From Zymoseptoria tritici IPO323 (lineage: Eukaryota; Ascomycota; Dothideomycetes; Mycosphaerellales; Mycosphaerellaceae), in assembly GCF_000219625.1 (NCBI RefSeq), contig NC_018206.1, positions 992,001 to 1,056,000 of the forward strand: a stretch of 64,000 nt of DNA, given 5' to 3'. The position numbers and the translations under genes were made by a program. The notes beneath the pieces are model-generated. The model did no database searches and had not been told where the DNA came from. It saw only the letters and a program-made list of their open reading frames with translations. This document shows, in pieces, positions 1 through 64,000 of this stretch; the first letter of the stretch is position 1, and the number at the start of each line of letters is the position of its first letter.

Positions 1-72
1 AAGACGGAAATGGTACGGGATAATTCCTCGTCGGATGATATATTTGTACAGCCGAAACTTGATATACAGCCT

Positions 73-671
73 CTATTGAGGCACAGCAGGTGGTGCTTCC
101 GTTCCACTACCCACGTTTGCTGGAGCGTTTGGAGGAGGCATGAACAGTTGCATGTAGCCCTGTTGAGTGGTCAGTGATGCATTCTGGCCGCAACGGGATC
201 AGAGAGCAAGAGATGAGCATACCACCGCCAAAGATAGCACGGCCATGCCCACACCGAAGTAGGCAGGTTGACTGGCGGTCTCTCGAGAAGCTGGAGTTTC
301 TTGGAGCCAGCTCTGAATGGCGAAGAGCATGGATGTCCAGCCGAGGAGCTTGTTTCGTGTGAACATCTGCGGAGCCGTTAGCCTAGCATGAGATTGAGTC
401 GGTCGTACGAGAGGACTTACGGCGGCCATTGGGAGGGTGCTTGTCATTGTGCCTGAACATCGCCATCAAGTCAGCAATTTGATCCGATCCATGATCCGGT
501 CCGATAATGCCTCAACTGACTATTAAAGTCGGTAGCGTCCTTGTCCTTCGCCGGCTCCAGGTACGGCACGACTGCGACGCCAATGTCAGCCAATGTGCCT
601 TTAAATTCTCATTCTCGATTCCAGTCTTGCTTACTCAGGTCCTCCCGACGCATATCCTTCTTGGTAGCCAT
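73..671 (-). CDS. Asterix-type PAT-complex subunit (WDR83OS homologue), five exons
   Basis: Exons read on the minus strand are 671-635, 571-521, 452-421, 366-223 and 159-73, giving 116 aa. All introns are GT-AG (63, 68, 54 and 63 bp) and every junction keeps frame. The product starts MATKKDMRRED and has the fungal Asterix hallmarks: STLPMAAMFTRNKLLGW, then AIQSWLQETP, then a second hydrophobic helix (YFGVGMAVLSLAVGYMQLF) and a Pro-rich tail. In animals Asterix pairs with CCDC47 in the PAT complex, an intramembrane chaperone for multipass proteins at the ER translocon; the same role here is inferred from the family. No single exon is long enough to be found as an ORF of the right product, so the gene is easy to miss. 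It is divergent from SRB8. The family call rests on remembered sequence pattern; the exon structure is read directly. Confidence 0.88.
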
Positions 672-1984
672 TGTCGCTCGTTCGACTCTGATGAGTTGGT
701 CGGATGGTCGTATGCGGTGTCAACAGGCACAATGGCTGGTGTCAGCTGATGGTACAGCACGGCCGGTATCGATGGTTGCAGGCCTTAGGTGTGAGGTGTC
801 GTCGGAAAGTCAGCGTGCAGGCAATCCGGGCCGGGTAAGCCCGCCGCTAAAGTGATAGGAGACACAATCTCAACAAGCACAAGCGAGGATGTTCTAGCCT
901 TGTGAACCTGAACACACACCATCACAGATGTCGACTGGGCCAAGAGCGACACAGGAACGAATATCGCAAATGTCACATCCACAGTCTAACAAGACCCCTC
1001 CGCCGAATTTCCGTGCTCCAGTCGTGCACCGCGGAGATACAAGGTCGCCGCGAGCTCCGAGACATAACATCACCCACTTGCGCCTGGATGATCACTAGAA
1101 TTATACCTCCCACGACATCCTTGTACCGGCGAATTGCGAGAGGCTTGATGACTTGGATAAGCTCCGACGAAAAGACCTGGTACGAGACATCGACTTGAGT
1201 CTCCGAAAGGTGTATTCTTTTGTGTGTATGTTGGCCAATATAACACGCCACAAATATCGCCGTCTCGGCCGCGACGACAGCTACATAGCAGCTTTGGCGG
1301 GAACAGTAGGCAGCGTCTCCATGGCTTTGTATTTGAGACTAGACATCGTGGAGATGGTGTGATATGGATATGTTCCCTGAATCAGGCAAAACCCAATTGA
1401 TGCATGATCGGGACGATCAGGACGATAGGCATATCTTTTACCTGGCCTGCCCTGGCTTGAACGCCTTGTTGCGGCTGGAAGTAATGAACAGGAAAGGGGA
1501 TTCCATGCAGTGTCAGACCACGCTCACAGTTCATCGTGAGGATAACATTGCTCATCGTTGCTGAGGAATTGCCATCCGGCAGATGTCTTACTCCAGACGT
1601 TGCCTTGTAGCTCCTTGTGCATCGTTGTGTTTCCGTCTATCGCCGCCGCCGGCTTATTCCTCCTGCGGTTGTCCGGGGGTCTCCACTTTAGCCCTTTGAG
1701 ACGTGGTCGGGAGCTGCGCGGGATTGCCGTCAGACCTCGACACCTTCCCTGCGCATGCAGCCCAGGTCGGTCCTATTTGTGCTTGCTTGCTACCGTAGTA
1801 CAGTACCACAGTACTACTCTCTCGCTTTAATGATTACCTTGTACTTCCTTCACTAATTCACCGACTTCCCTCTTCCACCCTCTTGGACTGCAGGTGGGAG
1901 AGACCCACACGAGCCACCGAGGCGACACGATGCCCTGGACGATTGCCCGAAGATGACCAGACCAACGCCTTGGACAACCGAGCG
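672..1984. other. Intergenic region between divergent Asterix-type gene and SRB8
   Basis: No convincing gene. Short frames on both strands lack ATG starts or family features. It should hold both promoters. A short inverted repeat, GTAGTAC at 1795-1801 and GTACTAC at 1811-1817, lies about 170 bp before the SRB8 start. Confidence 0.6.
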
Positions 1985-4900
1985 ATGGACTATCGACCAC
2001 CGCCGGGACTCTCGCGACCAGCGCCTCCACAACGCGCTGTGAGCGGGTCCTACGCCGTTCAGCAAGGCTTACGACGGCCTCCATTGCCTTCGCGACTTCA
2101 AAATGTTCGATCAGTCTCCCAGCCGGGCGGTATGGTGGATGTCCCTGGCGATGGATCTAGAGTGGATGTGAGGAACACGACAGCATTTCTAAGCAACAGC
2201 AACGCGACTACGAATTTACCGGGTGCGATCAATCCTACGGCGCAAGATGACAGCGAACGACCTTTGAAAAGAGCAAAGATTGGAGGGCATGGCTTCCGCG
2301 GCACAGGGGAGGGTGGTGAAGTAGCAACAGACAGGGCACATCGGACAGTACCAGGCTCACCTTTACCGACTCTACCGGCACCAACTACTGCGACGAGAAG
2401 GAATGCGCAACAGACTACAACGACAAGACCTGGGGTGGACAGAGCGGCGCGGAAGGCGAACGGTCTCGAGCCGCCCAGCATCGCAACGCGGGTCCCACAA
2501 CCAAAGAACGTAGCCGACTTCTCTCCGTGGCATGGTCAACATCCGGAAGATACGATGAGCGAGATTGTCGTGAAGCAGGGCTATTCCGACAAAGCAGCGG
2601 GTCCGAATTCTACCGAGACGAACTCCGCCAGAACGACGATATGGCCAAATCTCAGCCAAAAGAACATGATGGGACTACAGACGCTTTCGTATCTGTTCAC
2701 ATCCGTCATGGAGAAGCGACAACTCCTGGGCAAATGCACGGCACCGTCAACTTTCAAGCCGCCACCGCGCGTTACTGTCACCGATACTAAGCGCGAGGCG
2801 TGGCTTCGAGATTTGGCGAATCCGGATGTTCCACTGCGGAAGCAAAGCCGGACGATTCCTCATGGCATTCGAGGAAAGTCTCTCATGGAGCAGTGTCTCA
2901 GCAAGGATATCCCGATGCCTCGTGCGGTGTGGCTTGCGAAATGTGTGGGAGCGAATGAGCTGCGAGCATTTCGCAGAAAGGGTGTCAGTGGTGCGGCAGC
3001 CGCGAGTGGTGAGAGCAAATGGGTCATGGAATGGACGGTGCATGTCGAACAATTCTTGGAAGGCGTTATTGCATCATGTGGTCAGCCCGATTGGCAGGCG
3101 AAAATGGACTATGCGGTGAAGCTTGCCACCAGCTTCTACACCGAACGATTACTGGAGCGAGATCACTACCTGGATTGGATCGTGTCGTCGTTTGCCGAAG
3201 CGAGTATGGAGACCCTGCCGACATGGCTCATCATGGTTCAGCTATACTGGAAGGACATTTTGGCGTTTGGGAGACGAGGAAGACAGCTGGCAGAGGCGGC
3301 TTTGAAAAACCTCCACCAGATCAGCATGAGGAAGACGTCAATTCATGACGCGCTAAAGGATCGACTGAAGAAGTTAATTGCGATCATGGCGGTTACGAAT
3401 CGGGGCTGTTTGGTCGTCCCTCGTGCGTGGGAGAAGTACAAGTATCTACTCGTTCCGAGGATGACGGGAGGCAACACCAATTCTCATGCTCATAATGTCG
3501 CCAGACGGAACACACGCTTGACAGCGCCACTGCTTCAGACGCCACGGAACATACAGTGCGCTCTTCTCAAGCTGTATGCAGTGCTTGACACTACGGGATT
3601 GAAGCTTGACCTGGCAGAGCTCATGGCCGATTGCATCGCAATCGTACCCGACGTACCTCGCCTTGTATCAGCGATCCTGGACTGGTCGGCATCGATGTAT
3701 CGTACTGGGACGGACCGAATTTACCTCGCGGCCGGCGTGGTCGCGCAATTGCGCCGTGCGCACGATACAGATGCCGCGATCATGCAATATCTGCGCTCTG
3801 GCAAGAGTACAGCTCTCGGCATTGTCGACGTTCATCGGGTCATCGCCGAGCTTGTTCGCACAGAGGTCTTCTCCACAGGACGATACCTCCAATGGCTGAT
3901 GACAAGCGGTGCGCTGTCTGTAAATAATGGCGTGTCACCAGCTACTAGTCTGCTCAACGCACTGCCTACAAACTCACTCCAGCCGCACTTGCTTAACACG
4001 CGGAACATGCTCCTGCGACGATTGGGGCTGCTGAAAAACGAATCTCGGCAGATCGATGAAATTTTCCAAAGGAGTGACCCTGCTCGGTGGGCAGCAGATG
4101 TGGAACAGCAAGAAATTGCCACAGCAGTCGATGCGCTGTCCGTATCTGCCAAGCTCGAGCTTGCACTCCGCATAACATCTCAAGCAGTGGCTTCTGGAAA
4201 GCTGGGGCACATGACCTTGGAGCACTTCTGCATGGTCCGAGAAATCATCGAGCGCTGCGACGATGCTCGTGCTCTGGCGGATTTGGCCCAAAGCGCCATG
4301 CACTGCGATGACACGATACTGCTAGCGACGGTCTGCGATACTCTCAACATGCACGCGAAGTCGCTTGCTGTGATCGGCCGGTTGAAAGGGTCTCTCGTTC
4401 AGATATTTGAACGCTACAGCACGGTGCGCTCTCAGCAGCCACTCGACCGAGCCTTCATCCTCGCACTCAGGGCCCTGAGCCAGCGCTTTCCCGAACGAGC
4501 GCACATGGTCAAACTGCTCGATCAAGATATGACTATCTGCGAGCAACAGAACTTAATGGTCGTCTGCTCGCCCGCATCAGACAGCATCGTCAATATGCAG
4601 GCCTCGACCCTCGCCTCAGACGACGACATCGATGCCGTGTTTGCCAGTGGAAACAACATGGATGAGCAGCTCATGCAGAGAGTATTCGCGCGCGTTGTGC
4701 AGCGTCTCAACAAGACTATGCAGCCAGATGCGACGGCTCCGAGCAAAGTTTGCGGTTGGCTCAGTCAATTGCGAGCAGTAGTGGTTGATCCAGCCAGCTT
4801 CGAGCAAATGGCTGTGAGTCATGTCCAGGCATGTTTGGAGAATGCTGGAGAGGACATGGCGCCCTGCAAGATCATCGTCGCGCTTGTAGCTGGTGGTTGC

Positions 4901-6469
4901 ATGAACTTCGATACGCTCGTCAACACAGCAATCGCTACGAAGAAGGCTGCTTCGGCGTGTCTCGCAATCCGATTGCTGACATCGAGGACTGCTGCATGCG
5001 AAGGCTTGCATCCGACCGAGGCTTACCGCTATCATATTCAGCAAGAGTTGTACTGCTCCGAGAAAGCCGAGGTGGTGATGTCTGCTCTGGTCTCCGCCAT
5101 GGAGGACAGCAACTTCCCGGCGGAAGATCCGGCTGTCGTTGATTTGGTGCTGAGGTACTCGGTCGATCACCACGATGCTGGGTACAGGGCTCTTGCAAGC
5201 CATCCGCGCTCCACAGCATTGCTGGCAAATTGCTCGCGCATCACGACGAAGCTCTTGAGTCTGGGGAACAATCCTGCAGCGATTGACTCCAGACTCGACG
5301 CCAAGTCGATCATCGATCAAGCAACGCCTCTATCGATCGTGCAGTGCTCGGCTGCCCTTCGTCTCTACTCCACCGTGCACCCTGACGAGGCTGAACACGT
5401 GCAGAAGGCTGTTTTGGAAGCTGTTGTAGCTGGGTCTGAAGTCTGGCCGCAGCTCTTGGAGAGCGCCGGAAACGAGACTGTTCGCGGAATTTACGGCTGG
5501 GCGAAGGAGCAGGTGCTGAACAACGCTCTGCCATCAAGCACATCGTTCGAGCCTTTGGACGAAGCCAGCAGGTCCCGTAATCTCGACATTCTGGACGTCG
5601 CTATTCACGCTGCTAAGGAGCAAGACGTCTCTGCCGTCATTGCCACTGTGACGGACAAGCTCAGGGCATTTGAGATTCAAATTTCCTCGTCTGATTCAGT
5701 TGGCAGTCTCAAGAGCCTTCTCGCTTCCCTTCACATCCTTCTCCATCTCGCTGTCCTGTACGGCTCACCGACCTCCGAGTCCTCTGGCAGCACCGATCGC
5801 AACGAAAGCCAAGCCTTGATCGGCCTGCTGACCTCCCTCTGCGCCTTGCTCATTCACCCGAAACTCCAAACACAGACTTCACTTCTCGAGTACATCTACG
5901 ACGTCGCCTCTGCGCTGTCTGACAGTCTTCAAGACACTGTTCTATCGAACCTGGCCAAGAATGTGCCGACAAAAGACCCAAGACTGGCAAGCATCCTAGG
6001 CTCTACAGCCAACCCAGATGCCTGGCTTGCAATCGTCTCGAATCCGTTGGGAAGCATGACGGGTGCCGCGCAGGGTGCAAGAGCAGGACTGATGAGATCT
6101 GCCAGTGGCGTCGGCACCAGTGCAAGCGGGCTAGGCATACAACAACTGTCCCCGCAGCAAATGCAGCAAGCGCAATTTACTGGCCGTCCATTGCCTCTCA
6201 ATCAGCAACAAGGCCAGGCTGCACATCTTCAACAGGCACAAATGCAGGCTGCGCAGAGATCGCCGGGACAGCAATTTTCGCCGAGTTTTGCTAAGCCGGG
6301 AGGTGCAGTGGGAGGCAGTGTGCGGTCGGTGGCGAGCGGTAGTGGAGGCGAGACGAAGATTGCGCCGTACCCGTTGAGAAGGTGGGAGATTATGAGCGAT
6401 GCTACGCCGGTTGTGGGAGGGAATGATACGAGTTTGAGTTTGGGGTTATTTGGGGCGAGGAAGGTGTGA
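1985..6469 (+). CDS. SRB8: Mediator of RNA polymerase II transcription subunit 12 (SRB8)
   Basis: Single exon, 1494 aa from the first in-frame ATG (MDYRPPPGLSRP). The frame is open back to 1883, but that upstream part starts with TTG and lacks an ATG. MED12/Srb8 is the scaffold subunit of the Mediator CDK8 kinase module in the nucleus, linking the kinase to core Mediator and mainly repressing or tuning transcription. Seen here: a low-complexity N-terminus to about residue 210; the Med12 domain at about 220-330 (WPNLSQKNMMGLQTLSYLF, then TFKPPPRV...REAWLRDLANP, IPHGIRGKSL); a long helical middle; a Gln-rich stretch at about 1380-1440; and the fungal C-terminal signature PYPLRRWEIM...GGNDTSLSLGLFGARKV. 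Length fits filamentous-fungal SRB8. No break is visible. Confidence 0.96.
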   Translation: MDYRPPPGLSRPAPPQRAVSGSYAVQQGLRRPPLPSRLQNVRSVSQPGGMVDVPGDGSRVDVRNTTAFLSNSNATTNLPGAINPTAQDDSERPLKRAKIGGHGFRGTGEGGEVATDRAHRTVPGSPLPTLPAPTTATRRNAQQTTTTRPGVDRAARKANGLEPPSIATRVPQPKNVADFSPWHGQHPEDTMSEIVVKQGYSDKAAGPNSTETNSARTTIWPNLSQKNMMGLQTLSYLFTSVMEKRQLLGKCTAPSTFKPPPRVTVTDTKREAWLRDLANPDVPLRKQSRTIPHGIRGKSLMEQCLSKDIPMPRAVWLAKCVGANELRAFRRKGVSGAAAASGESKWVMEWTVHVEQFLEGVIASCGQPDWQAKMDYAVKLATSFYTERLLERDHYLDWIVSSFAEASMETLPTWLIMVQLYWKDILAFGRRGRQLAEAALKNLHQISMRKTSIHDALKDRLKKLIAIMAVTNRGCLVVPRAWEKYKYLLVPRMTGGNTNSHAHNVARRNTRLTAPLLQTPRNIQCALLKLYAVLDTTGLKLDLAELMADCIAIVPDVPRLVSAILDWSASMYRTGTDRIYLAAGVVAQLRRAHDTDAAIMQYLRSGKSTALGIVDVHRVIAELVRTEVFSTGRYLQWLMTSGALSVNNGVSPATSLLNALPTNSLQPHLLNTRNMLLRRLGLLKNESRQIDEIFQRSDPARWAADVEQQEIATAVDALSVSAKLELALRITSQAVASGKLGHMTLEHFCMVREIIERCDDARALADLAQSAMHCDDTILLATVCDTLNMHAKSLAVIGRLKGSLVQIFERYSTVRSQQPLDRAFILALRALSQRFPERAHMVKLLDQDMTICEQQNLMVVCSPASDSIVNMQASTLASDDDIDAVFASGNNMDEQLMQRVFARVVQRLNKTMQPDATAPSKVCGWLSQLRAVVVDPASFEQMAVSHVQACLENAGEDMAPCKIIVALVAGGCMNFDTLVNTAIATKKAASACLAIRLLTSRTAACEGLHPTEAYRYHIQQELYCSEKAEVVMSALVSAMEDSNFPAEDPAVVDLVLRYSVDHHDAGYRALASHPRSTALLANCSRITTKLLSLGNNPAAIDSRLDAKSIIDQATPLSIVQCSAALRLYSTVHPDEAEHVQKAVLEAVVAGSEVWPQLLESAGNETVRGIYGWAKEQVLNNALPSSTSFEPLDEASRSRNLDILDVAIHAAKEQDVSAVIATVTDKLRAFEIQISSSDSVGSLKSLLASLHILLHLAVLYGSPTSESSGSTDRNESQALIGLLTSLCALLIHPKLQTQTSLLEYIYDVASALSDSLQDTVLSNLAKNVPTKDPRLASILGSTANPDAWLAIVSNPLGSMTGAAQGARAGLMRSASGVGTSASGLGIQQLSPQQMQQAQFTGRPLPLNQQQGQAAHLQQAQMQAAQRSPGQQFSPSFAKPGGAVGGSVRSVASGSGGETKIAPYPLRRWEIMSDATPVVGGNDTSLSLGLFGARKV

Positions 6470-6965
6470 GATATCGCATAAACAGGAAGAGAAGACAGAG
6501 ATGAACGACGATTCGATTTTGGCGTATAAGGTGTTATTTGGGCATGGGCATTGGACGGCCGGCTTGGGAGCTTGGATATAGGAACAGGTGTTGCACAGGT
6601 GTCCGCGGTAGGACTGCTTTGGAGGATTTCGGATCTTTCTGTACAACTGCTGCGTTTAAGCGATTTTGGACGATCTTAGAGTATGGTTCGGGAATGAGGC
6701 AACTGATTCAGTCGTTGTTGCTTTTGTCAGAACCTCTGACTGCTCGTGTACCTCGTGGTTCCACTCGAAACTGTTGTCGCGTGATGCTGCTCGAACCGTT
6801 CCAGGGTCTTGATCGATCGGAGATGGGTCCGCTTGATGCTGTCATCATTTGGCCTACCTACGACTTTATGATCAGCACTTCTTTGTGGTCTTGAGGATAA
6901 GGACAACACCTCCGCACGACATCTTCCCGCCTCCATCGTGCAGTCCTTCGCACACCCGTCAGGCC
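6470..6965. other. Intergenic region SRB8 to ABC1-family gene
   Basis: Holds the SRB8 3' end and the ABC1-family promoter and leader. The open frame at 6538-6894 starts with TTG, has no family features and is judged non-coding. Confidence 0.55.
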
Positions 6966-9064
6966 ATGCTTCGCAATATCTCGCCAGTCTGCTGGCGATG
7001 CGCAAGCAGGACCTTGACATCTCCGCCAACCACGACGACTCTCCGAACAATCTCCACCTCATCCCAACAAACGACCTCCCTCCTCACGAGACCAGTCCGC
7101 CCGTTGAATTCCATAATCCGCCGTCACGCCTCTCAATTCCAACCTCTCGCTCCTCCATCTCCGGCCTCGCTAGGCAAGCCCACCACCGCAAAGACCTATC
7201 GTCGCTCCCGCAAATGGCTTCGACGCCTGATCCGCCTCTCCCTCGCCAGCGGCCTCATCTACCTCCTCGACACGAACTTCTACGACTCCAGCTTCACGCG
7301 TTCCGTGCGGACCTTCGGCACGGGTCTACTCATCGCTCTGGACTACAAACTGAACTTTCGAGCGGACCCATGGATCGGCGAATCAGTGCAGGACTTACAC
7401 GCGAGGAGTGCTACGAGAGTGTTTAATCTGCTGCGAGAAAATGGAGGACTATACCTTAAGATCGGCCAGGCGTTGGCGATGCAGACGGCTATCATGCCGC
7501 CTGAATTTGGCAAGATGTTCGAACGCATGTTCGACGATGCGACGCAGAATTCGTGGAAAGACGTGGAGAAAGTGATACGGGAAGACTTTGGAAAGTCGCC
7601 GGAAGAGGTGTTTGGAATCAGCTTCGACGGAGATCCGAACAAGGGCATCATGGAGAGGACGGCACGGGCGAGTGCGAGTGTTGCGCAGGTTCACTGGGCG
7701 AGATTACCGGATGGGAGGGAGGTGGCGATTAAGATTCAGAAGAAGGAGATTGCACGACAGGTCGGATGGGACTTGTGGGCGTTTAAAGTGGTGTCGAAGA
7801 TTTACAGCTGGTGGTTTGACTTGCCGCTGTATCATCTCGTGCCGTATGTGTGCGATCGATTGATGGCTGAGACGGACTTTGAGTTTGAAGCGTCGAATTC
7901 GAGGAAGATGAGGGCGTTGATTGCGAATGAGCCGAGGTTGAGGGATCGGGTGTATATTCCTGATGTTTACCCTGAGCTGAGCAGTAAGCGGGTTATGACT
8001 GCGGAGTGGATTGAGGGTATCCGGCTGTGGGACAAGGACGGCATCGCTAATACATGGCAAGGTGGTTGGAGGCAAGGCTCGCCTGGCGCAGGTGGAGTAC
8101 AACTTCCTCCTCCTCCTGCTTCCGCGCACGCCTCTGTCACGACGAATGACCCGCTCAATGAGAAGCTCAAACCCACTCGGGACGCATGGCGCGGCGCAGA
8201 TGGAAAGGGAGGTCTTGGCCTATCCCTCAAACCCGTCATGCAAACGATGGTCGACCTCTTCTCCGCACAAATGTTCCTCTGGGGACTTGTACACTGCGAT
8301 CCCCATCCTGGCAACATCTTCATCCGAAGGAAGCCGAACGGCAAACCTGAACTAGTCCTCATCGACCACGGCCTATACATCCAGATGAAGCCCAAGTTCC
8401 GACGAGAATACGCTCTCTTCTGGCGAAGTCTGATGACATTCGACAACGCTACAATCGCACGCATCACACACGACGAATGGGGCGTCGACGCCCCAGACAT
8501 GTTCGCCAGCGCCACCCTACTGCGCCCCTACGAAGGAGGCGACCACAGCGTCAGCAAACGCATCAAAGAAGTCTCACAAAAACCCGAACGCGAACGACAA
8601 TTCGAAATGCAACAGCACATGCGCAAGTCCATCCGGGACATGCTCGCCAACCAAGACAAGTTCCCGCAAGAACTCATCTTTATCGGGAGGAATTTGCGGA
8701 TTGTACAAGGGAATAATCAGTACTTGGGTTCTCCGGTCAATCGTATCAAGATTACGGGATACTGGGCCAGTCGGGCGTTGGTGGATGATTCGCATGATTT
8801 GACGGTGACGGAGAGGTGGAGGGAGTATGGACGGCATTTGCTGTTTAGATGTGTGCTTGCGGGCACGGATTTGTGGTTTTGGTGGGCGAAGGCGAGGCAG
8901 ATTGTGGGCTGGGGAAAGGGTATGGATGATGACTTGGAGGAGAGTATGAAGAAGATGATGAGTGGGTGAGTTTGACGGCTTCTTTCTTGTTAATTAAGGG
9001 ACGACTTGCTAACGATTTGTGTAGAATGGGTGTGGAGTTGCAGCATTCTGTGTTCGAGGGATAG
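6966..9064 (+). CDS. Mitochondrial ABC1/ADCK (UbiB-family) atypical kinase-like protein
   Basis: Two exons, 6966-8965 and 9025-9064, with a GTGAGT donor, a GCTAAC branch-like site at 9008 and a TAG acceptor; 679 aa. The second exon adds a conserved-looking tail ending ELQHSVFEG. The N-terminus is Arg/Ser/Thr-rich and lacks acidic residues, as in a mitochondrial presequence; a hydrophobic segment (LIRLSLASGLIYLL) follows near residue 90. Family motifs present: the KxGQ motif KIGQ (165-168), the Ala-rich loop ASASVAQVH, the nucleotide-binding Lys (AIKIQ, K256), the catalytic-loop equivalent HCDPHPGN (443-450) and the metal-binding D467 in LIDHG. UbiB/ADCK proteins act in the inner mitochondrial membrane and influence coenzyme Q synthesis or distribution. 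Which yeast protein (MCP2/CQD2 or CQD1) is the orthologue was not resolved. The start was chosen as the presequence ATG; the frame is open to 6849. Confidence 0.93.
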
Positions 9065-10948
9065 ACGACTCTTCGCTGCAGGACTCGGCGGAACGATGCG
9101 TCGATGAACATGAGCATTGTGCATTGTAGCGGAGCATTGTGGAAGGCGGCAAGAGGTATCCGCAGGTAATGTATACCAGTTCTGATCCGAAGCAGTCATC
9201 AGAATAGGACTAGACTCGGTGCTTGATAAAGGAGACAGGCACTTTATGGTCTATCGACCGCTCCTTGAAGGCATTCCCCATTTCATCGATACGCGACAGT
9301 CAATCCGTGGGTGACCTCGCCATCACCCGGGACAGATCTCCAGCTAATTCTTCGCCTCCGGCTTCGACTCACGATACTGTCTCCTCCGCCGCTCCTCGCC
9401 TGCTCCTCCACCTGCCCCTTCAGCAAAACTTCACTGATCATGTCACTTATCGTACTGTCCCTCCCTACATCTTTCGCTCCCTCATCCTCTTGACCTCTCG
9501 CGAGCCAGCCTCCTCCGAACTGGGCTGGTAGAGAGCCGGTGGTGTTGGGGCCTAGCGGAGGTAGACGACGGGCTGGGTCGGAGGAGGAGGAGGAGGAGGG
9601 GTTGGTGGCGAAGGCAAACGATGTCAGGACGAGCCCTTTTTGGAGAACATGCTCGACGCTCGATGTTCTATACGCGATCGATACGGGTTGGTAACCCAAA
9701 AGATCTATTTTGACACCCTCGACGGCATGATTGCCTCACTACCTCACGTTTCAAAATCATCGATCGAGCTCAGGTAAAAGCTGTGATCCGGCGAACACAC
9801 TCGACGCCTGACAAGCTGCGATCGATACGAGTTGGTCCAACGAATCAATCGCGGTTGCTCAGTCATATCACGACACCGCCGAATCCTTCAGCACCAGAGA
9901 GCAACGATCTCCTCCTCTCCCCCTCTCTTTATGCAGAAACTCACATTCCAAGCCCTACGTCCCGCTACTGAGGCCATCGTACATCCTACGAACATGGCAC
10001 TCTCAACTTTACCCCTGACGAACGAAGCGCGCACATGGCAGACCAAGCCGCCTGATGGACTGGCAGATTGAGCCTGCACGTGCGCCCACATGGGCAATGT
10101 CCCGGGCAAGTTCCGTCCTCTGCGTCACAGGATTTCTTTTCGTCCGCGATTGCAATCGAGTCATGCATGATATGGCTGGTCCGCAACAAGAAAGCAAGAC
10201 GTTCGTATCGACAAGAAGGCAGTAACGGCATCTTTCAGGAAATGACACTCGACTGAGACCGCCGTGATCATCGAGGACTCTTATAATAGCAGAACGCAGA
10301 TGATCCTGCTCCTTTGGATCTGCGGATATGCAGGAGATTGGTCTCCATACCACCGGCTATTTAGACTTCGAGCATCTTGAAGCTTTCCAGGACTCGGTGC
10401 CGAAGCTCGACGCCCTTCCGCGTCCTACCATATGATCCTTCGCTTCCTCTTGGATGGCCGGCTACTCCGTCATACTCAAAGCGTCCGTCGAGGCACTCCG
10501 GTCACAACAGAATACCGATTTGGGATTTTTGCGGACTTGCACGATTCTGGCCTCACAAAGCCGGCAAGAGGAAGTTCAAGATTGTTTCAGTGCTCCGGCG
10601 ACCGCTAGTGAGCCCGCATACCTTTCCGGAATGACTGAAGCACAGTAAGAAGGAGTGAAGCTCAACAAGCGCCAAGTAGGGCAGTCTCTAGATCTCCACG
10701 AGGAGAATGCTTGGCTATGCTTAACTGCTTGATCAGCGTCTATGAAAGTCAGGATACGGATGCCGATCACCAGCTCGACGTCACAACACTTCTCCAATAT
10801 GTGCTTACTGGAACGGCATAGGCGAATACGGGTTGACGCGTGGTATTGACAACCGAACGCTACCTCATCGACAGAAATGGAACGCTCGATCATCAGGGGA
10901 CACCACGCAGCATGGTCCCGCCGACCGTGACGTGAGTTGAACAAGAGG
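9065..10948. other. Gene-poor stretch upstream of the small secreted protein gene
   Basis: No gene that can be supported. It holds a (GGA)n microsatellite near 9580-9600 and a 19-bp direct repeat, GCGATCGATACGRGTTGGT, at 9674-9692 and 9818-9836; the first copy runs into a GGGTTGGTAACCC palindrome. The longest open frames (minus 9283-9699, minus 10009-10353, minus 10576-11007) lack an ATG or any protein-like features. Confidence 0.5.
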
Positions 10949-10956
10949 CATATAAG
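10949..10956 (+). promoter_or_regulatory. Probable TATA box of the small secreted protein gene
   Basis: GCATATAAG lies about 130 bp before the ATG at 11086. It is followed by a leader rich in CA and CAA with no upstream ATG. This is the usual arrangement of a strongly expressed fungal secreted-protein gene. Confidence 0.55.
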
Positions 10957-11085
10957 ACGGGCTCCAAACCACGATTGCTCCAACATCAGCATCAGCAAGC
11001 CTTCCAAACCATCAACAAGCCTTCAGTCTCAACACCAATTCCTCACCACCAATCATCTTTTCAAATCCCACCAACATAACCAACA

Positions 11086-11394
11086 ATGTTCACCAAGACC
11101 ACCATTCTCGCCCTCCTCGCCTCCACGGCGATGGTGCTGGCTGCCCCTGCCGACAGCCCTTCGGCCACTACCGAGTCCAGCTGCACCATCTTTGTGACGG
11201 CGCCCGCCCCTGAGTGCGGCTGCGATGTCCCCGGCCAGACGGCGACTTCTTACACCGACTGCGGCGGCTGCGCCTTATCTACGACCTACGCTGGCCCTAT
11301 CTGCCTGGCCGAATGCGTCCCGCAGACCACCCTCTACGATGAGACTACGACTGTCACTGCCTGTGAGCCGACCCCGACTTACGTCCCGGCCTAG
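11086..11394 (+). CDS. Small secreted cysteine-rich protein (effector-like)
   Basis: A single exon of 102 aa. Residues 1-19 form a clear signal peptide (MFTKTTILALLASTAMVLA) with a cleavage site before AP. The mature part of about 83 aa is rich in Thr, Pro and Cys. It has eight cysteines, at 33, 44, 46, 59, 62, 73, 77 and 93, in the order C, CxC, CxxC, CxxxC, C; the even number suggests four disulfides. There is no transmembrane segment and no GPI-type tail. Small size, secretion and cysteine content fit the broad class of fungal apoplastic or effector-like proteins; no named family is recognised. It has its own TATA box and lies alone in a gene-poor stretch next to the RING cluster. Confidence 0.85.
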   Translation: MFTKTTILALLASTAMVLAAPADSPSATTESSCTIFVTAPAPECGCDVPGQTATSYTDCGGCALSTTYAGPICLAECVPQTTLYDETTTVTACEPTPTYVPA

Positions 11395-11941
11395 AGAAAT
11401 CGTCGAACCCCTGGAGGTGTGCGAGAAATGCATGGGAACAGGGAAAGGGGGAGGTGGAGACGACTTGGATGGAGGATGGGTGGAGGACTGACGCTGGATG
11501 AGGGAGCACAGTATCACTAGATCGACGACCATGTACTGTGCAACGATGAATTCTAACTGAGAATCGCTGAATCTGCTTACTCACCTCCACCGACAACCCT
11601 GACATCAGCGCCAGTGCCCCGAAATGCTTGTCTTCCATCCTGTAGCGACCTTCCAGGTTCGTTGCACTTTTGACGTAATTATGAGCCATCACTCGGTGCA
11701 GGTTGAGAGTGGGGATCACGACAGTCTCAAATCAAGTCTCGATTCCCGAACTGCCGAAGTACATAATCATCAAGTATCCCGCTCCACTTCTCAAGTACGT
11801 TTGCAACGCCCAGCCCTTCTCCCAGGCCTACTGCCGCCTCCAACTATCTGCCGCGTTGCCTTGCGCACCAATGACGACAGCGTACCACTGCGCATTCACC
11901 AGCGCCAAAGGAAACAAGCAGACCCAGACATAACAAGGAAT
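11395..11941. other. Convergent intergenic region
   Basis: 3' regions of the secreted-protein gene and RING gene A. No additional gene is supported; overlapping short frames on both strands show no family features. Confidence 0.5.
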
Positions 11942-13251
11942 CTAAGCAGGCGAATGCTTGCAACGATAGACACACCGACCATTCGTCGAATACGTATCCA
12001 ACCATGGTGTGATACATGAACCTGGAAGGGCATAAGGATTAGCAACGCTCAGAGAATAAGGCGGGGCGGACTCGGGCAGGTTCGGACGCAGTGAGCCTTG
12101 TGCCTTTCGAGAAACTTACCGTGAAATCGATGACCGCAAGGGAGAGTCGAGCGCTCTTCGCCGACCTTGTATTCTTCCTGACAAATACCGCATGCATCGT
12201 CATCTTCGACCAGATCCGCCTCTTCCAGCTGAATCGTCTCTTGCGCAACCGAAGCTGGAAGGTGCGGTATGCGGCGCGCTCTCGGCACACCGGGACCATT
12301 GGCGAAGATGTTCTCCAGTATCCCCTGCCAATAATCACCGCCCACCGGTGGATGATGTCGCCATGGCGAGTCTGTTATCGCGGCATCGTCTCGATCCCAT
12401 TGTGCTAGTTCTGGAGTCTGAGCATTGCTCTCATCGTGCGTGAACCACCATTCTGTAGTGGCGATAGTGCGCTGCAGGATCTGATCCATGTGCACACGCT
12501 CTTCTGCATTTAGGATGAGAGTCGCGCTAGGACGTGCCAGCGGAAGAGATCCATCGTGGGCGAGGCGCTGGCGATAAGTCTGCAGCATGGTAATTCGATT
12601 TTGCCAGGTCTGAGACGCGGGAGCGACATTCGCGGTCGTAGAGAAGATGGGAGTTTCCGGGGGAAACTCAATCAGTGCGCCATTGCCGTGGTCGATGGCG
12701 TGTTGTAGCAGGTCCATCTGCCGGTGTAAGATGTCCATGACGTGGATGTAGTCTTCTCGGATGAATAAGCCGACTCTGTCGATGCCTTCGAGTGTAATGT
12801 ACTTGAAGAGGAAGATGTTGTCGGCTTCCACATCAAGAATTTCAATCTGCACCCTGCAGTAGTCCACGGAACCTCTCATGTAGTCCGGAGCCGCTTGAAG
12901 TTGCTCCAGCTCACGCACACGTCTCTGCTGCTCACGCTCGAATCCGAGGTTGAATTCTTCGATGGTCTGTCCATCTCTCAGGAGCCAGAAGCCCGATCCC
13001 TGGACTGAGTCTCCGTCTGATCCTTCATCTGATCCCTCGTATGATTGTGTATCCGATTCATCGTCAGAGTCCTCATCTGACGCCTCCTCCTCCTCTTCAC
13101 CTGACACTCGATCAGATCCTTCAAGCTCAGGCGATGTACCGTGGCTTGAAGACGAGCCTGCGTCGGATACATTGAAGCCATCCACAGGGAGGGCCGCTTG
13201 GCCGAGAACTGCGAAGTAGTTGTTGCTTCGGGCCATAGTTCCTCGGTCCAT
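11942..13251 (-). CDS. RING-H2 finger protein, cluster copy A
   Basis: Two exons on the minus strand, 13251-12120 and 12021-11942 (98-bp GT-AG intron), 403 aa. Reading through the donor gives a broken RING; splicing restores it: CGICQEEY...LPCGHRFHGSC...W...RCVYRC. RING-H2 proteins usually act as E3 ubiquitin ligases; substrate unknown. N-terminal half: Ser/Asp/Glu-rich acidic stretch at about 35-80, then a family domain containing LEGIDRVGLFIREDY and QILQRTIATTEWWF, shared with copies B-D. The last cysteine pair is spaced C-x3-C, not the canonical C-x2-C. The start MDRGTM matches MDRRNM in copy C, supporting this ATG. The intron is absent from the equivalent position of the other copies. Confidence 0.88.
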
Positions 13252-13793
13252 CGTGTCTGTGGTCGCAGACTGGTCAAGAGGTTGCGATAAGTTTTATGTA
13301 TTCCTAGATATTGAAAGGACCCGCGAGAAGTTGGATAGAGTAGAAGAGTGTGAGAGAAGAAGAATACTGTCAAGCAGAGGACGTCGGCCATATAAAGGAG
13401 CGAGAAGAGTAGGCCTCGACGCTCGACACTGAACACTTTGAACCATGTCTCGGTGACGGCGCAAAGTGACGGACGTGCGATTCACTATGCGCAGTAACCC
13501 CTTTGTGCGGTGTTGCGGTAAAACTCGCGAAAATTCTTTCTGACAGGCGATTCACTTGACGAAGATTATGCGGTATTGTGGTGAAACTTGGAGAGAACTC
13601 TGGTCAGCAAATGATTCAAGCAACAAACAGATTGTGAGGCTAGTCTCACTATTATTTACCATGCCATGATTCTATTGTTCGAGAGGTCTCGAACGTGCTG
13701 CTCGGTGGAAATTGGCGTTGAAGATTGTGCAAGTCGTGCAATGCGTGATTATGATTTGAAAGCAATGTTTCAAACATTCTGAGTGGACAGGCC
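13252..13793. other. Intergenic region between RING copies A and B
   Basis: Contains the copy A promoter and the 3' flank of copy B. Two diverged copies of a segment of roughly 70 bp, starting GCGATTCACT, lie in tandem between about 13478 and 13615. Their role is unknown. Confidence 0.45.
13390..13397 (-). promoter_or_regulatory. Probable TATA box of RING gene A
   Basis: CTTTATATGG on the minus strand, about 140 bp upstream of the ATG at 13251. RING gene D has a TATA-like site at a similar distance. Confidence 0.45.
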
Positions 13794-14291
13794 TTAAGGA
13801 GACGGACGCGCGCACCGGAAAGGACAAGTTCCACCCTGTGAAATCCAAGGGGTGATACAATCGGTGTGGAAGCGATGGTTGCAACCCAGAGTTGACCGCG
13901 CTTCACCGGCTTCGTACTCCATATGGCAAATACCACAAGGATCGTCCTCCAGTACATCGGCCTCCGTTATCTGCACCGACACCTGCGTGATCGGAGCTGG
14001 GCGAGCAGAAAAAGCTCGACGAGTAGGTTCCAATGGAGTAATGGGACTTACTGGTTCCGTGTAAGTGTTGGCGTCTATGATTTGACCAAATATATTGTAC
14101 TCGAAACGCTGTCCAAGCATTGCCAGGAAGGTCCGTTGCATGTCGTGGACATGGAAGTGCGCAGGCTCCGCAGGCCAGCCCTTTCTGCGAGACTGGTTCA
14201 CAAGCCACTGGACCAAATCCGGAGGCGCCGTGTTATTGGTGTCGCCCGCAAAGTACCACTCGGTGATTGCCCTTTGCCACTTAGTGACAGT
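13794..14291 (-). pseudogene. RING-H2 gene copy B, 3' half, cut off by LINE insertion
   Basis: The open frame on the minus strand from 14291 to the stop at 13794 encodes QRAITEWYFAGD followed by a complete RING-H2: CGICHMEY...LGCNHRFHTDC...W...TCPFRC. There is no start codon for the full protein: upstream sequence becomes the (CAAA)n tail of a LINE. The first four codons (ACT GTC ACT AAG) are the same, apart from one silent transition, as the last four host codons of the partial gene at 26676-27831. Both are in the same frame, so these are the two halves of one gene. A short ATG-initiated product from inside this half is possible but would lack the family domain. Confidence 0.85.
14279..14291. 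repeat. Target-site duplication of LINE-A, left copy
   Basis: ACTTAGTGACAGT here matches ACTTAGTAACAGT at 26676-26688. They are 13 bp with one G/A difference of RIP type, and sit directly outside the LINE tail and LINE 5' end. Confidence 0.85.
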
Positions 14292-14311
14292 TTTGTTTGT
14301 TTGTTTGTTTG
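14292..14311 (-). repeat. (CAAA)n 3' tail of LINE-A
   Basis: Tandem TTTG on the plus strand, i.e. CAAA on the element strand, directly after GGACGTAAATGGAA. LINE-B ends in the same way at 39540-39572. Confidence 0.85.
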
Positions 14312-14399
14312 TTCCATTTACGTCCTATAGGAGTCTATAACTATGTAGGACGGCTGTCTCGCGACAGCAGTCTATCTATGTACAATCGTTGTTCTCTCG

Positions 14400-17300
14400 T
14401 ATCTCTTAACCTTAGGGAAAGACCCGTACCTAGGATAGTAGCTAGCTAGTATCGAAGGACTTTAAAGAAAGACAAATAAGGAAAAGTAAAAGGAGTGTAG
14501 GCTAGACGGTCTCGTCTTCGCCTCTTGCTAGGTGCTAGGACCTAGAAGCAATCTTTATATTCGAGAGAAAGGTAGTAAGGTATTTCCGGAGTTCCTTATC
14601 TTCTACTATTTCTAGTAGAGATTATACTTGTCGTAGCGGTAGTAGCCTAAATACATTATAGATAGGGCAGCTATATATAAGGTGTTCTGCTATTTCTCGT
14701 CGTCCGTAAGGGTAGTCTAGCGTCGTTACGTGTCTAAAGCGATAGAGATAGGATTTTAGGTATCCGTATCCTAATAGGATAGTATAGAAGGCACTAGTTA
14801 AAGCGCGTCTTCCTCTTATTCTATGTTTTCCTAGCGAGCTCTATAGAAATCGACTAAGGTAGCTATTTGTATTCCTAGGTACCTTATTAATCTCCCGTTG
14901 TCTTACTATTTCGTATCGGGTTTTCTAGACGCTAAAGAGATCGTCTTTTGCGTAATTAGCCCTCTCGTGTTCTACGAAATGCTTGTATTATCGGAGTCGA
15001 TAATAGAGTAGTTGTATCTATATTCTCTATCGTTTTTGCGGAAGTATCTCTCTTAAGTCCTCGTGTCGGACTTCTCGCGTATCCGGAGGCGCGCTTTAGA
15101 TAGCGAGTCTTATAGGGTAGTTTTCGGGTAGCTTTACTACGCGTAGAGAGTATAAAATTAACTGTCTCTCTAGGCGTAGATCTAGGGGGAAGAGATTTAA
15201 CTCTACTTCGGATAGGACGTTTAGGGCGGTACGGAAAACGCCTAGGATCTTTCTACAAGCTTTACTTTGTAAAGATACTAGAGGTTTTATACTCTTTTTC
15301 GACTGCTACTAAACTAGGGCCCTGTAGTCTGCTATTATAGTAACGTAGGCTAGGTAGATCTTTCTTAATAATATAGAAGATAGACTGCGTTCGGTATTTG
15401 CTAGTCTTTCTAATCGATAGAATGCTACTTATACTTGTGCCGATCTTATTACAATATGCTCCTTAAAGGTAAGACCGGCGTCTAGCTAAATCCTAAGCTA
15501 CCTTATCGCTTTCTTTGCCGGGCGAACAATATCGCTATTTAGAAGAATTACCGGGCAATCGGACCCTTTCCCTTTCGAGAAGTGTACTAGGTCTGTCTTT
15601 ACTAGGTCGAAAGCAATCGAGTTCTTCTTTCCTAGGTCTATTAGCCTTCTTGCCTTACGTTCTAGTACCTTAGAGTTCTTCTTAAGGGACGTAGACGAGG
15701 TAGATAGTCTAATATCGTCGACGTAGGAACTAGGAGTAACTCCTTATAGCGAGAAGAATATGTCGCGCGTATAGATAAGAAAGAGGATAGGAGATATTAG
15801 GCTGCCTTGCGGAACGCCGATCTCTACGTCCTAGAATTCCTATATCTGTCCGTCGAATGCTATTCGTAGGCGTCTATTACTTATAAACGACTAAACCTAA
15901 CGTATAAGGCTATGCGGAAGCCTTAACTAGATTATTATTCTTAATAGTCGGTTCTTTGTAATATAGTCGTATGCTCCTCTTACGTTAAGGAAGATAACCG
16001 AAGTCTTCTTTTTCTTTCTTTAATTCTCCTCGATTTCGTTTGTTAAGAGAAGTACCGTATCGATAGCCGATTTCTTCTTTCGCCCTCTTAACTACGAGTC
16101 GTGTAGAAGGGGCTTCGTCTCTGCGATAATCCTTAGGCGTTTTGCGAGTATTCTCTTGCTAATCTTACTAAGGCAGTTTAGGAGAGAGATAACTTAGTAG
16201 GCCTTAGGGACTAAATAGTCTAGTTTTCCCGGCTTTGCTAGAACTGCGCCTGTCGCAACTTTCTAGCATTAGGGGTAGTATCCTTCGTCGAGTAGCCTAC
16301 TATATATACATAGAAAGGTAATAGGAATAGCGCCGTACGCTTTACTAATAATAGCTTACGTAATACCGTCTAGGCCCGGCGTTTTTCCTTTTACTATCTT
16401 CGTACTATAGGCGGCAGCGAGTTCCTCTTCGGTTAGCGTAGTCTAGCCCTAATCCCCGGCTGTATACGCTTCCTAACGGCTAGGTAGAGGTTCCTCGGCA
16501 GGAGGGTGCGGAAATAAGGCTTCGGAGAAGGCCTTATATTTCCCCTCGAAAGAATCTTTGTTGTTTATCGTAGGTATCTATCTTCGGCTGCTATTCCTAG
16601 TATAGGATATAGCTTTAAAGATAGATTTCGAGTCTTCTTTTTTAAGGAAAGCGTTCTAGTAGTTCTTCTTAGCTGTTTTAATAGCTTGGAAGTACTCGTT
16701 TCTCGCTTTCGTATACGCCTCTTTCTCGTCTAGCGTCGGCGTACGTCCGTAGGTAAAAGTCTGTCTATATGTTCTAGACATTGTACGGCGTAGCATGCGT
16801 AGCTCTCTATTCTACTAAGGTTTTGCGCAGGCGTATACTACTTTCTCTAGGATTGCTCCCCGCATCGATTCGGTAATACACGAGGTAAAGGAGTCTACGA
16901 TATCGTCGAGGGAGTTCGTATAGTTAATAGACGTCGCCTTGCTTATTAGGAGATCTGTAAACAGTTCCTAATCCGCGGAAGCTATATCTAGAACTACTTT
17001 CTTCTATTAGGCTCGATCTTGCGCGCTAATAAGGTCTATAGATATAGCCTTATAGTCTAAGCCTGTCGGAATCGTTCTCTAGTCGATTTCTTTCGTAGAT
17101 AAGGATCCTCTTGTAAACGTAAGGTCTAGGACCGACTCTGCGTCTAGGTGCGGCCTATAGAAGGTCCCGACACCTATCGTATTACGTAGAGTAAAGCCCT
17201 AGTCTTTTATCTACTCTATAAATTTGCGGGCACTAGTAGTATCCTTTCCCCTCGGATCCTAGGACGGGTGTCTAAGGTTAAAGTCTCCTACTAGTAGAGT

Positions 17301-17790
17301 GTTTAGAAGGAACGTGTTACGTAGAGAGTAGAGGCTTCTCTCTGTTGTTCGTCGGTTTTGCGGGTTCTTAGTATCCCGAAGGTCCTTCTCGTTGTAGAGA
17401 TTAACTATCTAGATCTTGTTGCCCTTCTTATCTAAAATAACAAAGGAAAGTATGTCGCTGTCGTCTAATAAAATAGGAGAGATATTAACGTTAAGTCTTG
17501 TACTAATATATAGCATTGTTCTTAGCCGGATCGTCGAATCCGTAGTCGTTAGGAATAGCTAGTTATACTCCCGGTATGCGATAGATCTTGTCTCTTTATA
17601 GCCTGTTATCAGGTCTTCTATAGTCTACGGTTCCTAGACTAGTAGAAGGTCGGCTTTCTACTTAACCGCGACGTCTAAGGTAGACTCTATAGCCTCGATA
17701 GATCGGTTAAGATTAACGTAGAAGATCCGTAGAGAGTATTCTAATATGTAGAACGTTCTAGGGGCCTCCCTTTCTGTTATATACGATCCT
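14400..17790 (-). pseudogene. LINE-A ORF2: endonuclease and reverse transcriptase, RIP-inactivated
   Basis: Read on the minus strand. The 5' part has an APE-type endonuclease: a QEPW-like start, then LLVGDFN (GDFN at 17277-17288) and DLTFTRG. Further along, the reverse transcriptase shows the catalytic YVDD at 15714-15725, followed by VLERKARRLIDLGKKNSIAF and KTDLVHFSKGKG, typical of the Tad1 clade. Stops are frequent and mostly TAG at expected Gln or Trp positions. Ends are approximate. ORF2 would copy the element RNA at the nicked target. Confidence 0.8.
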
Positions 17791-17799
17791 TCGCCTTCT

Positions 17800-18907
17800 C
17801 GACTCTTAGGCTGTCCGCGCCTACGTATAGACAGTTTTAAATAGCCCTTTTTGCCTCCTCCTCGGTAGCAAAACCTACTAGAACTGTCGCCCTAGTAAGA
17901 GTCCTTCTTCTCTCTTCGTTTGTTAGCTAAATTAGGGTGCCTACGAGTTTAAGACCTCTATTAAAGGTCTTAATTTCTCGTTAAATGTCCTATAGGCCCG
18001 TTAGCGTATTAAAGTTCGCAGTCGAGACGCCGTAGACTACGACCTTATACTAGAGAGAGTCCTCTATTACCTGTACCTCGCCTACGATATCGGTAACCTT
18101 AGTAAGGCTATCGATTGTTCGTTAGCGGGCTTTCTCTGTTACAAAGTTTAGGATAATATTACCCCGAAATAATTTCTTTATCGCAAGGACAGCTAGCTCT
18201 TAGTCTTCGCCTTTAAGAGCGTCGTTAATTTTGTCTCGGGTTGCAATCTAGTTAAGTTCCTTCTCTTTATCCTTTAGTACAAGGATAAGAGGCATCGGTT
18301 CTACTTATTCTTTCGGCTTGCTAGCCCTCTAGGAGACGGTCGTCTACTATTGTTATTATTGTTGTTATTGTTGTTATATTGTCTTTGTTATCGAGGAGGT
18401 AGAGGTAGAGGTAGCGGATCCGCTATCTCCCTTAATAACGTCTACGAAAGTAGGCTTCTTCGCCTATGCTGCTAGTTTCTTTGTTGTCGTTTCTAGGTTC
18501 GAGACTTGCTTTACGAGGATTTAGGACGTTATCCTAAAGTCTGTACGCTCGGTAAAGTGCCGAAAGACTTTAAGAAGGTCGAGAACCCGGGTTTGTTCTT
18601 TTAGAAACCCGCCTAGATCCCCCGCCGCTTCGACTAGTAGCTGTCGGGCTTGTAGGATCTTCTCGTTCGCGGGCATGCGAGAGAGTGTTTGTTTCTTTCC
18701 GAGAGAAGGGCTACGAGTTAGGGAGCTACTAAATTCGAAGGGGTTTTGCCTTTTCCTAGGTAGGAAAGGAATGCCGGTTCTTTTTAGTAGTTCCTTCGGC
18801 GACGGCAGGGTTTTAAGAGACTTAAACGTAACTTCCTCGTCCCCTCTAGCCGTAGCTTTTAGAGTCTAAGGGGTACCTGCGTCTATTATTTCCGTCTTAG
18901 TAGACAT
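17800..18907 (-). pseudogene. LINE-A ORF1 (nucleic-acid-binding protein), RIP-inactivated
   Basis: Starts at ATG 18907 on the minus strand (MSTKTEIIDAGTP then a TAG). It continues as a hydrophilic Lys/Glu-rich frame with several TAG stops down to the start of ORF2. No zinc knuckle was located with certainty; the ORF1 assignment rests on position. The downstream end is approximate. Confidence 0.55.
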
Positions 18908-19252
18908 TGTCTTATTATTATTGTTTATTGTTTAAAAAGAGGCTTAGCAGTCTTACGCCAAGAGGGCTGCTTGTTCGTCTCTATTTCCAATCGCGTTCGG
19001 GTCCTAGCCTACTTACGATACTAGGGTACTCTTCTCCCTACTATACAAAGTAGGAGTATAGGAGAAGGTATACTTTAAAGAGGAGAGAAGAGATATATAA
19101 ATATACCTCTACTTCTAGGAAGTACTCTAGCCTACAGTAACGTGCGTCTTTATAGCAGGCTTTAGAGGCGTTCTGCGGGTAGCCGTAGCAGGTTCGGGAC
19201 AACCTTTGTCTCTAGGGAAAGGTAGGCCTATACTCTATATAGAGTATCTAGC
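18908..19252 (-). other. LINE-A 5' leader, ORF1-proximal part
   Basis: Non-coding leader between ORF1 and the G1 insertion point. It continues on the far side of G1 at 26054. The 5 bases CTAGC at 19248-19252 are the G1 target duplication. Confidence 0.6.
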
Positions 19253-19581
19253 TGTAAGGACACCCTCACGATGACGCCCCCTACCTGTCCCAACCTGGAC
19301 TATCCTGGCACTACAGATTACCGGTGCCATCTTATCTGGCCTAGACTAGGACATCCTGTAGAGGGACGAACCTTACGGGCGTACGATAGCCCCCGAGCGG
19401 ACGTCGGACTACGACCGGTGCCTAGTCTAGGCGGAGGGACGCATTTGGCAACACGAAGGGCGGGTATATAGCCTCGGGGGACGCTCTTGTCTATTCCCTT
19501 CCTTATCGAATCGACTCGTTACATTCTACAACTATTTGTTTTCGGTGCAAGCCTACACTCCCCCTTAAGGTGCTTCTAACA
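19253..19581 (+). repeat. G1 5' LTR
   Basis: 329 bp, starts TGTAAGGACACCC and ends GTGCTTCTAACA. Nearly identical to 25725-26053; the differences seen are C/T or G/A changes, mostly in CA or TG contexts. Confidence 0.95.
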
Positions 19582-19619
19582 TTCGATTCGATTAAAAACA
19601 ACCGTATAACTATACCGAA

Positions 19620-20870
19620 AACTACCGACATAGCTCTAAAGATTACCCGTTGTTAGGACGATTCCCTTCCTAATACCTCCGCCCGACAGCAGGCAAGCGC
19701 TCCCTCTACGGAGCTATTGGCTACGCCTGCTAGTTAACTACAGGACGTTAACCTTCTTAACTAGCCTAGCTCGGGAGAGACCGCGGAAGAAAGGGCTACC
19801 TAGGAGCACGACAACGAAGTCGCCCGCGCTACCTTCGAGTTCTTGACCCTTTAGCAGAAGATTAAGGAACTCCGTGCCGAACTAGACTATCCTACGCTAG
19901 AAGGGAACCTAAGGACGGCTACCCTCCGCTACCTTTTCTCCGAACCTAACTAGCACACCAAAACGAGGGATAACCTCCCTAAGTTAAAGGAGCTACTAGT
20001 CTTCGAGGGCAAGTCGCGTGCGAGCTACGACGACTAGGTCCGAGCCCTCGAAAGAGCCTTTAGACGACACGAAGGATTCGCCGAACGCGAAGACCGCAAG
20101 GTCGACTTTACTGCCGACTACATAGGAAAGCTCTAGCAAGACTACTAGGAACGCTACGTCGACGGCCTTAACAACTAGTCTGAGCTAACCTAGTCCATAA
20201 TAAAGGAGGTTATGCTTAACTCGATAGGCACAGAGACCGAACAGCGCGAGAAGGCCTACGAGAAGCTGAAAAAGGTTACCCTAGGTAACCGCACGCCGGA
20301 AGAACTCCTCGAGGAGCTAAAGACACTCTAGAAGGAGCTCGATAAAAGGGACAATAGCAAGAAGATCCTTAGGTTCTACAGCGCCCTTCTATAGACCCTT
20401 CGTAACCGCCTCTCGAACTACCCTACCGCCCTACTAAACCTAGTAGACGCCGAGGAGAGGGCCAAAAAGGCCTACCGTACTAACGAGGGTTCTAAATAGG
20501 AGGCTCGTAAGAGGCAGGCTGCTAAAAGGTCCGCTAAGCAGGCGAAGAAGCGCCCTAGCGACGGCTCTGCTGCTCCGGACGGCAAGAAGGCAAGGACTAG
20601 CGATGGCGAACAGAACCCGAAGGCCCCCTCTAAGGCTACGTGCTACGGATGCTAACAGGTCGGGCATATCCGCCGCGACTGCACTAACTAGCACCTGTAG
20701 AAGGATTCGGGGAAAGAGACGCCCCCTAAGTAGACGCTGTTGCTTAGGTAGGCTAAGTCCTCTATAATAAGGATTAGCGGCGCTCGGCTAAGCTAGGAAA
20801 GCGCCGCGCCTAGCAAGGGCGCCTAATTAGCGTCGAGTTGACGCTAAACGGCCTAGGGGAGTCTAGAAGG
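19620..20870 (+). pseudogene. G1 gag, RIP-inactivated
   Basis: A Lys/Glu/Arg-rich gag frame interrupted by many TAG stops. A zinc knuckle is recognisable at 20641-20682 (CYGC, a TAA, then QVGHIRRDC), matching CX2CX4HX4C. Ends are approximate. Confidence 0.75.
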
Positions 20871-23800
20871 GTCCGGGGCCTAATTGATAGCGGCGCCTAG
20901 GACAACTTCTGCGACTCTATGCTAGCAAAGGAAATAGGGTAGACGGTTTCCGAGCTATCTACCTAGACAAAGTACCTAACTCTAAATAGCCAGAGCCTGC
21001 AGGTCTTTGGAGAAACGAGAAACTCCTACAAGGCTATAGACACCTCTAGCAAGGCGCAGGGGTGCGTAGACACGTTTAAGGTAGGACGTATCTACGGTTT
21101 CGAAGTCGTGCTCGGCATGCCCTAGCTCGAGAAGTACAACCCGGGTATTGACTTCGCTCTAAAGGAGGTCTTCTAGAGGCAGAAACCTCGAAAGCGTCAA
21201 GCAATAGCGGTAGTGTCCCCGGATAAGTTCTACCGGGAGTGTCTCGGTAAAGTCGAGGCAGCTCTTTATATTATATCGATCTAAGAAGTCGAGGATAGAC
21301 TCGAACTAGACTAGAATAGCGTCCCAACGGCGTATTCTAACTTCTCCGACGTCTTTTCGGAGGAGTTAGCTAGCAAGTTAGCACTGCATAGACCGCACGA
21401 TCTCAGGATCGACCTAGTTAAGGGAGCAAGGGTTCTATTTAGCCCTATGTACGCTCTATCGGAGGCAGAGATAGATGCAATGCGCAAGCAGCTCCCTAAA
21501 CATCTAAAGAGTGGCTTTATTCGCCGCTCGACGTCCTCGGCGGGCGCGCCAATCCTCTTCGCGAGGAAAAAGGACAACACACTCCGCCTCTATGTCGACT
21601 ACCGCGGCCTAAATGCGGTTACAGTGAAGAACAGGGGGGGTCTTCCCTTGATTTCCGAGTTAATAGACCAGCTAGCTAGCGCCAGGTACTTTACGAAGAT
21701 AGACCTCCGCTACGCGTACCACCGTATCCGTATCCGGGAAGGCGACGAGTAGAAGACAGCCTTCCGGACCAGATACGGCCATTTCGAATACACTATAATG
21801 CCCTTTAGGCTCTATAATGCCCCCGCGGTGTTCCAAAACTTCATTAACAGCGTATTAGTAGGGCTAATCGACGTATTCTACGTCGTTTACCTCGACGACA
21901 TCCTTATATACTCCAAAACAGTAGAGGAGCACGAGGGCTACGTCCGGGAGGTGCTAGAGCGCCTCCGGAAACACAAGTTGTACGCCAACCTATCTAAGTG
22001 CGATTTCCACAAGGACCGCGTCGACTACCTCGGGTACGTTATTACACGTAATAGGCTGGAGATCGACCTAGAACGGGTCAGATCGGTCCAGGAGTGGCTA
22101 CTTCCCCGGTTAATACATAACATCAGGGTCTTTATCGGCTTCGCGAACTACTATAGGCGCTTTATCAAGGGCTTCTTACGCCTCGCTGCGGCACTTAACC
22201 GCTACACGGAGGGGAAAAAGGCAGTAAACTAACGCAAGAAGGAACGAGCATACTTAGAGCTCGACGAGCAAGCTGTGCTTTCCTTCGACGAGTTGCGGAA
22301 AAGGTTCTCAGAAGCTCCTATCCTGCGCTATTTTAACCTAGAACTGCCCTATAGGGTAGAAACCGACGCCTTAAGCGAGGCGATCTCGGGCATCCTAAGC
22401 TAACTATACGAAGACTACAGCAAGAAGCAGTAGTTCCCTATATTATACTTCTTACGAAAGATAATCGCGGCAGAACGGAACTACGTTACAGAAGACGCTG
22501 AGCTGTTAGCAGTTGTAGACTCCTTTAAGCACTTTAGACAATACCTAGAGGGGGCTCGACACTAGGTCGAACTACTAACGGATTATGCAAACCTGCAAAC
22601 TCTTATAACGACTAAGACCTTGTCCAGGCGGCAGGTTAGATAGGCCGAGTAGTTGTCGCAGATCGACTTTAGGACTATTTACAGACCCGGCAAGGCTAAT
22701 AGGGCGGCGGATGCACTAAGCAGAAGGCCCGACCTTACGGACAAGGACTACTCTGGACGGTAGGCCACAGACGAGGAGTCGTCTACAAGCTTGCAGCTCC
22801 TCTAGACGGCATTCTAACCGCATCTAGACTATAATAGACTAGTAAGGCACGTAGGGGCAGTAAAGGACGCCCCAGACCTAAAAACGCGCCTAAAACGCGC
22901 CCTCTTAAAAGATCCGACCTTTAACAGGATTAACGAGGAGAAGGACTAAGCGGAACCTGCTTTCTAGGCAGATCGATAGACTAACGAGGATAGAGTCGCG
23001 TATATAGACGGCAAGGCCTATGTACCTAAAGGAAGCATAAGACTCTAACTACTTTAGGAATGCTACGACGACCCTATAGCAGGGCACTTCGGCTTCTCTC
23101 GAACGCTCGAACTTCTACAAAGGAGTTTCTACTAGCCCAAAATGAGGAAATACGTTAAGGACTACATACGAACGTATTAAGCGTACAGCAGGGCAAAGCT
23201 ACGGCGGCACAAACCTTACAGATTGCTGCACGCAGAGCTACTATCGCTCACACTATAGGAGGATGTAACGCTAGACTTCATAACGGACCTGCTACCTAGC
23301 ATGCTTCTAGGCCAGGCTTACGACTTAATCCTAGTGATCGTGGACAGATGTACCAAAATAGTCTATTATACGCTATGCAAGAAGACGATTACCGTAGCAG
23401 AGCTCGCAGAGGTGTTTATAAGGGAAGTCGTACGACTCTATAGCGCACTAGCTACGATTACGTCGGATCGAGGACCTATCCTAACCTCAAAATTCTAGAG
23501 CATGTTCTGTTTCTGCCTTAGCATACGCCGGAAACTGAGCACAGCGTTCTACCCTTAAACAGACGGGCAAACAGAGCGCTAAAACCAGACGCTAGAGCAG
23601 TATCTTCGCACATACTGCAACTATAAACAGGACAACTAGGCCTCCCTACTCTCTACTGCGGAATTCTCGTACAACGACAGCGTACACTCCGCAACAGGGG
23701 TTACGCCATTCTAGGCGTACACGACACAGGACCCTCGGCGGTGCTACTAGCCTAGACTACGCCAGAATGGACGAGAAGCCCCGTTCGCCGCACAACTTGC

Positions 23801-24360
23801 GGACCGCGTTATCTCCAACTAGAAGAAACTGCGGGTCAGACTGGCCAAAACAAAGAAGCAAATGGCTAAGTAGGCGAACGAGCACAGGAAGGACATCTCC
23901 TTTAACGTCGGAGACGAAGTCTACCTTAACATACGCAACATTAGGTTACTAAGACCTTCGGCGAAGCTCGATCACAAATACATTAGGCCTTATAAGGTAA
24001 AAGCGGTCATTAACCGCGTCGCATACACGCTCGATCTACCAGACTTACTAAAGATCTACCTAACCTTCTATGTTTCTCTGCTAGAACTATCTATCCCGGA
24101 CTAGTTTGGTCGCAAACAGGACAGGATAATGCGATACGACGTAGGAGAGGACAATAAATACGAAGTCGAGGCCATTTTGGCCGAACGTGTAGACGAACTA
24201 AACAATCGGGAGTACCTTATTAAGTGGAAAGACTACGACTAGTCTAAGAACTCCTGGGAAGCAGCAGTTAACATTAGCCCGGCAGCAATGCAGGCCTACC
24301 GGCGCAGAATAGGCCAGAAAGGACCGACTGCGCGCGGTAAATTCCAGAAAAAACGCTAAC
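20871..24360 (+). pseudogene. G1 pol: protease, RT, RNase H, integrase, chromodomain
   Basis: In order: protease DSGA at 20886-20897; RT with LYVDYRGLNAVTVKN (about 21590-21630), MPFRLYNAPAVFQ (21799) and YLDDILIYS (YLDD at 21888-21899); RNase H with YRVETDALSEA (about 22350); integrase with VIVDRCTKI, TSDRGP and TDGQTER (about 23330-23580); chromodomain at about 24157-24300 (YEVEAILAERV...YLIKWKDYD...SWEAAVNI). The chromodomain makes it a chromovirus; such domains can guide integration to heterochromatin. The longest surviving pieces are 21447-21752 and 21798-22232. Some stops clearly replace Trp, such as the GDEWKTAF motif after 21749. Confidence 0.9.
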
Positions 24361-24586
24361 CCCCTTGGTCAATTTTTCAATCCTTTTTTGCTTTATAACA
24401 TTGGACTTTAATATTTTTAATAATTCTAGGGATTTCATTTGGGTGTCAAGGTTTTCCATTCTGGACCATTCTGGTCCACGTCAAGCTATTCTGCGCTATT
24501 ATAACTTAAAAGGGCCCTATTACTCTGCGTAATAGCGTTATCTGTTATACCCTGCACACTGCTAGAGCTAACTAGACCAAACTGGC

Positions 24587-25488
24587 TTAATCATCGCTAT
24601 CCTCGTCCGAAGCGTCCTCTCTACGCTCCTAAGCGGCCGTAGTGCTTACCAAAGCCTTTAACGCCTCCCTGTTAGTCTTTCCCGTACCCCTAGCGTACGA
24701 ATTAAACCTCTCTAGGGCCTTGCTGTTGCGATGCAAGGCAGTCTTGTACTTGTTAAGCTTGTCTGTTAACGACTAGACCGTAATAGCGCCCTTTGGATTA
24801 ATTAGGCGGCTTCTCTTGGCCCTCGGGGTCCCGGTAGCAGCCTGCTCCTACATCCTAGCGTTAGCATAGCCTAAATTGCGCTAGAACGGTACACTTACGG
24901 CCTTCTCTATATAAGCAGCGGCCGACCTGTCCCGCTTCTTAACCTTTTGACCCGTCGTGTCCTACTCGCGGGTACCCTGGTGCAAAGTAAGACCCTCCGG
25001 GCCGCGAACGCTGTTTCCTAGCTCCCTAAGGCGCCAACTGTTAGCATACTAGTCCAAAATAAGCCAGAACGGCACATACAACTTAATCGAACTAGCAAAT
25101 AGGAGCACCTTGCTCCTTAACTTCTTCCTATTGTCCGCGTTTACTACCGGATTAGCGTACTCTGCTTAAATCTGGGCATTAATAGTGTCCTACTCGCCCT
25201 TACGGGCCGGAGGGAGCTATTTAGGGTCAGCCTGGATCCAGAAGACTCTAGAACAGTCTAGAAATATCCTACCTGGAAGCAATCGGCATTTCTGTCGTCC
25301 AGACAGCCGGCGCATTTAGCAGTAATGCCCTTAATAGGTTTCTCTAGCCCTAACTAGCACAGTTTGGTCAAGTCTTTGTTTAGCTTGACGTCTTTAATGC
25401 AATTAAAGCACGGATTGTGGTTAAAAGCCCCGTTGCGGACCTTTTTAGCGTAATCGTTGCGCACGAGGGCCGCGGCGGCGGAAGACAT
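24587..25488 (-). pseudogene. G1 antisense accessory frame with Cys pairs and acidic tail
   Basis: From ATG 25488 on the minus strand (MSSAAAALVRNDYAKKVRNG) to a TAA at 24587, about 300 codons. It is broken by TAG/TAA at likely Gln positions and by one frameshift near 25260. The first part has two Cys pairs (CFNC and CAGC, each CxxC) and further single cysteines, a possible zinc-binding unit. The C-terminus is acidic (EDASDEDSDD). The 24361-24586 stretch between pol and this frame is non-coding and T-rich. I recognise no named family. That the stops respect one frame in each half suggests a real former protein. Confidence 0.55.
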
Positions 25489-25703
25489 GGCGTGTCTGCG
25501 CCAATGTTAGCCTTGCTAGACCTAAACTAGACTATACTAGCACCACCCCAGATTACTTACTTTTTGGTAGTTAGTAAAGAAGAGAGAAAGTTTGGAAGAA
25601 GAATTAAATTAATATAGCGACGCCACGGACCCGCAAATCCTTCCAGATTGGGACATCTAGCAGCTAACAGCTTATGAATTTTCCACCGCAACTGAGGTCA
25701 GTT

Positions 25704-25724
25704 GTAGAGAGGGGAGGGGGGCAA
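25704..25724 (+). other. G1 polypurine tract
   Basis: A purine-rich run (AGAGAGGGGAGGGGGG) immediately before the 3' LTR; such tracts prime plus-strand DNA synthesis in LTR retroelements. Confidence 0.75.
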
Positions 25725-26053
25725 TGTAAGGACACCCTTACGATAACGCCCCCTACCTGTCCCAACCTGGACTATCCTAGCACTACAGATTACCGGTGCT
25801 ATCTTATCTAGCCCAGACTAGGACATCCTGTAGAGGGACGAACCTTACGGGCGCACGATAGCCCCTAAGCGGACGTCGGACTGCGACCGGTGCCTGGTCT
25901 AGGCGGAGGGACGCATTTGGCAACACGAAGGGCGGGTACATAGCCTCGGGGGACGCTCTTGTCTATTCCCTTCCTTATCGAATCGACTCGTTACATTCTA
26001 CAACCATTTGTTTTCGGTGCAAGCCTACACTCCCCCTCGAGGTGCTTCTAACA
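25725..26053 (+). repeat. G1 3' LTR
   Basis: 329 bp, the partner of 19253-19581, followed by the TSD CTAGC. Confidence 0.95.
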
Positions 26054-26675
26054 CTAGCTATATAGCTAGTACTACTACTCTAATCCCTAGAGGTGCAAAT
26101 TCGTCCTTACTAAACTACTCTGCTCCTTTAGCTTCCTCTCTCGGCGGCGTAGGACAACAGGTAACTCTAGTGTAGAGAGAACTAAGTGTATGTGTATATA
26201 TATGTTTGTGTATCCTAGGAACACTACTCTTGTTTAGCCTTTAGCTCTTTTAAAATTCGACTAAATTAGGCGTTTAATAGCTAGAATAAAAGCTCTCGTC
26301 GAGGGCTTTCAAACGGGCTACACGGCGTCCGAATCGGCGGCGTATTAGTTGTATTATAGTATGTTAAAGTGTTGTAGTACAGGTTGTAAACCTTCCTTGT
26401 ATAATGCCCTAAATAGGGAATATTCCGAGTATAGGGGAGGTAAGGTCGGAATAAGGTTTCGGAGGTGGGGGCCAAATCCCGGAGTTTAGCAAAATTTGCA
26501 CCCCAAAGGGGGCAACAAGGTAAATCTTTAAACTCCAGTAGCGGCGTAGGTTTTAAGGGCAGCGGGGTAAATGCGGGTTCGTTAGAACGGCCTTAATAAG
26601 GGCTTTCGAATAGTGCGTGTTTAGTAATGAACGGGTCAATATTGGGTGTGCAATAGAAGTGCGGATGTCGATGTG
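26054..26675 (-). other. LINE-A 5' leader, distal part
   Basis: The region between G1 and the RING copy B 5' half. It has no supported frame and is AT-rich in its first 250 bp. It is assigned to LINE-A because it lies inside the 13-bp TSD and outside G1; no internal feature proves it. Confidence 0.55.
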
Positions 26676-26688
26676 ACTTAGTAACAGT
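26676..26688. repeat. Target-site duplication of LINE-A, right copy
   Basis: ACTTAGTAACAGT, the partner of 14279-14291, at the exact point where RING copy B homology stops. Confidence 0.85.
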
Positions 26689-27831
26689 GATGGCACGCTG
26701 CAAGATGCGATCCATGTTCTGCCGGTGCGTCCAACCGAGATACAAGTCCTCTGCGCCAGTGTTCGCGAGAGCCAGAAGACAATCTGCTGCGAGGCGCTCT
26801 CTGTTCTCTTGGAGGTACTCTATACGTTGTGACCAGGTCTGAGTGTCGAGTTCAGGCCCGGAACGACGAATGTGTCGAGGTGGGAGAGAATCGTCAGGTT
26901 CGCCGAACGGGTGTTCCCAAGTTTGGATGTTGGATCGGAGGATTGACATGAAGGCAACTTTGTCTTCCGTGGTGAAGAGGCCAACGGGGTCAAGCCAAGA
27001 GAGCGCGACGTACTCATTCACATCGGCGTCGTGCAACGCGATCTTGTAGATGAGGAGCTGAATGCGGGTATCCTCGGGGGAGCCCATGTTTGGGACTGGT
27101 TCCGCTTGAGCTGTTGCAAGCTCGCGCTGTCGTTCCTGCTGCAGAAGCTCTCTTTCACGGATCGTGTCTGCGGGCGTGATCCTCGCTTGCCTAACTCTCG
27201 CGCGAAGGTTCTCTTCGTCACGATTGACAGGTGTTCTGTACCACGATGTTGGCTGTTGGAGAGTCCCGTCTTCTTCCAAGCCTTCGAGAGGCTGCGCGTT
27301 GACAGCAGTTCCACGAGCATCCAAGACACCATCGCTCATTTCGGAAGCTATATCGAGTCTGATCTGCGCGAGTACGGCTACTTCGTCAATAGGACCAGCC
27401 TGATTGATTCTGGCGTCATCGAGTCTGATTTGCTCGAGCATGTGCATTTGGATTGCGGCTAATTGGATTGCGACTGCGGCTGCAGTCGGAATGCGGCCGT
27501 CCATGATTACAATAGTGGAGTCTTCTGGAGGGTCTCTAGGGAGAGTGCGTGCTGTGGCTTGGAGTGTAAATAGTCGGAAGAGTTGATCTGAGTATGCAGG
27601 AACAAGCCTCTCAGCCAGCAGATCAGAGGCAGTATAAATGCCTTCGAGGAGCAGTTGTGCCATTGAGATCGGGCCTTTCACATTGTCTCCCGGACAAACA
27701 CTGGACAAGCAACTGTAAAGTCGATCGCTTTGTAAGGGCGTTCTTTGTCCTGGCACTGCCATTGTTCGCCTAGAGCTGAGTGCTTGATCAAGGGTTTCGA
27801 TTGACCACAATGGCGATGTCAGCTCGACCAT
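26676..27831 (-). pseudogene. RING-H2 gene copy B, 5' half, cut off by LINE insertion
   Basis: Minus-strand frame from ATG 27831 (or ATG 27762) down to the LINE boundary; the frame then runs into LINE sequence and stops at 26593. It encodes the family domain without a RING: SWLDPVGLFTTEDK, QTWSQRIEYLQENRERLAADCLLAL and HRQNMDRILQRAITVTK, matching copies A and C. The missing RING is in the frame at 13794-14291. The N-terminus differs from copies A and C and includes a 23-residue repeat whose second unit starts at the 27831 ATG; the frame extends upstream to 27924 without another ATG. The original start is uncertain. Confidence 0.82.
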
Positions 27832-27897
27832 TGTTTGCCTCGAGCTGAGTGCTTGATCAAGGGTTTCGATAAACCACAATGGCGATGTCAGCTCGAC
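27760..27897. repeat. 69-bp tandem duplication in RING copy B 5' end
   Basis: Two adjacent 69-bp units, 27760-27828 and 27829-27897, differing at a few positions. The length is a multiple of three and both read in frame on the minus strand (VELTSPLW...IETLDQALSSR). Confidence 0.9.
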
Positions 27898-28661
27898 CTC
27901 TTTGTCATGTGCAGGGCGGCCCAAGTGGCAGTGAGCTTGTTGGATTGGATCCTTATTGGATTGTTCGCCATGAATCCCATACAGTTCTCGTGGATCCTCT
28001 CTCCTCTGCCTTAAGTCGTGGATTGGATATCCTCAGAGAGAATACAGACCTACCTAGATCCTCTACTGCATTGCCTAATCCTTGAATGTTTCGACGAGAT
28101 AAGCAATAGTCCGGTCGGAAACATTGTCAGTATATCGAGAATGTCTCCTTCTCGGCGGGTCGTCGCCTTCGTGGATACCCAGGGGATTACTGCTAGATAG
28201 CTGAATCCTGCTAAGTTCGGGCCTGTCGTAGATTGGATCATACCCCAGAACCATTCCACGACAATCAATCGAGCTCACTGCCAGGGAGTAGAATGGAGCC
28301 ACGATCGTCTTCATGCTGCGTGCAAGGGCTATGCAGGACACCCGAACGGCTGGAGGAGGGAGTATCGCAAGTAGATGACGTCGGGACTATGGACGTGCCA
28401 CGAGAGAAGAGGCCCACGCTCGAAGCCGAACACGTGTGACTTGTAGACAATCTTGCATAATGGCATTTGACATCGACTGGAGACTGGGAGAACATTTCGG
28501 TCAGCAACCAATACATGTTGAAGGAAGAATATGGTTGTAGTCTCACTATGTACCATGCTATGACTCCAGTGGTAGGTAGCTTTAGGCCTGCGACCAAGTC
28601 AGTCTCGCCACCCAAGGGCCGCCGTCGGCATGTAAGCCGACATTTGGATCCATCTTCCATT
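27898..28661. other. Intergenic region between RING copies B and C
   Basis: No gene supported. The sequence near 28410-28440 (GAGGCCCACGCTCGAAGCCGA) resembles the RING A upstream region near 13412-13430, so it may be a promoter remnant or duplicated flank. Confidence 0.45.
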
Positions 28662-30410
28662 TCAAGCAGACGGCCGTGGGCACCGATAGGGACAGCTACC
28701 ACCTGAAATCAACCAACGTGTAACACAAAATCTATGAAACTGGTGCGCACACGGCAAGGTAGACCGCTCCTCACCAGCCTCGTAATCCTCCTGGCAGATG
28801 CCACAAGGATTGTCTGCGACGACGTCCGCCTCTGTGACCCGCGCAATCTGCTGAGCAACACCTTCATCGGATGTATGACGAAGGCCGTTCTCGAAAACTA
28901 CCTCGAGCATATAAGCCCACTCACGAAACCTGTCGAGAATGCTGTGCGTTGGTGGAGGCTCGTGCTCGGGCCGCGGCCCTATCCAGGGTTCATTGGAGTC
29001 GACACCCATCCAGTGCATCATGTCCGGGATGACGGAGTCGCCTTCGTCGTGGGTGAAGTAGTACTGAGTGACGGCGATCTGGCGCTGAAAGATGCGATCC
29101 ATGCGCACACGGTCGTTGCTGTTGAGAATGATCATCCCGCCGCGTCGCTCCAGTGAAAGGGAACCGTCGCGATTCATGCGCTCTCTGGAATGCTCAAGCG
29201 CAGCAACACGATCTTGAAGGGTGTGAAGGGCAGCAACATGAGGCTGAGGGCCATGAAAGATTGGATCGCGGTGTGGGAAGGTCAACGGTTGGCCGGCGTT
29301 GATGCTGGTTTTCAGCTCGTTGAGTCGGTCGAGGAGGAGATTCTCGAACCAGAGCTGGTCCTGGAGCGTGAAGAGGCCGACTCGATCGACTCCTTCAAGT
29401 GTTACGTAACCCCACGAAGACACAGTATCCAGCTCCAGGGTGAAGATGAGCACTTGCGCGCGACAGTATTCAATAGTCCCGGGTTCTGACCCTGGACCAG
29501 CTTGCGCAAGTGCCAGCTCACCCACACGTTCCTCATGCTGCCTCTCCTGCTCTTCAAATGCAGCTGCCATCGGATCGGCGTGAACGGGCTCTTGAGGTAC
29601 AGGACCACGATATCTAGTAGCGTCGAAGGGCCCTTCCTCGAAAATCTCATCCAGAATAGAGACCCATTCGGCATGGCTCGGATCGACGCTGTCATCGTCA
29701 TCATTGTTAGGATCATCATAGTAATAATCGTAATCCCTATCACCGTATCGCCCCGGAACAGTACCAAAGGGCAATCGTGGACCCGTCTCGGTATTTGCGT
29801 CGCGCGTGAAGTACCATTCAGTGACAGCGATGGCGCGTTCGAAGATACGGTCCATGTGCAGTCGCTCCCGTCCATTGAGAATCATTGTTTCGCTGAGTCG
29901 CGCGAGGGACAGGGAGCCATCCAAGGCGAGTCGTTCTCTACAGTGTTGCAGGAAAGCGACGCGCTCTTGCCAAGTCTGAGCGGTGACATCGCCAGGTCCG
30001 GTAGGGTAGAAGATTGAAATCTCCGACGGAAAGACCGTCGGGGTGTTGGAATTGCGGGAGGCTTGAAGCAAACGGCTGTGACGCTCTAGTATTTGCTTGA
30101 CAGCCATGTAGTCTTCCCGAGTGAAAAGACCAACACGACCGACTCCCTCGAGATCGATGTGGGCATACATGTTCAGGTAGGCGAGCTCGACCCTGAGGAT
30201 GGCGACTTGGGTGCGGCGGTATGCAATTGTTCCTCTTATTGAACCTCCGCCCGCTTGAGCAATTTCCAGCTCACGTAGGCATTCGTCCAGGATCACCATA
30301 TCGTCACGGTCGTCTGAACCGGGCATGAGAAGGTCCTCGTGCTCGCCAGGGCCAGCCTGGTCGAAAATAGCAAAGAAGTTGGTGTTGCGACTCATGTTTC
30401 TTCTGTCCAT
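28662..30410 (-). CDS. RING-H2 finger protein with duplicated family domain, copy C
   Basis: A single exon of 582 aa, starting MDRRNMSRNTNFFAIF. The family domain occurs twice, at about 65-215 and about 305-460: LEGVGRVGLFTREDY / LEGVDRVGLFTLQDQ, QTWQERVAFLQHCRERLALDG / TLQDRVAALEHSRERMNRDG, MDRIFERAIAVTEWYFTRD / MDRIFQRQIAVTQYYFTHD. The RING-H2 is at the C-terminus (CGICQEDY...LPCAHQFHRFC...W...SCPYRC), with the family's C-x3-C final pair. Likely an E3 ubiquitin ligase; partners unknown. It is longer than copies A and D because of the duplication. The intron seen in copy A is absent here. Confidence 0.9.
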   Translation of the reverse strand: MDRRNMSRNTNFFAIFDQAGPGEHEDLLMPGSDDRDDMVILDECLRELEIAQAGGGSIRGTIAYRRTQVAILRVELAYLNMYAHIDLEGVGRVGLFTREDYMAVKQILERHSRLLQASRNSNTPTVFPSEISIFYPTGPGDVTAQTWQERVAFLQHCRERLALDGSLSLARLSETMILNGRERLHMDRIFERAIAVTEWYFTRDANTETGPRLPFGTVPGRYGDRDYDYYYDDPNNDDDDSVDPSHAEWVSILDEIFEEGPFDATRYRGPVPQEPVHADPMAAAFEEQERQHEERVGELALAQAGPGSEPGTIEYCRAQVLIFTLELDTVSSWGYVTLEGVDRVGLFTLQDQLWFENLLLDRLNELKTSINAGQPLTFPHRDPIFHGPQPHVAALHTLQDRVAALEHSRERMNRDGSLSLERRGGMIILNSNDRVRMDRIFQRQIAVTQYYFTHDEGDSVIPDMMHWMGVDSNEPWIGPRPEHEPPPTHSILDRFREWAYMLEVVFENGLRHTSDEGVAQQIARVTEADVVADNPCGICQEDYEAGEERSTLPCAHQFHRFCVTRWLISGGSCPYRCPRPSA

Positions 30411-31000
30411 GATTGCAAGTGAAGTGTCTTTTTCTCTTCAGAATGTGGTCTTTCGTGGACTAAACTGAAGTGTGGGTCAAGTTGAAGAGGTCTCAAAAGT
30501 CTGAAGAGGACGTTGTTAGAGTATGCCAGAACGGACCCTCTAGCCAGCGGGGAAGGAGAATGATAAAGGTCGTGAGAAAGCAGATGTCGACGCACGACGC
30601 TGAACCCATTGACATTGTCTCTCCAACAAACAAAGCACAAAGCGTTGGATTGCGTTGTGAAGACGTTGGCATTGTACGGGCATCACCATTGTGAATGGAG
30701 CTTTCAACCAGTGAGTACTTTGCATGACAAAGACATCGCTGCCTTGCCTTCTTTGTCGTTTCTCCAGTGGTCTCCGATACGCGAAGGAACGCCAGGTGGC
30801 TGACCGTTCGAGGACGTTCTCGAGAGAACATCCCTCTGAGCAGGCCCGAAGGGGCCCTATTGGTCCGTGGACTTGTTAAGGGAACCCGGCTTCGCCGTCA
30901 GTGTGTATGCACCGTCGGCGTAGGGAAGCGGGCAGATGTTGTATGTCAGTCAAAGCAACCCGCGCGCAATAGCAATAGCAAGAGCCGATCCGACGGCTCT
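30411..31000. other. Intergenic region upstream of RING copy C
   Basis: Contains the RING C promoter and the 3' flank of the bZIP gene. A short palindrome (GGCCCGAAGGGGCCC) is at about 30843-30858. No gene supported. Confidence 0.5.
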
Positions 31001-32444
31001 TCAAATCGCCGGCCACTGCGCCATCCCAATCTCTTGAGCCAGCGTATAAGAGTCGATGCCAAAGACCGCCGCCTCGTTGGTTCCAAGATCCATCTGGAAC
31101 GGCGTCATCCAATCCGCCACATCCTGCATGATGCCACTTGAGCAAGCATTCAGCGCGTCGTTACCATGGCCGCCCGTCCTGACCGTGGGCATCTCCGTGA
31201 TTGTGACTTCAGTTGTATCCTCATTGCCGTCAACTCTCTCCTTGCCCGTCTTCTCCGCCAAGCCAGTCGCCGTTGGCGTCGCAATTGGCTGTGAGAAGTA
31301 CGGCAGCAAACTGTGATGCTCCATGCGATAAGAGCTCAGACTGTTTACGCTCTTCTTGAAGTGTTCTGACACTTCGCACATTCCTGTCGTTTTGTTGACT
31401 TTGTACATGTCTCGTAGCTCGTACGGCCAGATGAAGCGGAAGGACTCGGCGAATGCGATGGTGGATTTGCCGCTGATGTGCCTGATGCCGTTGGCTACAA
31501 TGACGTTGCGGACGTCCGGCCAGACGAAGTAGTCGGCGACGGCGGGATGGCCGAGGGATGCTTGTTGTTGGATTGTAGGTTGGGCGACGTCGGAGAGAAT
31601 GCGGCGTTTCTGGTTCTTTGGGTGGATTTTGTGGACGCTGGGAGGGTTTTGGTTGTTAGAAGACTTCGGGCCTGAGAACAGCCTGCACTTACAGTGTATT
31701 CCTCATCTGCCAGGTATTTGCAAATCGTTCACAAGCACCAGCGCGCCACCAAAGTCCTTCGTCCAGGGCGCGAAGGAATCTCCAGCCGATGTCGAAGTGG
31801 TGAACACGCTCGGCCGCATCCCAGCCAAAAACCATGGCGCGGACGAGGATGTCCTGATCCTCATCCTCATTCGAGAGGTTGTCCGGTGTCTGCTCTACCC
31901 TTTCAAGAGCTTGATTCAGGCGAGTTGAGTAGCTGTTGTCGTCGGTATTCTCACATAGCATATTCACTCCCAACACCATCAAATTCCTTGTAGAGGACGC
32001 TGCTCTTGCTATAGGCTTCAATTCTCGTTCGTTCGTTTTGCTGGCTTCAGGCGGATCCCACTGGTCCTCGCTCGGTGATGCGGAACTGCTGCTGTTGGAC
32101 CGGGCTTTGTTCGTGTGCGCGCTGTTTGTAAAGTCGGTCGCAGATTCCGGCGAGTCGTCTTCGGACTTGGGCGCTGCGGTAATGGCGGGCTGGCCTGCCT
32201 CGGGTTTCGTTGCGTCGTTGATCAGAGTACGGATCTTGGTCACCAGATTCTGCAGCGTATCGATCTCCTGCGCCTGTTCGGAGGCATGCTGAGCGAGATA
32301 GTTGGTTCGATTGTTGCCGCTCGCCTCGGTCAAATCCTTGACGGTCTTCTCGAGGTGCTCGATCTTGGCTTTGGTCTTCGCTCGGCTGGCCCGTTGAGCC
32401 TCGCGGTCATGAGCTCGCTTTCTTTCGATCCGACACGAACTCAT
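31001..32444 (-). CDS. bZIP transcription factor with C-terminal DUF3425 domain
   Basis: Exons on the minus strand are 32444-31693 and 31637-31001 (55-bp GTAAGT-CAG intron), giving 462 aa. The ATG at 32444 is the first in frame; the open frame extends to a TTG at 32495. Residues 6-24 form the basic region (ERKRAHDREAQRASRAKTK), followed by a leucine-zipper-like helix (IEHLEKTVKDLT), a Ser/Pro/Glu-rich linker, and a C-terminal region with LGHPAVADYFVWPDVRN and FIWPYELRDMY typical of fungal DUF3425 proteins. These are nuclear DNA-binding regulators, often of stress or secondary metabolism; no target is evident. A CACGTG box at 32625-32630 lies in its own upstream region. Confidence 0.9.
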
Positions 32445-33349
32445 CGTGATGTCGTCAGTGATTGGACATGGAATGACCTGGGATGTTTTGGACAAGGTGT
32501 GTGTAGTATGAGTTGAGTGATGAGCATGAGCAAACGCATGGGAGAGGTGCGAGGTCGAGGAGGAGACCCTGATTAATTATCCCCGGAAATTGCGGGGGAA
32601 TGGCAGGGATCAAGAGATTTGGTTCACGTGGAAATGACGACGATGAGGACGAGGCATTTCTATTTCAACAACACCACAAAGAATGAGGAGCCTGAAATCG
32701 ACTCGACACGATCACTGGAGTATACCCTCCCGAGACTCTACTCGTACAGCATGTCCATCCAACGTGATCGTTGAATGAACAACAATCTCGGCATCCGGCA
32801 GCCTGCCCTACATGCTCGTACGTGCAATCATCATCGTTTGGCTTCCCCGCCGGTTTGTCATCGAGCGATATGGACTTAGGTTGTGCCATCGACAGACATA
32901 ATTCGCTCAAGCGGTCACTGTACGACCTGAAACGGGGAAGCACCTTCTGATACCAAGAGACTTGAGCCAAGGTGAAAGCTCGCAATGGCTCACGAGGCCT
33001 CGGCCTTGCAAAACTGAGAGTACATGAGTACCGGGGAACTTCATCAGACGAGCCTGGACTTCGGATTCGCTTGTGGGGTGTGGAGCAAGGGTGCTATACT
33101 TCGTAGTCCAACCCGGGGAACCGAGAAGCGAGAAGCGGAGACGTCTGCCCGATACTGATTGATAATACGGTCTTGTGCGGATCAGCTCCGAAGGAACCTC
33201 TGCCGGTACCATCTCGGGTTGAGCATCAGGTCCACAGCCGACCATGCTGGTTGACGAGGGAGAAATAACTTTGCTCCTCCAACATCAGCCGTTAGAACAA
33301 GACCCTGACGCCGACACTCAAGCCATCTACAGCAGCTAACATCACAGCC
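32445..33349. other. Divergent intergenic region between bZIP and cupin genes
   Basis: A shared promoter region. A CACGTG (G-box) motif is at 32625-32630, and a CCGGAAATTGCGG motif near 32583. The ATG-initiated 112-aa minus frame at 32907-33245 has no protein-like features and is not called. Confidence 0.5.
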
Positions 33350-33959
33350 ATGTCTTCCGCCGGCGCCAAAGGTCTCCGTCTCTGCAAGCGCTACATCACC
33401 ACCCACGACTTCACCGGCAAAAGCATCTACGCAGATTCTCCCGCTCAAGTCTACAACTACAACCCAGGTTTCGGCGGCATGGCACGTTCCTACTCCGTCG
33501 GGAGCGTTCCAGCAGGCCTCACCGACGATATCGATGTCAAAGCCTACCGCGCGGAAGACGCCGTGACAAGCTACAAGCGGAGAGATATTGTTCTGCCTCA
33601 GCCTGGAAGTAATCTGGTAGTCGTGGATCTGGAGCCGGGAGCGAGCAGTCAGATGCATCAGACTGTTAGCGTTGACTACTCGATCTGCGTGATTGGGGAG
33701 ATTGATCATGAGCTTGATAGTGGAGAGGTTGTGAGGCTGTATCCTGGCGTGAGTATACGACTTTAAATCTACGTGGAAGGGAGCTGATGGTATGCAGGAT
33801 CATATTATTCAGAGAGGCACGATGCATCGCTGGACGAATGCTTCAAAGGACAAGCCGGCAAGGTTTGTGGCTTGCAGTCTGCCTTGCGAGCCCTTTGATG
33901 TTGGTAGCAAGATGCTGAAGGAAGTTCACCTCCCAAGGGAGAAAAAGGCGAAGCTTTGA
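33350..33959 (+). CDS. Small cupin-fold protein
   Basis: Two exons, 33350-33748 and 33798-33959 (49-bp GTGAGT-CAG intron), 186 aa. It starts MSSAGAKGLRLCKRYITTHD. The C-terminal half has a single conserved beta-barrel pattern: VVDLEPGASSQMHQTVSVDYSI, then IDHELDSGEVVRLYPGD and IIQRGTMHRWTN, corresponding to cupin motifs 1 and 2. Likely metal ligands are H in SQMHQ, D or Y after it, and H in TMHRW; the classical HxH is not complete. Fungal relatives are annotated as RmlC-like cupins, sometimes near biosynthetic genes. The reaction is unknown. Reading past the intron without splicing would remove motif 2. Confidence 0.85.
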
Positions 33960-34490
33960 TGGCAATCCAATGGTCAGAAGTATGAGAAGAATGATTCTGG
34001 AGCATGCGAGACGTCTTTCCTGATCGAGCAATGCTTATCAGACATTGTTCGTTCTGGCTGCGGCCAGGGGGTTTCCCGGCCCTGTGCTTCTCGCAACACG
34101 ATACTCCAACAGTGAGCATCATCGAAACAATGAGTATGTTCTGATGCGAATGGCATCGGATCCGTTGGCTTTGTTTTCCAATGATCTCTTTCAACCGCGT
34201 ACCGACATTGAGTACAACCCGATTGTCTGCATAAAGAAAAGGCCCCATCCAACGCCATTTTCTGCGCAAGACCCTACAATAGTATTGTCAAGCTCATTGA
34301 CCTCAGGAACAAGCACAGGTGCCGCCCTCTCACGGCATATATACTGCGCTGCACTGCACGACAGTAGCACTTTCTTCTGCATCACCTTCCAGCCCTTCAG
34401 ACCTCACCAGACTTCATCTCAGAAGTCTACCACTCCCTGAAACAACTCAAGACAAGCATCGCAGGCCCTTGCTACTCTTCCACCGCAATC
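33960..34490. other. Intergenic region cupin gene to RING copy D
   Basis: No gene supported; overlapping short frames on both strands. It includes the RING D promoter. Confidence 0.5.
34338..34343 (+). promoter_or_regulatory. Probable TATA box of RING gene D
   Basis: GGCATATATACTG, about 150 bp before the ATG at 34491. Confidence 0.45.
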
Positions 34491-35867
34491 ATGAACGCTC
34501 TCAGAAACGCTGCCGGCCTCGTGTTTCCCGTCCTACGCACAGGAACCAATACGGCTTCAACTACTGCCGACCTCGAGGCCTGCCGCACTCGACTCGATCA
34601 ACTCCAACAAATTCGCCGCAACACCTTTGCGGTCCTCGATCCGGGATTGATCTTGGCGGGAACCAGGGAGATCGGCCTTCTCACACTCCAAGATAGGAAC
34701 AACCTCGAAGCCATTGTCGACCGCCGGATCTTCCTGTTGGAAACCGCCATCATGACCGGTGTACCGATGGATCTTACGCGTGATGACCTCGTCCCCATCG
34801 ACCCTGCGCAACCCACTCTTGGTCTCGGCGACCATCGTACTCCACTCTTGGTGGCGTACAGACAGGCGATGCACGAGCACGGCTCACTCGGACCCATCTT
34901 CGCGCTCAGCGACGAGGAGAGGGCACAGTTGGATCGTGTCCTCCAGCGTGAGATCATCCGCTCTGAACTCTTCGCCAACGACAACTCTGATGCGGACCTT
35001 GCGGAGTACCTCTATGAGCAGTGGAACACCGCCGACGGCATCGAAGCTGGAGTCGAGTGGGTTGCCCCGCCACCGATTGAGTTCACCTTCCAAGGTCAGA
35101 ATCCAGGGTTTCTTCCCATGGACTATTATGGTATGCTGGCTGCGCTACCGACACTCCCAAACCCTCGGCAGCTCGCTCAGCTCACGGCAGGAGAGCGTAT
35201 GCAGTTCCGGCTGATTGAGGAGGATAGGAATCCAAGCAGAGAACCGCAGAGTCCCTTGCAAGCTGACGCCCATCACCTCGCACGTCAGCTCCAAGCGCAT
35301 GGGGATGTCGCCCTCCCTGCTTCACTGGTTCCTGCCGCCGCGACGGACGACGTCCGAACAACGGCAGCAAGAATGGATACCGACCTTCATGACCTCACGG
35401 ATCGCCTCCAAGCTTTGGGCCGTGACCTCTACTATCAGGTAATGAACCATGGTCTTGTGCTCTTTCCCGAACCAGGTCGTGTTGACGTTGCGGTGGAAAG
35501 TTTTGAGGCGAGAGACGCGCTGGCCCGACACCAACAAGGTCGCATTCTCGGCGCTCTTGTCCAGGCTTTCACTCATACCCGCCCGGATCCGTTCGGATAT
35601 ACTCTCGTTCGCAACGTCGAGCCTGACTCTGTCCCGTCATCTCCGGTTCGCGGTCCCCTTTTGGCACTCGAAACGACTCAGGTGACCGAGGAGGACCTTG
35701 AAGGCGAAGACAACAGGTGCGGAATGTGTCATGAAGATTACGCAGTTGGCGAAGAGTGGTCGAAGCTCCCGTGTACTCACAGATTCCACAAGGACTGCGT
35801 GACACCGTGGCTAAACGAGTATAGTCAGGATGGGCGGTGTCCCTACCGTTGCGAGCCTCCTCAGTAG
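34491..35867 (+). CDS. RING-H2 finger protein, cluster copy D
   Basis: A single exon of 458 aa, the only cluster member on the plus strand and the most diverged. The family domain is recognisable by LAGTREIGLLTLQDR and AQLDRVLQREIIRSELF. The C-terminus has a RING-H2: CGMCHEDYAVGEEWSKLPC, then THRFHKDC, W, RCPYRC. The final pair again has C-x3-C spacing. Probably an E3 ubiquitin ligase of unknown target. Confidence 0.87.
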   Translation: MNALRNAAGLVFPVLRTGTNTASTTADLEACRTRLDQLQQIRRNTFAVLDPGLILAGTREIGLLTLQDRNNLEAIVDRRIFLLETAIMTGVPMDLTRDDLVPIDPAQPTLGLGDHRTPLLVAYRQAMHEHGSLGPIFALSDEERAQLDRVLQREIIRSELFANDNSDADLAEYLYEQWNTADGIEAGVEWVAPPPIEFTFQGQNPGFLPMDYYGMLAALPTLPNPRQLAQLTAGERMQFRLIEEDRNPSREPQSPLQADAHHLARQLQAHGDVALPASLVPAAATDDVRTTAARMDTDLHDLTDRLQALGRDLYYQVMNHGLVLFPEPGRVDVAVESFEARDALARHQQGRILGALVQAFTHTRPDPFGYTLVRNVEPDSVPSSPVRGPLLALETTQVTEEDLEGEDNRCGMCHEDYAVGEEWSKLPCTHRFHKDCVTPWLNEYSQDGRCPYRCEPPQ

Positions 35868-36392
35868 AGGTTCAGACTGAGGCTTTGCTTTTAAGTAATG
35901 GGGTCGCTTTTCATCGGGATCGAGGAGTTTGGAGTCTGCATTACTCGTCGTTTCAATTTGCTAAAATTGGGACAACTGGACTTGTGCAACGCTGACACCG
36001 GTATGAATATAGATCATAGACACAGTCGTTGGCATGAACGATATCCACAGAAAATGAAAGCAAAAAGGCATGAAGCCGGTCTTCGTCATCGACATCTTTC
36101 CCAAGTATCATGGAGGAATAGCAGCGAGAACATAATGACAACGGAGCCGAGCACCATTAACGTACAGCGAACGAGCAACAGCAGCGCAAAACAGCAAGAG
36201 AATTCAGTACCTTCGCTCTCCAGAGTCCCATCCCATAGCGGCAACGAAGAACGTCCCAAGACTCCGTCCTTGCCACGCCCGGTTCGCAAGTCTCAACATG
36301 AGACACCCACATTCTTCCATTTGCCCTGCTTGCCCGGATCCAAGCTGTTTGACAGATTAGATACATTGCGAACCGTAAAGAACTATTGGTAC
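35868..36392. other. Convergent intergenic region
   Basis: 3' flanks of RING D and of the interrupted secreted-protein gene. The plus frame 35898-36401 has no family features. Confidence 0.45.
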
Positions 36393-36645
36393 TTACTCTA
36401 AACACGTATCATCTAGCGGTCCCGAATAGGGTCCTAACACGGTGACTGGTCGCGCTGGGGCCTTGGCATTGCACCTGGAGTTGTTGTCCGTGAAAAACGT
36501 CATGGCACAGTTTCCGCGGTGAGTGATGGAAACGCTTTTGGCGTCGAATTTCAAAGGCGCGCCGCGTGGCGATCCGCAAGGAAGTGATCCCGTTCCGGTC
36601 ATAGTGTAACGCTCTCCGTCGCAGAACAACTCGCGGTAGAAAGTG
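36393..36645 (-). pseudogene. Small secreted protein gene 2, 3' part, cut off by copia insertion
   Basis: A minus-strand frame that begins at the copia boundary and ends with TAA at 36393, about 82 codons. It is Cys- and Gly-rich, with five cysteines (FCDGERY, SLPCGSPRG, RGNCAMTFF, NSRCNAK, DDTCLE), and has a composition unlike the retroelement beside it. The 5' part with a signal peptide is at 59798-59859 on the far side of the 23-kb element. Removing the element and one AAGTG copy leaves one frame across the junction. No family recognised. Confidence 0.75.
36641..36645. repeat. C1 target-site duplication, left copy
   Basis: AAGTG, identical to 59793-59797, directly outside the two LTRs. 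Confidence 0.9.
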
Positions 36646-36883
36646 TGTCAATTAAGTAGTGCAATGTAGGGGTGAACTTCAAGATTAAGAAAAACTATGT
36701 GTTTCTTAAGGTTATCGACCTAAAGACTATATAGATGCCGTGATTCCAAATACCTAAAAGGGGTTGGGGTCTTATCGCTAATATCCTATAATATTATATA
36801 GGACACTAACTACGTAATTAGGCTATTAGAGTTAATATCCCTAGTCTTACCCTATTTTATAAATTAACGCTAATAGATCGACA
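36646..36883 (-). repeat. C1 3' LTR
   Basis: 238 bp, the partner of 59555-59792. The outer 130 bp or so keeps CA/TG, while the inner part has TA in their place. A GGGGG purine tract on the element strand is next to it at 36884-36893. Confidence 0.93.
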
Positions 36884-38730
36884 TACCCCCGAGATCCGTT
36901 TATATTATACTAAACGATCTTAACCCTCGCTCTCCTTACTATTAGAGTCGTCGTCCGGACCTTCGATTTCGGGGTCCTTCTTTAGTAATACCTTAACGTC
37001 CTCTTCGGGTAGTAGAATATTAATAAGCGCTAGGGCGGCGGCTTAACGACGGCGTTAAAGTTTAAGAGATTCTAGCTCGAACTCGCCGGATCCGCTAGCT
37101 ATAGCGTTAAAGACGGCGGCTCCTTAGCCTCTTCTACGTTAGTTCCCCGCTATCGCGGTTATAGCGTCCTCCTCGGCGTAGGCGTCTCTTATTATCCGGT
37201 CGGGAGTAGTAACGTTACTCGATCGAGGTCCTTTAGGTAGAGGTAAGGGAGCGACCTTCCTAGCGTTACAGTTTATCTTTCTAGTCTTCGATTACTTAGA
37301 CTTAGTATTAACGCCTATTACGTTTTCGTCTTCGTCCTTATCTTAGCGTTTACGTTTCGCGGGCTTCTCGACCTTAATAGCAACGGCCTTAGTAGGTTAC
37401 TTCTTTACTAGTGCCTTCCTCTTAGTCGGCTTAGGCATAGGTATAAGCTCCTTCTCCTCTTCGTCGGAAGAGTCGTTAATAGGCTAATTACGTCGTAGGC
37501 GAGCTAGTAGTCCGGAGTAGTACGGAGTAAGGTAGTTTTCTAGATCGTTATCTCCTTTAGACTCTTCGTTAATAGCGTCTAGGGTAGCCTAAGCGACCTG
37601 TCTCTTCTTTTTACGTTCCTTAGAGGCCTTAGACTTACGATTATATTCTTTTACTATCTAGCGTATAGTCTTAATATCTAGGATCCGGTTGTTTCTAGTA
37701 TTAGCTTTAGGCTTATTTAGGGTTTAGTCGTCCTAGGTCGGCGTAGCGTAGGCGCGAGTATAGTTTTTTAATATCGTAGACGTAGCGATAGGGTCGATGC
37801 TTTTAATAGTTCGATCCTTTCCTTCGCCCTTAAAGGTATAGAGGGCCTCTAGGTCCTTAAGAATCTAAAGAAGTCTAGGGTAGTAGATAGTAACTCCGCT
37901 CTTTATATCGTTAAAGATACGTTTAAGCTAAGTAAGAATGTCGATATACGGGACGTTAATAATAAAGGGAGCTAATAGGTAAAGTTTTGCTAAATATAGC
38001 GCCTTAAACTCCTTTATACGGTCGATTAAGTTATAGAGGGTAAGTAGGATAGACTTTAACTACCTCTTAGGCTTTAACTTGTTTTCCGTAGCGTCGCGTT
38101 AGAGTACTCTGTCTTCTCCTTTATTCTACCGGAACGCCTACTCCTTCGTTACGCTAAAGTTAGTAAACTGCTTAAATTCTCTAGAGAAGTCGTCGAATGT
38201 ATCTTAGTAAGTCTTAACGATCTTATCGGTAATTTTAGGTTGTTTATCTAGAAGGGTTGTAGGCCTCTTAGTACTCTGCTACCTACTAGTTATACGTAGG
38301 GTCTTAGGAGTACGAGTTAATTTCTTCGTTAGGGTCTACTAAGGTTAGTTCTAACGACGTAAAGTCTCTATTATAAGGGTTCTACGCAAGGGGCCCTAGT
38401 TAAAGTTACCCTTTCTAGTCTTCTTCGTAGGGATAGGGTCGACTTCGGATCTATCCTAAAACTCTTTCTTAATGTTAGCGGCTTCGGACTCGGCCTCTTT
38501 AGTAGCTTTACGTTATTTCTCTACCTTCTTCTCTACTTTTAGGATAGCCGCTTCTCTTACCTTTACGTCCTAGTATACTATTAGGTCCTCTTCGGTTAGG
38601 TAACTATTCGTTCTTAACTTTATTTCGTATAACTAAATAGCTTTAAGGTCCCTAGCTTACTAGGCCTAAAAGGCCTTATTCGATTGTCCGGTAACTAGAT
38701 TAGCTTAATAAAGTGTTATAGCGTAATTCT

Positions 38731-38744
38731 TAAACTCCTTTTTG
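38731..38744. repeat. LINE-B target-site duplication, left copy
   Basis: TAAACTCCTTTTTG, identical to 39573-39586. Confidence 0.92.
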
Positions 38745-39572
38745 GCCGGCGACGAGGAACACCTGTACGTGGTGCCGGCTACGAACCTACGACGACATCG
38801 TCGTCGTAGAGCTAAGTTTCCTCCGGAGGATTGGAGAGGCCGTCGATCCCTCTTCCCTTACAAAAACAATACGACCTAGAGGTACACCTCCCCTCGAAAC
38901 ACAAGCTACAACAGAACAATAGCACAATTCGAACGAATAGCCCTCTACGCTACGAACGAGAACGAGAAGAAGAAAGAAGCAGTCCACTCTGCCCTATACG
39001 CGCACCTCCTCGAAATCCGAATCGAAATCGCATGTCCCTTCTCTAGAGACTTCGTCGCCCTCGAAGGAAGCATACATGCACTTCAAAGAGCTAGAACTCG
39101 GTGGAATCTACAACTCTACGATCAACCTACGTAGCTATATACGCTAGAAGGCGGCATATAGTTCTACAAAGGCATATTAAGGACAAGAGAAGGCAGCGAG
39201 TTAGACAGCTGCTTCTTACGCTGCATCTCTTTCGAATTCGCAGCGTATATGCGAAGCGGAAGGATCCGCTAAAAATTCTGCAAAAGCTTGGCGCGAAAAT
39301 TCTGCAGCCTTAGGCTGCAACACTGTAGCCCCGGCTGCACGACACTCGTTGGATTTCCTTTGTTTTGCGCTGCTTTTAAAGTCCTTCGGTAGATTCTACT
39401 TTGCAGATTCTACCTTAGGCACGGGGTCTCCCCTAAGGTCAAAGAATACCGAAAAATCTGATTGTAACTAGATCTACTGCTTTGCCTTTATAGCAAAGCC
39501 GTCCTACATAGTCTTGGACTCCGAAAGGACGTAAATGGAACAAACAAACAACAAACAAACAAACAAACAAAA
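38745..39572 (+). mobile_element. LINE-B: 5'-truncated copy of the LINE-A family
   Basis: An 828-bp plus-strand fragment ending in GGACGTAAATGGAA and a (CAAA)n tail, as in LINE-A. It is bounded by a perfect 14-bp TSD, so it is a complete insertion event that was truncated during reverse transcription. It interrupts the C1 accessory frame. Unlike the surrounding C1 sequence it retains many CA and TG dinucleotides, so it arrived later or escaped most RIP. Confidence 0.92.
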
Positions 39573-39586
39573 TAAACTCCTTTTTG
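39573..39586. repeat. LINE-B target-site duplication, right copy
   Basis: TAAACTCCTTTTTG directly after the CAAA tail. Confidence 0.92.
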
Positions 39587-40190
39587 TCGAGGATAACTAT
39601 TTCTTAAGGAGGAGCGTTGTCCTTATTTAGGACTTTAGCTCTAGCTGCTATAGTATCCTCCTATATGTTCCCGTCGTTTAGGACTTATATGCTTTAATCC
39701 GGTATCTACGTATTACTTACTACGCGCTAATTAAGGTAGCGGTGTCGGAACATGTCGTCCTTATCGCTTAGTTAATCTTCGGCCGCTAACAACTCGCGGT
39801 TAACTATAGCTTTAGCTACTACGTTAATTACGTCTTCTTCCCTTAGATAAGGCTACGTACCCTACTAGTTGTCCTAAACTTTATCTTACGTACGAGCGGT
39901 TACGGCCTTAGCGGTAACTTAACGTAGCTGTTCTAGAGTAATTAGATTAGGAGGAGTATCGTTGCGCGCGTTCGGGTCGTTAGCGTCGATGCTAGACTAG
40001 TTGTCGCCTATCGTAGAGGTAGTTTTCGAGTATTTTCTCGACTTCGTAGTTAATTTAGGGACGTTTTTGAGTACGTTAAAGTCTAGAAGTAGTGCCTCGT
40101 TCTCGGGGTTAAGGTTGCGCCTATTTCTAGTATTTACTATCGCGATAGTACTACTATATAATATTAACACCTCTACTAATACAAAATAAG

Positions 40191-40619
40191 GTAGTTAAAG
40201 AAAAGAAGAGAAAGTAGAAGTGCAAACGGAAAAGATATAAGCTCTAAGAATAAGCACAGACTAGTGCTAAGGAATGCGTTACGGGTTTAGAAGTACGCGT
40301 AGTTCGGCATATAATAGCTATTTAGGCCTTTAGTACTACTAATTTTAGTTTAGCGCAAAAAGTAAAGTAAATTTAGCTTTAAAAGGGTAATCCGGTCGAT
40401 AGATCCCTAGATGTATACGTCCTAGACTACTTATTAAGGTAGTAAACGTAATAATTTAAGTCCGTATATAATATATATATAAGGCTATATAATAGCTCCT
40501 AATCGTTATATAGACTTCTTTCTAATAGTAAAGTTAGGCTAGGCATTTGCCTAGCCCTTACCCCTAAGATCCGGTAGTAAAGTTTTACTATCCGCGTAGT
40601 CCTTACCCCCTAGATCCGG
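40191..40619 (-). other. C1 spacer between pol and accessory frame
   Basis: AT-rich sequence between the RNase H end and the accessory frame. No supported frame. Confidence 0.45.
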
Positions 40620-41372
40620 TAGTATTATTATTCGGAGCTAGTCTAGAAAGGCGCGATGCCGTTATACTAATAGTAGTTTTGTTATCCTATCCGCGGGCAT
40701 TAAGGTAGTTTCGACCTATTCGACCTTAAGGTCTCCGGCTTAGTACCTCTTACGTAGCTAGCACTGCTATATATCTACATACCTTATCTTAGTATCTAGC
40801 TTTTAGCCTTATATAGTAACGACTCGAATAGTTTGCTTGTTATTATATAACAACCTGCCCTTACTGTTAAGGCTTAGGTCTATGCTTTTAAACACTCGTT
40901 CCTACTAGATTATCTCCGTTCTAGCATAGCTAAGTATATATAGCTCTAACTCCGTAGATAATTTAGTAACTATAGTCTACTTCGTAGACTTCTAGTCGAT
41001 AATTCCTCTAAATAAGAAGAAAACTATACCCTCTAAGCTTCTTCGCGTCTCTAGATCGTCTACGAACGAAGTATCTAAGGCTCCGAAGAACTCTAGCGGT
41101 TACGATAGGTAGGTAAGCCTACTGTCGTCTTTGCTATACTAAACGCTTAATTAAGAGCTTTATAGTAGATATCTAATGTAATAATCTACTACTTTAAGAT
41201 AATGTTCGGCTAGATTTACTAGATAACGTACTAGTAAAGAAACTATAAAAGCGATATCCGGTCTCGTATAGGATGCTACGAAGTTAAGAGAACTAACTTT
41301 TAACTACATCTCCTTAATTATATAGGGTTTCGCCTTTTCTTTTGCCGGTTCCTAATTAAAGTTTATCGGTAG
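40620..41372 (-). pseudogene. C1 pol 3' part: RNase H
   Basis: Minus-strand copia RNase H: RPDIAFIVSLLVRYLVN (about 41220-41267), then SFVDDLETRRSLEGIVFFLF, STELELYILSYARTE and YVDI near the end, interrupted by TAG stops. It is continuous with the RT part at 55203 upward once G2 is removed. Confidence 0.85.
41369..41372. repeat. G2 target-site duplication, left copy
   Basis: GTAG, matching 55203-55206 directly after the right LTR. Four bases is short, so this alone is weak, but it coincides with both LTR ends. Confidence 0.6.
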
Positions 41373-41680
41373 TGTAGTGGGGAATATCGCACTGTCACGT
41401 GCGGTCTGTATCTAGCTTCAGCTTCGTGTGCAGGTCGGAGGATCAAAAAAAGACATCGACCTACGGAGGAACAGGACACCGACTACTAGCACCTCCGGAA
41501 GGACCTTTAACACGCATACGAGGCCTAATAGTACAGAGCTCTTAATACTACCTCTTTTGCCCCCCTACCTTTTACTCTAATTGTACAGTTTACCGCCCTT
41601 TTTGCCCCCTATACTACCTCGTACGTCCGCACTACTACTATCCGCGGGAGATCGGAACCTTTAGAAGTTCCCCCCTTACA
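41373..41680 (+). repeat. G2 5' LTR
   Basis: 308 bp, the partner of 54895-55202; the differences seen are transitions. Confidence 0.94.
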
Positions 41681-41928
41681 TTTTAGTAGACGATATAAGA
41701 CTCCTTCCTTCGCGAAAGCGGAGAAGGAGGATATACAAAGGGTAGGCAGCAGTGCGGAAGTGCGGAGCAGCTACGACCTCGACAACAGCGCCGGTCGCCT
41801 TTCGAGTACTTACGACGCATACGACGAATACCCTCCCTCGAAGAAAGGATTACGATATACCTCTGCCCCTTAGCCAGGGCAGTAGGCTTAAGTACCTAAG
41901 ATTAAAAGTCCAAGTTCAAAATACAAAG

Positions 41929-42042
41929 TACCTTAATGCACAAATCGCTATGTGCACATTACTAGATCTACTACCGAATACACCCTACCTTAATGCACAA
42001 ATCGCTATGTGCACATTGCTAGATCTACTACCGAATACACCT
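41929..42042. repeat. 57-bp tandem duplication in G2 leader
   Basis: Two adjacent units beginning TACCTTAATGCACAAATCGC, with one difference seen (ATTACTAG versus ATTGCTAG). Confidence 0.9.
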
Positions 42043-42230
42043 AAATACACGAACACATAGACACATTCCCTATACCCTACCGAGCTGCATACCCTACACC
42101 AAGCAGCTCGTCGATACAGCCTAAGAAGGAGAAGGAAGAAGCCGAGGAAGCAAAAGAGTACATAAAAAAGGGACACTAACATCGCATAGAGGCTCGGTGT
42201 AAAGCGCTCTCGCACTAATATATACAACCG

Positions 42231-42834
42231 CGCTACCGGACTCGGATGTACGCCCTTAAAGCGCGACGCTATAGCGGAGAGCATATCGACTATAATAGAC
42301 GCGATTTGGGGTAAAAAGAAGCCTCCTAGGCCCAAAATCGTACTACTATAGCTTTTCCTATGCCCGACTACCTACTAGTAAAGGTAAGCGAGACGAGCGG
42401 CGACCGCACCTACCGAGGTAGGTACGCTAGGCGTGCGGTAAACCCTATACGAGGCGCTCGTAAAGAAAAGAAAGAGAAATAGGGTAGAAAAAGAGCCCTT
42501 AAGTACCTAGAAAACTTCACCGGTCGCAGTAAAAGTTATAATAGACATAATAGACATCGGAGATTATCGCTCCTACACCTATACGAGCGACTACGCTACC
42601 GAGCTTAGCTGCACGCCTTTAAAACGCGACACTGCTACGGAGATAATATCGACTCTAACAGATGCAAAATAGGGTAAAAACAAGCCTCCTAGGGCCAAAA
42701 TCGTACTGCTATAGCTTTTCCTATGCCTAACTACCTGCCGAGGCAGGTAGGCTAGGCGTGCAGCACAGCCTATAGGTGGCGTTCGTGAAGAAAAGAAAGA
42801 GAAACAGGGTGGAAAAAGAGCCCTTAAGTTACCG
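42231..42834. repeat. Direct repeat in G2 leader
   Basis: Diverged copies starting CGCTACCGR near 42231 and 42594 share blocks such as AAGCCTCCTAGG and AGAAAAGAAAGAGAAA. An indel near the middle changes the offset. Confidence 0.75.
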
Positions 42835-43510
42835 ACTGCCGTGGTGGCCATAATAGACATGCTGGACATTAGAGAATACTCGGTCACGTAAGCCGTCCCG
42901 TGCTCTCGATAGAATGGCTATAAGAAACGAGACTAACTAGCTATTATGGCGTAGGCGTCGCGAATACCCTAAGAAACGTCGCCCTATCGCACCGATCGTC
43001 CGACTGCTCCTCGGTATTGCTTTCCGAGGCAATAGCAGATAATATCGCTACGAACCCGGCACTAGAACTAGGGAGCATATAAGCCCTGCCTAGATCTACC
43101 GACACTAGGTTCTCGGTACGAGAATGCGATATGTAGTTCTCGGCTCTAGCTAGCTAGAATAGTCTAAGAGGTGCGACCTTTCGAGGATGCGATGTTTCCT
43201 AGACTAAATTAGGAAGAGGGTCTAGTAAACAAATAATACCGAGCTATAGACCCTAGACGCATCCCTAGTCCTTATTTCCCTACCCTAGACTCTTCTACAC
43301 TGCACGAGAAGCGATCCCGCCTTATTCTCGAGTTTCTGGATACTTAGCCGTCCTACGTGCCCGGAACGTACGAGTACACCCTGCCTATACTAAGGAGACT
43401 ATCGAATATAGCCCTAGGCTATATGTAAACGGCATAGTTAGCTGTAATGCACTACTAGCAGCAACAATGTTTCCTAGACTAATAGTCTAGCAAACCCTCG
43501 AGAGCTTTAA

Positions 43511-46500
43511 ATGTCCTACTCCCGCCGCCCTAGTCTCGACGACAACTTGCTAACCTTTTCCTATACGCCTTCCGAACACGCATCTGCACTCCTTACTTCC
43601 TATTTCCCTATTTACGACACTAAGCTGTATATCGCTATTACGATATCTCCTAATAACACTCCTAATAACGGCCCGGACGGACCCTCCCGTCGTAGCTATC
43701 TTAATACTCCCTCGGAGATTCTCCGCAATACCCTAAGTACTAGCGAGGCTTCCGGAACTAATAGCCCTATCTAGGTACCTTCTAATGCTCGCGCCTTCCG
43801 CGATAGCAATAGGATTCTATCGGCTCGCTTTGCAACTAATTCGACTAAAGGGTCGACTAATAAGGCTCTCCCTTAAGCCGAAGGGATTGCTACTACAGCG
43901 ACCTATAATACAGTTCCCGCTCCCTAGCCTGCTAATATAAACATCGCAGATCTTGTTACTGCCCTTACCGCAGCTACTCGCAATAACAGAGCCCCTGCTT
44001 ACTATAGTCGCGTACCCTTCCCTAGAGAGCCTAGTACTCTATCCTTCGACGGCAAGGATGCCTCGACTTTCTTCTAGACTATAGCCGACTTCTTCGATTC
44101 GTACTTTAAAGGATTACGCACTCTTAATAGGGAAAGGATCTAACTTGCTACTTAACACTCGGTGCCGGATGTTCGAGCTTAGCTCGAGAGTCTTTTAGGC
44201 TTTAACAGCGAAAACTACGAAGCTTTTAAGGAAGAGGCTCTTTCCTACTATCGGTGCTATAATAGCTAGGTGTATAAGTACAGCCTCCCTTTCCTCGAGG
44301 AGCTGTGCGTAAAGGAAAGAGTCTGGAATATCTCCGGACAGAAGGATAACCTGCGTTAGTACGTTATAACGTTTAAAGCGGTCTCGAAAAGGATACCTCT
44401 TAAATAGTGCAACGAAGTCGCTTAATACTACCTCTTCCTTAAAGGCTTGCCCTCCGAGGTAGGACAGGAAATTATAAACAAGCTCGAAGTAGACGTCTCG
44501 AACCTAGCCTCCTGTACTTAGCTTCCTCTATTATACGATACGACACTTAAGTACGTTACAAGCCGCATAGCTTACTAGGAGTTGTACGGCAAGGGCAAGA
44601 GCTAGGTTACTAGCTAGCTTGTTAACTAGACTAAGAAGAGGTATCCGAAGCTAGATATATCGAACGATAGAGTCTAGTCGTTACGCGTACTAAAAGAGAA
44701 GCTGCCGGACATAGAGGACCTGTCTAAAAAGCTTTCTAAGATAACTATTACTAAGATTAAGCGTACAAGAGCTAAGAGAAGTGCACGTATAGCTATTAAT
44801 CTACCTAGAGACTTTCCGAAGTCTTATATAGCTACGCTATATACCGATAATACCCCTAATTCTCCCGAGTACTACTCGTATAATATCGCTAGACCTAGAC
44901 TAGTGCCCTATTAGTCGTCTAGCAGCTCGAACCCCTTCTACTAGGAAGCCTCCTAGTATATATGCTTTTATTGCTTTAAACCCGGTTATAGTATTCACGA
45001 ATACAAGTACATAAACTACCTCCTAAGTGCGGGCTAGATATACCGCGATAGTAAAAAGAAGTAGTAAATCGGACGAGAAGGTAATGTTAATAGATAAAAG
45101 GTGCAGTTTAGGAACTGGCCGGATTAGCCTAAGCTCCGGATAATAGCTCCCGCTATCGAGAAAGCATAGGGAAGGGCTATTACCTAGCCTGCCGATGCGA
45201 ATATCGAGGATGCTAAGAAGTACTAGCTAGCTTATAAACTACCTGCAGCTGCCTTTGCTCCTCGGACATATGTACCGAGTACACCTCTTAACCCGGCACT
45301 TGTTCCTAGCCCTGTTCTACCGACCTTAAAACCTGTACCCTCGTTAACAGCTTAACCTAGTTACCTAGGCTAAGGCTTAGGCTCCCCTATAGGACCCGCA
45401 CTAGCGACGAATATAAATAGAAACTAGTGCAACATCGTCGCTAGAAGTACGGTTCCTAAGGATCTAGTATATATTAATAAGCGAGACCCTCGTGCCCCCT
45501 ATGTAAATTAGATCCGTACTAACTCTCTATCTGCGAACGCTGCGACTAGGCTAACGAGTATAGCTAAGGGAAAGGAGCTAGCCGCTAAGCCGAGCAATAA
45601 TACTAGTCGTATTGTGAAGCCTAAGAAGACAGTATCTATTAAGATCGATGCCCGCTAGATCCCTAATACAGAAGAGTATATAACGGTAGTCGAAGAAGGC
45701 TTATAGTCGATATAGGGCACTCTTACTAGTAATAGTACATTTAACACCGGTAACCAGCCGCAGTCCGCAAACGACAGCCAGACCTAGGACCCTACTAGAA
45801 GCATAGACCTAGATCCTACCCCTCCTTCTTAGGGCTTCGTTAACCCCCCGCTGCTAAAGAAAAAGAAGAACTAGAAGCCTACTGCGACTAGAAAGGGTGC
45901 GCAGAGAAGGGACATTTACCTTCGAGAGCGGCTTAATATAGAAAAAGTGCTGCTCGACAGGATACTAGCGCAGCCGTCTAATATCCCTGTTAGGGAGCTT
46001 CTCGCTACCTCGCCTGCTATAGCTAGGGGACTTCTTAAGCGCTATGCTCGGAACTAAGAAGACTTTGCAATAGCTGCTAAGGAAGCCGGGCTGTCGATTA
46101 TCGTTAAGGAGGACAATATTACTACTACGGCAGTATACTAGTACAATATAGACGAGCCGCTTCGTTCTTACAGGGTACGAGTCGAGTTTAAACTTAGTAG
46201 TGCTACTGCTAAGTATATCCTACCCTCTAGATTTTATGTACGTAATAGGTTCGTAGAAGAGATAGAAGACGATAACCCTGCTTTCCTCGGTCCTATAGTT
46301 AAGGAGCTATATATTACTATGCCCCCGAGACTAATGCAGGATCTGTACGAAGACCCTAAGGACGCGAGGTTGTCCTTTAACGACCGGGACTATGTTATTG
46401 TACCCTCGCCCGTTGTAGAATGCATTGTCGGTCTAAAACGATATAGGGAACGTCGTGCTATAATTAACGAGGGATCTAAAGGGAACATTATAAGCTAGTC

Positions 46501-46870
46501 TGCGGTAAAGCGAGCGGGTATTAGCATACGCACCTGCCGGCTAATATAGATAAATACGGTTAGTAGCTATGCGGACTTCCTAGGTATTATAGAGCGGGTA
46601 CCGATCGAGGTTATAGGAGTTCTTACCTACTCGTCGTTTCTTGTTATACAGACTACACCTTTCCTTCTCGGCCGACTATAGACTAGACAGGTGCGGCTTA
46701 GATCTGTAAACTGCGACGACGGGTCCCTCGAGTGCACAATCGCGACACCGGATAGAACAACGATTACCTTTACTAGAGTTAAGGGATACGGAGACAGGTA
46801 CAGTCCGACCGAGGCATTTTATATAACTAAGCCCGAGGAGTCGGGAAACGAGTAGGCTGCCGACACCCTA
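43511..46870 (+). pseudogene. G2 gag and protease, RIP-inactivated
   Basis: Starts MSYSRRPSLDDNLLTF. Gag core: PSTLSFDGKDASTFF (about 44030) and LPFLEELCVKERVW. A damaged zinc knuckle lies near 44960-45010 (CFYCFKPGY...HEYKY), where the expected His and Cys are Tyr, both explained by RIP-type changes. A protease-like region (SAVKRAGISIRTC) is near 46500. The frame changes near 46870 before RT. Ends are approximate. Confidence 0.75.
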
Positions 46871-49800
46871 GTAACGTAATAGCATTATTCAACTATCTAG
46901 AGGATTACTTACAGTCGTCCGGAACGAGACTACTAGTCGAAGTCGACCCGAAACCTTTCCTAGACCCCGGGTCTAGCAAACATTTCCTTAGTACCTAGGA
47001 TAAAGTAAGGGCTTAGGATAAGTTCCGGACTATTACCTCGACGAAATACACCCTTAATCCCTCGGATATAGTCTAGGAAACTACCTTACAAGCTCGAGTA
47101 GCGTCGCTGCTTATTAAGTAGGCGGATATTCTCTAGTTAGATTACCTCTAGCGTAAAACGGAATAGGAGGTAGGATCTGCTCCGAATGCATACACTATAT
47201 ACAAACGCAAGGCGGACAAGATTAGACCTGTTAATAGTAGTATTCACGACACTAGCAGCAAGCCCCCTAGTAGTACTTTTAACTAGCGGCAGAGATGTCT
47301 TAAAAATAAGGCTAAACTTATACCGAGCACGCACCCCTAGGACAACAAGTACCTTATCCCTAAGTTTTCCGACATCGAGAAGGATTCGAGACTTACCCCT
47401 AAACGCATAAACAGCTTTAAGACTACAATCGAACTAAAGCCGAAAGAACTCGAGCTTTTTTATGCCTATCTCTTCCGACGAGAGAAGTCTCTTACTTAGG
47501 ATTTCTTATATGTCGGTCGCCTTAACGAGGATGTTTCCCTACTAGTAGAGATCCGCACGATTCCGCATAAGGCCTAGCAGTATAAGAACTTCCCTATCCC
47601 CGCAGCCCTCGAGAAGGTAGTAATATAGATAGTTAGTAAGCAAGCCTATAATAGAGTAATCGAGCTATCCTATAGTGCATACCGGAACCCCTAGTTTATC
47701 GTGCAAAAGAAGCTAAACAACCTAAAGCTACTAAAAGCTAAGGACCCTATGCCGGAAGGGGAGTGTGTCTAGGAAAAGAAGGAGGAGAAGAAGTACCGAC
47801 TTATTAACTTAGCTATAGAAGTAAACTATGTTACGCTAAGGGATGCTAATATGCTACCGGACGCAGACTCCTTTTCTGTAGACTTCGTAGGGTACACTAC
47901 TACCTCGCTTATAAACCTCTTCTCTAGATACGACTAAATACCCCTAGCCGAGCACTGTCGGGACCTTACCTCCTTTTATACACTGCTCGGGCTGTTTAGG
48001 CACATAGGGATTCCTATAGGCGGAACGAATTCGGTCGCTTAGTTCTAAAGGATTATAACTACTATCCTTTAGGAGCATATAAATTACCGAGCTCGCCCCT
48101 TTCTAGACGACATTAGAGTTAAAGGTCTACGCACTACGTACGATAACGAGGAAACCGAGCCCGGCATCCGACGTTAGGTTGCTAAATATATTACGAACCT
48201 TAACGTAGTCCTTACCGACATTAAGAGAGCCGGACTTACTATATTAGCTCTTAAGTCGCGATAGTTCTCGACAGGGGTACTAATTATCGGGTACGTTTAT
48301 AATATGCATAGCCGACACCCTAATAAAGCACGAGTCGTTAAGGTTACCGAGTAGCCTGCTCCGGACAACCCTAAGGAGGTTCGAGTATTCCTAGGCGTGG
48401 TCGTGTACTTCCGCATCTGGATTAAGAAGTACGCACAGGTGTTAGCTCCGCTGTACAATCTACTAAAGCCTAATGTGTGCTAGTGTTAGACTACTAAGTA
48501 TAACGCATCGATAGAGAAATTAAAGAAGGCTCTCGTTACTATACTAGCTCTTAAGACTATAGACTACGTTTCGGGAGGACAGATTATCCTTGCTATTAAT
48601 GTATCCGGGGATAGGTTCGGAGCAGTCCTTATATAACGAGATGTCGACAACTATAAGACAAGACACCTATCTCGGTATAAAAGCGGCATCTAGAAGCCGA
48701 ACGAGCGAAAGTTCGATGCTAGGAAGCTTAAGTGCCTCGGTGTTTTAAAGGTATTAAAGAAACTAAAGCACTATCTCTACGGTGTTTACTTCCTACTTAA
48801 GCTAGATGCGAATACTCTAGTCTATTAGTTAAACCGACTACCGACCGACTTGCCTAACGTAGTAATAACAAGGTGGCTTTTATAGATATAACTATTTAAT
48901 TTCGATATAAAGTATGTTCCCGGCCGACTATATACTACTGTAGACGCGCTATCTCGACGACCGCGTACTTAGTCCGATAACATTAACAAGGAGCATAAGC
49001 AGGACTACGAAGAAATAATTAATAGCACGCTATATGTAGTATACGCGAATCGTATCGAGGCCGAAGAGATTACCCCTAATCTAGAAGAGGAACTTGTTCG
49101 GAATAGCATTAACAGCTTCCTCTCGGACTTCTACCGCGATATAATATACTACCTCCTAACCCTTCGACGACTAGTAGGAGTAAATAGGAACAGCTAGTAT
49201 GCCTTTAAGAAACAGGTATCTTGCTACCTAGTTAGGGAGCGCTGCCTGTAGTATTAGAAAAGAATTAACAAGCTACTATATAGAGTTATTAACAAGGAGT
49301 CTAAGTAGAAGTCGATTATCCGTACCCTCTATAGGGACCCTACCTCCGGCTATAGAGGGCGTAAAGGGACCTATATAAAGATCGCTTGTTAGTATTACTA
49401 GCAGGGACTGTATAAGTAGGTCCGAGATTTCGTTAGAAAGTGCCCTAAGTATCTTCTTCGATCGTCCGGACTAGCGAGTATATCGGAACTGCACCTAAGA
49501 TATAATAGCTATATTAGCGAGTCGTAGCATATAGACGTCGTTTATGTCGATAGCTCCGGAAGCATTATTATAGCTAGGGAGTCTCTCTCTAGATAGCCAG
49601 AAGGAAGGATCGTAAATAAGGGGCAGAATTAAGGTGTAAGTTTAAAGTAGGTCGCGAAGTTTCTTTTTAAGGACGTCTTCTTACGTACTAGGGCCTATAA
49701 CTAGATCTTCTTTAATAGAGGGCCTAAGAACTACGGCGATATGCCTAAACTACTAGCTTAAATAGATACAAACCTTAGTTATATATCCGCCTACTACCCG

Positions 49801-50610
49801 GAAGCAAACGGTCTAGTCGAGCGTAGACATCCTAACATCCTAGACGTCCTCTTAAAGTGTACGCAGGGCAAGCTAAAGGGCTGGAGATCCTTTTTCTACG
49901 CAGTACTATAGGCAGACCGCACTACTATTCGCAGGTCTATAGGATGTACGCCGGCAAGTCTTTTCTATGCATTTAATATCGTCCTACCTATTAAGCTACG
50001 GTACGACACTTAGAAAATAATTAACTAGAAGACGGTTCGTACGACCGAAGACTTGCTAGCCGCTCGAGTAAGGCAGATCTTCTACTCTAAGAAGGATGTT
50101 AGAGAAGTTACCGCCCTATAGCGTAGGCTACGAGATGCCTAGAAGGAGTACTAGAATATAAACTATAATATCGACTACAAGCCGCTTAAGAAGGGGCAGC
50201 TCGTGCTATTAAAGAGAGGCGAGCGAAAGTCTACCTACGAGAAGCTGTCCTTTCGATAGAAGGGGCCCTACCGAGTAATAAGTATAAGCCTAGACACCGG
50301 TACCTACAAGATTGCAGAGCTAGACGAGGCAGAGCTCTAAGGTACATAGTCTAGGGACATACTTCGGGTAGTCCCTACAGACTACCTCGAGCATATTAAT
50401 AAGCTCGAAAAGCTAACACGCGGGGACTTGAACCCTAGATGGCTTACAAGTGTTAAGAGTAAGGATAAAGAGCCGGCATTACCTTAGGGCGACGACCCTA
50501 CTGCTAAACAGTATAGAGAACCGGCTCCCGGACCTCCGAACATCGTATAGGGAGTAAGGGAATCCTCGCTATCCCCGGAAGAACGATTACAGTACCTAAG
50601 AATCTAAGTG
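46871..50610 (+). pseudogene. G2 pol: RT, RNase H and integrase, RIP-inactivated
   Basis: RT: YRLINLAIEVNYVTLRDANM (about 47800), SVDFVGYTTTSLINLFSRYD, RPFLDDIRVKG (FLDD at 48100-48111), and EVRVFLGVVVYFRIWIKKYA. RNase H: KPNERKFDARKLKCLGVLK and LLKLDANTLVY, then VPGRLYTTVDALSRRP. Integrase: a zinc-binding-like start, DVVYVDSSGSIII, and YYPEANGLVERRHPN. The end has a chromo-like or SH3-like tail without a clear chromodomain. The RT belongs to a different Ty3/gypsy lineage from G1. Stops are mostly TAG. Confidence 0.85.
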
Positions 50611-51775
50611 CGGCTATAATTCGCATTAAAATGTTTCCTAGACTAAGGGTCTAGCAAACATAGCGACGGATGCTCTCGGCTTACTATAGTTGTTTCCTAG
50701 ACTAGTAGTCTAGCAAAGGCTCCGCTCGCTCTCTCGGGCAAACATTATTATTACCCAAAGAGACACACACATTTCTTTATGTTAAAGTAAGCTCTTTCGC
50801 TTATAACAAGACCCCCGGCACGACCTTATCTCCGTCCTCGCCGACATCTATCTAATAGACCGACACCGCTAAACTCTTCCGCACTACAATTACTAGCGCA
50901 TTTATAAAGAACAATTACGAGCAAATTCACGCACACATTTACGAGCGAGCAGCTGTTATTATTACCTCCTGCCGGCGGACATCTTTTAAAGGCTAGTGCT
51001 ACCGGATAGGCCTAGTTGTTTGCTAGACTATTTAGGGAAAGGGGTCTGGTAAACATTTACGAAGGATAGGACATTGCCTAGGTGTCTCTGCTAGCTACGA
51101 CTAATCTACTATTGTTTAGAGCGTACTAAATATACGTTCTCTACCCTAAAGGGGAGGGAGTTACAATTCACGAAGCTTAGTTACCCTTTCGGACATTTAG
51201 GGGCTAGGCTGCCTTTTTCTAGACAATTATGTACATTCTGCTACAATTACGAGACTGCTAATGCGAAACATTCACTAAACTAACAATTACCAACACAACA
51301 ATTACCGACACAACAATTACAGGCCTTTCCTAACAATTACGAGCTCTTCTAATAATTACGAGCACGAGTACGCACACAATTTACGAACAAGTAAGGGACC
51401 CGCTTTCTACCTGCTCGCCCTACTTAAAAGCCTTAATCTTCTCTATACCTCCGACTTCCCTATAACATCTACTATATCTTCTTTCTTTCCTATCTCCTTA
51501 CACCCTCCCTAACAACTCCTTTTCCTCCTAGACGAACCTTATCTACGTCCTCGCAGACCTTCGACCTAATTAAACATCCTCTACGGGCCCCCCCCTCGAC
51601 ACACTTACTAACCGAGCGCATTAGCGCAAAACAACACCGAGCGCGCCGAGCGCATACAACACACATACTAACCGAGCGCATTAGCGCAAAAATAACACCT
51701 TCGAAACGATACGAGCGCACCGAGCGCACACAACATACCCTAATAACGAGCGCAACTGCGCATACTACTACCGAC
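50611..51775 (+). other. G2 spacer between pol and accessory frame
   Basis: Non-coding. It has three hairpin repeats, many ACAATTACGAG-like units at about 50890-51390, and a 60-bp tandem repeat at about 51601-51720 (two ACTAACCGAGCGCATTAGCG units). The minus frame 51490-51990 is a by-product of these repeats and of the accessory gene in antisense. Confidence 0.6.
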
Positions 51776-54560
51776 ATGGACAACATCCTAGCTCGCCTTC
51801 GGAGCGCGCCCTTAACAAATAATAAAGAAATGCGGGTAGCCTTCTCGACTACATAGAACACTAGAGAGCTAGGAAAACTCGAGAGTCTCCTTAAGAGCAT
51901 ACTAGACGCGGACCGCGAGCGAGTAGTATTAGACATCGTTAATACCTTAGAATTAGGATTAGAAAAAGCAGCAGAGTTTGTAGCAGGCATATAGGATTTC
52001 GTACGGATAAACCGGGTCCCTATTACCTTAGGAACCGGGAGGATTACTAGACAGGACAGTATTGCAGCTGCTTATCCGAGGCTAGTAGCGGCAGCTATAG
52101 ATAGCAGGAGGACCCGCAACCGCAAGAAGGGCATTTACGACGCCCTTACAAAAGAATAGGGACAGGACGTAATAGATGCAAACCCGGAACTAAGGCAATA
52201 CGTGTACAAATCCGAGAATATAGCAAAAGAGATTCGAAAGCTGTCTTCGAAGTATAAGACGTAGTCCGATAAGGGTACGACAGTAGCTATGCTTGTTTCA
52301 CAAGAATACATTCGTTAGTACAGTTAGGGCGCTAGATAGGGACATGTAGATCCGAGAGGGACTAAGTACACTACTAAGGACTTCTTTACAGTCGCTAAAC
52401 TAGGAGGAATCGATCGCCCTACATAGGAGCAGATTAACATCGTACGCAACACGTACAACCGGCATATAGATAGTCGTAGGTAGATAGTGCCCTACAAGCC
52501 TAAGGGAAAGGAGAAGGAAATTGCGTCTAGATCTAACACTTAGAAGTAGATCGAAGCACCTCCCGCTATAAGTACGCGGTCTAAAACTAAGGAAAAGCTA
52601 GCTAATCTCGGCAGTCTCCCTATCCGTAGTACCCCTTCCGAGAGTAGCTCCGGCCGCCCCTAAATACCCTACTCCGGCAGATCCATTTCCAGCTCTAGTC
52701 TCGGAGGGAGTATCTACGCGAGTCCTATTATTCGCACTACGGGAAGGGCTCGCTTAGTAAGTTAGGCAGTAACTGAAACATAGATCGCTCTCGGCATGCC
52801 TATTACGGAACCTACGAACGCGACCTATAATTGTAAGAACGCCTTACCTTAAATTATCGCTACGATTAATAGCCTAAGGAGGCTTCCGCTTTCGCAACGT
52901 CTTGCTACCCTAAACTAGCTATTTCGATGCCTACAGCTGCTATATCCGGACAGTACGAAGCTAAAGGATAAGTGCATGTTCCTATGCTACAATTATGCGA
53001 GGGACCTGCTTCGATACTTTGGAATTAAGGTAAAGACCGGGAATGTAATAGCAAAGAACAATACGCTCTTTAAACTTACTACCCTTAAGTACGATACGTA
53101 CAAGCTTAGCTAGCTAAAGACAGGTTCCGAGACGTACAAGATGTAGTTTAAGGATGCTCGTCCGTCTCGACTATCGGACTTCCTTAGGCCGTACCGCTTC
53201 GACAATAACGTCCTACGCCGAGAACTCGGCCAGCTTAACTTTAACGGCTTCTTTAACAAGGCTCGCTAAGCGATATACTTAACGGCCGGTTAGGAGAACG
53301 AGTTTAAGAGAAATAGCACGCTTAACATTCCCCTCTTCGCGTAGATCGGATAGGACAAGGCCCTTTGCAAGATTATTAATAAGGAAATAGACATGTACTT
53401 GTAGCATTAGCGCGAAATTAATAGCTAGCCTAACTACGGATAGCTTCGCACGATGTGCTACTCTTAGATCTAGCAGCTTATCCGCTAGGACATCTTATAC
53501 TAGCTGCTATATGTTCTTCTACGAGGTAACTATAAGCACCGGCTGGTGTTATACCTATACTACGCTAAAAGCACTAAGAAGGGCGACAACACTACCTTTA
53601 AGCACATCGACCTTACGGTTAGCCGCATAGTCGAGGAGAATCGCGGTATTAACCAGATTTAAGGTACGGTCTCCTTAACAGACGAGGGCAAGAAGGACTG
53701 CACGGTACTCGTTAAGAGGATGTACGAGAAGGAGATCTTTTAGGAATAGTACTAGTAGATAAGGGCTAACAACTGCGCAGACGGAGCAGTACAGAAGATT
53801 AATAATACAGTACTGCCGCAATACTTCCTAGATCGCTATAAGCTTAAGTAGGAACACGTTCCTTGCAAGGCATTTAATATTCGCATTACGGTTCCGCATC
53901 TACTACATAGTGTCGACACTAAGGTAGAGACCGAACGTCGAACAATTCTTCCCTAGTTCGTAGCTGTACATATAGATAGTTCTCTCGAATGTGCCGAAGC
54001 TAGTAACTAGGAGATGCTGCGCAAAGCTTATATAGACCTAACCGCCCCCGACAAGACACCCTCCGGGCTTATTAACAAGTACGGCAAGATTCCTTACGCC
54101 TTCCCTACGGCTATGTCTTTAACACCTAACAACTATATCGCTACTGCACTTGTTGCTTACGAGAAGTAGGAGAGCCCTAAAGTCGTCGTCGAACTAGAGA
54201 AGCTTATACGCCTTAATGTTGTCGATCTGAGGGCATAGATTAAGAAGCAGCGGGATGCGACTATAGCTCGAGTAAAGGCAAACTATAAGGATATTAAGTA
54301 CGCGGAGAGGAATATGTTCGGTAACCGATCGTACTACAACGCTAAGGACAAGCACCCGACCGACTTCTAGAAGCACTAACCTCTACTAGCTAAAGTCGCT
54401 CCTAACGATGCAGACGATAGGGAACGTAAGCTGCTTAGGCAGGGAGATACGGACATCGCAGTACCCTAGGAAGTCCCCGACTTACTTATTAGCAAGGATA
54501 GTAAGCGCGTACCTGGACGCGACATGCAGTAGGAGGATAGTACTTAGCGATAGGTTTATA
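51776..54560 (+). pseudogene. G2 accessory frame with a putative Fe(II)/2-oxoglutarate dioxygenase-like domain
   Basis: From ATG 51776 (MDNILARLRSAPLTNNK) one frame of about 930 codons is kept, interrupted almost only by TAG. The N-terminal third is helical and charged. The C-terminal half has TTFKHIDLTVSRIV with HxD at 53603-53611, a block NQI...GTVSLTDEGKKDCTVLV, and, 101 codons after the first His, VPHLLHSVD (His at 53906-53908) followed 10 codons later by Arg in TERRTILP. HxD...H...R is the Fe(II) and 2-oxoglutarate ligand pattern of the double-stranded beta-helix dioxygenases. From memory, fungal hypothetical proteins share the HIDL and SLxDE...CT blocks; no search could be run. No function is claimed. 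It is neither gag nor pol. Confidence 0.5.
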
Positions 54561-54894
54561 ATATTTCCTAGACTAAAATCCGCATCGGGTCTAGGAAACA
54601 TTTAGTGCGAACAGGACATAAGGAGCGGCTGTTTTCTGTACTAGCGCTTGTTTTAAGGTTCTTTTTTCTTTTTGTTATTTCTTTTGTTTTGTTTCTTTTG
54701 TTTTGGATACGATGCATACGATAGACATGCGTAGTGGGTGCAAAACCCGAGGATGGGGACAGTCTACGTTAGCAACAAGTTAAAAAGGACGACGCTAGTG
54801 CTAGATCTGGAGGGTTTTTACGCTATAAGCGTGCACAATAGTATAGTTTAGGTTCTTGCAGTGTCTAGGTTAGACACTACAGGAGGGGGACGGA
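54561..54894 (+). other. G2 3' region before the 3' LTR
   Basis: Holds the last hairpin repeat, a T-rich run (TTTTTTCTTTTTG near 54660) and the polypurine tract near 54880-54894. No gene. Confidence 0.55.
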
Positions 54895-55202
54895 TGTAGT
54901 GGGGAATATCGCACTGTTACGTGCGGTCTGTATCTAGCTTCAGCTTCGTATGCAGGTCGGAGGATCAAAAAAAGACATCGACCTACGGAGGAACAGGACA
55001 CCGACCACTAGCACCTCCGGAAGGACCTTCGACACGCACACGAGGCCTAACAGTACAGAGCTCTTAATACTACCTCTTTTGCCCCCCTACCTTTTACTCT
55101 AATTGTACAGTTTACCGCCCTTTTTGCCCCCTATGCTACCTCGTACGTCCGCACTGCTACTATCCGCGGGAGATCGGAACCTTTGGAAGTTCCCCCCTCA
55201 CA
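54895..55202 (+). repeat. G2 3' LTR
   Basis: 308 bp, the partner of 41373-41680, followed by GTAG. Confidence 0.94.
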
Positions 55203-58200
55203 GTAGAGGTATATCCGCCCTTTTTTTAGTTAATAAGACATTATATCTTCCGGCGACCTTCTTAATATAGGTGTCTTAGTTAAGCTATATGTCCCTAGTC
55301 TCTCTATTCCGGATAATTTTAATTCTATAGAAGTAGTCGATTAGGCCTATAACCCTTATCTCGTATTTAGCTATTAGCCTTTTCTATATATCTTCGGCGT
55401 AAACTTTGTGTTTATAATAAAATGCTAATATAATGTTATCGACGAAGAAGAAGATTATAACTTTTCTATCGGTGTATAGACAATTAACGACTTGCCGTAG
55501 TCTAAGCTCTTCGACTCCTTTACTTAGATCTCCCTACTATAGCGCTAGGGACTCCTTAAAGCCGTAAAGGGCGCGAACGCATTTTAATAGTATGTTCGGG
55601 TCTCGAAAACCGTCTAGGGGTTAAAGGTAGATTAGCGTCGGCAACTTAGAGTTTAGAAAGGCGTTTACGGCGTCTATCTAGATTGTTTCTAGGTTAAAGT
55701 GTACTATAATTGCTATTAACAACCTAAACAGCCTCGCTACGAGGGTAGCTACGTACGTGTTAAGCTCGGTTAACTATAAATCTCCTCTTATACAAATTCG
55801 AGCCTTAAACTTCTCTAAGTATCCTTTTAAGTCTTGTTTATATTTAAATACCTACATTAACGGGACGGTTAGGTTGTTTCCTACTTAACTTTTAGGGATC
55901 TAATAGAACGTTCTAGTGTCTAGAGCCTTTTAAAACTCTACTCTAGTAGCCTTTTCGAATTCCTTTAAGTACTTATATATAATAAGGTCTTTCTAGCGTT
56001 TTGGTTCTAGTAGTAAATCTCCGATAAGGATAGGTACGTCTTTTACGGATGCTCCTTCCTCTATAACCGCCTTTATTATAGTAATAGCGTAGACTTTAGC
56101 TATAGTCGCATAAGTCGCGAACATTCCCGTAGTATCGAATAAGGTTATTTCGCCGAAGTTAAAGTCTATAACCTCGGAGTTAAAGCTTAGAGGTAGCTAG
56201 TAGTCGATTATTCTCTACCGTTAAGCCGATAACGTTAGTTTATCGAGCTTATCGTCCGGATCTATCTATTCCGGTCCCCGCTTCTAAGCTTAATAGAAGG
56301 GGAAGAGTTAATTATCTATATATTCGATGCCTTAGACACTAATAAACGTTTCTACGATGTCCTCTCGTATCTCTTTAGGTCTATTATAGGGGATTATATA
56401 TTCGACATTACTATCGTCTTAAATTAGAGCACCTCTTCGGAAGGATTCCGGAATTTTAACCTTATTACCTTATCTAGCGATGTAGCTTATATATATAGCC
56501 TCTTATAGGTTATAAAATTAATATGCTTCTATAGCGTAGTCTAGTTCGACATTAATCGCAAGATTAAGTAGTACTACTATATTTAGATTAAAGTCGTAGA
56601 GTCCTTCGTACTTTATCTATTAGGGTCCGACCGGAGGTAGCTCCGGCTCGAACTAGCGACCTTTAGGTTCTAGGGTGGGGCGCTTTACTACTAGGCCAAA
56701 AGTGCCAAAAGACAAGAATTTCAGAACGGTGTTCTAAAATTGCGCCCTACTTTTAAAGGCTTAGCGCAGCCTAAGCCTATGCCCTAGGCACAGCCTATGA
56801 CATTATCTTCTCGTTAAATACTATATCTCTTGTCCTAATTACCCTATCTAGGCTTAGAATCTAGATTCGAAAGATATTGTGTCCCTCGAAGCCGACTAGG
56901 TATCCGATTCTTACTCGCTCTATTATCTTCTCCCTTTTAGGGACGTCTTTTAGATTAGTTTTATATATATACGCTCTCGACCCGAACTTATAAATATAGG
57001 CGATATCTAGCTTCTAGTTTGTCGCTATTTCCTATAGAGATTTGTAACTTAATACTTACGTTAGGGCCCTATTTATAATGTAGGCTACTATTACGTAGGC
57101 TTTATTCTAGAGATCCTTTAGGAGCCTCGATTCGATAATTAGTGTCCTTACTATCTCGACGATAACGCCGCCGGCTCGTTCTACTAGGTCCTATGCTTAC
57201 GTATACGGTGCTAAGGGCTTCTATATTACTAATCCCTTACGGAGTGCGGATTAAAACGTTAATCCGTACTTAGGGTCTACGTCCGATCTAAGGGCGAATA
57301 TTTTACGACCTATACTCTTTATAAAGGTCTAAAGTTCCTCGAAGTATCGTACTAGGCTCGCTTAATTAGCGTTCGGCATCGTCTAAACGAAGTGTAGGTA
57401 TGTTATTAAATCTACGGCGTAAAATATATATTTATCTCCGTTCTTTACTATATTAAATTCTACGATATCGGCCGCAACGTCGGAAAAAGGTACTAGCATC
57501 CTAATCTTAACCGGTTTTCTTCGAGAAACGACTCTTTTCGACTTACTCTAGGCGCATAAGTAGCATTCGTACATTTTAGGGGCCGCATCTCTATCTTTTA
57601 GATACTCTACGCCTTTAGCGGCTCGATAGAGTTCTAATATACGATTACCCCCGATGTAGCCTATAACTCGGTGCTATTAGGCCTAAGAGAGGACTCTAGG
57701 TCGTCTCGTAGCCCTACTATCCGTCGCGAAGGCGACGAGCTATTTATCGGCTAGTTAATCCCTTTTTAACGCTATCTCGACGCTTAGGGGTTAACTGTCC
57801 TCGTTAAGTAGCTAGTTAATAATTTTAATCCTTACTTTCGGCGTAGTCGCTAGGTTTAGGTATAGTAGGCCGCTATATCGCTTAATCTTAGTAACAACTA
57901 CTCCGGACTTATCTATCTAGTTATCGGTCCTCTCGTCTAAGAAGAGGCCGAAGCCTCTATATAGCCTAGTCGATACGATGTTAACGTAAAATCCGGGTAT
58001 ATATAGGACGTCCCTTAGTAATAGCGTAATCGGCTTACCTAAGGGTAATAGGAACTACACTTTTACCGTGCCTCTTATAGTAGCCTTTATCTATTAGTTC
58101 CCGGCGTAAATCGATACGTTATATAGTATATTAACGACCTCGAATCCCGCTATAGTTAGATTGTTTACGATATAAACGTTCGAGCTACTATCTAGAAGCT

Positions 58201-58250
58201 ATCGATTCTTCTCGTTGTAAGCTTTAGTCGACATTACTCTAAACTAAGTT
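55203..58250 (-). pseudogene. C1 pol 5' part: protease, integrase, reverse transcriptase
   Basis: Minus strand. A protease-like LDSSSNVYIV is near 58165-58195, integrase sequence follows, and RT contains FFFVDNIILA (VDN at 55435-55443), where the catalytic second Asp of copia YVDD is Asn; GAC to AAC is a RIP-type change. Many TAG stops. A tRNA-like patch (56628-56800) interrupts the region between integrase and RT. The 3' end continues at 41372 after G2. Confidence 0.85.
56628..56800 (-). mobile_element. tRNA-like (SINE-like) patch inside C1
   Basis: The minus strand carries a pol III A-box-like TGGCCTAGTAG (56697-56687) and a B-box-like TAGTTCGAGCC (56655-56645) at tRNA-like spacing, with AAAGCGC and GGTCGC around them. 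Sequence on the A-box side keeps more CA/TG than C1. Consistent with a tRNA-derived SINE or a tRNA relic. Ends are not defined and no target duplication was proven. Confidence 0.45.
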
Positions 58251-59554
58251 ACCGCTCTAATAGCGTAACTACTATACTACGTCTTCGGTTCGTTAGAGAC
58301 GATTGTCCTACTTAAACTAGGTGTTCCGGACCTAGTCTATTCCTTTAGTACCTTAGTAATCTTATAGTAATCCTTTAGTCCTATAGTAATAGGGTCTCTA
58401 AACTTTATCTACTAGAGGCACTTAGCCTTGTCCTTCTTAAGGACGTTCCGGTAGTTGTCGAGGAATTTCTTATCCTCTTTTATTATATCGGCTTTATTAG
58501 GTCGAAGACGATAGTTAATGATAGGACAATCTCCTAGTTTTAGATACGCTTTGTCGGCATCTTTACCCGTATACGGTCGATAGGTCCTATCCTTATTATT
58601 AGGCCTATTCCCTCTATTTTAATTACCTAAATTAGTCGTTACGTTAAATGTTACCTAACCTATTCCGGTAATTTAAGCCTCTTTAGACCTAAACGTAGCG
58701 TTTGTACGGAACTGCTTAGCTAAGTTACTAGGGTCTCTATTAATAAACGTAGTTACGTCGTAAACGTATTAACTAAGATTATTCTTGCTCGCTAATAGTC
58801 TTCCTATAGTAATATTAATCTTATCTTCTACTATCCGTACGAAGTCGTCTTTTAGGATACTAGCGGCCGGATAGTGTCCTCTAACTATCTTCTTTTTAAG
58901 CTTAATCTACTTCTATAGGTATATAAGGATATTAGACGACTTAGGTCTAGATAATAGGTCGTTATATTGTTTAGAAAGTATTCTACGCCTCGTTACGTCG
59001 TCCGGCGCGAATGTCTTAGTTACGAAGTCTATCTAGCTTACTAGTGTCCTAGATTAATCGTTAAGGTCGTCTAGGTACGTTAACGGAATAGTCCGGCTAA
59101 AGTATTTTTTAAAATCTTCTTTCTTCTTCCTAAACGTCTCGTAGATAACGGATTCTCTAGTATAGTTCTTTATTTTAGAGTCGAAAATAGCTTTATTTTG
59201 TTACTACTTTATAAAGTTCTCGCTTTCTAGAAGTTAAGTGTCTATAAGGCCTAAATCCGTCTTATTCGGCATATTTAGGACCTTTAGTTCTAGAGTTCGG
59301 TCTACGGCTATACCGTCTATAACTATTAGGGTTGTCTCTCGTATATATTGCTATATATAGTTATTAATTGCCGCCGACTTAGTGTTTAGGTACTATTCGT
59401 CGTACTTAGTTTAATCGGTATAGACGATTTCTCGACGCTTTAGTCCTATTACGGTTAGAAAACCTAACGAGTCTAGCTTAAGACCTTCTATTATTACTTA
59501 TTAATGCGAATTTGTCTTTAATCTTATTGTTTAAGTCGAAACCGGGCTTATAAC
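58251..59554 (-). pseudogene. C1 gag, RIP-inactivated, with primer-binding region
   Basis: Directly after the 5' LTR on the minus strand is GTTATAAGCCCGGTTTCGAC, a likely tRNA primer site. The following frame is Lys/Asp-rich, with many TAG/TAA stops and stretches such as KDADKAYLKLGDCP and KDKAKCL. It is gag by position and composition. The limits are approximate. Confidence 0.6.
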
Positions 59555-59792
59555 TATTAATTAAGTAGTGTAATGTAGGGGTAAACTTTAAGATTAAGAA
59601 AAACTATATATTTCTTAAGGTTATCGACCTAAAGACTATATAGATGCCGTAATTCTAAATACCTAAAAGGGGTTGGGGTCTTATCGCCAATATCCTATAA
59701 TATTATATAGGACACTAACCACGTAATTAGGCTGTTAGAGTTAATATCCCTGGTCTTACCCTGTTTTATGAATTAACGCTAACAGATCGACA
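59555..59792 (-). repeat. C1 5' LTR
   Basis: 238 bp. The inner half is RIP-mutated while the outer roughly 110 bp keeps CA/TG, the mirror image of the other LTR. Followed by AAGTG (59793-59797). Confidence 0.93.
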
Positions 59793-59797
59793 AAGTG
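59793..59797. repeat. C1 target-site duplication, right copy
   Basis: AAGTG, identical to 36641-36645. Confidence 0.9.
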
Positions 59798-59859
59798 ACT
59801 TGCTAGGCCTGAACTATGACAAGGCTGGACAGAATCACTCCTGCGATATGCATCTGCAT
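59798..59859 (-). pseudogene. Small secreted protein gene 2, 5' part (signal peptide)
   Basis: ATG at 59859 on the minus strand opens a short, typical signal peptide (MQMHIAGVILSSLVIVQA). It is followed by an in-frame TAG at codon 19, three codons, and then the copia boundary. The frame continues at 36640 (see the 3' part at 36393-36645). The TAG could be a CAG or TGG changed by RIP-type mutation after the insertion. With the insertion and the stop the gene cannot make its product. Confidence 0.72.
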
Positions 59860-60276
59860 CGTGATGGTGATGAGTGTTGGTTGTGTTTGGAGCTTGGTAG
59901 ATGTTGGCACCAGGCAGTAGAAGATCGAGGATGTAGGGTGAGTTGGGCTGACCGTCCTCTTTGATTTTTGCAGATGGAAGGAGGATGTGGAAACTGGGAA
60001 GAGGAAGGACAACCAGCAGAGCTTATATGTCGGCACTGATCGCGATGAGAGGCGGACTCATTCGTGGCAGCGCCACGACTATTGCACCCGACCTGAGGAC
60101 AATAGTGTGATCGCAAGGAAGGCCGGAACGCATCGGAGTAGACACGACCTTGTAGTCTCAGGGTGGTATGTCTAGGGGCGGATTGGATGGGAGAATTGTT
60201 TTCGCCTAGAGAGACCCCTGGTACGATAAGGCCGTGTCCGATCCGATGCGTTCACAGCCTGAACATGCCCCGTTGT
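59860..60276. other. Upstream flank of secreted protein gene 2
   Basis: The presumed promoter of the interrupted gene. No other gene supported. Confidence 0.45.
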
Positions 60277-60278
60277 TA

Positions 60279-60536
60279 TTCATAGCCTCAGTTTACTACT
60301 GGTGAGCGATCCGAGGGGCCCCCTCGCGGCCTGGAGTAGGGGTTTGGGAGCCTGCGACCATTCCCCAACAGCGAAGGGGTGTCGGTTGCGGACACCTCGT
60401 CGTTCGTCCAGTTAGGATAAATATGTTGTTGTCGTTAGCAAAGCCGTGACCCGAGGGACGAGGGGAGCAAGGCTGCGCAGTCTTGGCACGAATTTGGGTG
60501 AGTGAGGCTATGAATAAAAAAGAGCCAGGCTATGAA
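60279..60536. mobile_element. MITE-like element with TA duplication
   Basis: 258 bp with terminal inverted repeats TTCATAGCCT / AGGCTATGAA, each flanked by TA (60277-60278 and 60537-60538), as in Tc1/mariner-type elements. A second, internal copy of the right repeat (TGAGGCTATGAATAA) is at 60504-60518. It has no coding capacity and is GC-rich inside. Confidence 0.55.
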
Positions 60537-61153
60537 TAACACCTCCGCTGAACATGGTACTGTGCTACAAACTAGAGGTGCTTGGGTGCGGAAGGCGAGG
60601 CGTGCAGCCTGTACCTTGTATGCCGGAAGACCGATTACTGCTGGAGACTCGATCGACGGGCATACAGTTTGGATCTTGAATACAGGAACAGTGCTTACAA
60701 CCGATACCCCGCATAGAGGAGTAGCGCGGACGGTCGACAAAGTCTATCTGCCCTGCTTGAGCACATGTCGGCAATGGATCGTGAGATCGCACTGGTGCGG
60801 AAAGGCCGGTGACATGCTCAAGGGGCTACGCCACTTCTTGCTTTGGTCCAGATGTTGCACTCTTGGGAGTTCAACCGGAGCTCGTGTCGGAGAAGAATTG
60901 GCAGTTGCTCGATTTCTTCACGGCACGGCTCGGCGCGGGACTAGATCAACACGAAAGTCTAGACCGATTCTCTAGGTTGGCTGGTTCAACGCTCCCCCTG
61001 TCAAACTTTTGCCATCACTTTCGTTGAACCAACATTGCATTGAATGTTTTTTGATGACCCGTCTATCACAGGATCTCGGTGACATGAGCGAGACGGCCTT
61101 TGGTGGAGTGTATCACTGCCCGGAAAGATAGCGGCCTTTTGAGGCTCCCTGGG
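60537..61153. other. Intergenic region before the histidine kinase gene
   Basis: Overlapping frames on both strands (60532-60975 plus, 60435-60740 minus) have no family features. An inverted repeat GGTTCAACG / CGTTGAACC is at about 60982 and 61021. Confidence 0.45.
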
Positions 61154-64000
61154 ATGGCACCCGAAGGAGGTCCTCGAAATGCCTTTTTCGACCAGGGATC
61201 ACGATCTTGGACCGATGTGTTGCCGCGGACGGAACATGTAGATCTATTCCGCAATGCAGACTATGGAGCCACGGACCTGGGAATCATCGAGGACTTCGGT
61301 CCGGCGCTGCGAATGTACACCACTATGATCTTCACCGACAGTCGTGGCGCAGGTCTCTACTGGGGCAAACGACGGATCGCCATCTACAATGAGGGTTTCG
61401 CGGTCATGGCCGACAAATTACATCCGTACCTCATGGGCAGAGCCTTCGAAGATGTTTTCGGACCTCAAATGTGGGACTCTATGCGCCACGTCTTCAATCA
61501 CGCGGAAAGCAGCGGCCAGACCGTCGACGTCGACAACATCCTTTTATTTCCGGTCAGAAGGGGAATCCCAGAGGAGAGCTACTTCGTCGGCCAGTTCATC
61601 CCCCTGCGAGGAGATAGTGGCGAAATCGAGGGATTCTACAACACGGTGAATGAAACAACTAATACAGTCCTGCAAGATCGCCGGCGGCGGGTGCTTGAGA
61701 ACATTACAGCGCTACCGTCACGCTCCGTTGAGGAGACTTTGGCATTAGCGATCGAGGCCCTGAAGGAGAATCCAAACGATGTGCCCATGGCATTGCTGTA
61801 TTCCTGTGTGGATCCTAACAGCGAGACCAACCTGGATTTACAACTGCGCGGAAGCATAGGAATACCCAATGACCATCGTTGTGCACCCAAAATCGCAAAA
61901 CTTGACAGCGACCAGGGTGGACTAATACCGTGTTTTCGGCAAGCTCGTGAGAGTGGAAAGCCAGTCGTTCTGAGTGAGACCGATGGTAGCTTGCAACGAA
62001 CGAACGGTCTGTTTGAGGGCGTCTCTTGGTGCGGATTCGGGGAACCGTGTCGGGACGTGGTCATCCTACCACTTACTAGCTCCGGTTCTCTGATAGGTTT
62101 CTACGTCCAGGGCCACAACCCAAGGCGACTCTTTGACGATATCTCTGAACTGGCCATCACAAGCACGGCGAGGCAGATAGAGGCGAAATGGATGTCCACA
62201 CTTACCGCAGAACAAGCCACAAAGAGGGAAGCAGCGCTTGAGCGGCGAGCCACCGAGAGTGAGAATCGCTTCCGGCAGACGGCCCTCCACGCTCCCTTGG
62301 GAATGGTTCAGGTCACGATGGACGAACAGATAAAGTTTGCCAACGAACAGTTTTATGAAATCACTGGTTACGACAGGACCCGATCGGACGTGGCCCACTA
62401 CTGGGACTGCATCCATCCGGACGAAGTAGAACGAACGCAGCGAGTCCTTCTCGAGATCTACACCACCGGAGAGCGCTATACGCATGAGCTTCGGCTACGA
62501 CGTACATGGAAGCCACCGGGTGAGGACGCAGAGGAGCAACCGGCCTGGATACTGTCGACAAACATACCGGTGTTTGAGAACGGAGAGTTAAAACTCATCA
62601 TGAGCTATGTGCTTGAGATTTCGGAGTTGAAGTGGGCAGAATCAGTGCAATCTCGGAACGCAGCCGCCGCTCTTCAGGCCAAGAAACAGCAAGAGGTATG
62701 AGTAGGCATTCTATCGCTGATGATTGTGTGCTGACCCTTTCGCAGGAGTTTATCGATGTGACCTCGCATGAAATGAGGTAAGTTTCAACGGCTGAAAGAC
62801 CGACAGGCATCGTCCGAGATTGCCCACCAGAGATGCTGGGTCTCAGTCTCCATCACCACGTCTCTATTCAAGCCTTCCTAACTCCTTTCATCTCTGGCAT
62901 TCTAGAAACCCCTTGACTGCGATGATGCAACTTGCCGATGGGATCACAACGAGTCTACCGACTAGCGAGTCTACTTCAATCGACGAATACCGTGCTGCCA
63001 TACAAGATAATGTGGATGCCGCACATACTATACTCGCATGCGCGCACCACCAGAGACGTGTCATCGATGACGTCCTGATCCTATCGCGGTTGGAATCGGA
63101 CATGCTGAGCATCACACCTGTCCCGCAGCGACCAAGTCGTACGGTCGATGACATCCTGAAGATGTAAGGAACTGAAGTGCAGAAGGCCTCCATCGTCCGA
63201 GACTGTCTTGGAGGCCGCGCCTTCGTTCATTCCACACTGTCTACGACATCCGCTGACCTTATACGCTTTGCTTTGCAGGTATTCTGGTGAAGTCGCGATG
63301 AACGGAACGTCGATGGAGCCCATCCGAGATCCATCCATCGATGATCTGAATATCGACTACGTCTTGCTCGATACGTCTCGGCTGGCCCAGGTGCTCATCA
63401 ATCTCCTGAGCAATGTGAGTCCAGCAGTTACATGTACTAAAGGCTTGCTAATTCCGACGTAGGCCATCAAATTCACCGCTCAACGACCAGTACGAGAGAT
63501 CACTGTCAGCTACGGCGCCAGCCGTTGGCCGCCTCGGGTCACCACGTCTTTCGGCGACATTGACTGGGCCAAGTCGAATGGATCTCCACACAGTACCGCA
63601 TTGCCGCCTCTTGCGAAAGGTGAGGAGCAGCTATACATATGGTTTTGTGTACAGGACACTGGCGCTGGCATGACCGCCGAGGAAATGAAGCGTCTGTTTA
63701 AGCGATTCTCCCAGGCCTCCTCCAGAACGCATATCGATTACGGGGGGTGTGGGATCGGGCTGTATATTTGCCGACAACTCGCAGAAAAGCAAGGCGGACA
63801 AGTCGGAGTGGCATCTCGAAAAGGCAAAGGATCTGCTTTTGGATTCTACATCGAGACGAGGAGGGCCGAGGCCATCAACGGCGTCCTTACGCCGTCACTT
63901 GCACGCCTTTCGATCGGTCATGGCGATCTTGGCCTACCGGTGCCGTCCGATGTCAGCGAGATGGCTGTCTTCTCCAAGGTGGTTGACGAGGGAGTTCCCT
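61154..64000 (+). CDS. PAS-domain hybrid-type histidine kinase (3' end beyond window)
   Basis: Exons are 61154-62695, 62746-62777, 62906-63163, 63279-63414 and 63463 to the window end, with GT-AG introns and matching phases. The ATG at 61154 is the first in frame; an upstream exon cannot be excluded. N-terminal half: PAS/GAF-like sensor regions (about 40-190 and about 200-360), then a PAS/PAC domain (FRQTALHAPLGMVQVTMDE...EITGYD...WDCIHPDE). Kinase core: H-box SHEMRNPLTA (H522), N-box LINLLSNAIKFT, G1 DTGAGM, F-box FKRFSQ and G2 GGCGIGL. Such fungal kinases usually end in a receiver domain, which would lie beyond 64000. They sense stress or signals and feed a phosphorelay. The ligand is unknown. 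Confidence 0.9.

What the first reader, a model, noticed from the sequence alone, without database searches (positions are those of the whole stretch)
51776..54560. Retrotransposon accessory ORF with dioxygenase-like HxD...H...R residues
G2 carries about 930 codons in one frame after pol. Its C-terminal half has HxD (53603-53611), a second His 101 codons later and an Arg 10 codons after that, with spacing and context like double-stranded beta-helix Fe(II)/2-oxoglutarate enzymes. Fungal TET/JBP dioxygenase expansions linked to DNA transposons are known; a related enzyme inside a Ty3/gypsy element would be unusual. It could act on DNA or RNA bases or on proteins; nothing in the sequence decides this.
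Basis: partly seen in the sequence, partly recalled or inferred. Interest (0 to 1): 0.85.

Follow-up and report, generated by a model that had tools for sequence, protein, structure and literature searches.

The report
Fungal retrotransposon carrying an oxygenase gene
A mutated fungal LTR retrotransposon carries, besides its usual genes, the remains of a third gene whose relatives look like iron- and 2-oxoglutarate-dependent oxygenases, which suggests that some fungal retrotransposons bring a modifying enzyme of their own.

The parts
41373..41680 (+). 5' LTR, 308 bp, TG...CA
   Evidence: 297 of 308 identical to the 3' LTR, all 11 differences transitions
54895..55202 (+). 3' LTR, 308 bp
   Evidence: 40 matches scored in the genome, a lower bound
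41369..41372 (.). target-site duplication GTAG (left)
   Evidence: sequence read
55203..55206 (.). target-site duplication GTAG (right)
   Evidence: sequence read
54881..54894 (+). polypurine-rich tract directly before the 3' LTR
   Evidence: sequence read
43901..46859 (+). gag-like region, RIP-damaged (frame with fewest stops; bounds approximate)
   Evidence: stop counts; Ty3_capsid only E 0.068, so weak
46801..50622 (+). pol frame, RIP-damaged (bounds approximate): RT about 47890-48294, RNase H about 48580-48888, integrase H2C2 zinc domain about 49297-49461 (order RT-RH-IN)
   Evidence: Pfam RVT_1 E 2.2e-4 (21.5 bits, below its cut-off of 29.6), RT_RNaseH 4.4e-11, Integrase_H2C2 5.1e-7, stops masked
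51776..54559 (+). G2, third gene: remains of a 928-codon 2OG-oxygenase-like gene (46 in-frame stops)
51776..52490 (+). N-terminal mostly helical domain (approximate); found in 65 of 99 relatives looked at; no known fold found
   Evidence: P0005 1-240 alone, mean pLDDT 78; Foldseek no hit at E<=0.001
52832..52996 (+). part of a conserved CxC...CxxH set, candidate metal site (the His is Tyr here)
   Evidence: 81/81, 82/82, 86/87 and 85/87 conserved in relatives; metal binding not tested
53250..54180 (+). double-stranded beta-helix domain (approximate, by alignment to P0005 491-810)
53603..53611 (+). HxD, predicted Fe(II) ligands
53906..53908 (+). distal His, predicted third Fe(II) ligand
53936..53938 (+). 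Arg, predicted 2-oxoglutarate carboxylate ligand

Best explanation
G2 is the RIP-damaged third gene of a fungal Ty3/gypsy LTR retrotransposon. Full-length relatives encode an N-terminal helical domain, a disordered linker, a helical part with a conserved CxC...CxxH set, and a C-terminal Fe(II)/2-oxoglutarate oxygenase domain of the PhyH/DUF1479 type (identity and location: shown by computation). Inferred: the enzyme binds Fe(II) through His/Asp/His and 2OG through the Arg and hydroxylates or demethylates a macromolecule; the N-terminal part probably brings it to its target. Most likely target (inferred, about 0.45): a mark on the element's own nucleic acid or its chromatin that the host uses for silencing, as proposed for AlkB in orchid gypsy elements and TET/JBP in fungal DNA transposons.
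Against: No activity can be shown here. The window copy itself has no Pfam match, and a profile comparison with four host PhyH proteins was weak (probability 2.6%). Some near-invariant positions differ in the window copy in ways RIP does not explain (for example codon 700 Phe where 95 of 100 relatives have Gly), and C705 of P0005, 100/100 in relatives, is Val in the ten rows of the divergent lineage with letters there. All 62 matches in this genome carry stops: whatever the enzyme does, it did not spare these copies. Linkage to gypsy outside this genome was not testable. Nothing bears directly on the substrate.
Confidence: 0.62

Rival explanations
1. Same enzyme, but it hydroxylates a protein, for example Gag, integrase or a host chromatin or assembly factor, to help particle formation or integration, and has nothing to do with silencing marks.
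For: 2OG oxygenases act on varied substrates (recalled); the gene has a long N-terminal and a CxC...CxxH part that could bind a partner.
Against: No binding motif or partner was identified; equally compatible with nucleic-acid targeting.
Confidence: 0.22
2. A pseudoenzyme: the fold is kept as an RNA- or protein-binding scaffold of the element, like the RESC14 subunit of the trypanosome RNA-editing complex.
Against: All four catalytic positions are kept in 99 of 102 relatives, which a scaffold would not need.
Confidence: 0.1
3. A small-molecule oxygenase picked up from the host that gives the host, not the element, an advantage.
For: Many named structural matches (SnoN, EctD, GriE, KanJ, FtmOx1) act on small molecules; the host has five PhyH matches over the cut-off, one of them with stops.
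Against: The gene sits in two diverged element lineages with an extra conserved N-terminal domain; none of the seven PhyH matches in the genome coincides with a G2 match.
Confidence: 0.08
4. Chance motif in a RIP-degraded stretch, or a one-off host gene caught in one copy.
For: The copy has 46 stops and no Pfam match.
Against: Homologues, conservation, fold, multi-copy linkage and frame-specific purifying selection.
Confidence: 0.01

Closest known systems
DUF1479 / PhyH-type proteins of the Fe(II)/2OG oxygenase superfamily (YPO2976 7twe, YbiU 4rgk, GIG2 6akz)
   Different: Only 12-14% identity; extra N-terminal helical domain, linker and CxC...CxxH part; encoded inside an LTR retrotransposon. 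Residue-by-residue equivalence of the ligands with these structures was not examined
Orchid (Phalaenopsis) Ty3/gypsy elements with an AlkB m6A RNA demethylase (PMC9289625; abstract and one results section read)
   Same: A gypsy element with an extra ORF encoding a 2OG-Fe(II) oxygenase
   Different: AlkB type (PF13532), plant, about 25 kb elements, called a recent acquisition; here PhyH/DUF1479-like, fungal, with relatives in many fungi
Fungal DNA transposons with TET/JBP (PMC12730594; passages read)
   Same: Fungal mobile elements carrying a 2OG oxygenase
   Different: DNA transposons and some Helitrons; [quoted passage not shown] G2 relatives match PhyH, not Tet_JBP
brtn, extra ORF of Boty-like gypsy elements of Botrytis (PMC8365987, passages)
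   Same: Extra gene in a fungal gypsy element
   Different: brtn is antisense (title of the cited paper, seen); G2 is on the sense strand. No sequence comparison with brtn was made

Membership tests
Ty3/gypsy LTR retrotransposon | Paired LTRs with TG...CA ends and a target-site duplication | tested here: met
   308 bp, 297/308 identical, TSD GTAG
Ty3/gypsy LTR retrotransposon | pol order RT - RNase H - integrase | tested here: met
   RVT_1 364-498 (E 2.2e-4, below cut-off), RT_RNaseH 594-696, Integrase_H2C2 833-887 in one masked frame
Ty3/gypsy LTR retrotransposon | Gag with Ty3-type capsid | tested here: inconclusive
   Ty3_capsid E 0.068, below cut-off
Ty3/gypsy LTR retrotransposon | tRNA primer binding site | not tested
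   not examined
Fe(II)/2OG oxygenase superfamily | Double-stranded beta-helix fold | tested here: met
   [not shown]
Fe(II)/2OG oxygenase superfamily | HxD...H iron ligands and 2OG-binding Arg | tested here: met
   99 of 102 relatives; present in the window copy
Fe(II)/2OG oxygenase superfamily | 2OG-dependent oxidation | not testable with these tools
   needs protein
PhyH (PF05721) | Match over the curated cut-off | tested here: inconclusive
   Window copy none; P0001 12.2 bits and P0002 18.5 bits against 22; 47 of 112 relatives at E<=1, best 3e-9; five relatives carry it in the database
TET/JBP | Match to Tet_JBP (PF12851) | tested here: not met
   0 of 112 relatives at E<=1
TET/JBP | TET/JBP-type fold details | tested here: inconclusive
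   cannot exclude a family by not listing it
AlkB (PF13532) | Match to the Pfam profile | tested here: not met
   0 of 112 relatives at E<=1

The most novel reading that the evidence does not exclude
An old and widespread clade of fungal Ty3/gypsy retrotransposons carries its own PhyH/DUF1479-type 2OG oxygenase that erases or alters a host silencing mark on element DNA, RNA or chromatin: a further independent recruitment of a 2OG oxygenase by mobile elements, and the first I know of in a fungal retrotransposon.
Probability: 0.33. Interest if true: 0.9.

Novelty: new variant of a known kind. Interest (0 to 1): 0.74.

Why it matters
[quoted passage not shown] A conserved 2OG oxygenase in gypsy elements, though of another family, would show that retroelements can profit from such enzymes. 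It points to a family of 112 database proteins, nearly all without a functional name, whose substrate can be tested directly in vitro, and which may reveal which host mark fungal retrotransposons need to remove. It also gives PhyH-like enzymes a setting outside metabolism.

Tried and rejected

Rows dropped before counts: one search used 101 proteins plus G2; A1 used 99 of 101 (P0046 and P0047 left out); one search used 37 of 101, hand-picked and rich in short and PhyH-named members (19 of 37 matched PhyH), so I ran the other 75 (12 of 38; 16 of 37); one search had 46 rows, 4 without letters at the four positions; one search used 27 copies held as L010-L036 (25 and 26 for its two shorter stretches); one search used 98 relatives and 6 own copies; one search used all 112, of which 102 had all four positions.

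Full report
What is there. The window (G000:C13:992001-1056000 of a 39.7 Mb genome) contains a 13.8 kb LTR retrotransposon with 308 bp LTRs at 41373-41680 and 54895-55202. They are 297/308 identical, all 11 differences are transitions, the ends are TG...CA, and GTAG stands on both sides. A purine-rich tract stands directly before the 3' LTR. The element has the RIP signature: TA/AT about 1.8-2.2 against 0.3-0.6 in the gene-rich parts of the window. The pol frame, stops masked, holds RT (weak, below cut-off), RNase H and the integrase zinc domain in gypsy order. Gag is recognisable only weakly (Ty3_capsid E 0.068).

The third gene. Between pol and the 3' LTR, on the sense strand, lies the frame 51776-54559 with 928 codons and 46 stops, none of them TGA. 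The frame is a gene and not an accident: against 27 other copies, 2475 of 2596 differing cells are transitions, as RIP predicts; but of the distinct transversion variants, which RIP does not make, 21 of 37 are synonymous against an expected 15.7% (p=1.3e-8), and the other five frames give p of 0.02 to 1.0. Controls and limits: 2 of 10 in the same frame of the 3' untranslated stretch (p=0.44), and 6 of 17 (p=0.09) in a shorter middle part of G2.

Relatives. The masked frame (residues 355-928) found one protein, P0001 (E 9e-47, 32% identity); P0001 found 101 including itself and a profile search brought the total to 112. Of the 112, 73 are 700 aa or longer and 21 are shorter than 450. Those with organism names come from Rhinocladiella, Venustampulla, Xylona, Penicillium, Sclerotinia, Botrytis, Coleophoma, a Phaeosphaeriaceae species and the lichen-type genera Candelina, Vezdaea and Pseudocyphellaria, all Pezizomycotina (recalled); most others come from metagenome sources. 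His, Asp, His and Arg are 99/100, 98/100, 98/99 and 98/99 conserved; over all 112, 99 of 102 rows with all four positions read H,D,H,R, the two His lying 91-110 positions apart in 103 rows. Also near invariant are a CxC...CxxH set (81/81, 82/82, 86/87, 85/87) and W, Q-Q, R and C positions. At W556 and Q566 the window copy has stops and at the CxxH His it has Tyr, as RIP would make. Other near-invariant positions differ without such an explanation, for example codon 700, and the divergent lineage has Val at the Cys that is 100/100 in the relatives. The host lineages are thus diverged members of the family.

It belongs to the element. In this genome 62 stretches match: 46 at 68% identity or more and 16 at 37% or less; all 62 contain stops. 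Of the 46, 37 have pol within 6 kb upstream on the same strand and 41 within 15 kb; of the 16, 6 and 11, nine of them next to the divergent pol class. Copies of one lineage are not independent, so the weight rests on there being two lineages. A divergent copy on C21 has its own LTRs (251 bp, 96.8%) at 384549-384799 and 397003-397253, with pol at 389951-391936 and the gene (profile match about 393820-396657) between pol and the 3' LTR; for a second divergent copy no LTR pair was found in the stretches fetched. In a tree of 104 rows the two lineages fall apart: the divergent one with P0083, P0086 and P0091 (support 99/92), the window's with P0008 and P0054 (97/37, not firm) inside a 12-row group (84/88); the root is only the midpoint, and long branches and RIP-shifted composition make places unsure. 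Together this suggests that the gene has travelled with gypsy elements for a long time. For other species this is inference: their contigs could not be read.

How it may work. Shown by computation: location, frame, selection, fold of a relative, conserved ligands. Inferred: iron and 2OG binding, and oxidation of a macromolecule. A nucleic-acid or chromatin mark is my first guess by analogy with two precedents: orchid gypsy elements with an m6A demethylase active in vitro (PMC9289625, abstract and one results section read) and fungal DNA transposons with TET/JBP (PMC12730594, passages read). The host has C5-methylase-like matches and one MT-A70 match, so DNA and RNA marks are both conceivable. 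Against protection from RIP: every copy found here is mutated. Protein hydroxylation, a scaffold role and a metabolic role remain open, in that order.

Novelty. Ten searches of the open library (only on DUF1479) listed no paper that I recognised as reporting a fungal LTR element with a 2OG oxygenase; I read passages of six papers. Some databases already call a few relatives phytanoyl-CoA dioxygenase, without mention of transposons in the names shown. I rate it a new variant of a known kind: mobile elements with an accessory 2OG oxygenase.

Noticed in passing
43194-43230, 43469-43495, 46955-46981, 50633-50659, 50692-50718, 51018-51054, 54563-54599: A dyad, about GTTTSCTAGAC-N5 or N15-GTCTAGSAAAC, occurs seven times (my pairing of the arms) at or near gene boundaries of the element; no pair lies inside G2. 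Genome scan of a slightly degenerate form: 55 forward and 54 reverse matches, 0 for the reversed control. Of 49 listed sites compared with 26 pol places, 46 lie near one, 40 of them at offsets close to -3932, +3232 or +7100 to +7300, as in the window. Each can fold as an RNA hairpin of -7.2 to -13.8 kcal/mol. Processing site, reinitiation signal or binding site is open.
   Followed up: partly
G000:C2:3841000-3860111 (L059, L060); also C17:16084-26753 and C21:18659-28917: Near contig ends, a Tet_JBP-like match (on C2 E 5.2e-7, 29.5 bits, below the cut-off of 34.9, in a 302 aa ORF at L060:567-1475) starts about 9.5-9.7 kb from a C5-DNA-methylase-like match with stops, in three places; on C2 a GmrSD_N-like ORF (E 5e-5, below cut-off) lies between them. 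It looks like a subtelomeric repeat unit with both a methylase-like and a TET/JBP-like gene.
   Followed up: partly
G000:C2:3241060-3261682: A divergent-lineage pol (3241060-3243069) and gene (3260312 on) are separated by a close-lineage copy (pol 3249796, gene 3255330-3257051); the distance fits a nested insertion of one such element into the other.
   Followed up: no
42194-42829: Direct repeats (208 bp at 73% and 97 bp at 87%) in the region between the 5' LTR and gag; no Pfam match better than E 0.15 there.
   Followed up: no
12049-13251, 28662-30410, 34491-35867: Three ORFs with RING-finger matches within 24 kb, on either side of a RIP-affected island at about 14-26 kb.
   Followed up: no
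[not shown]
   Followed up: no
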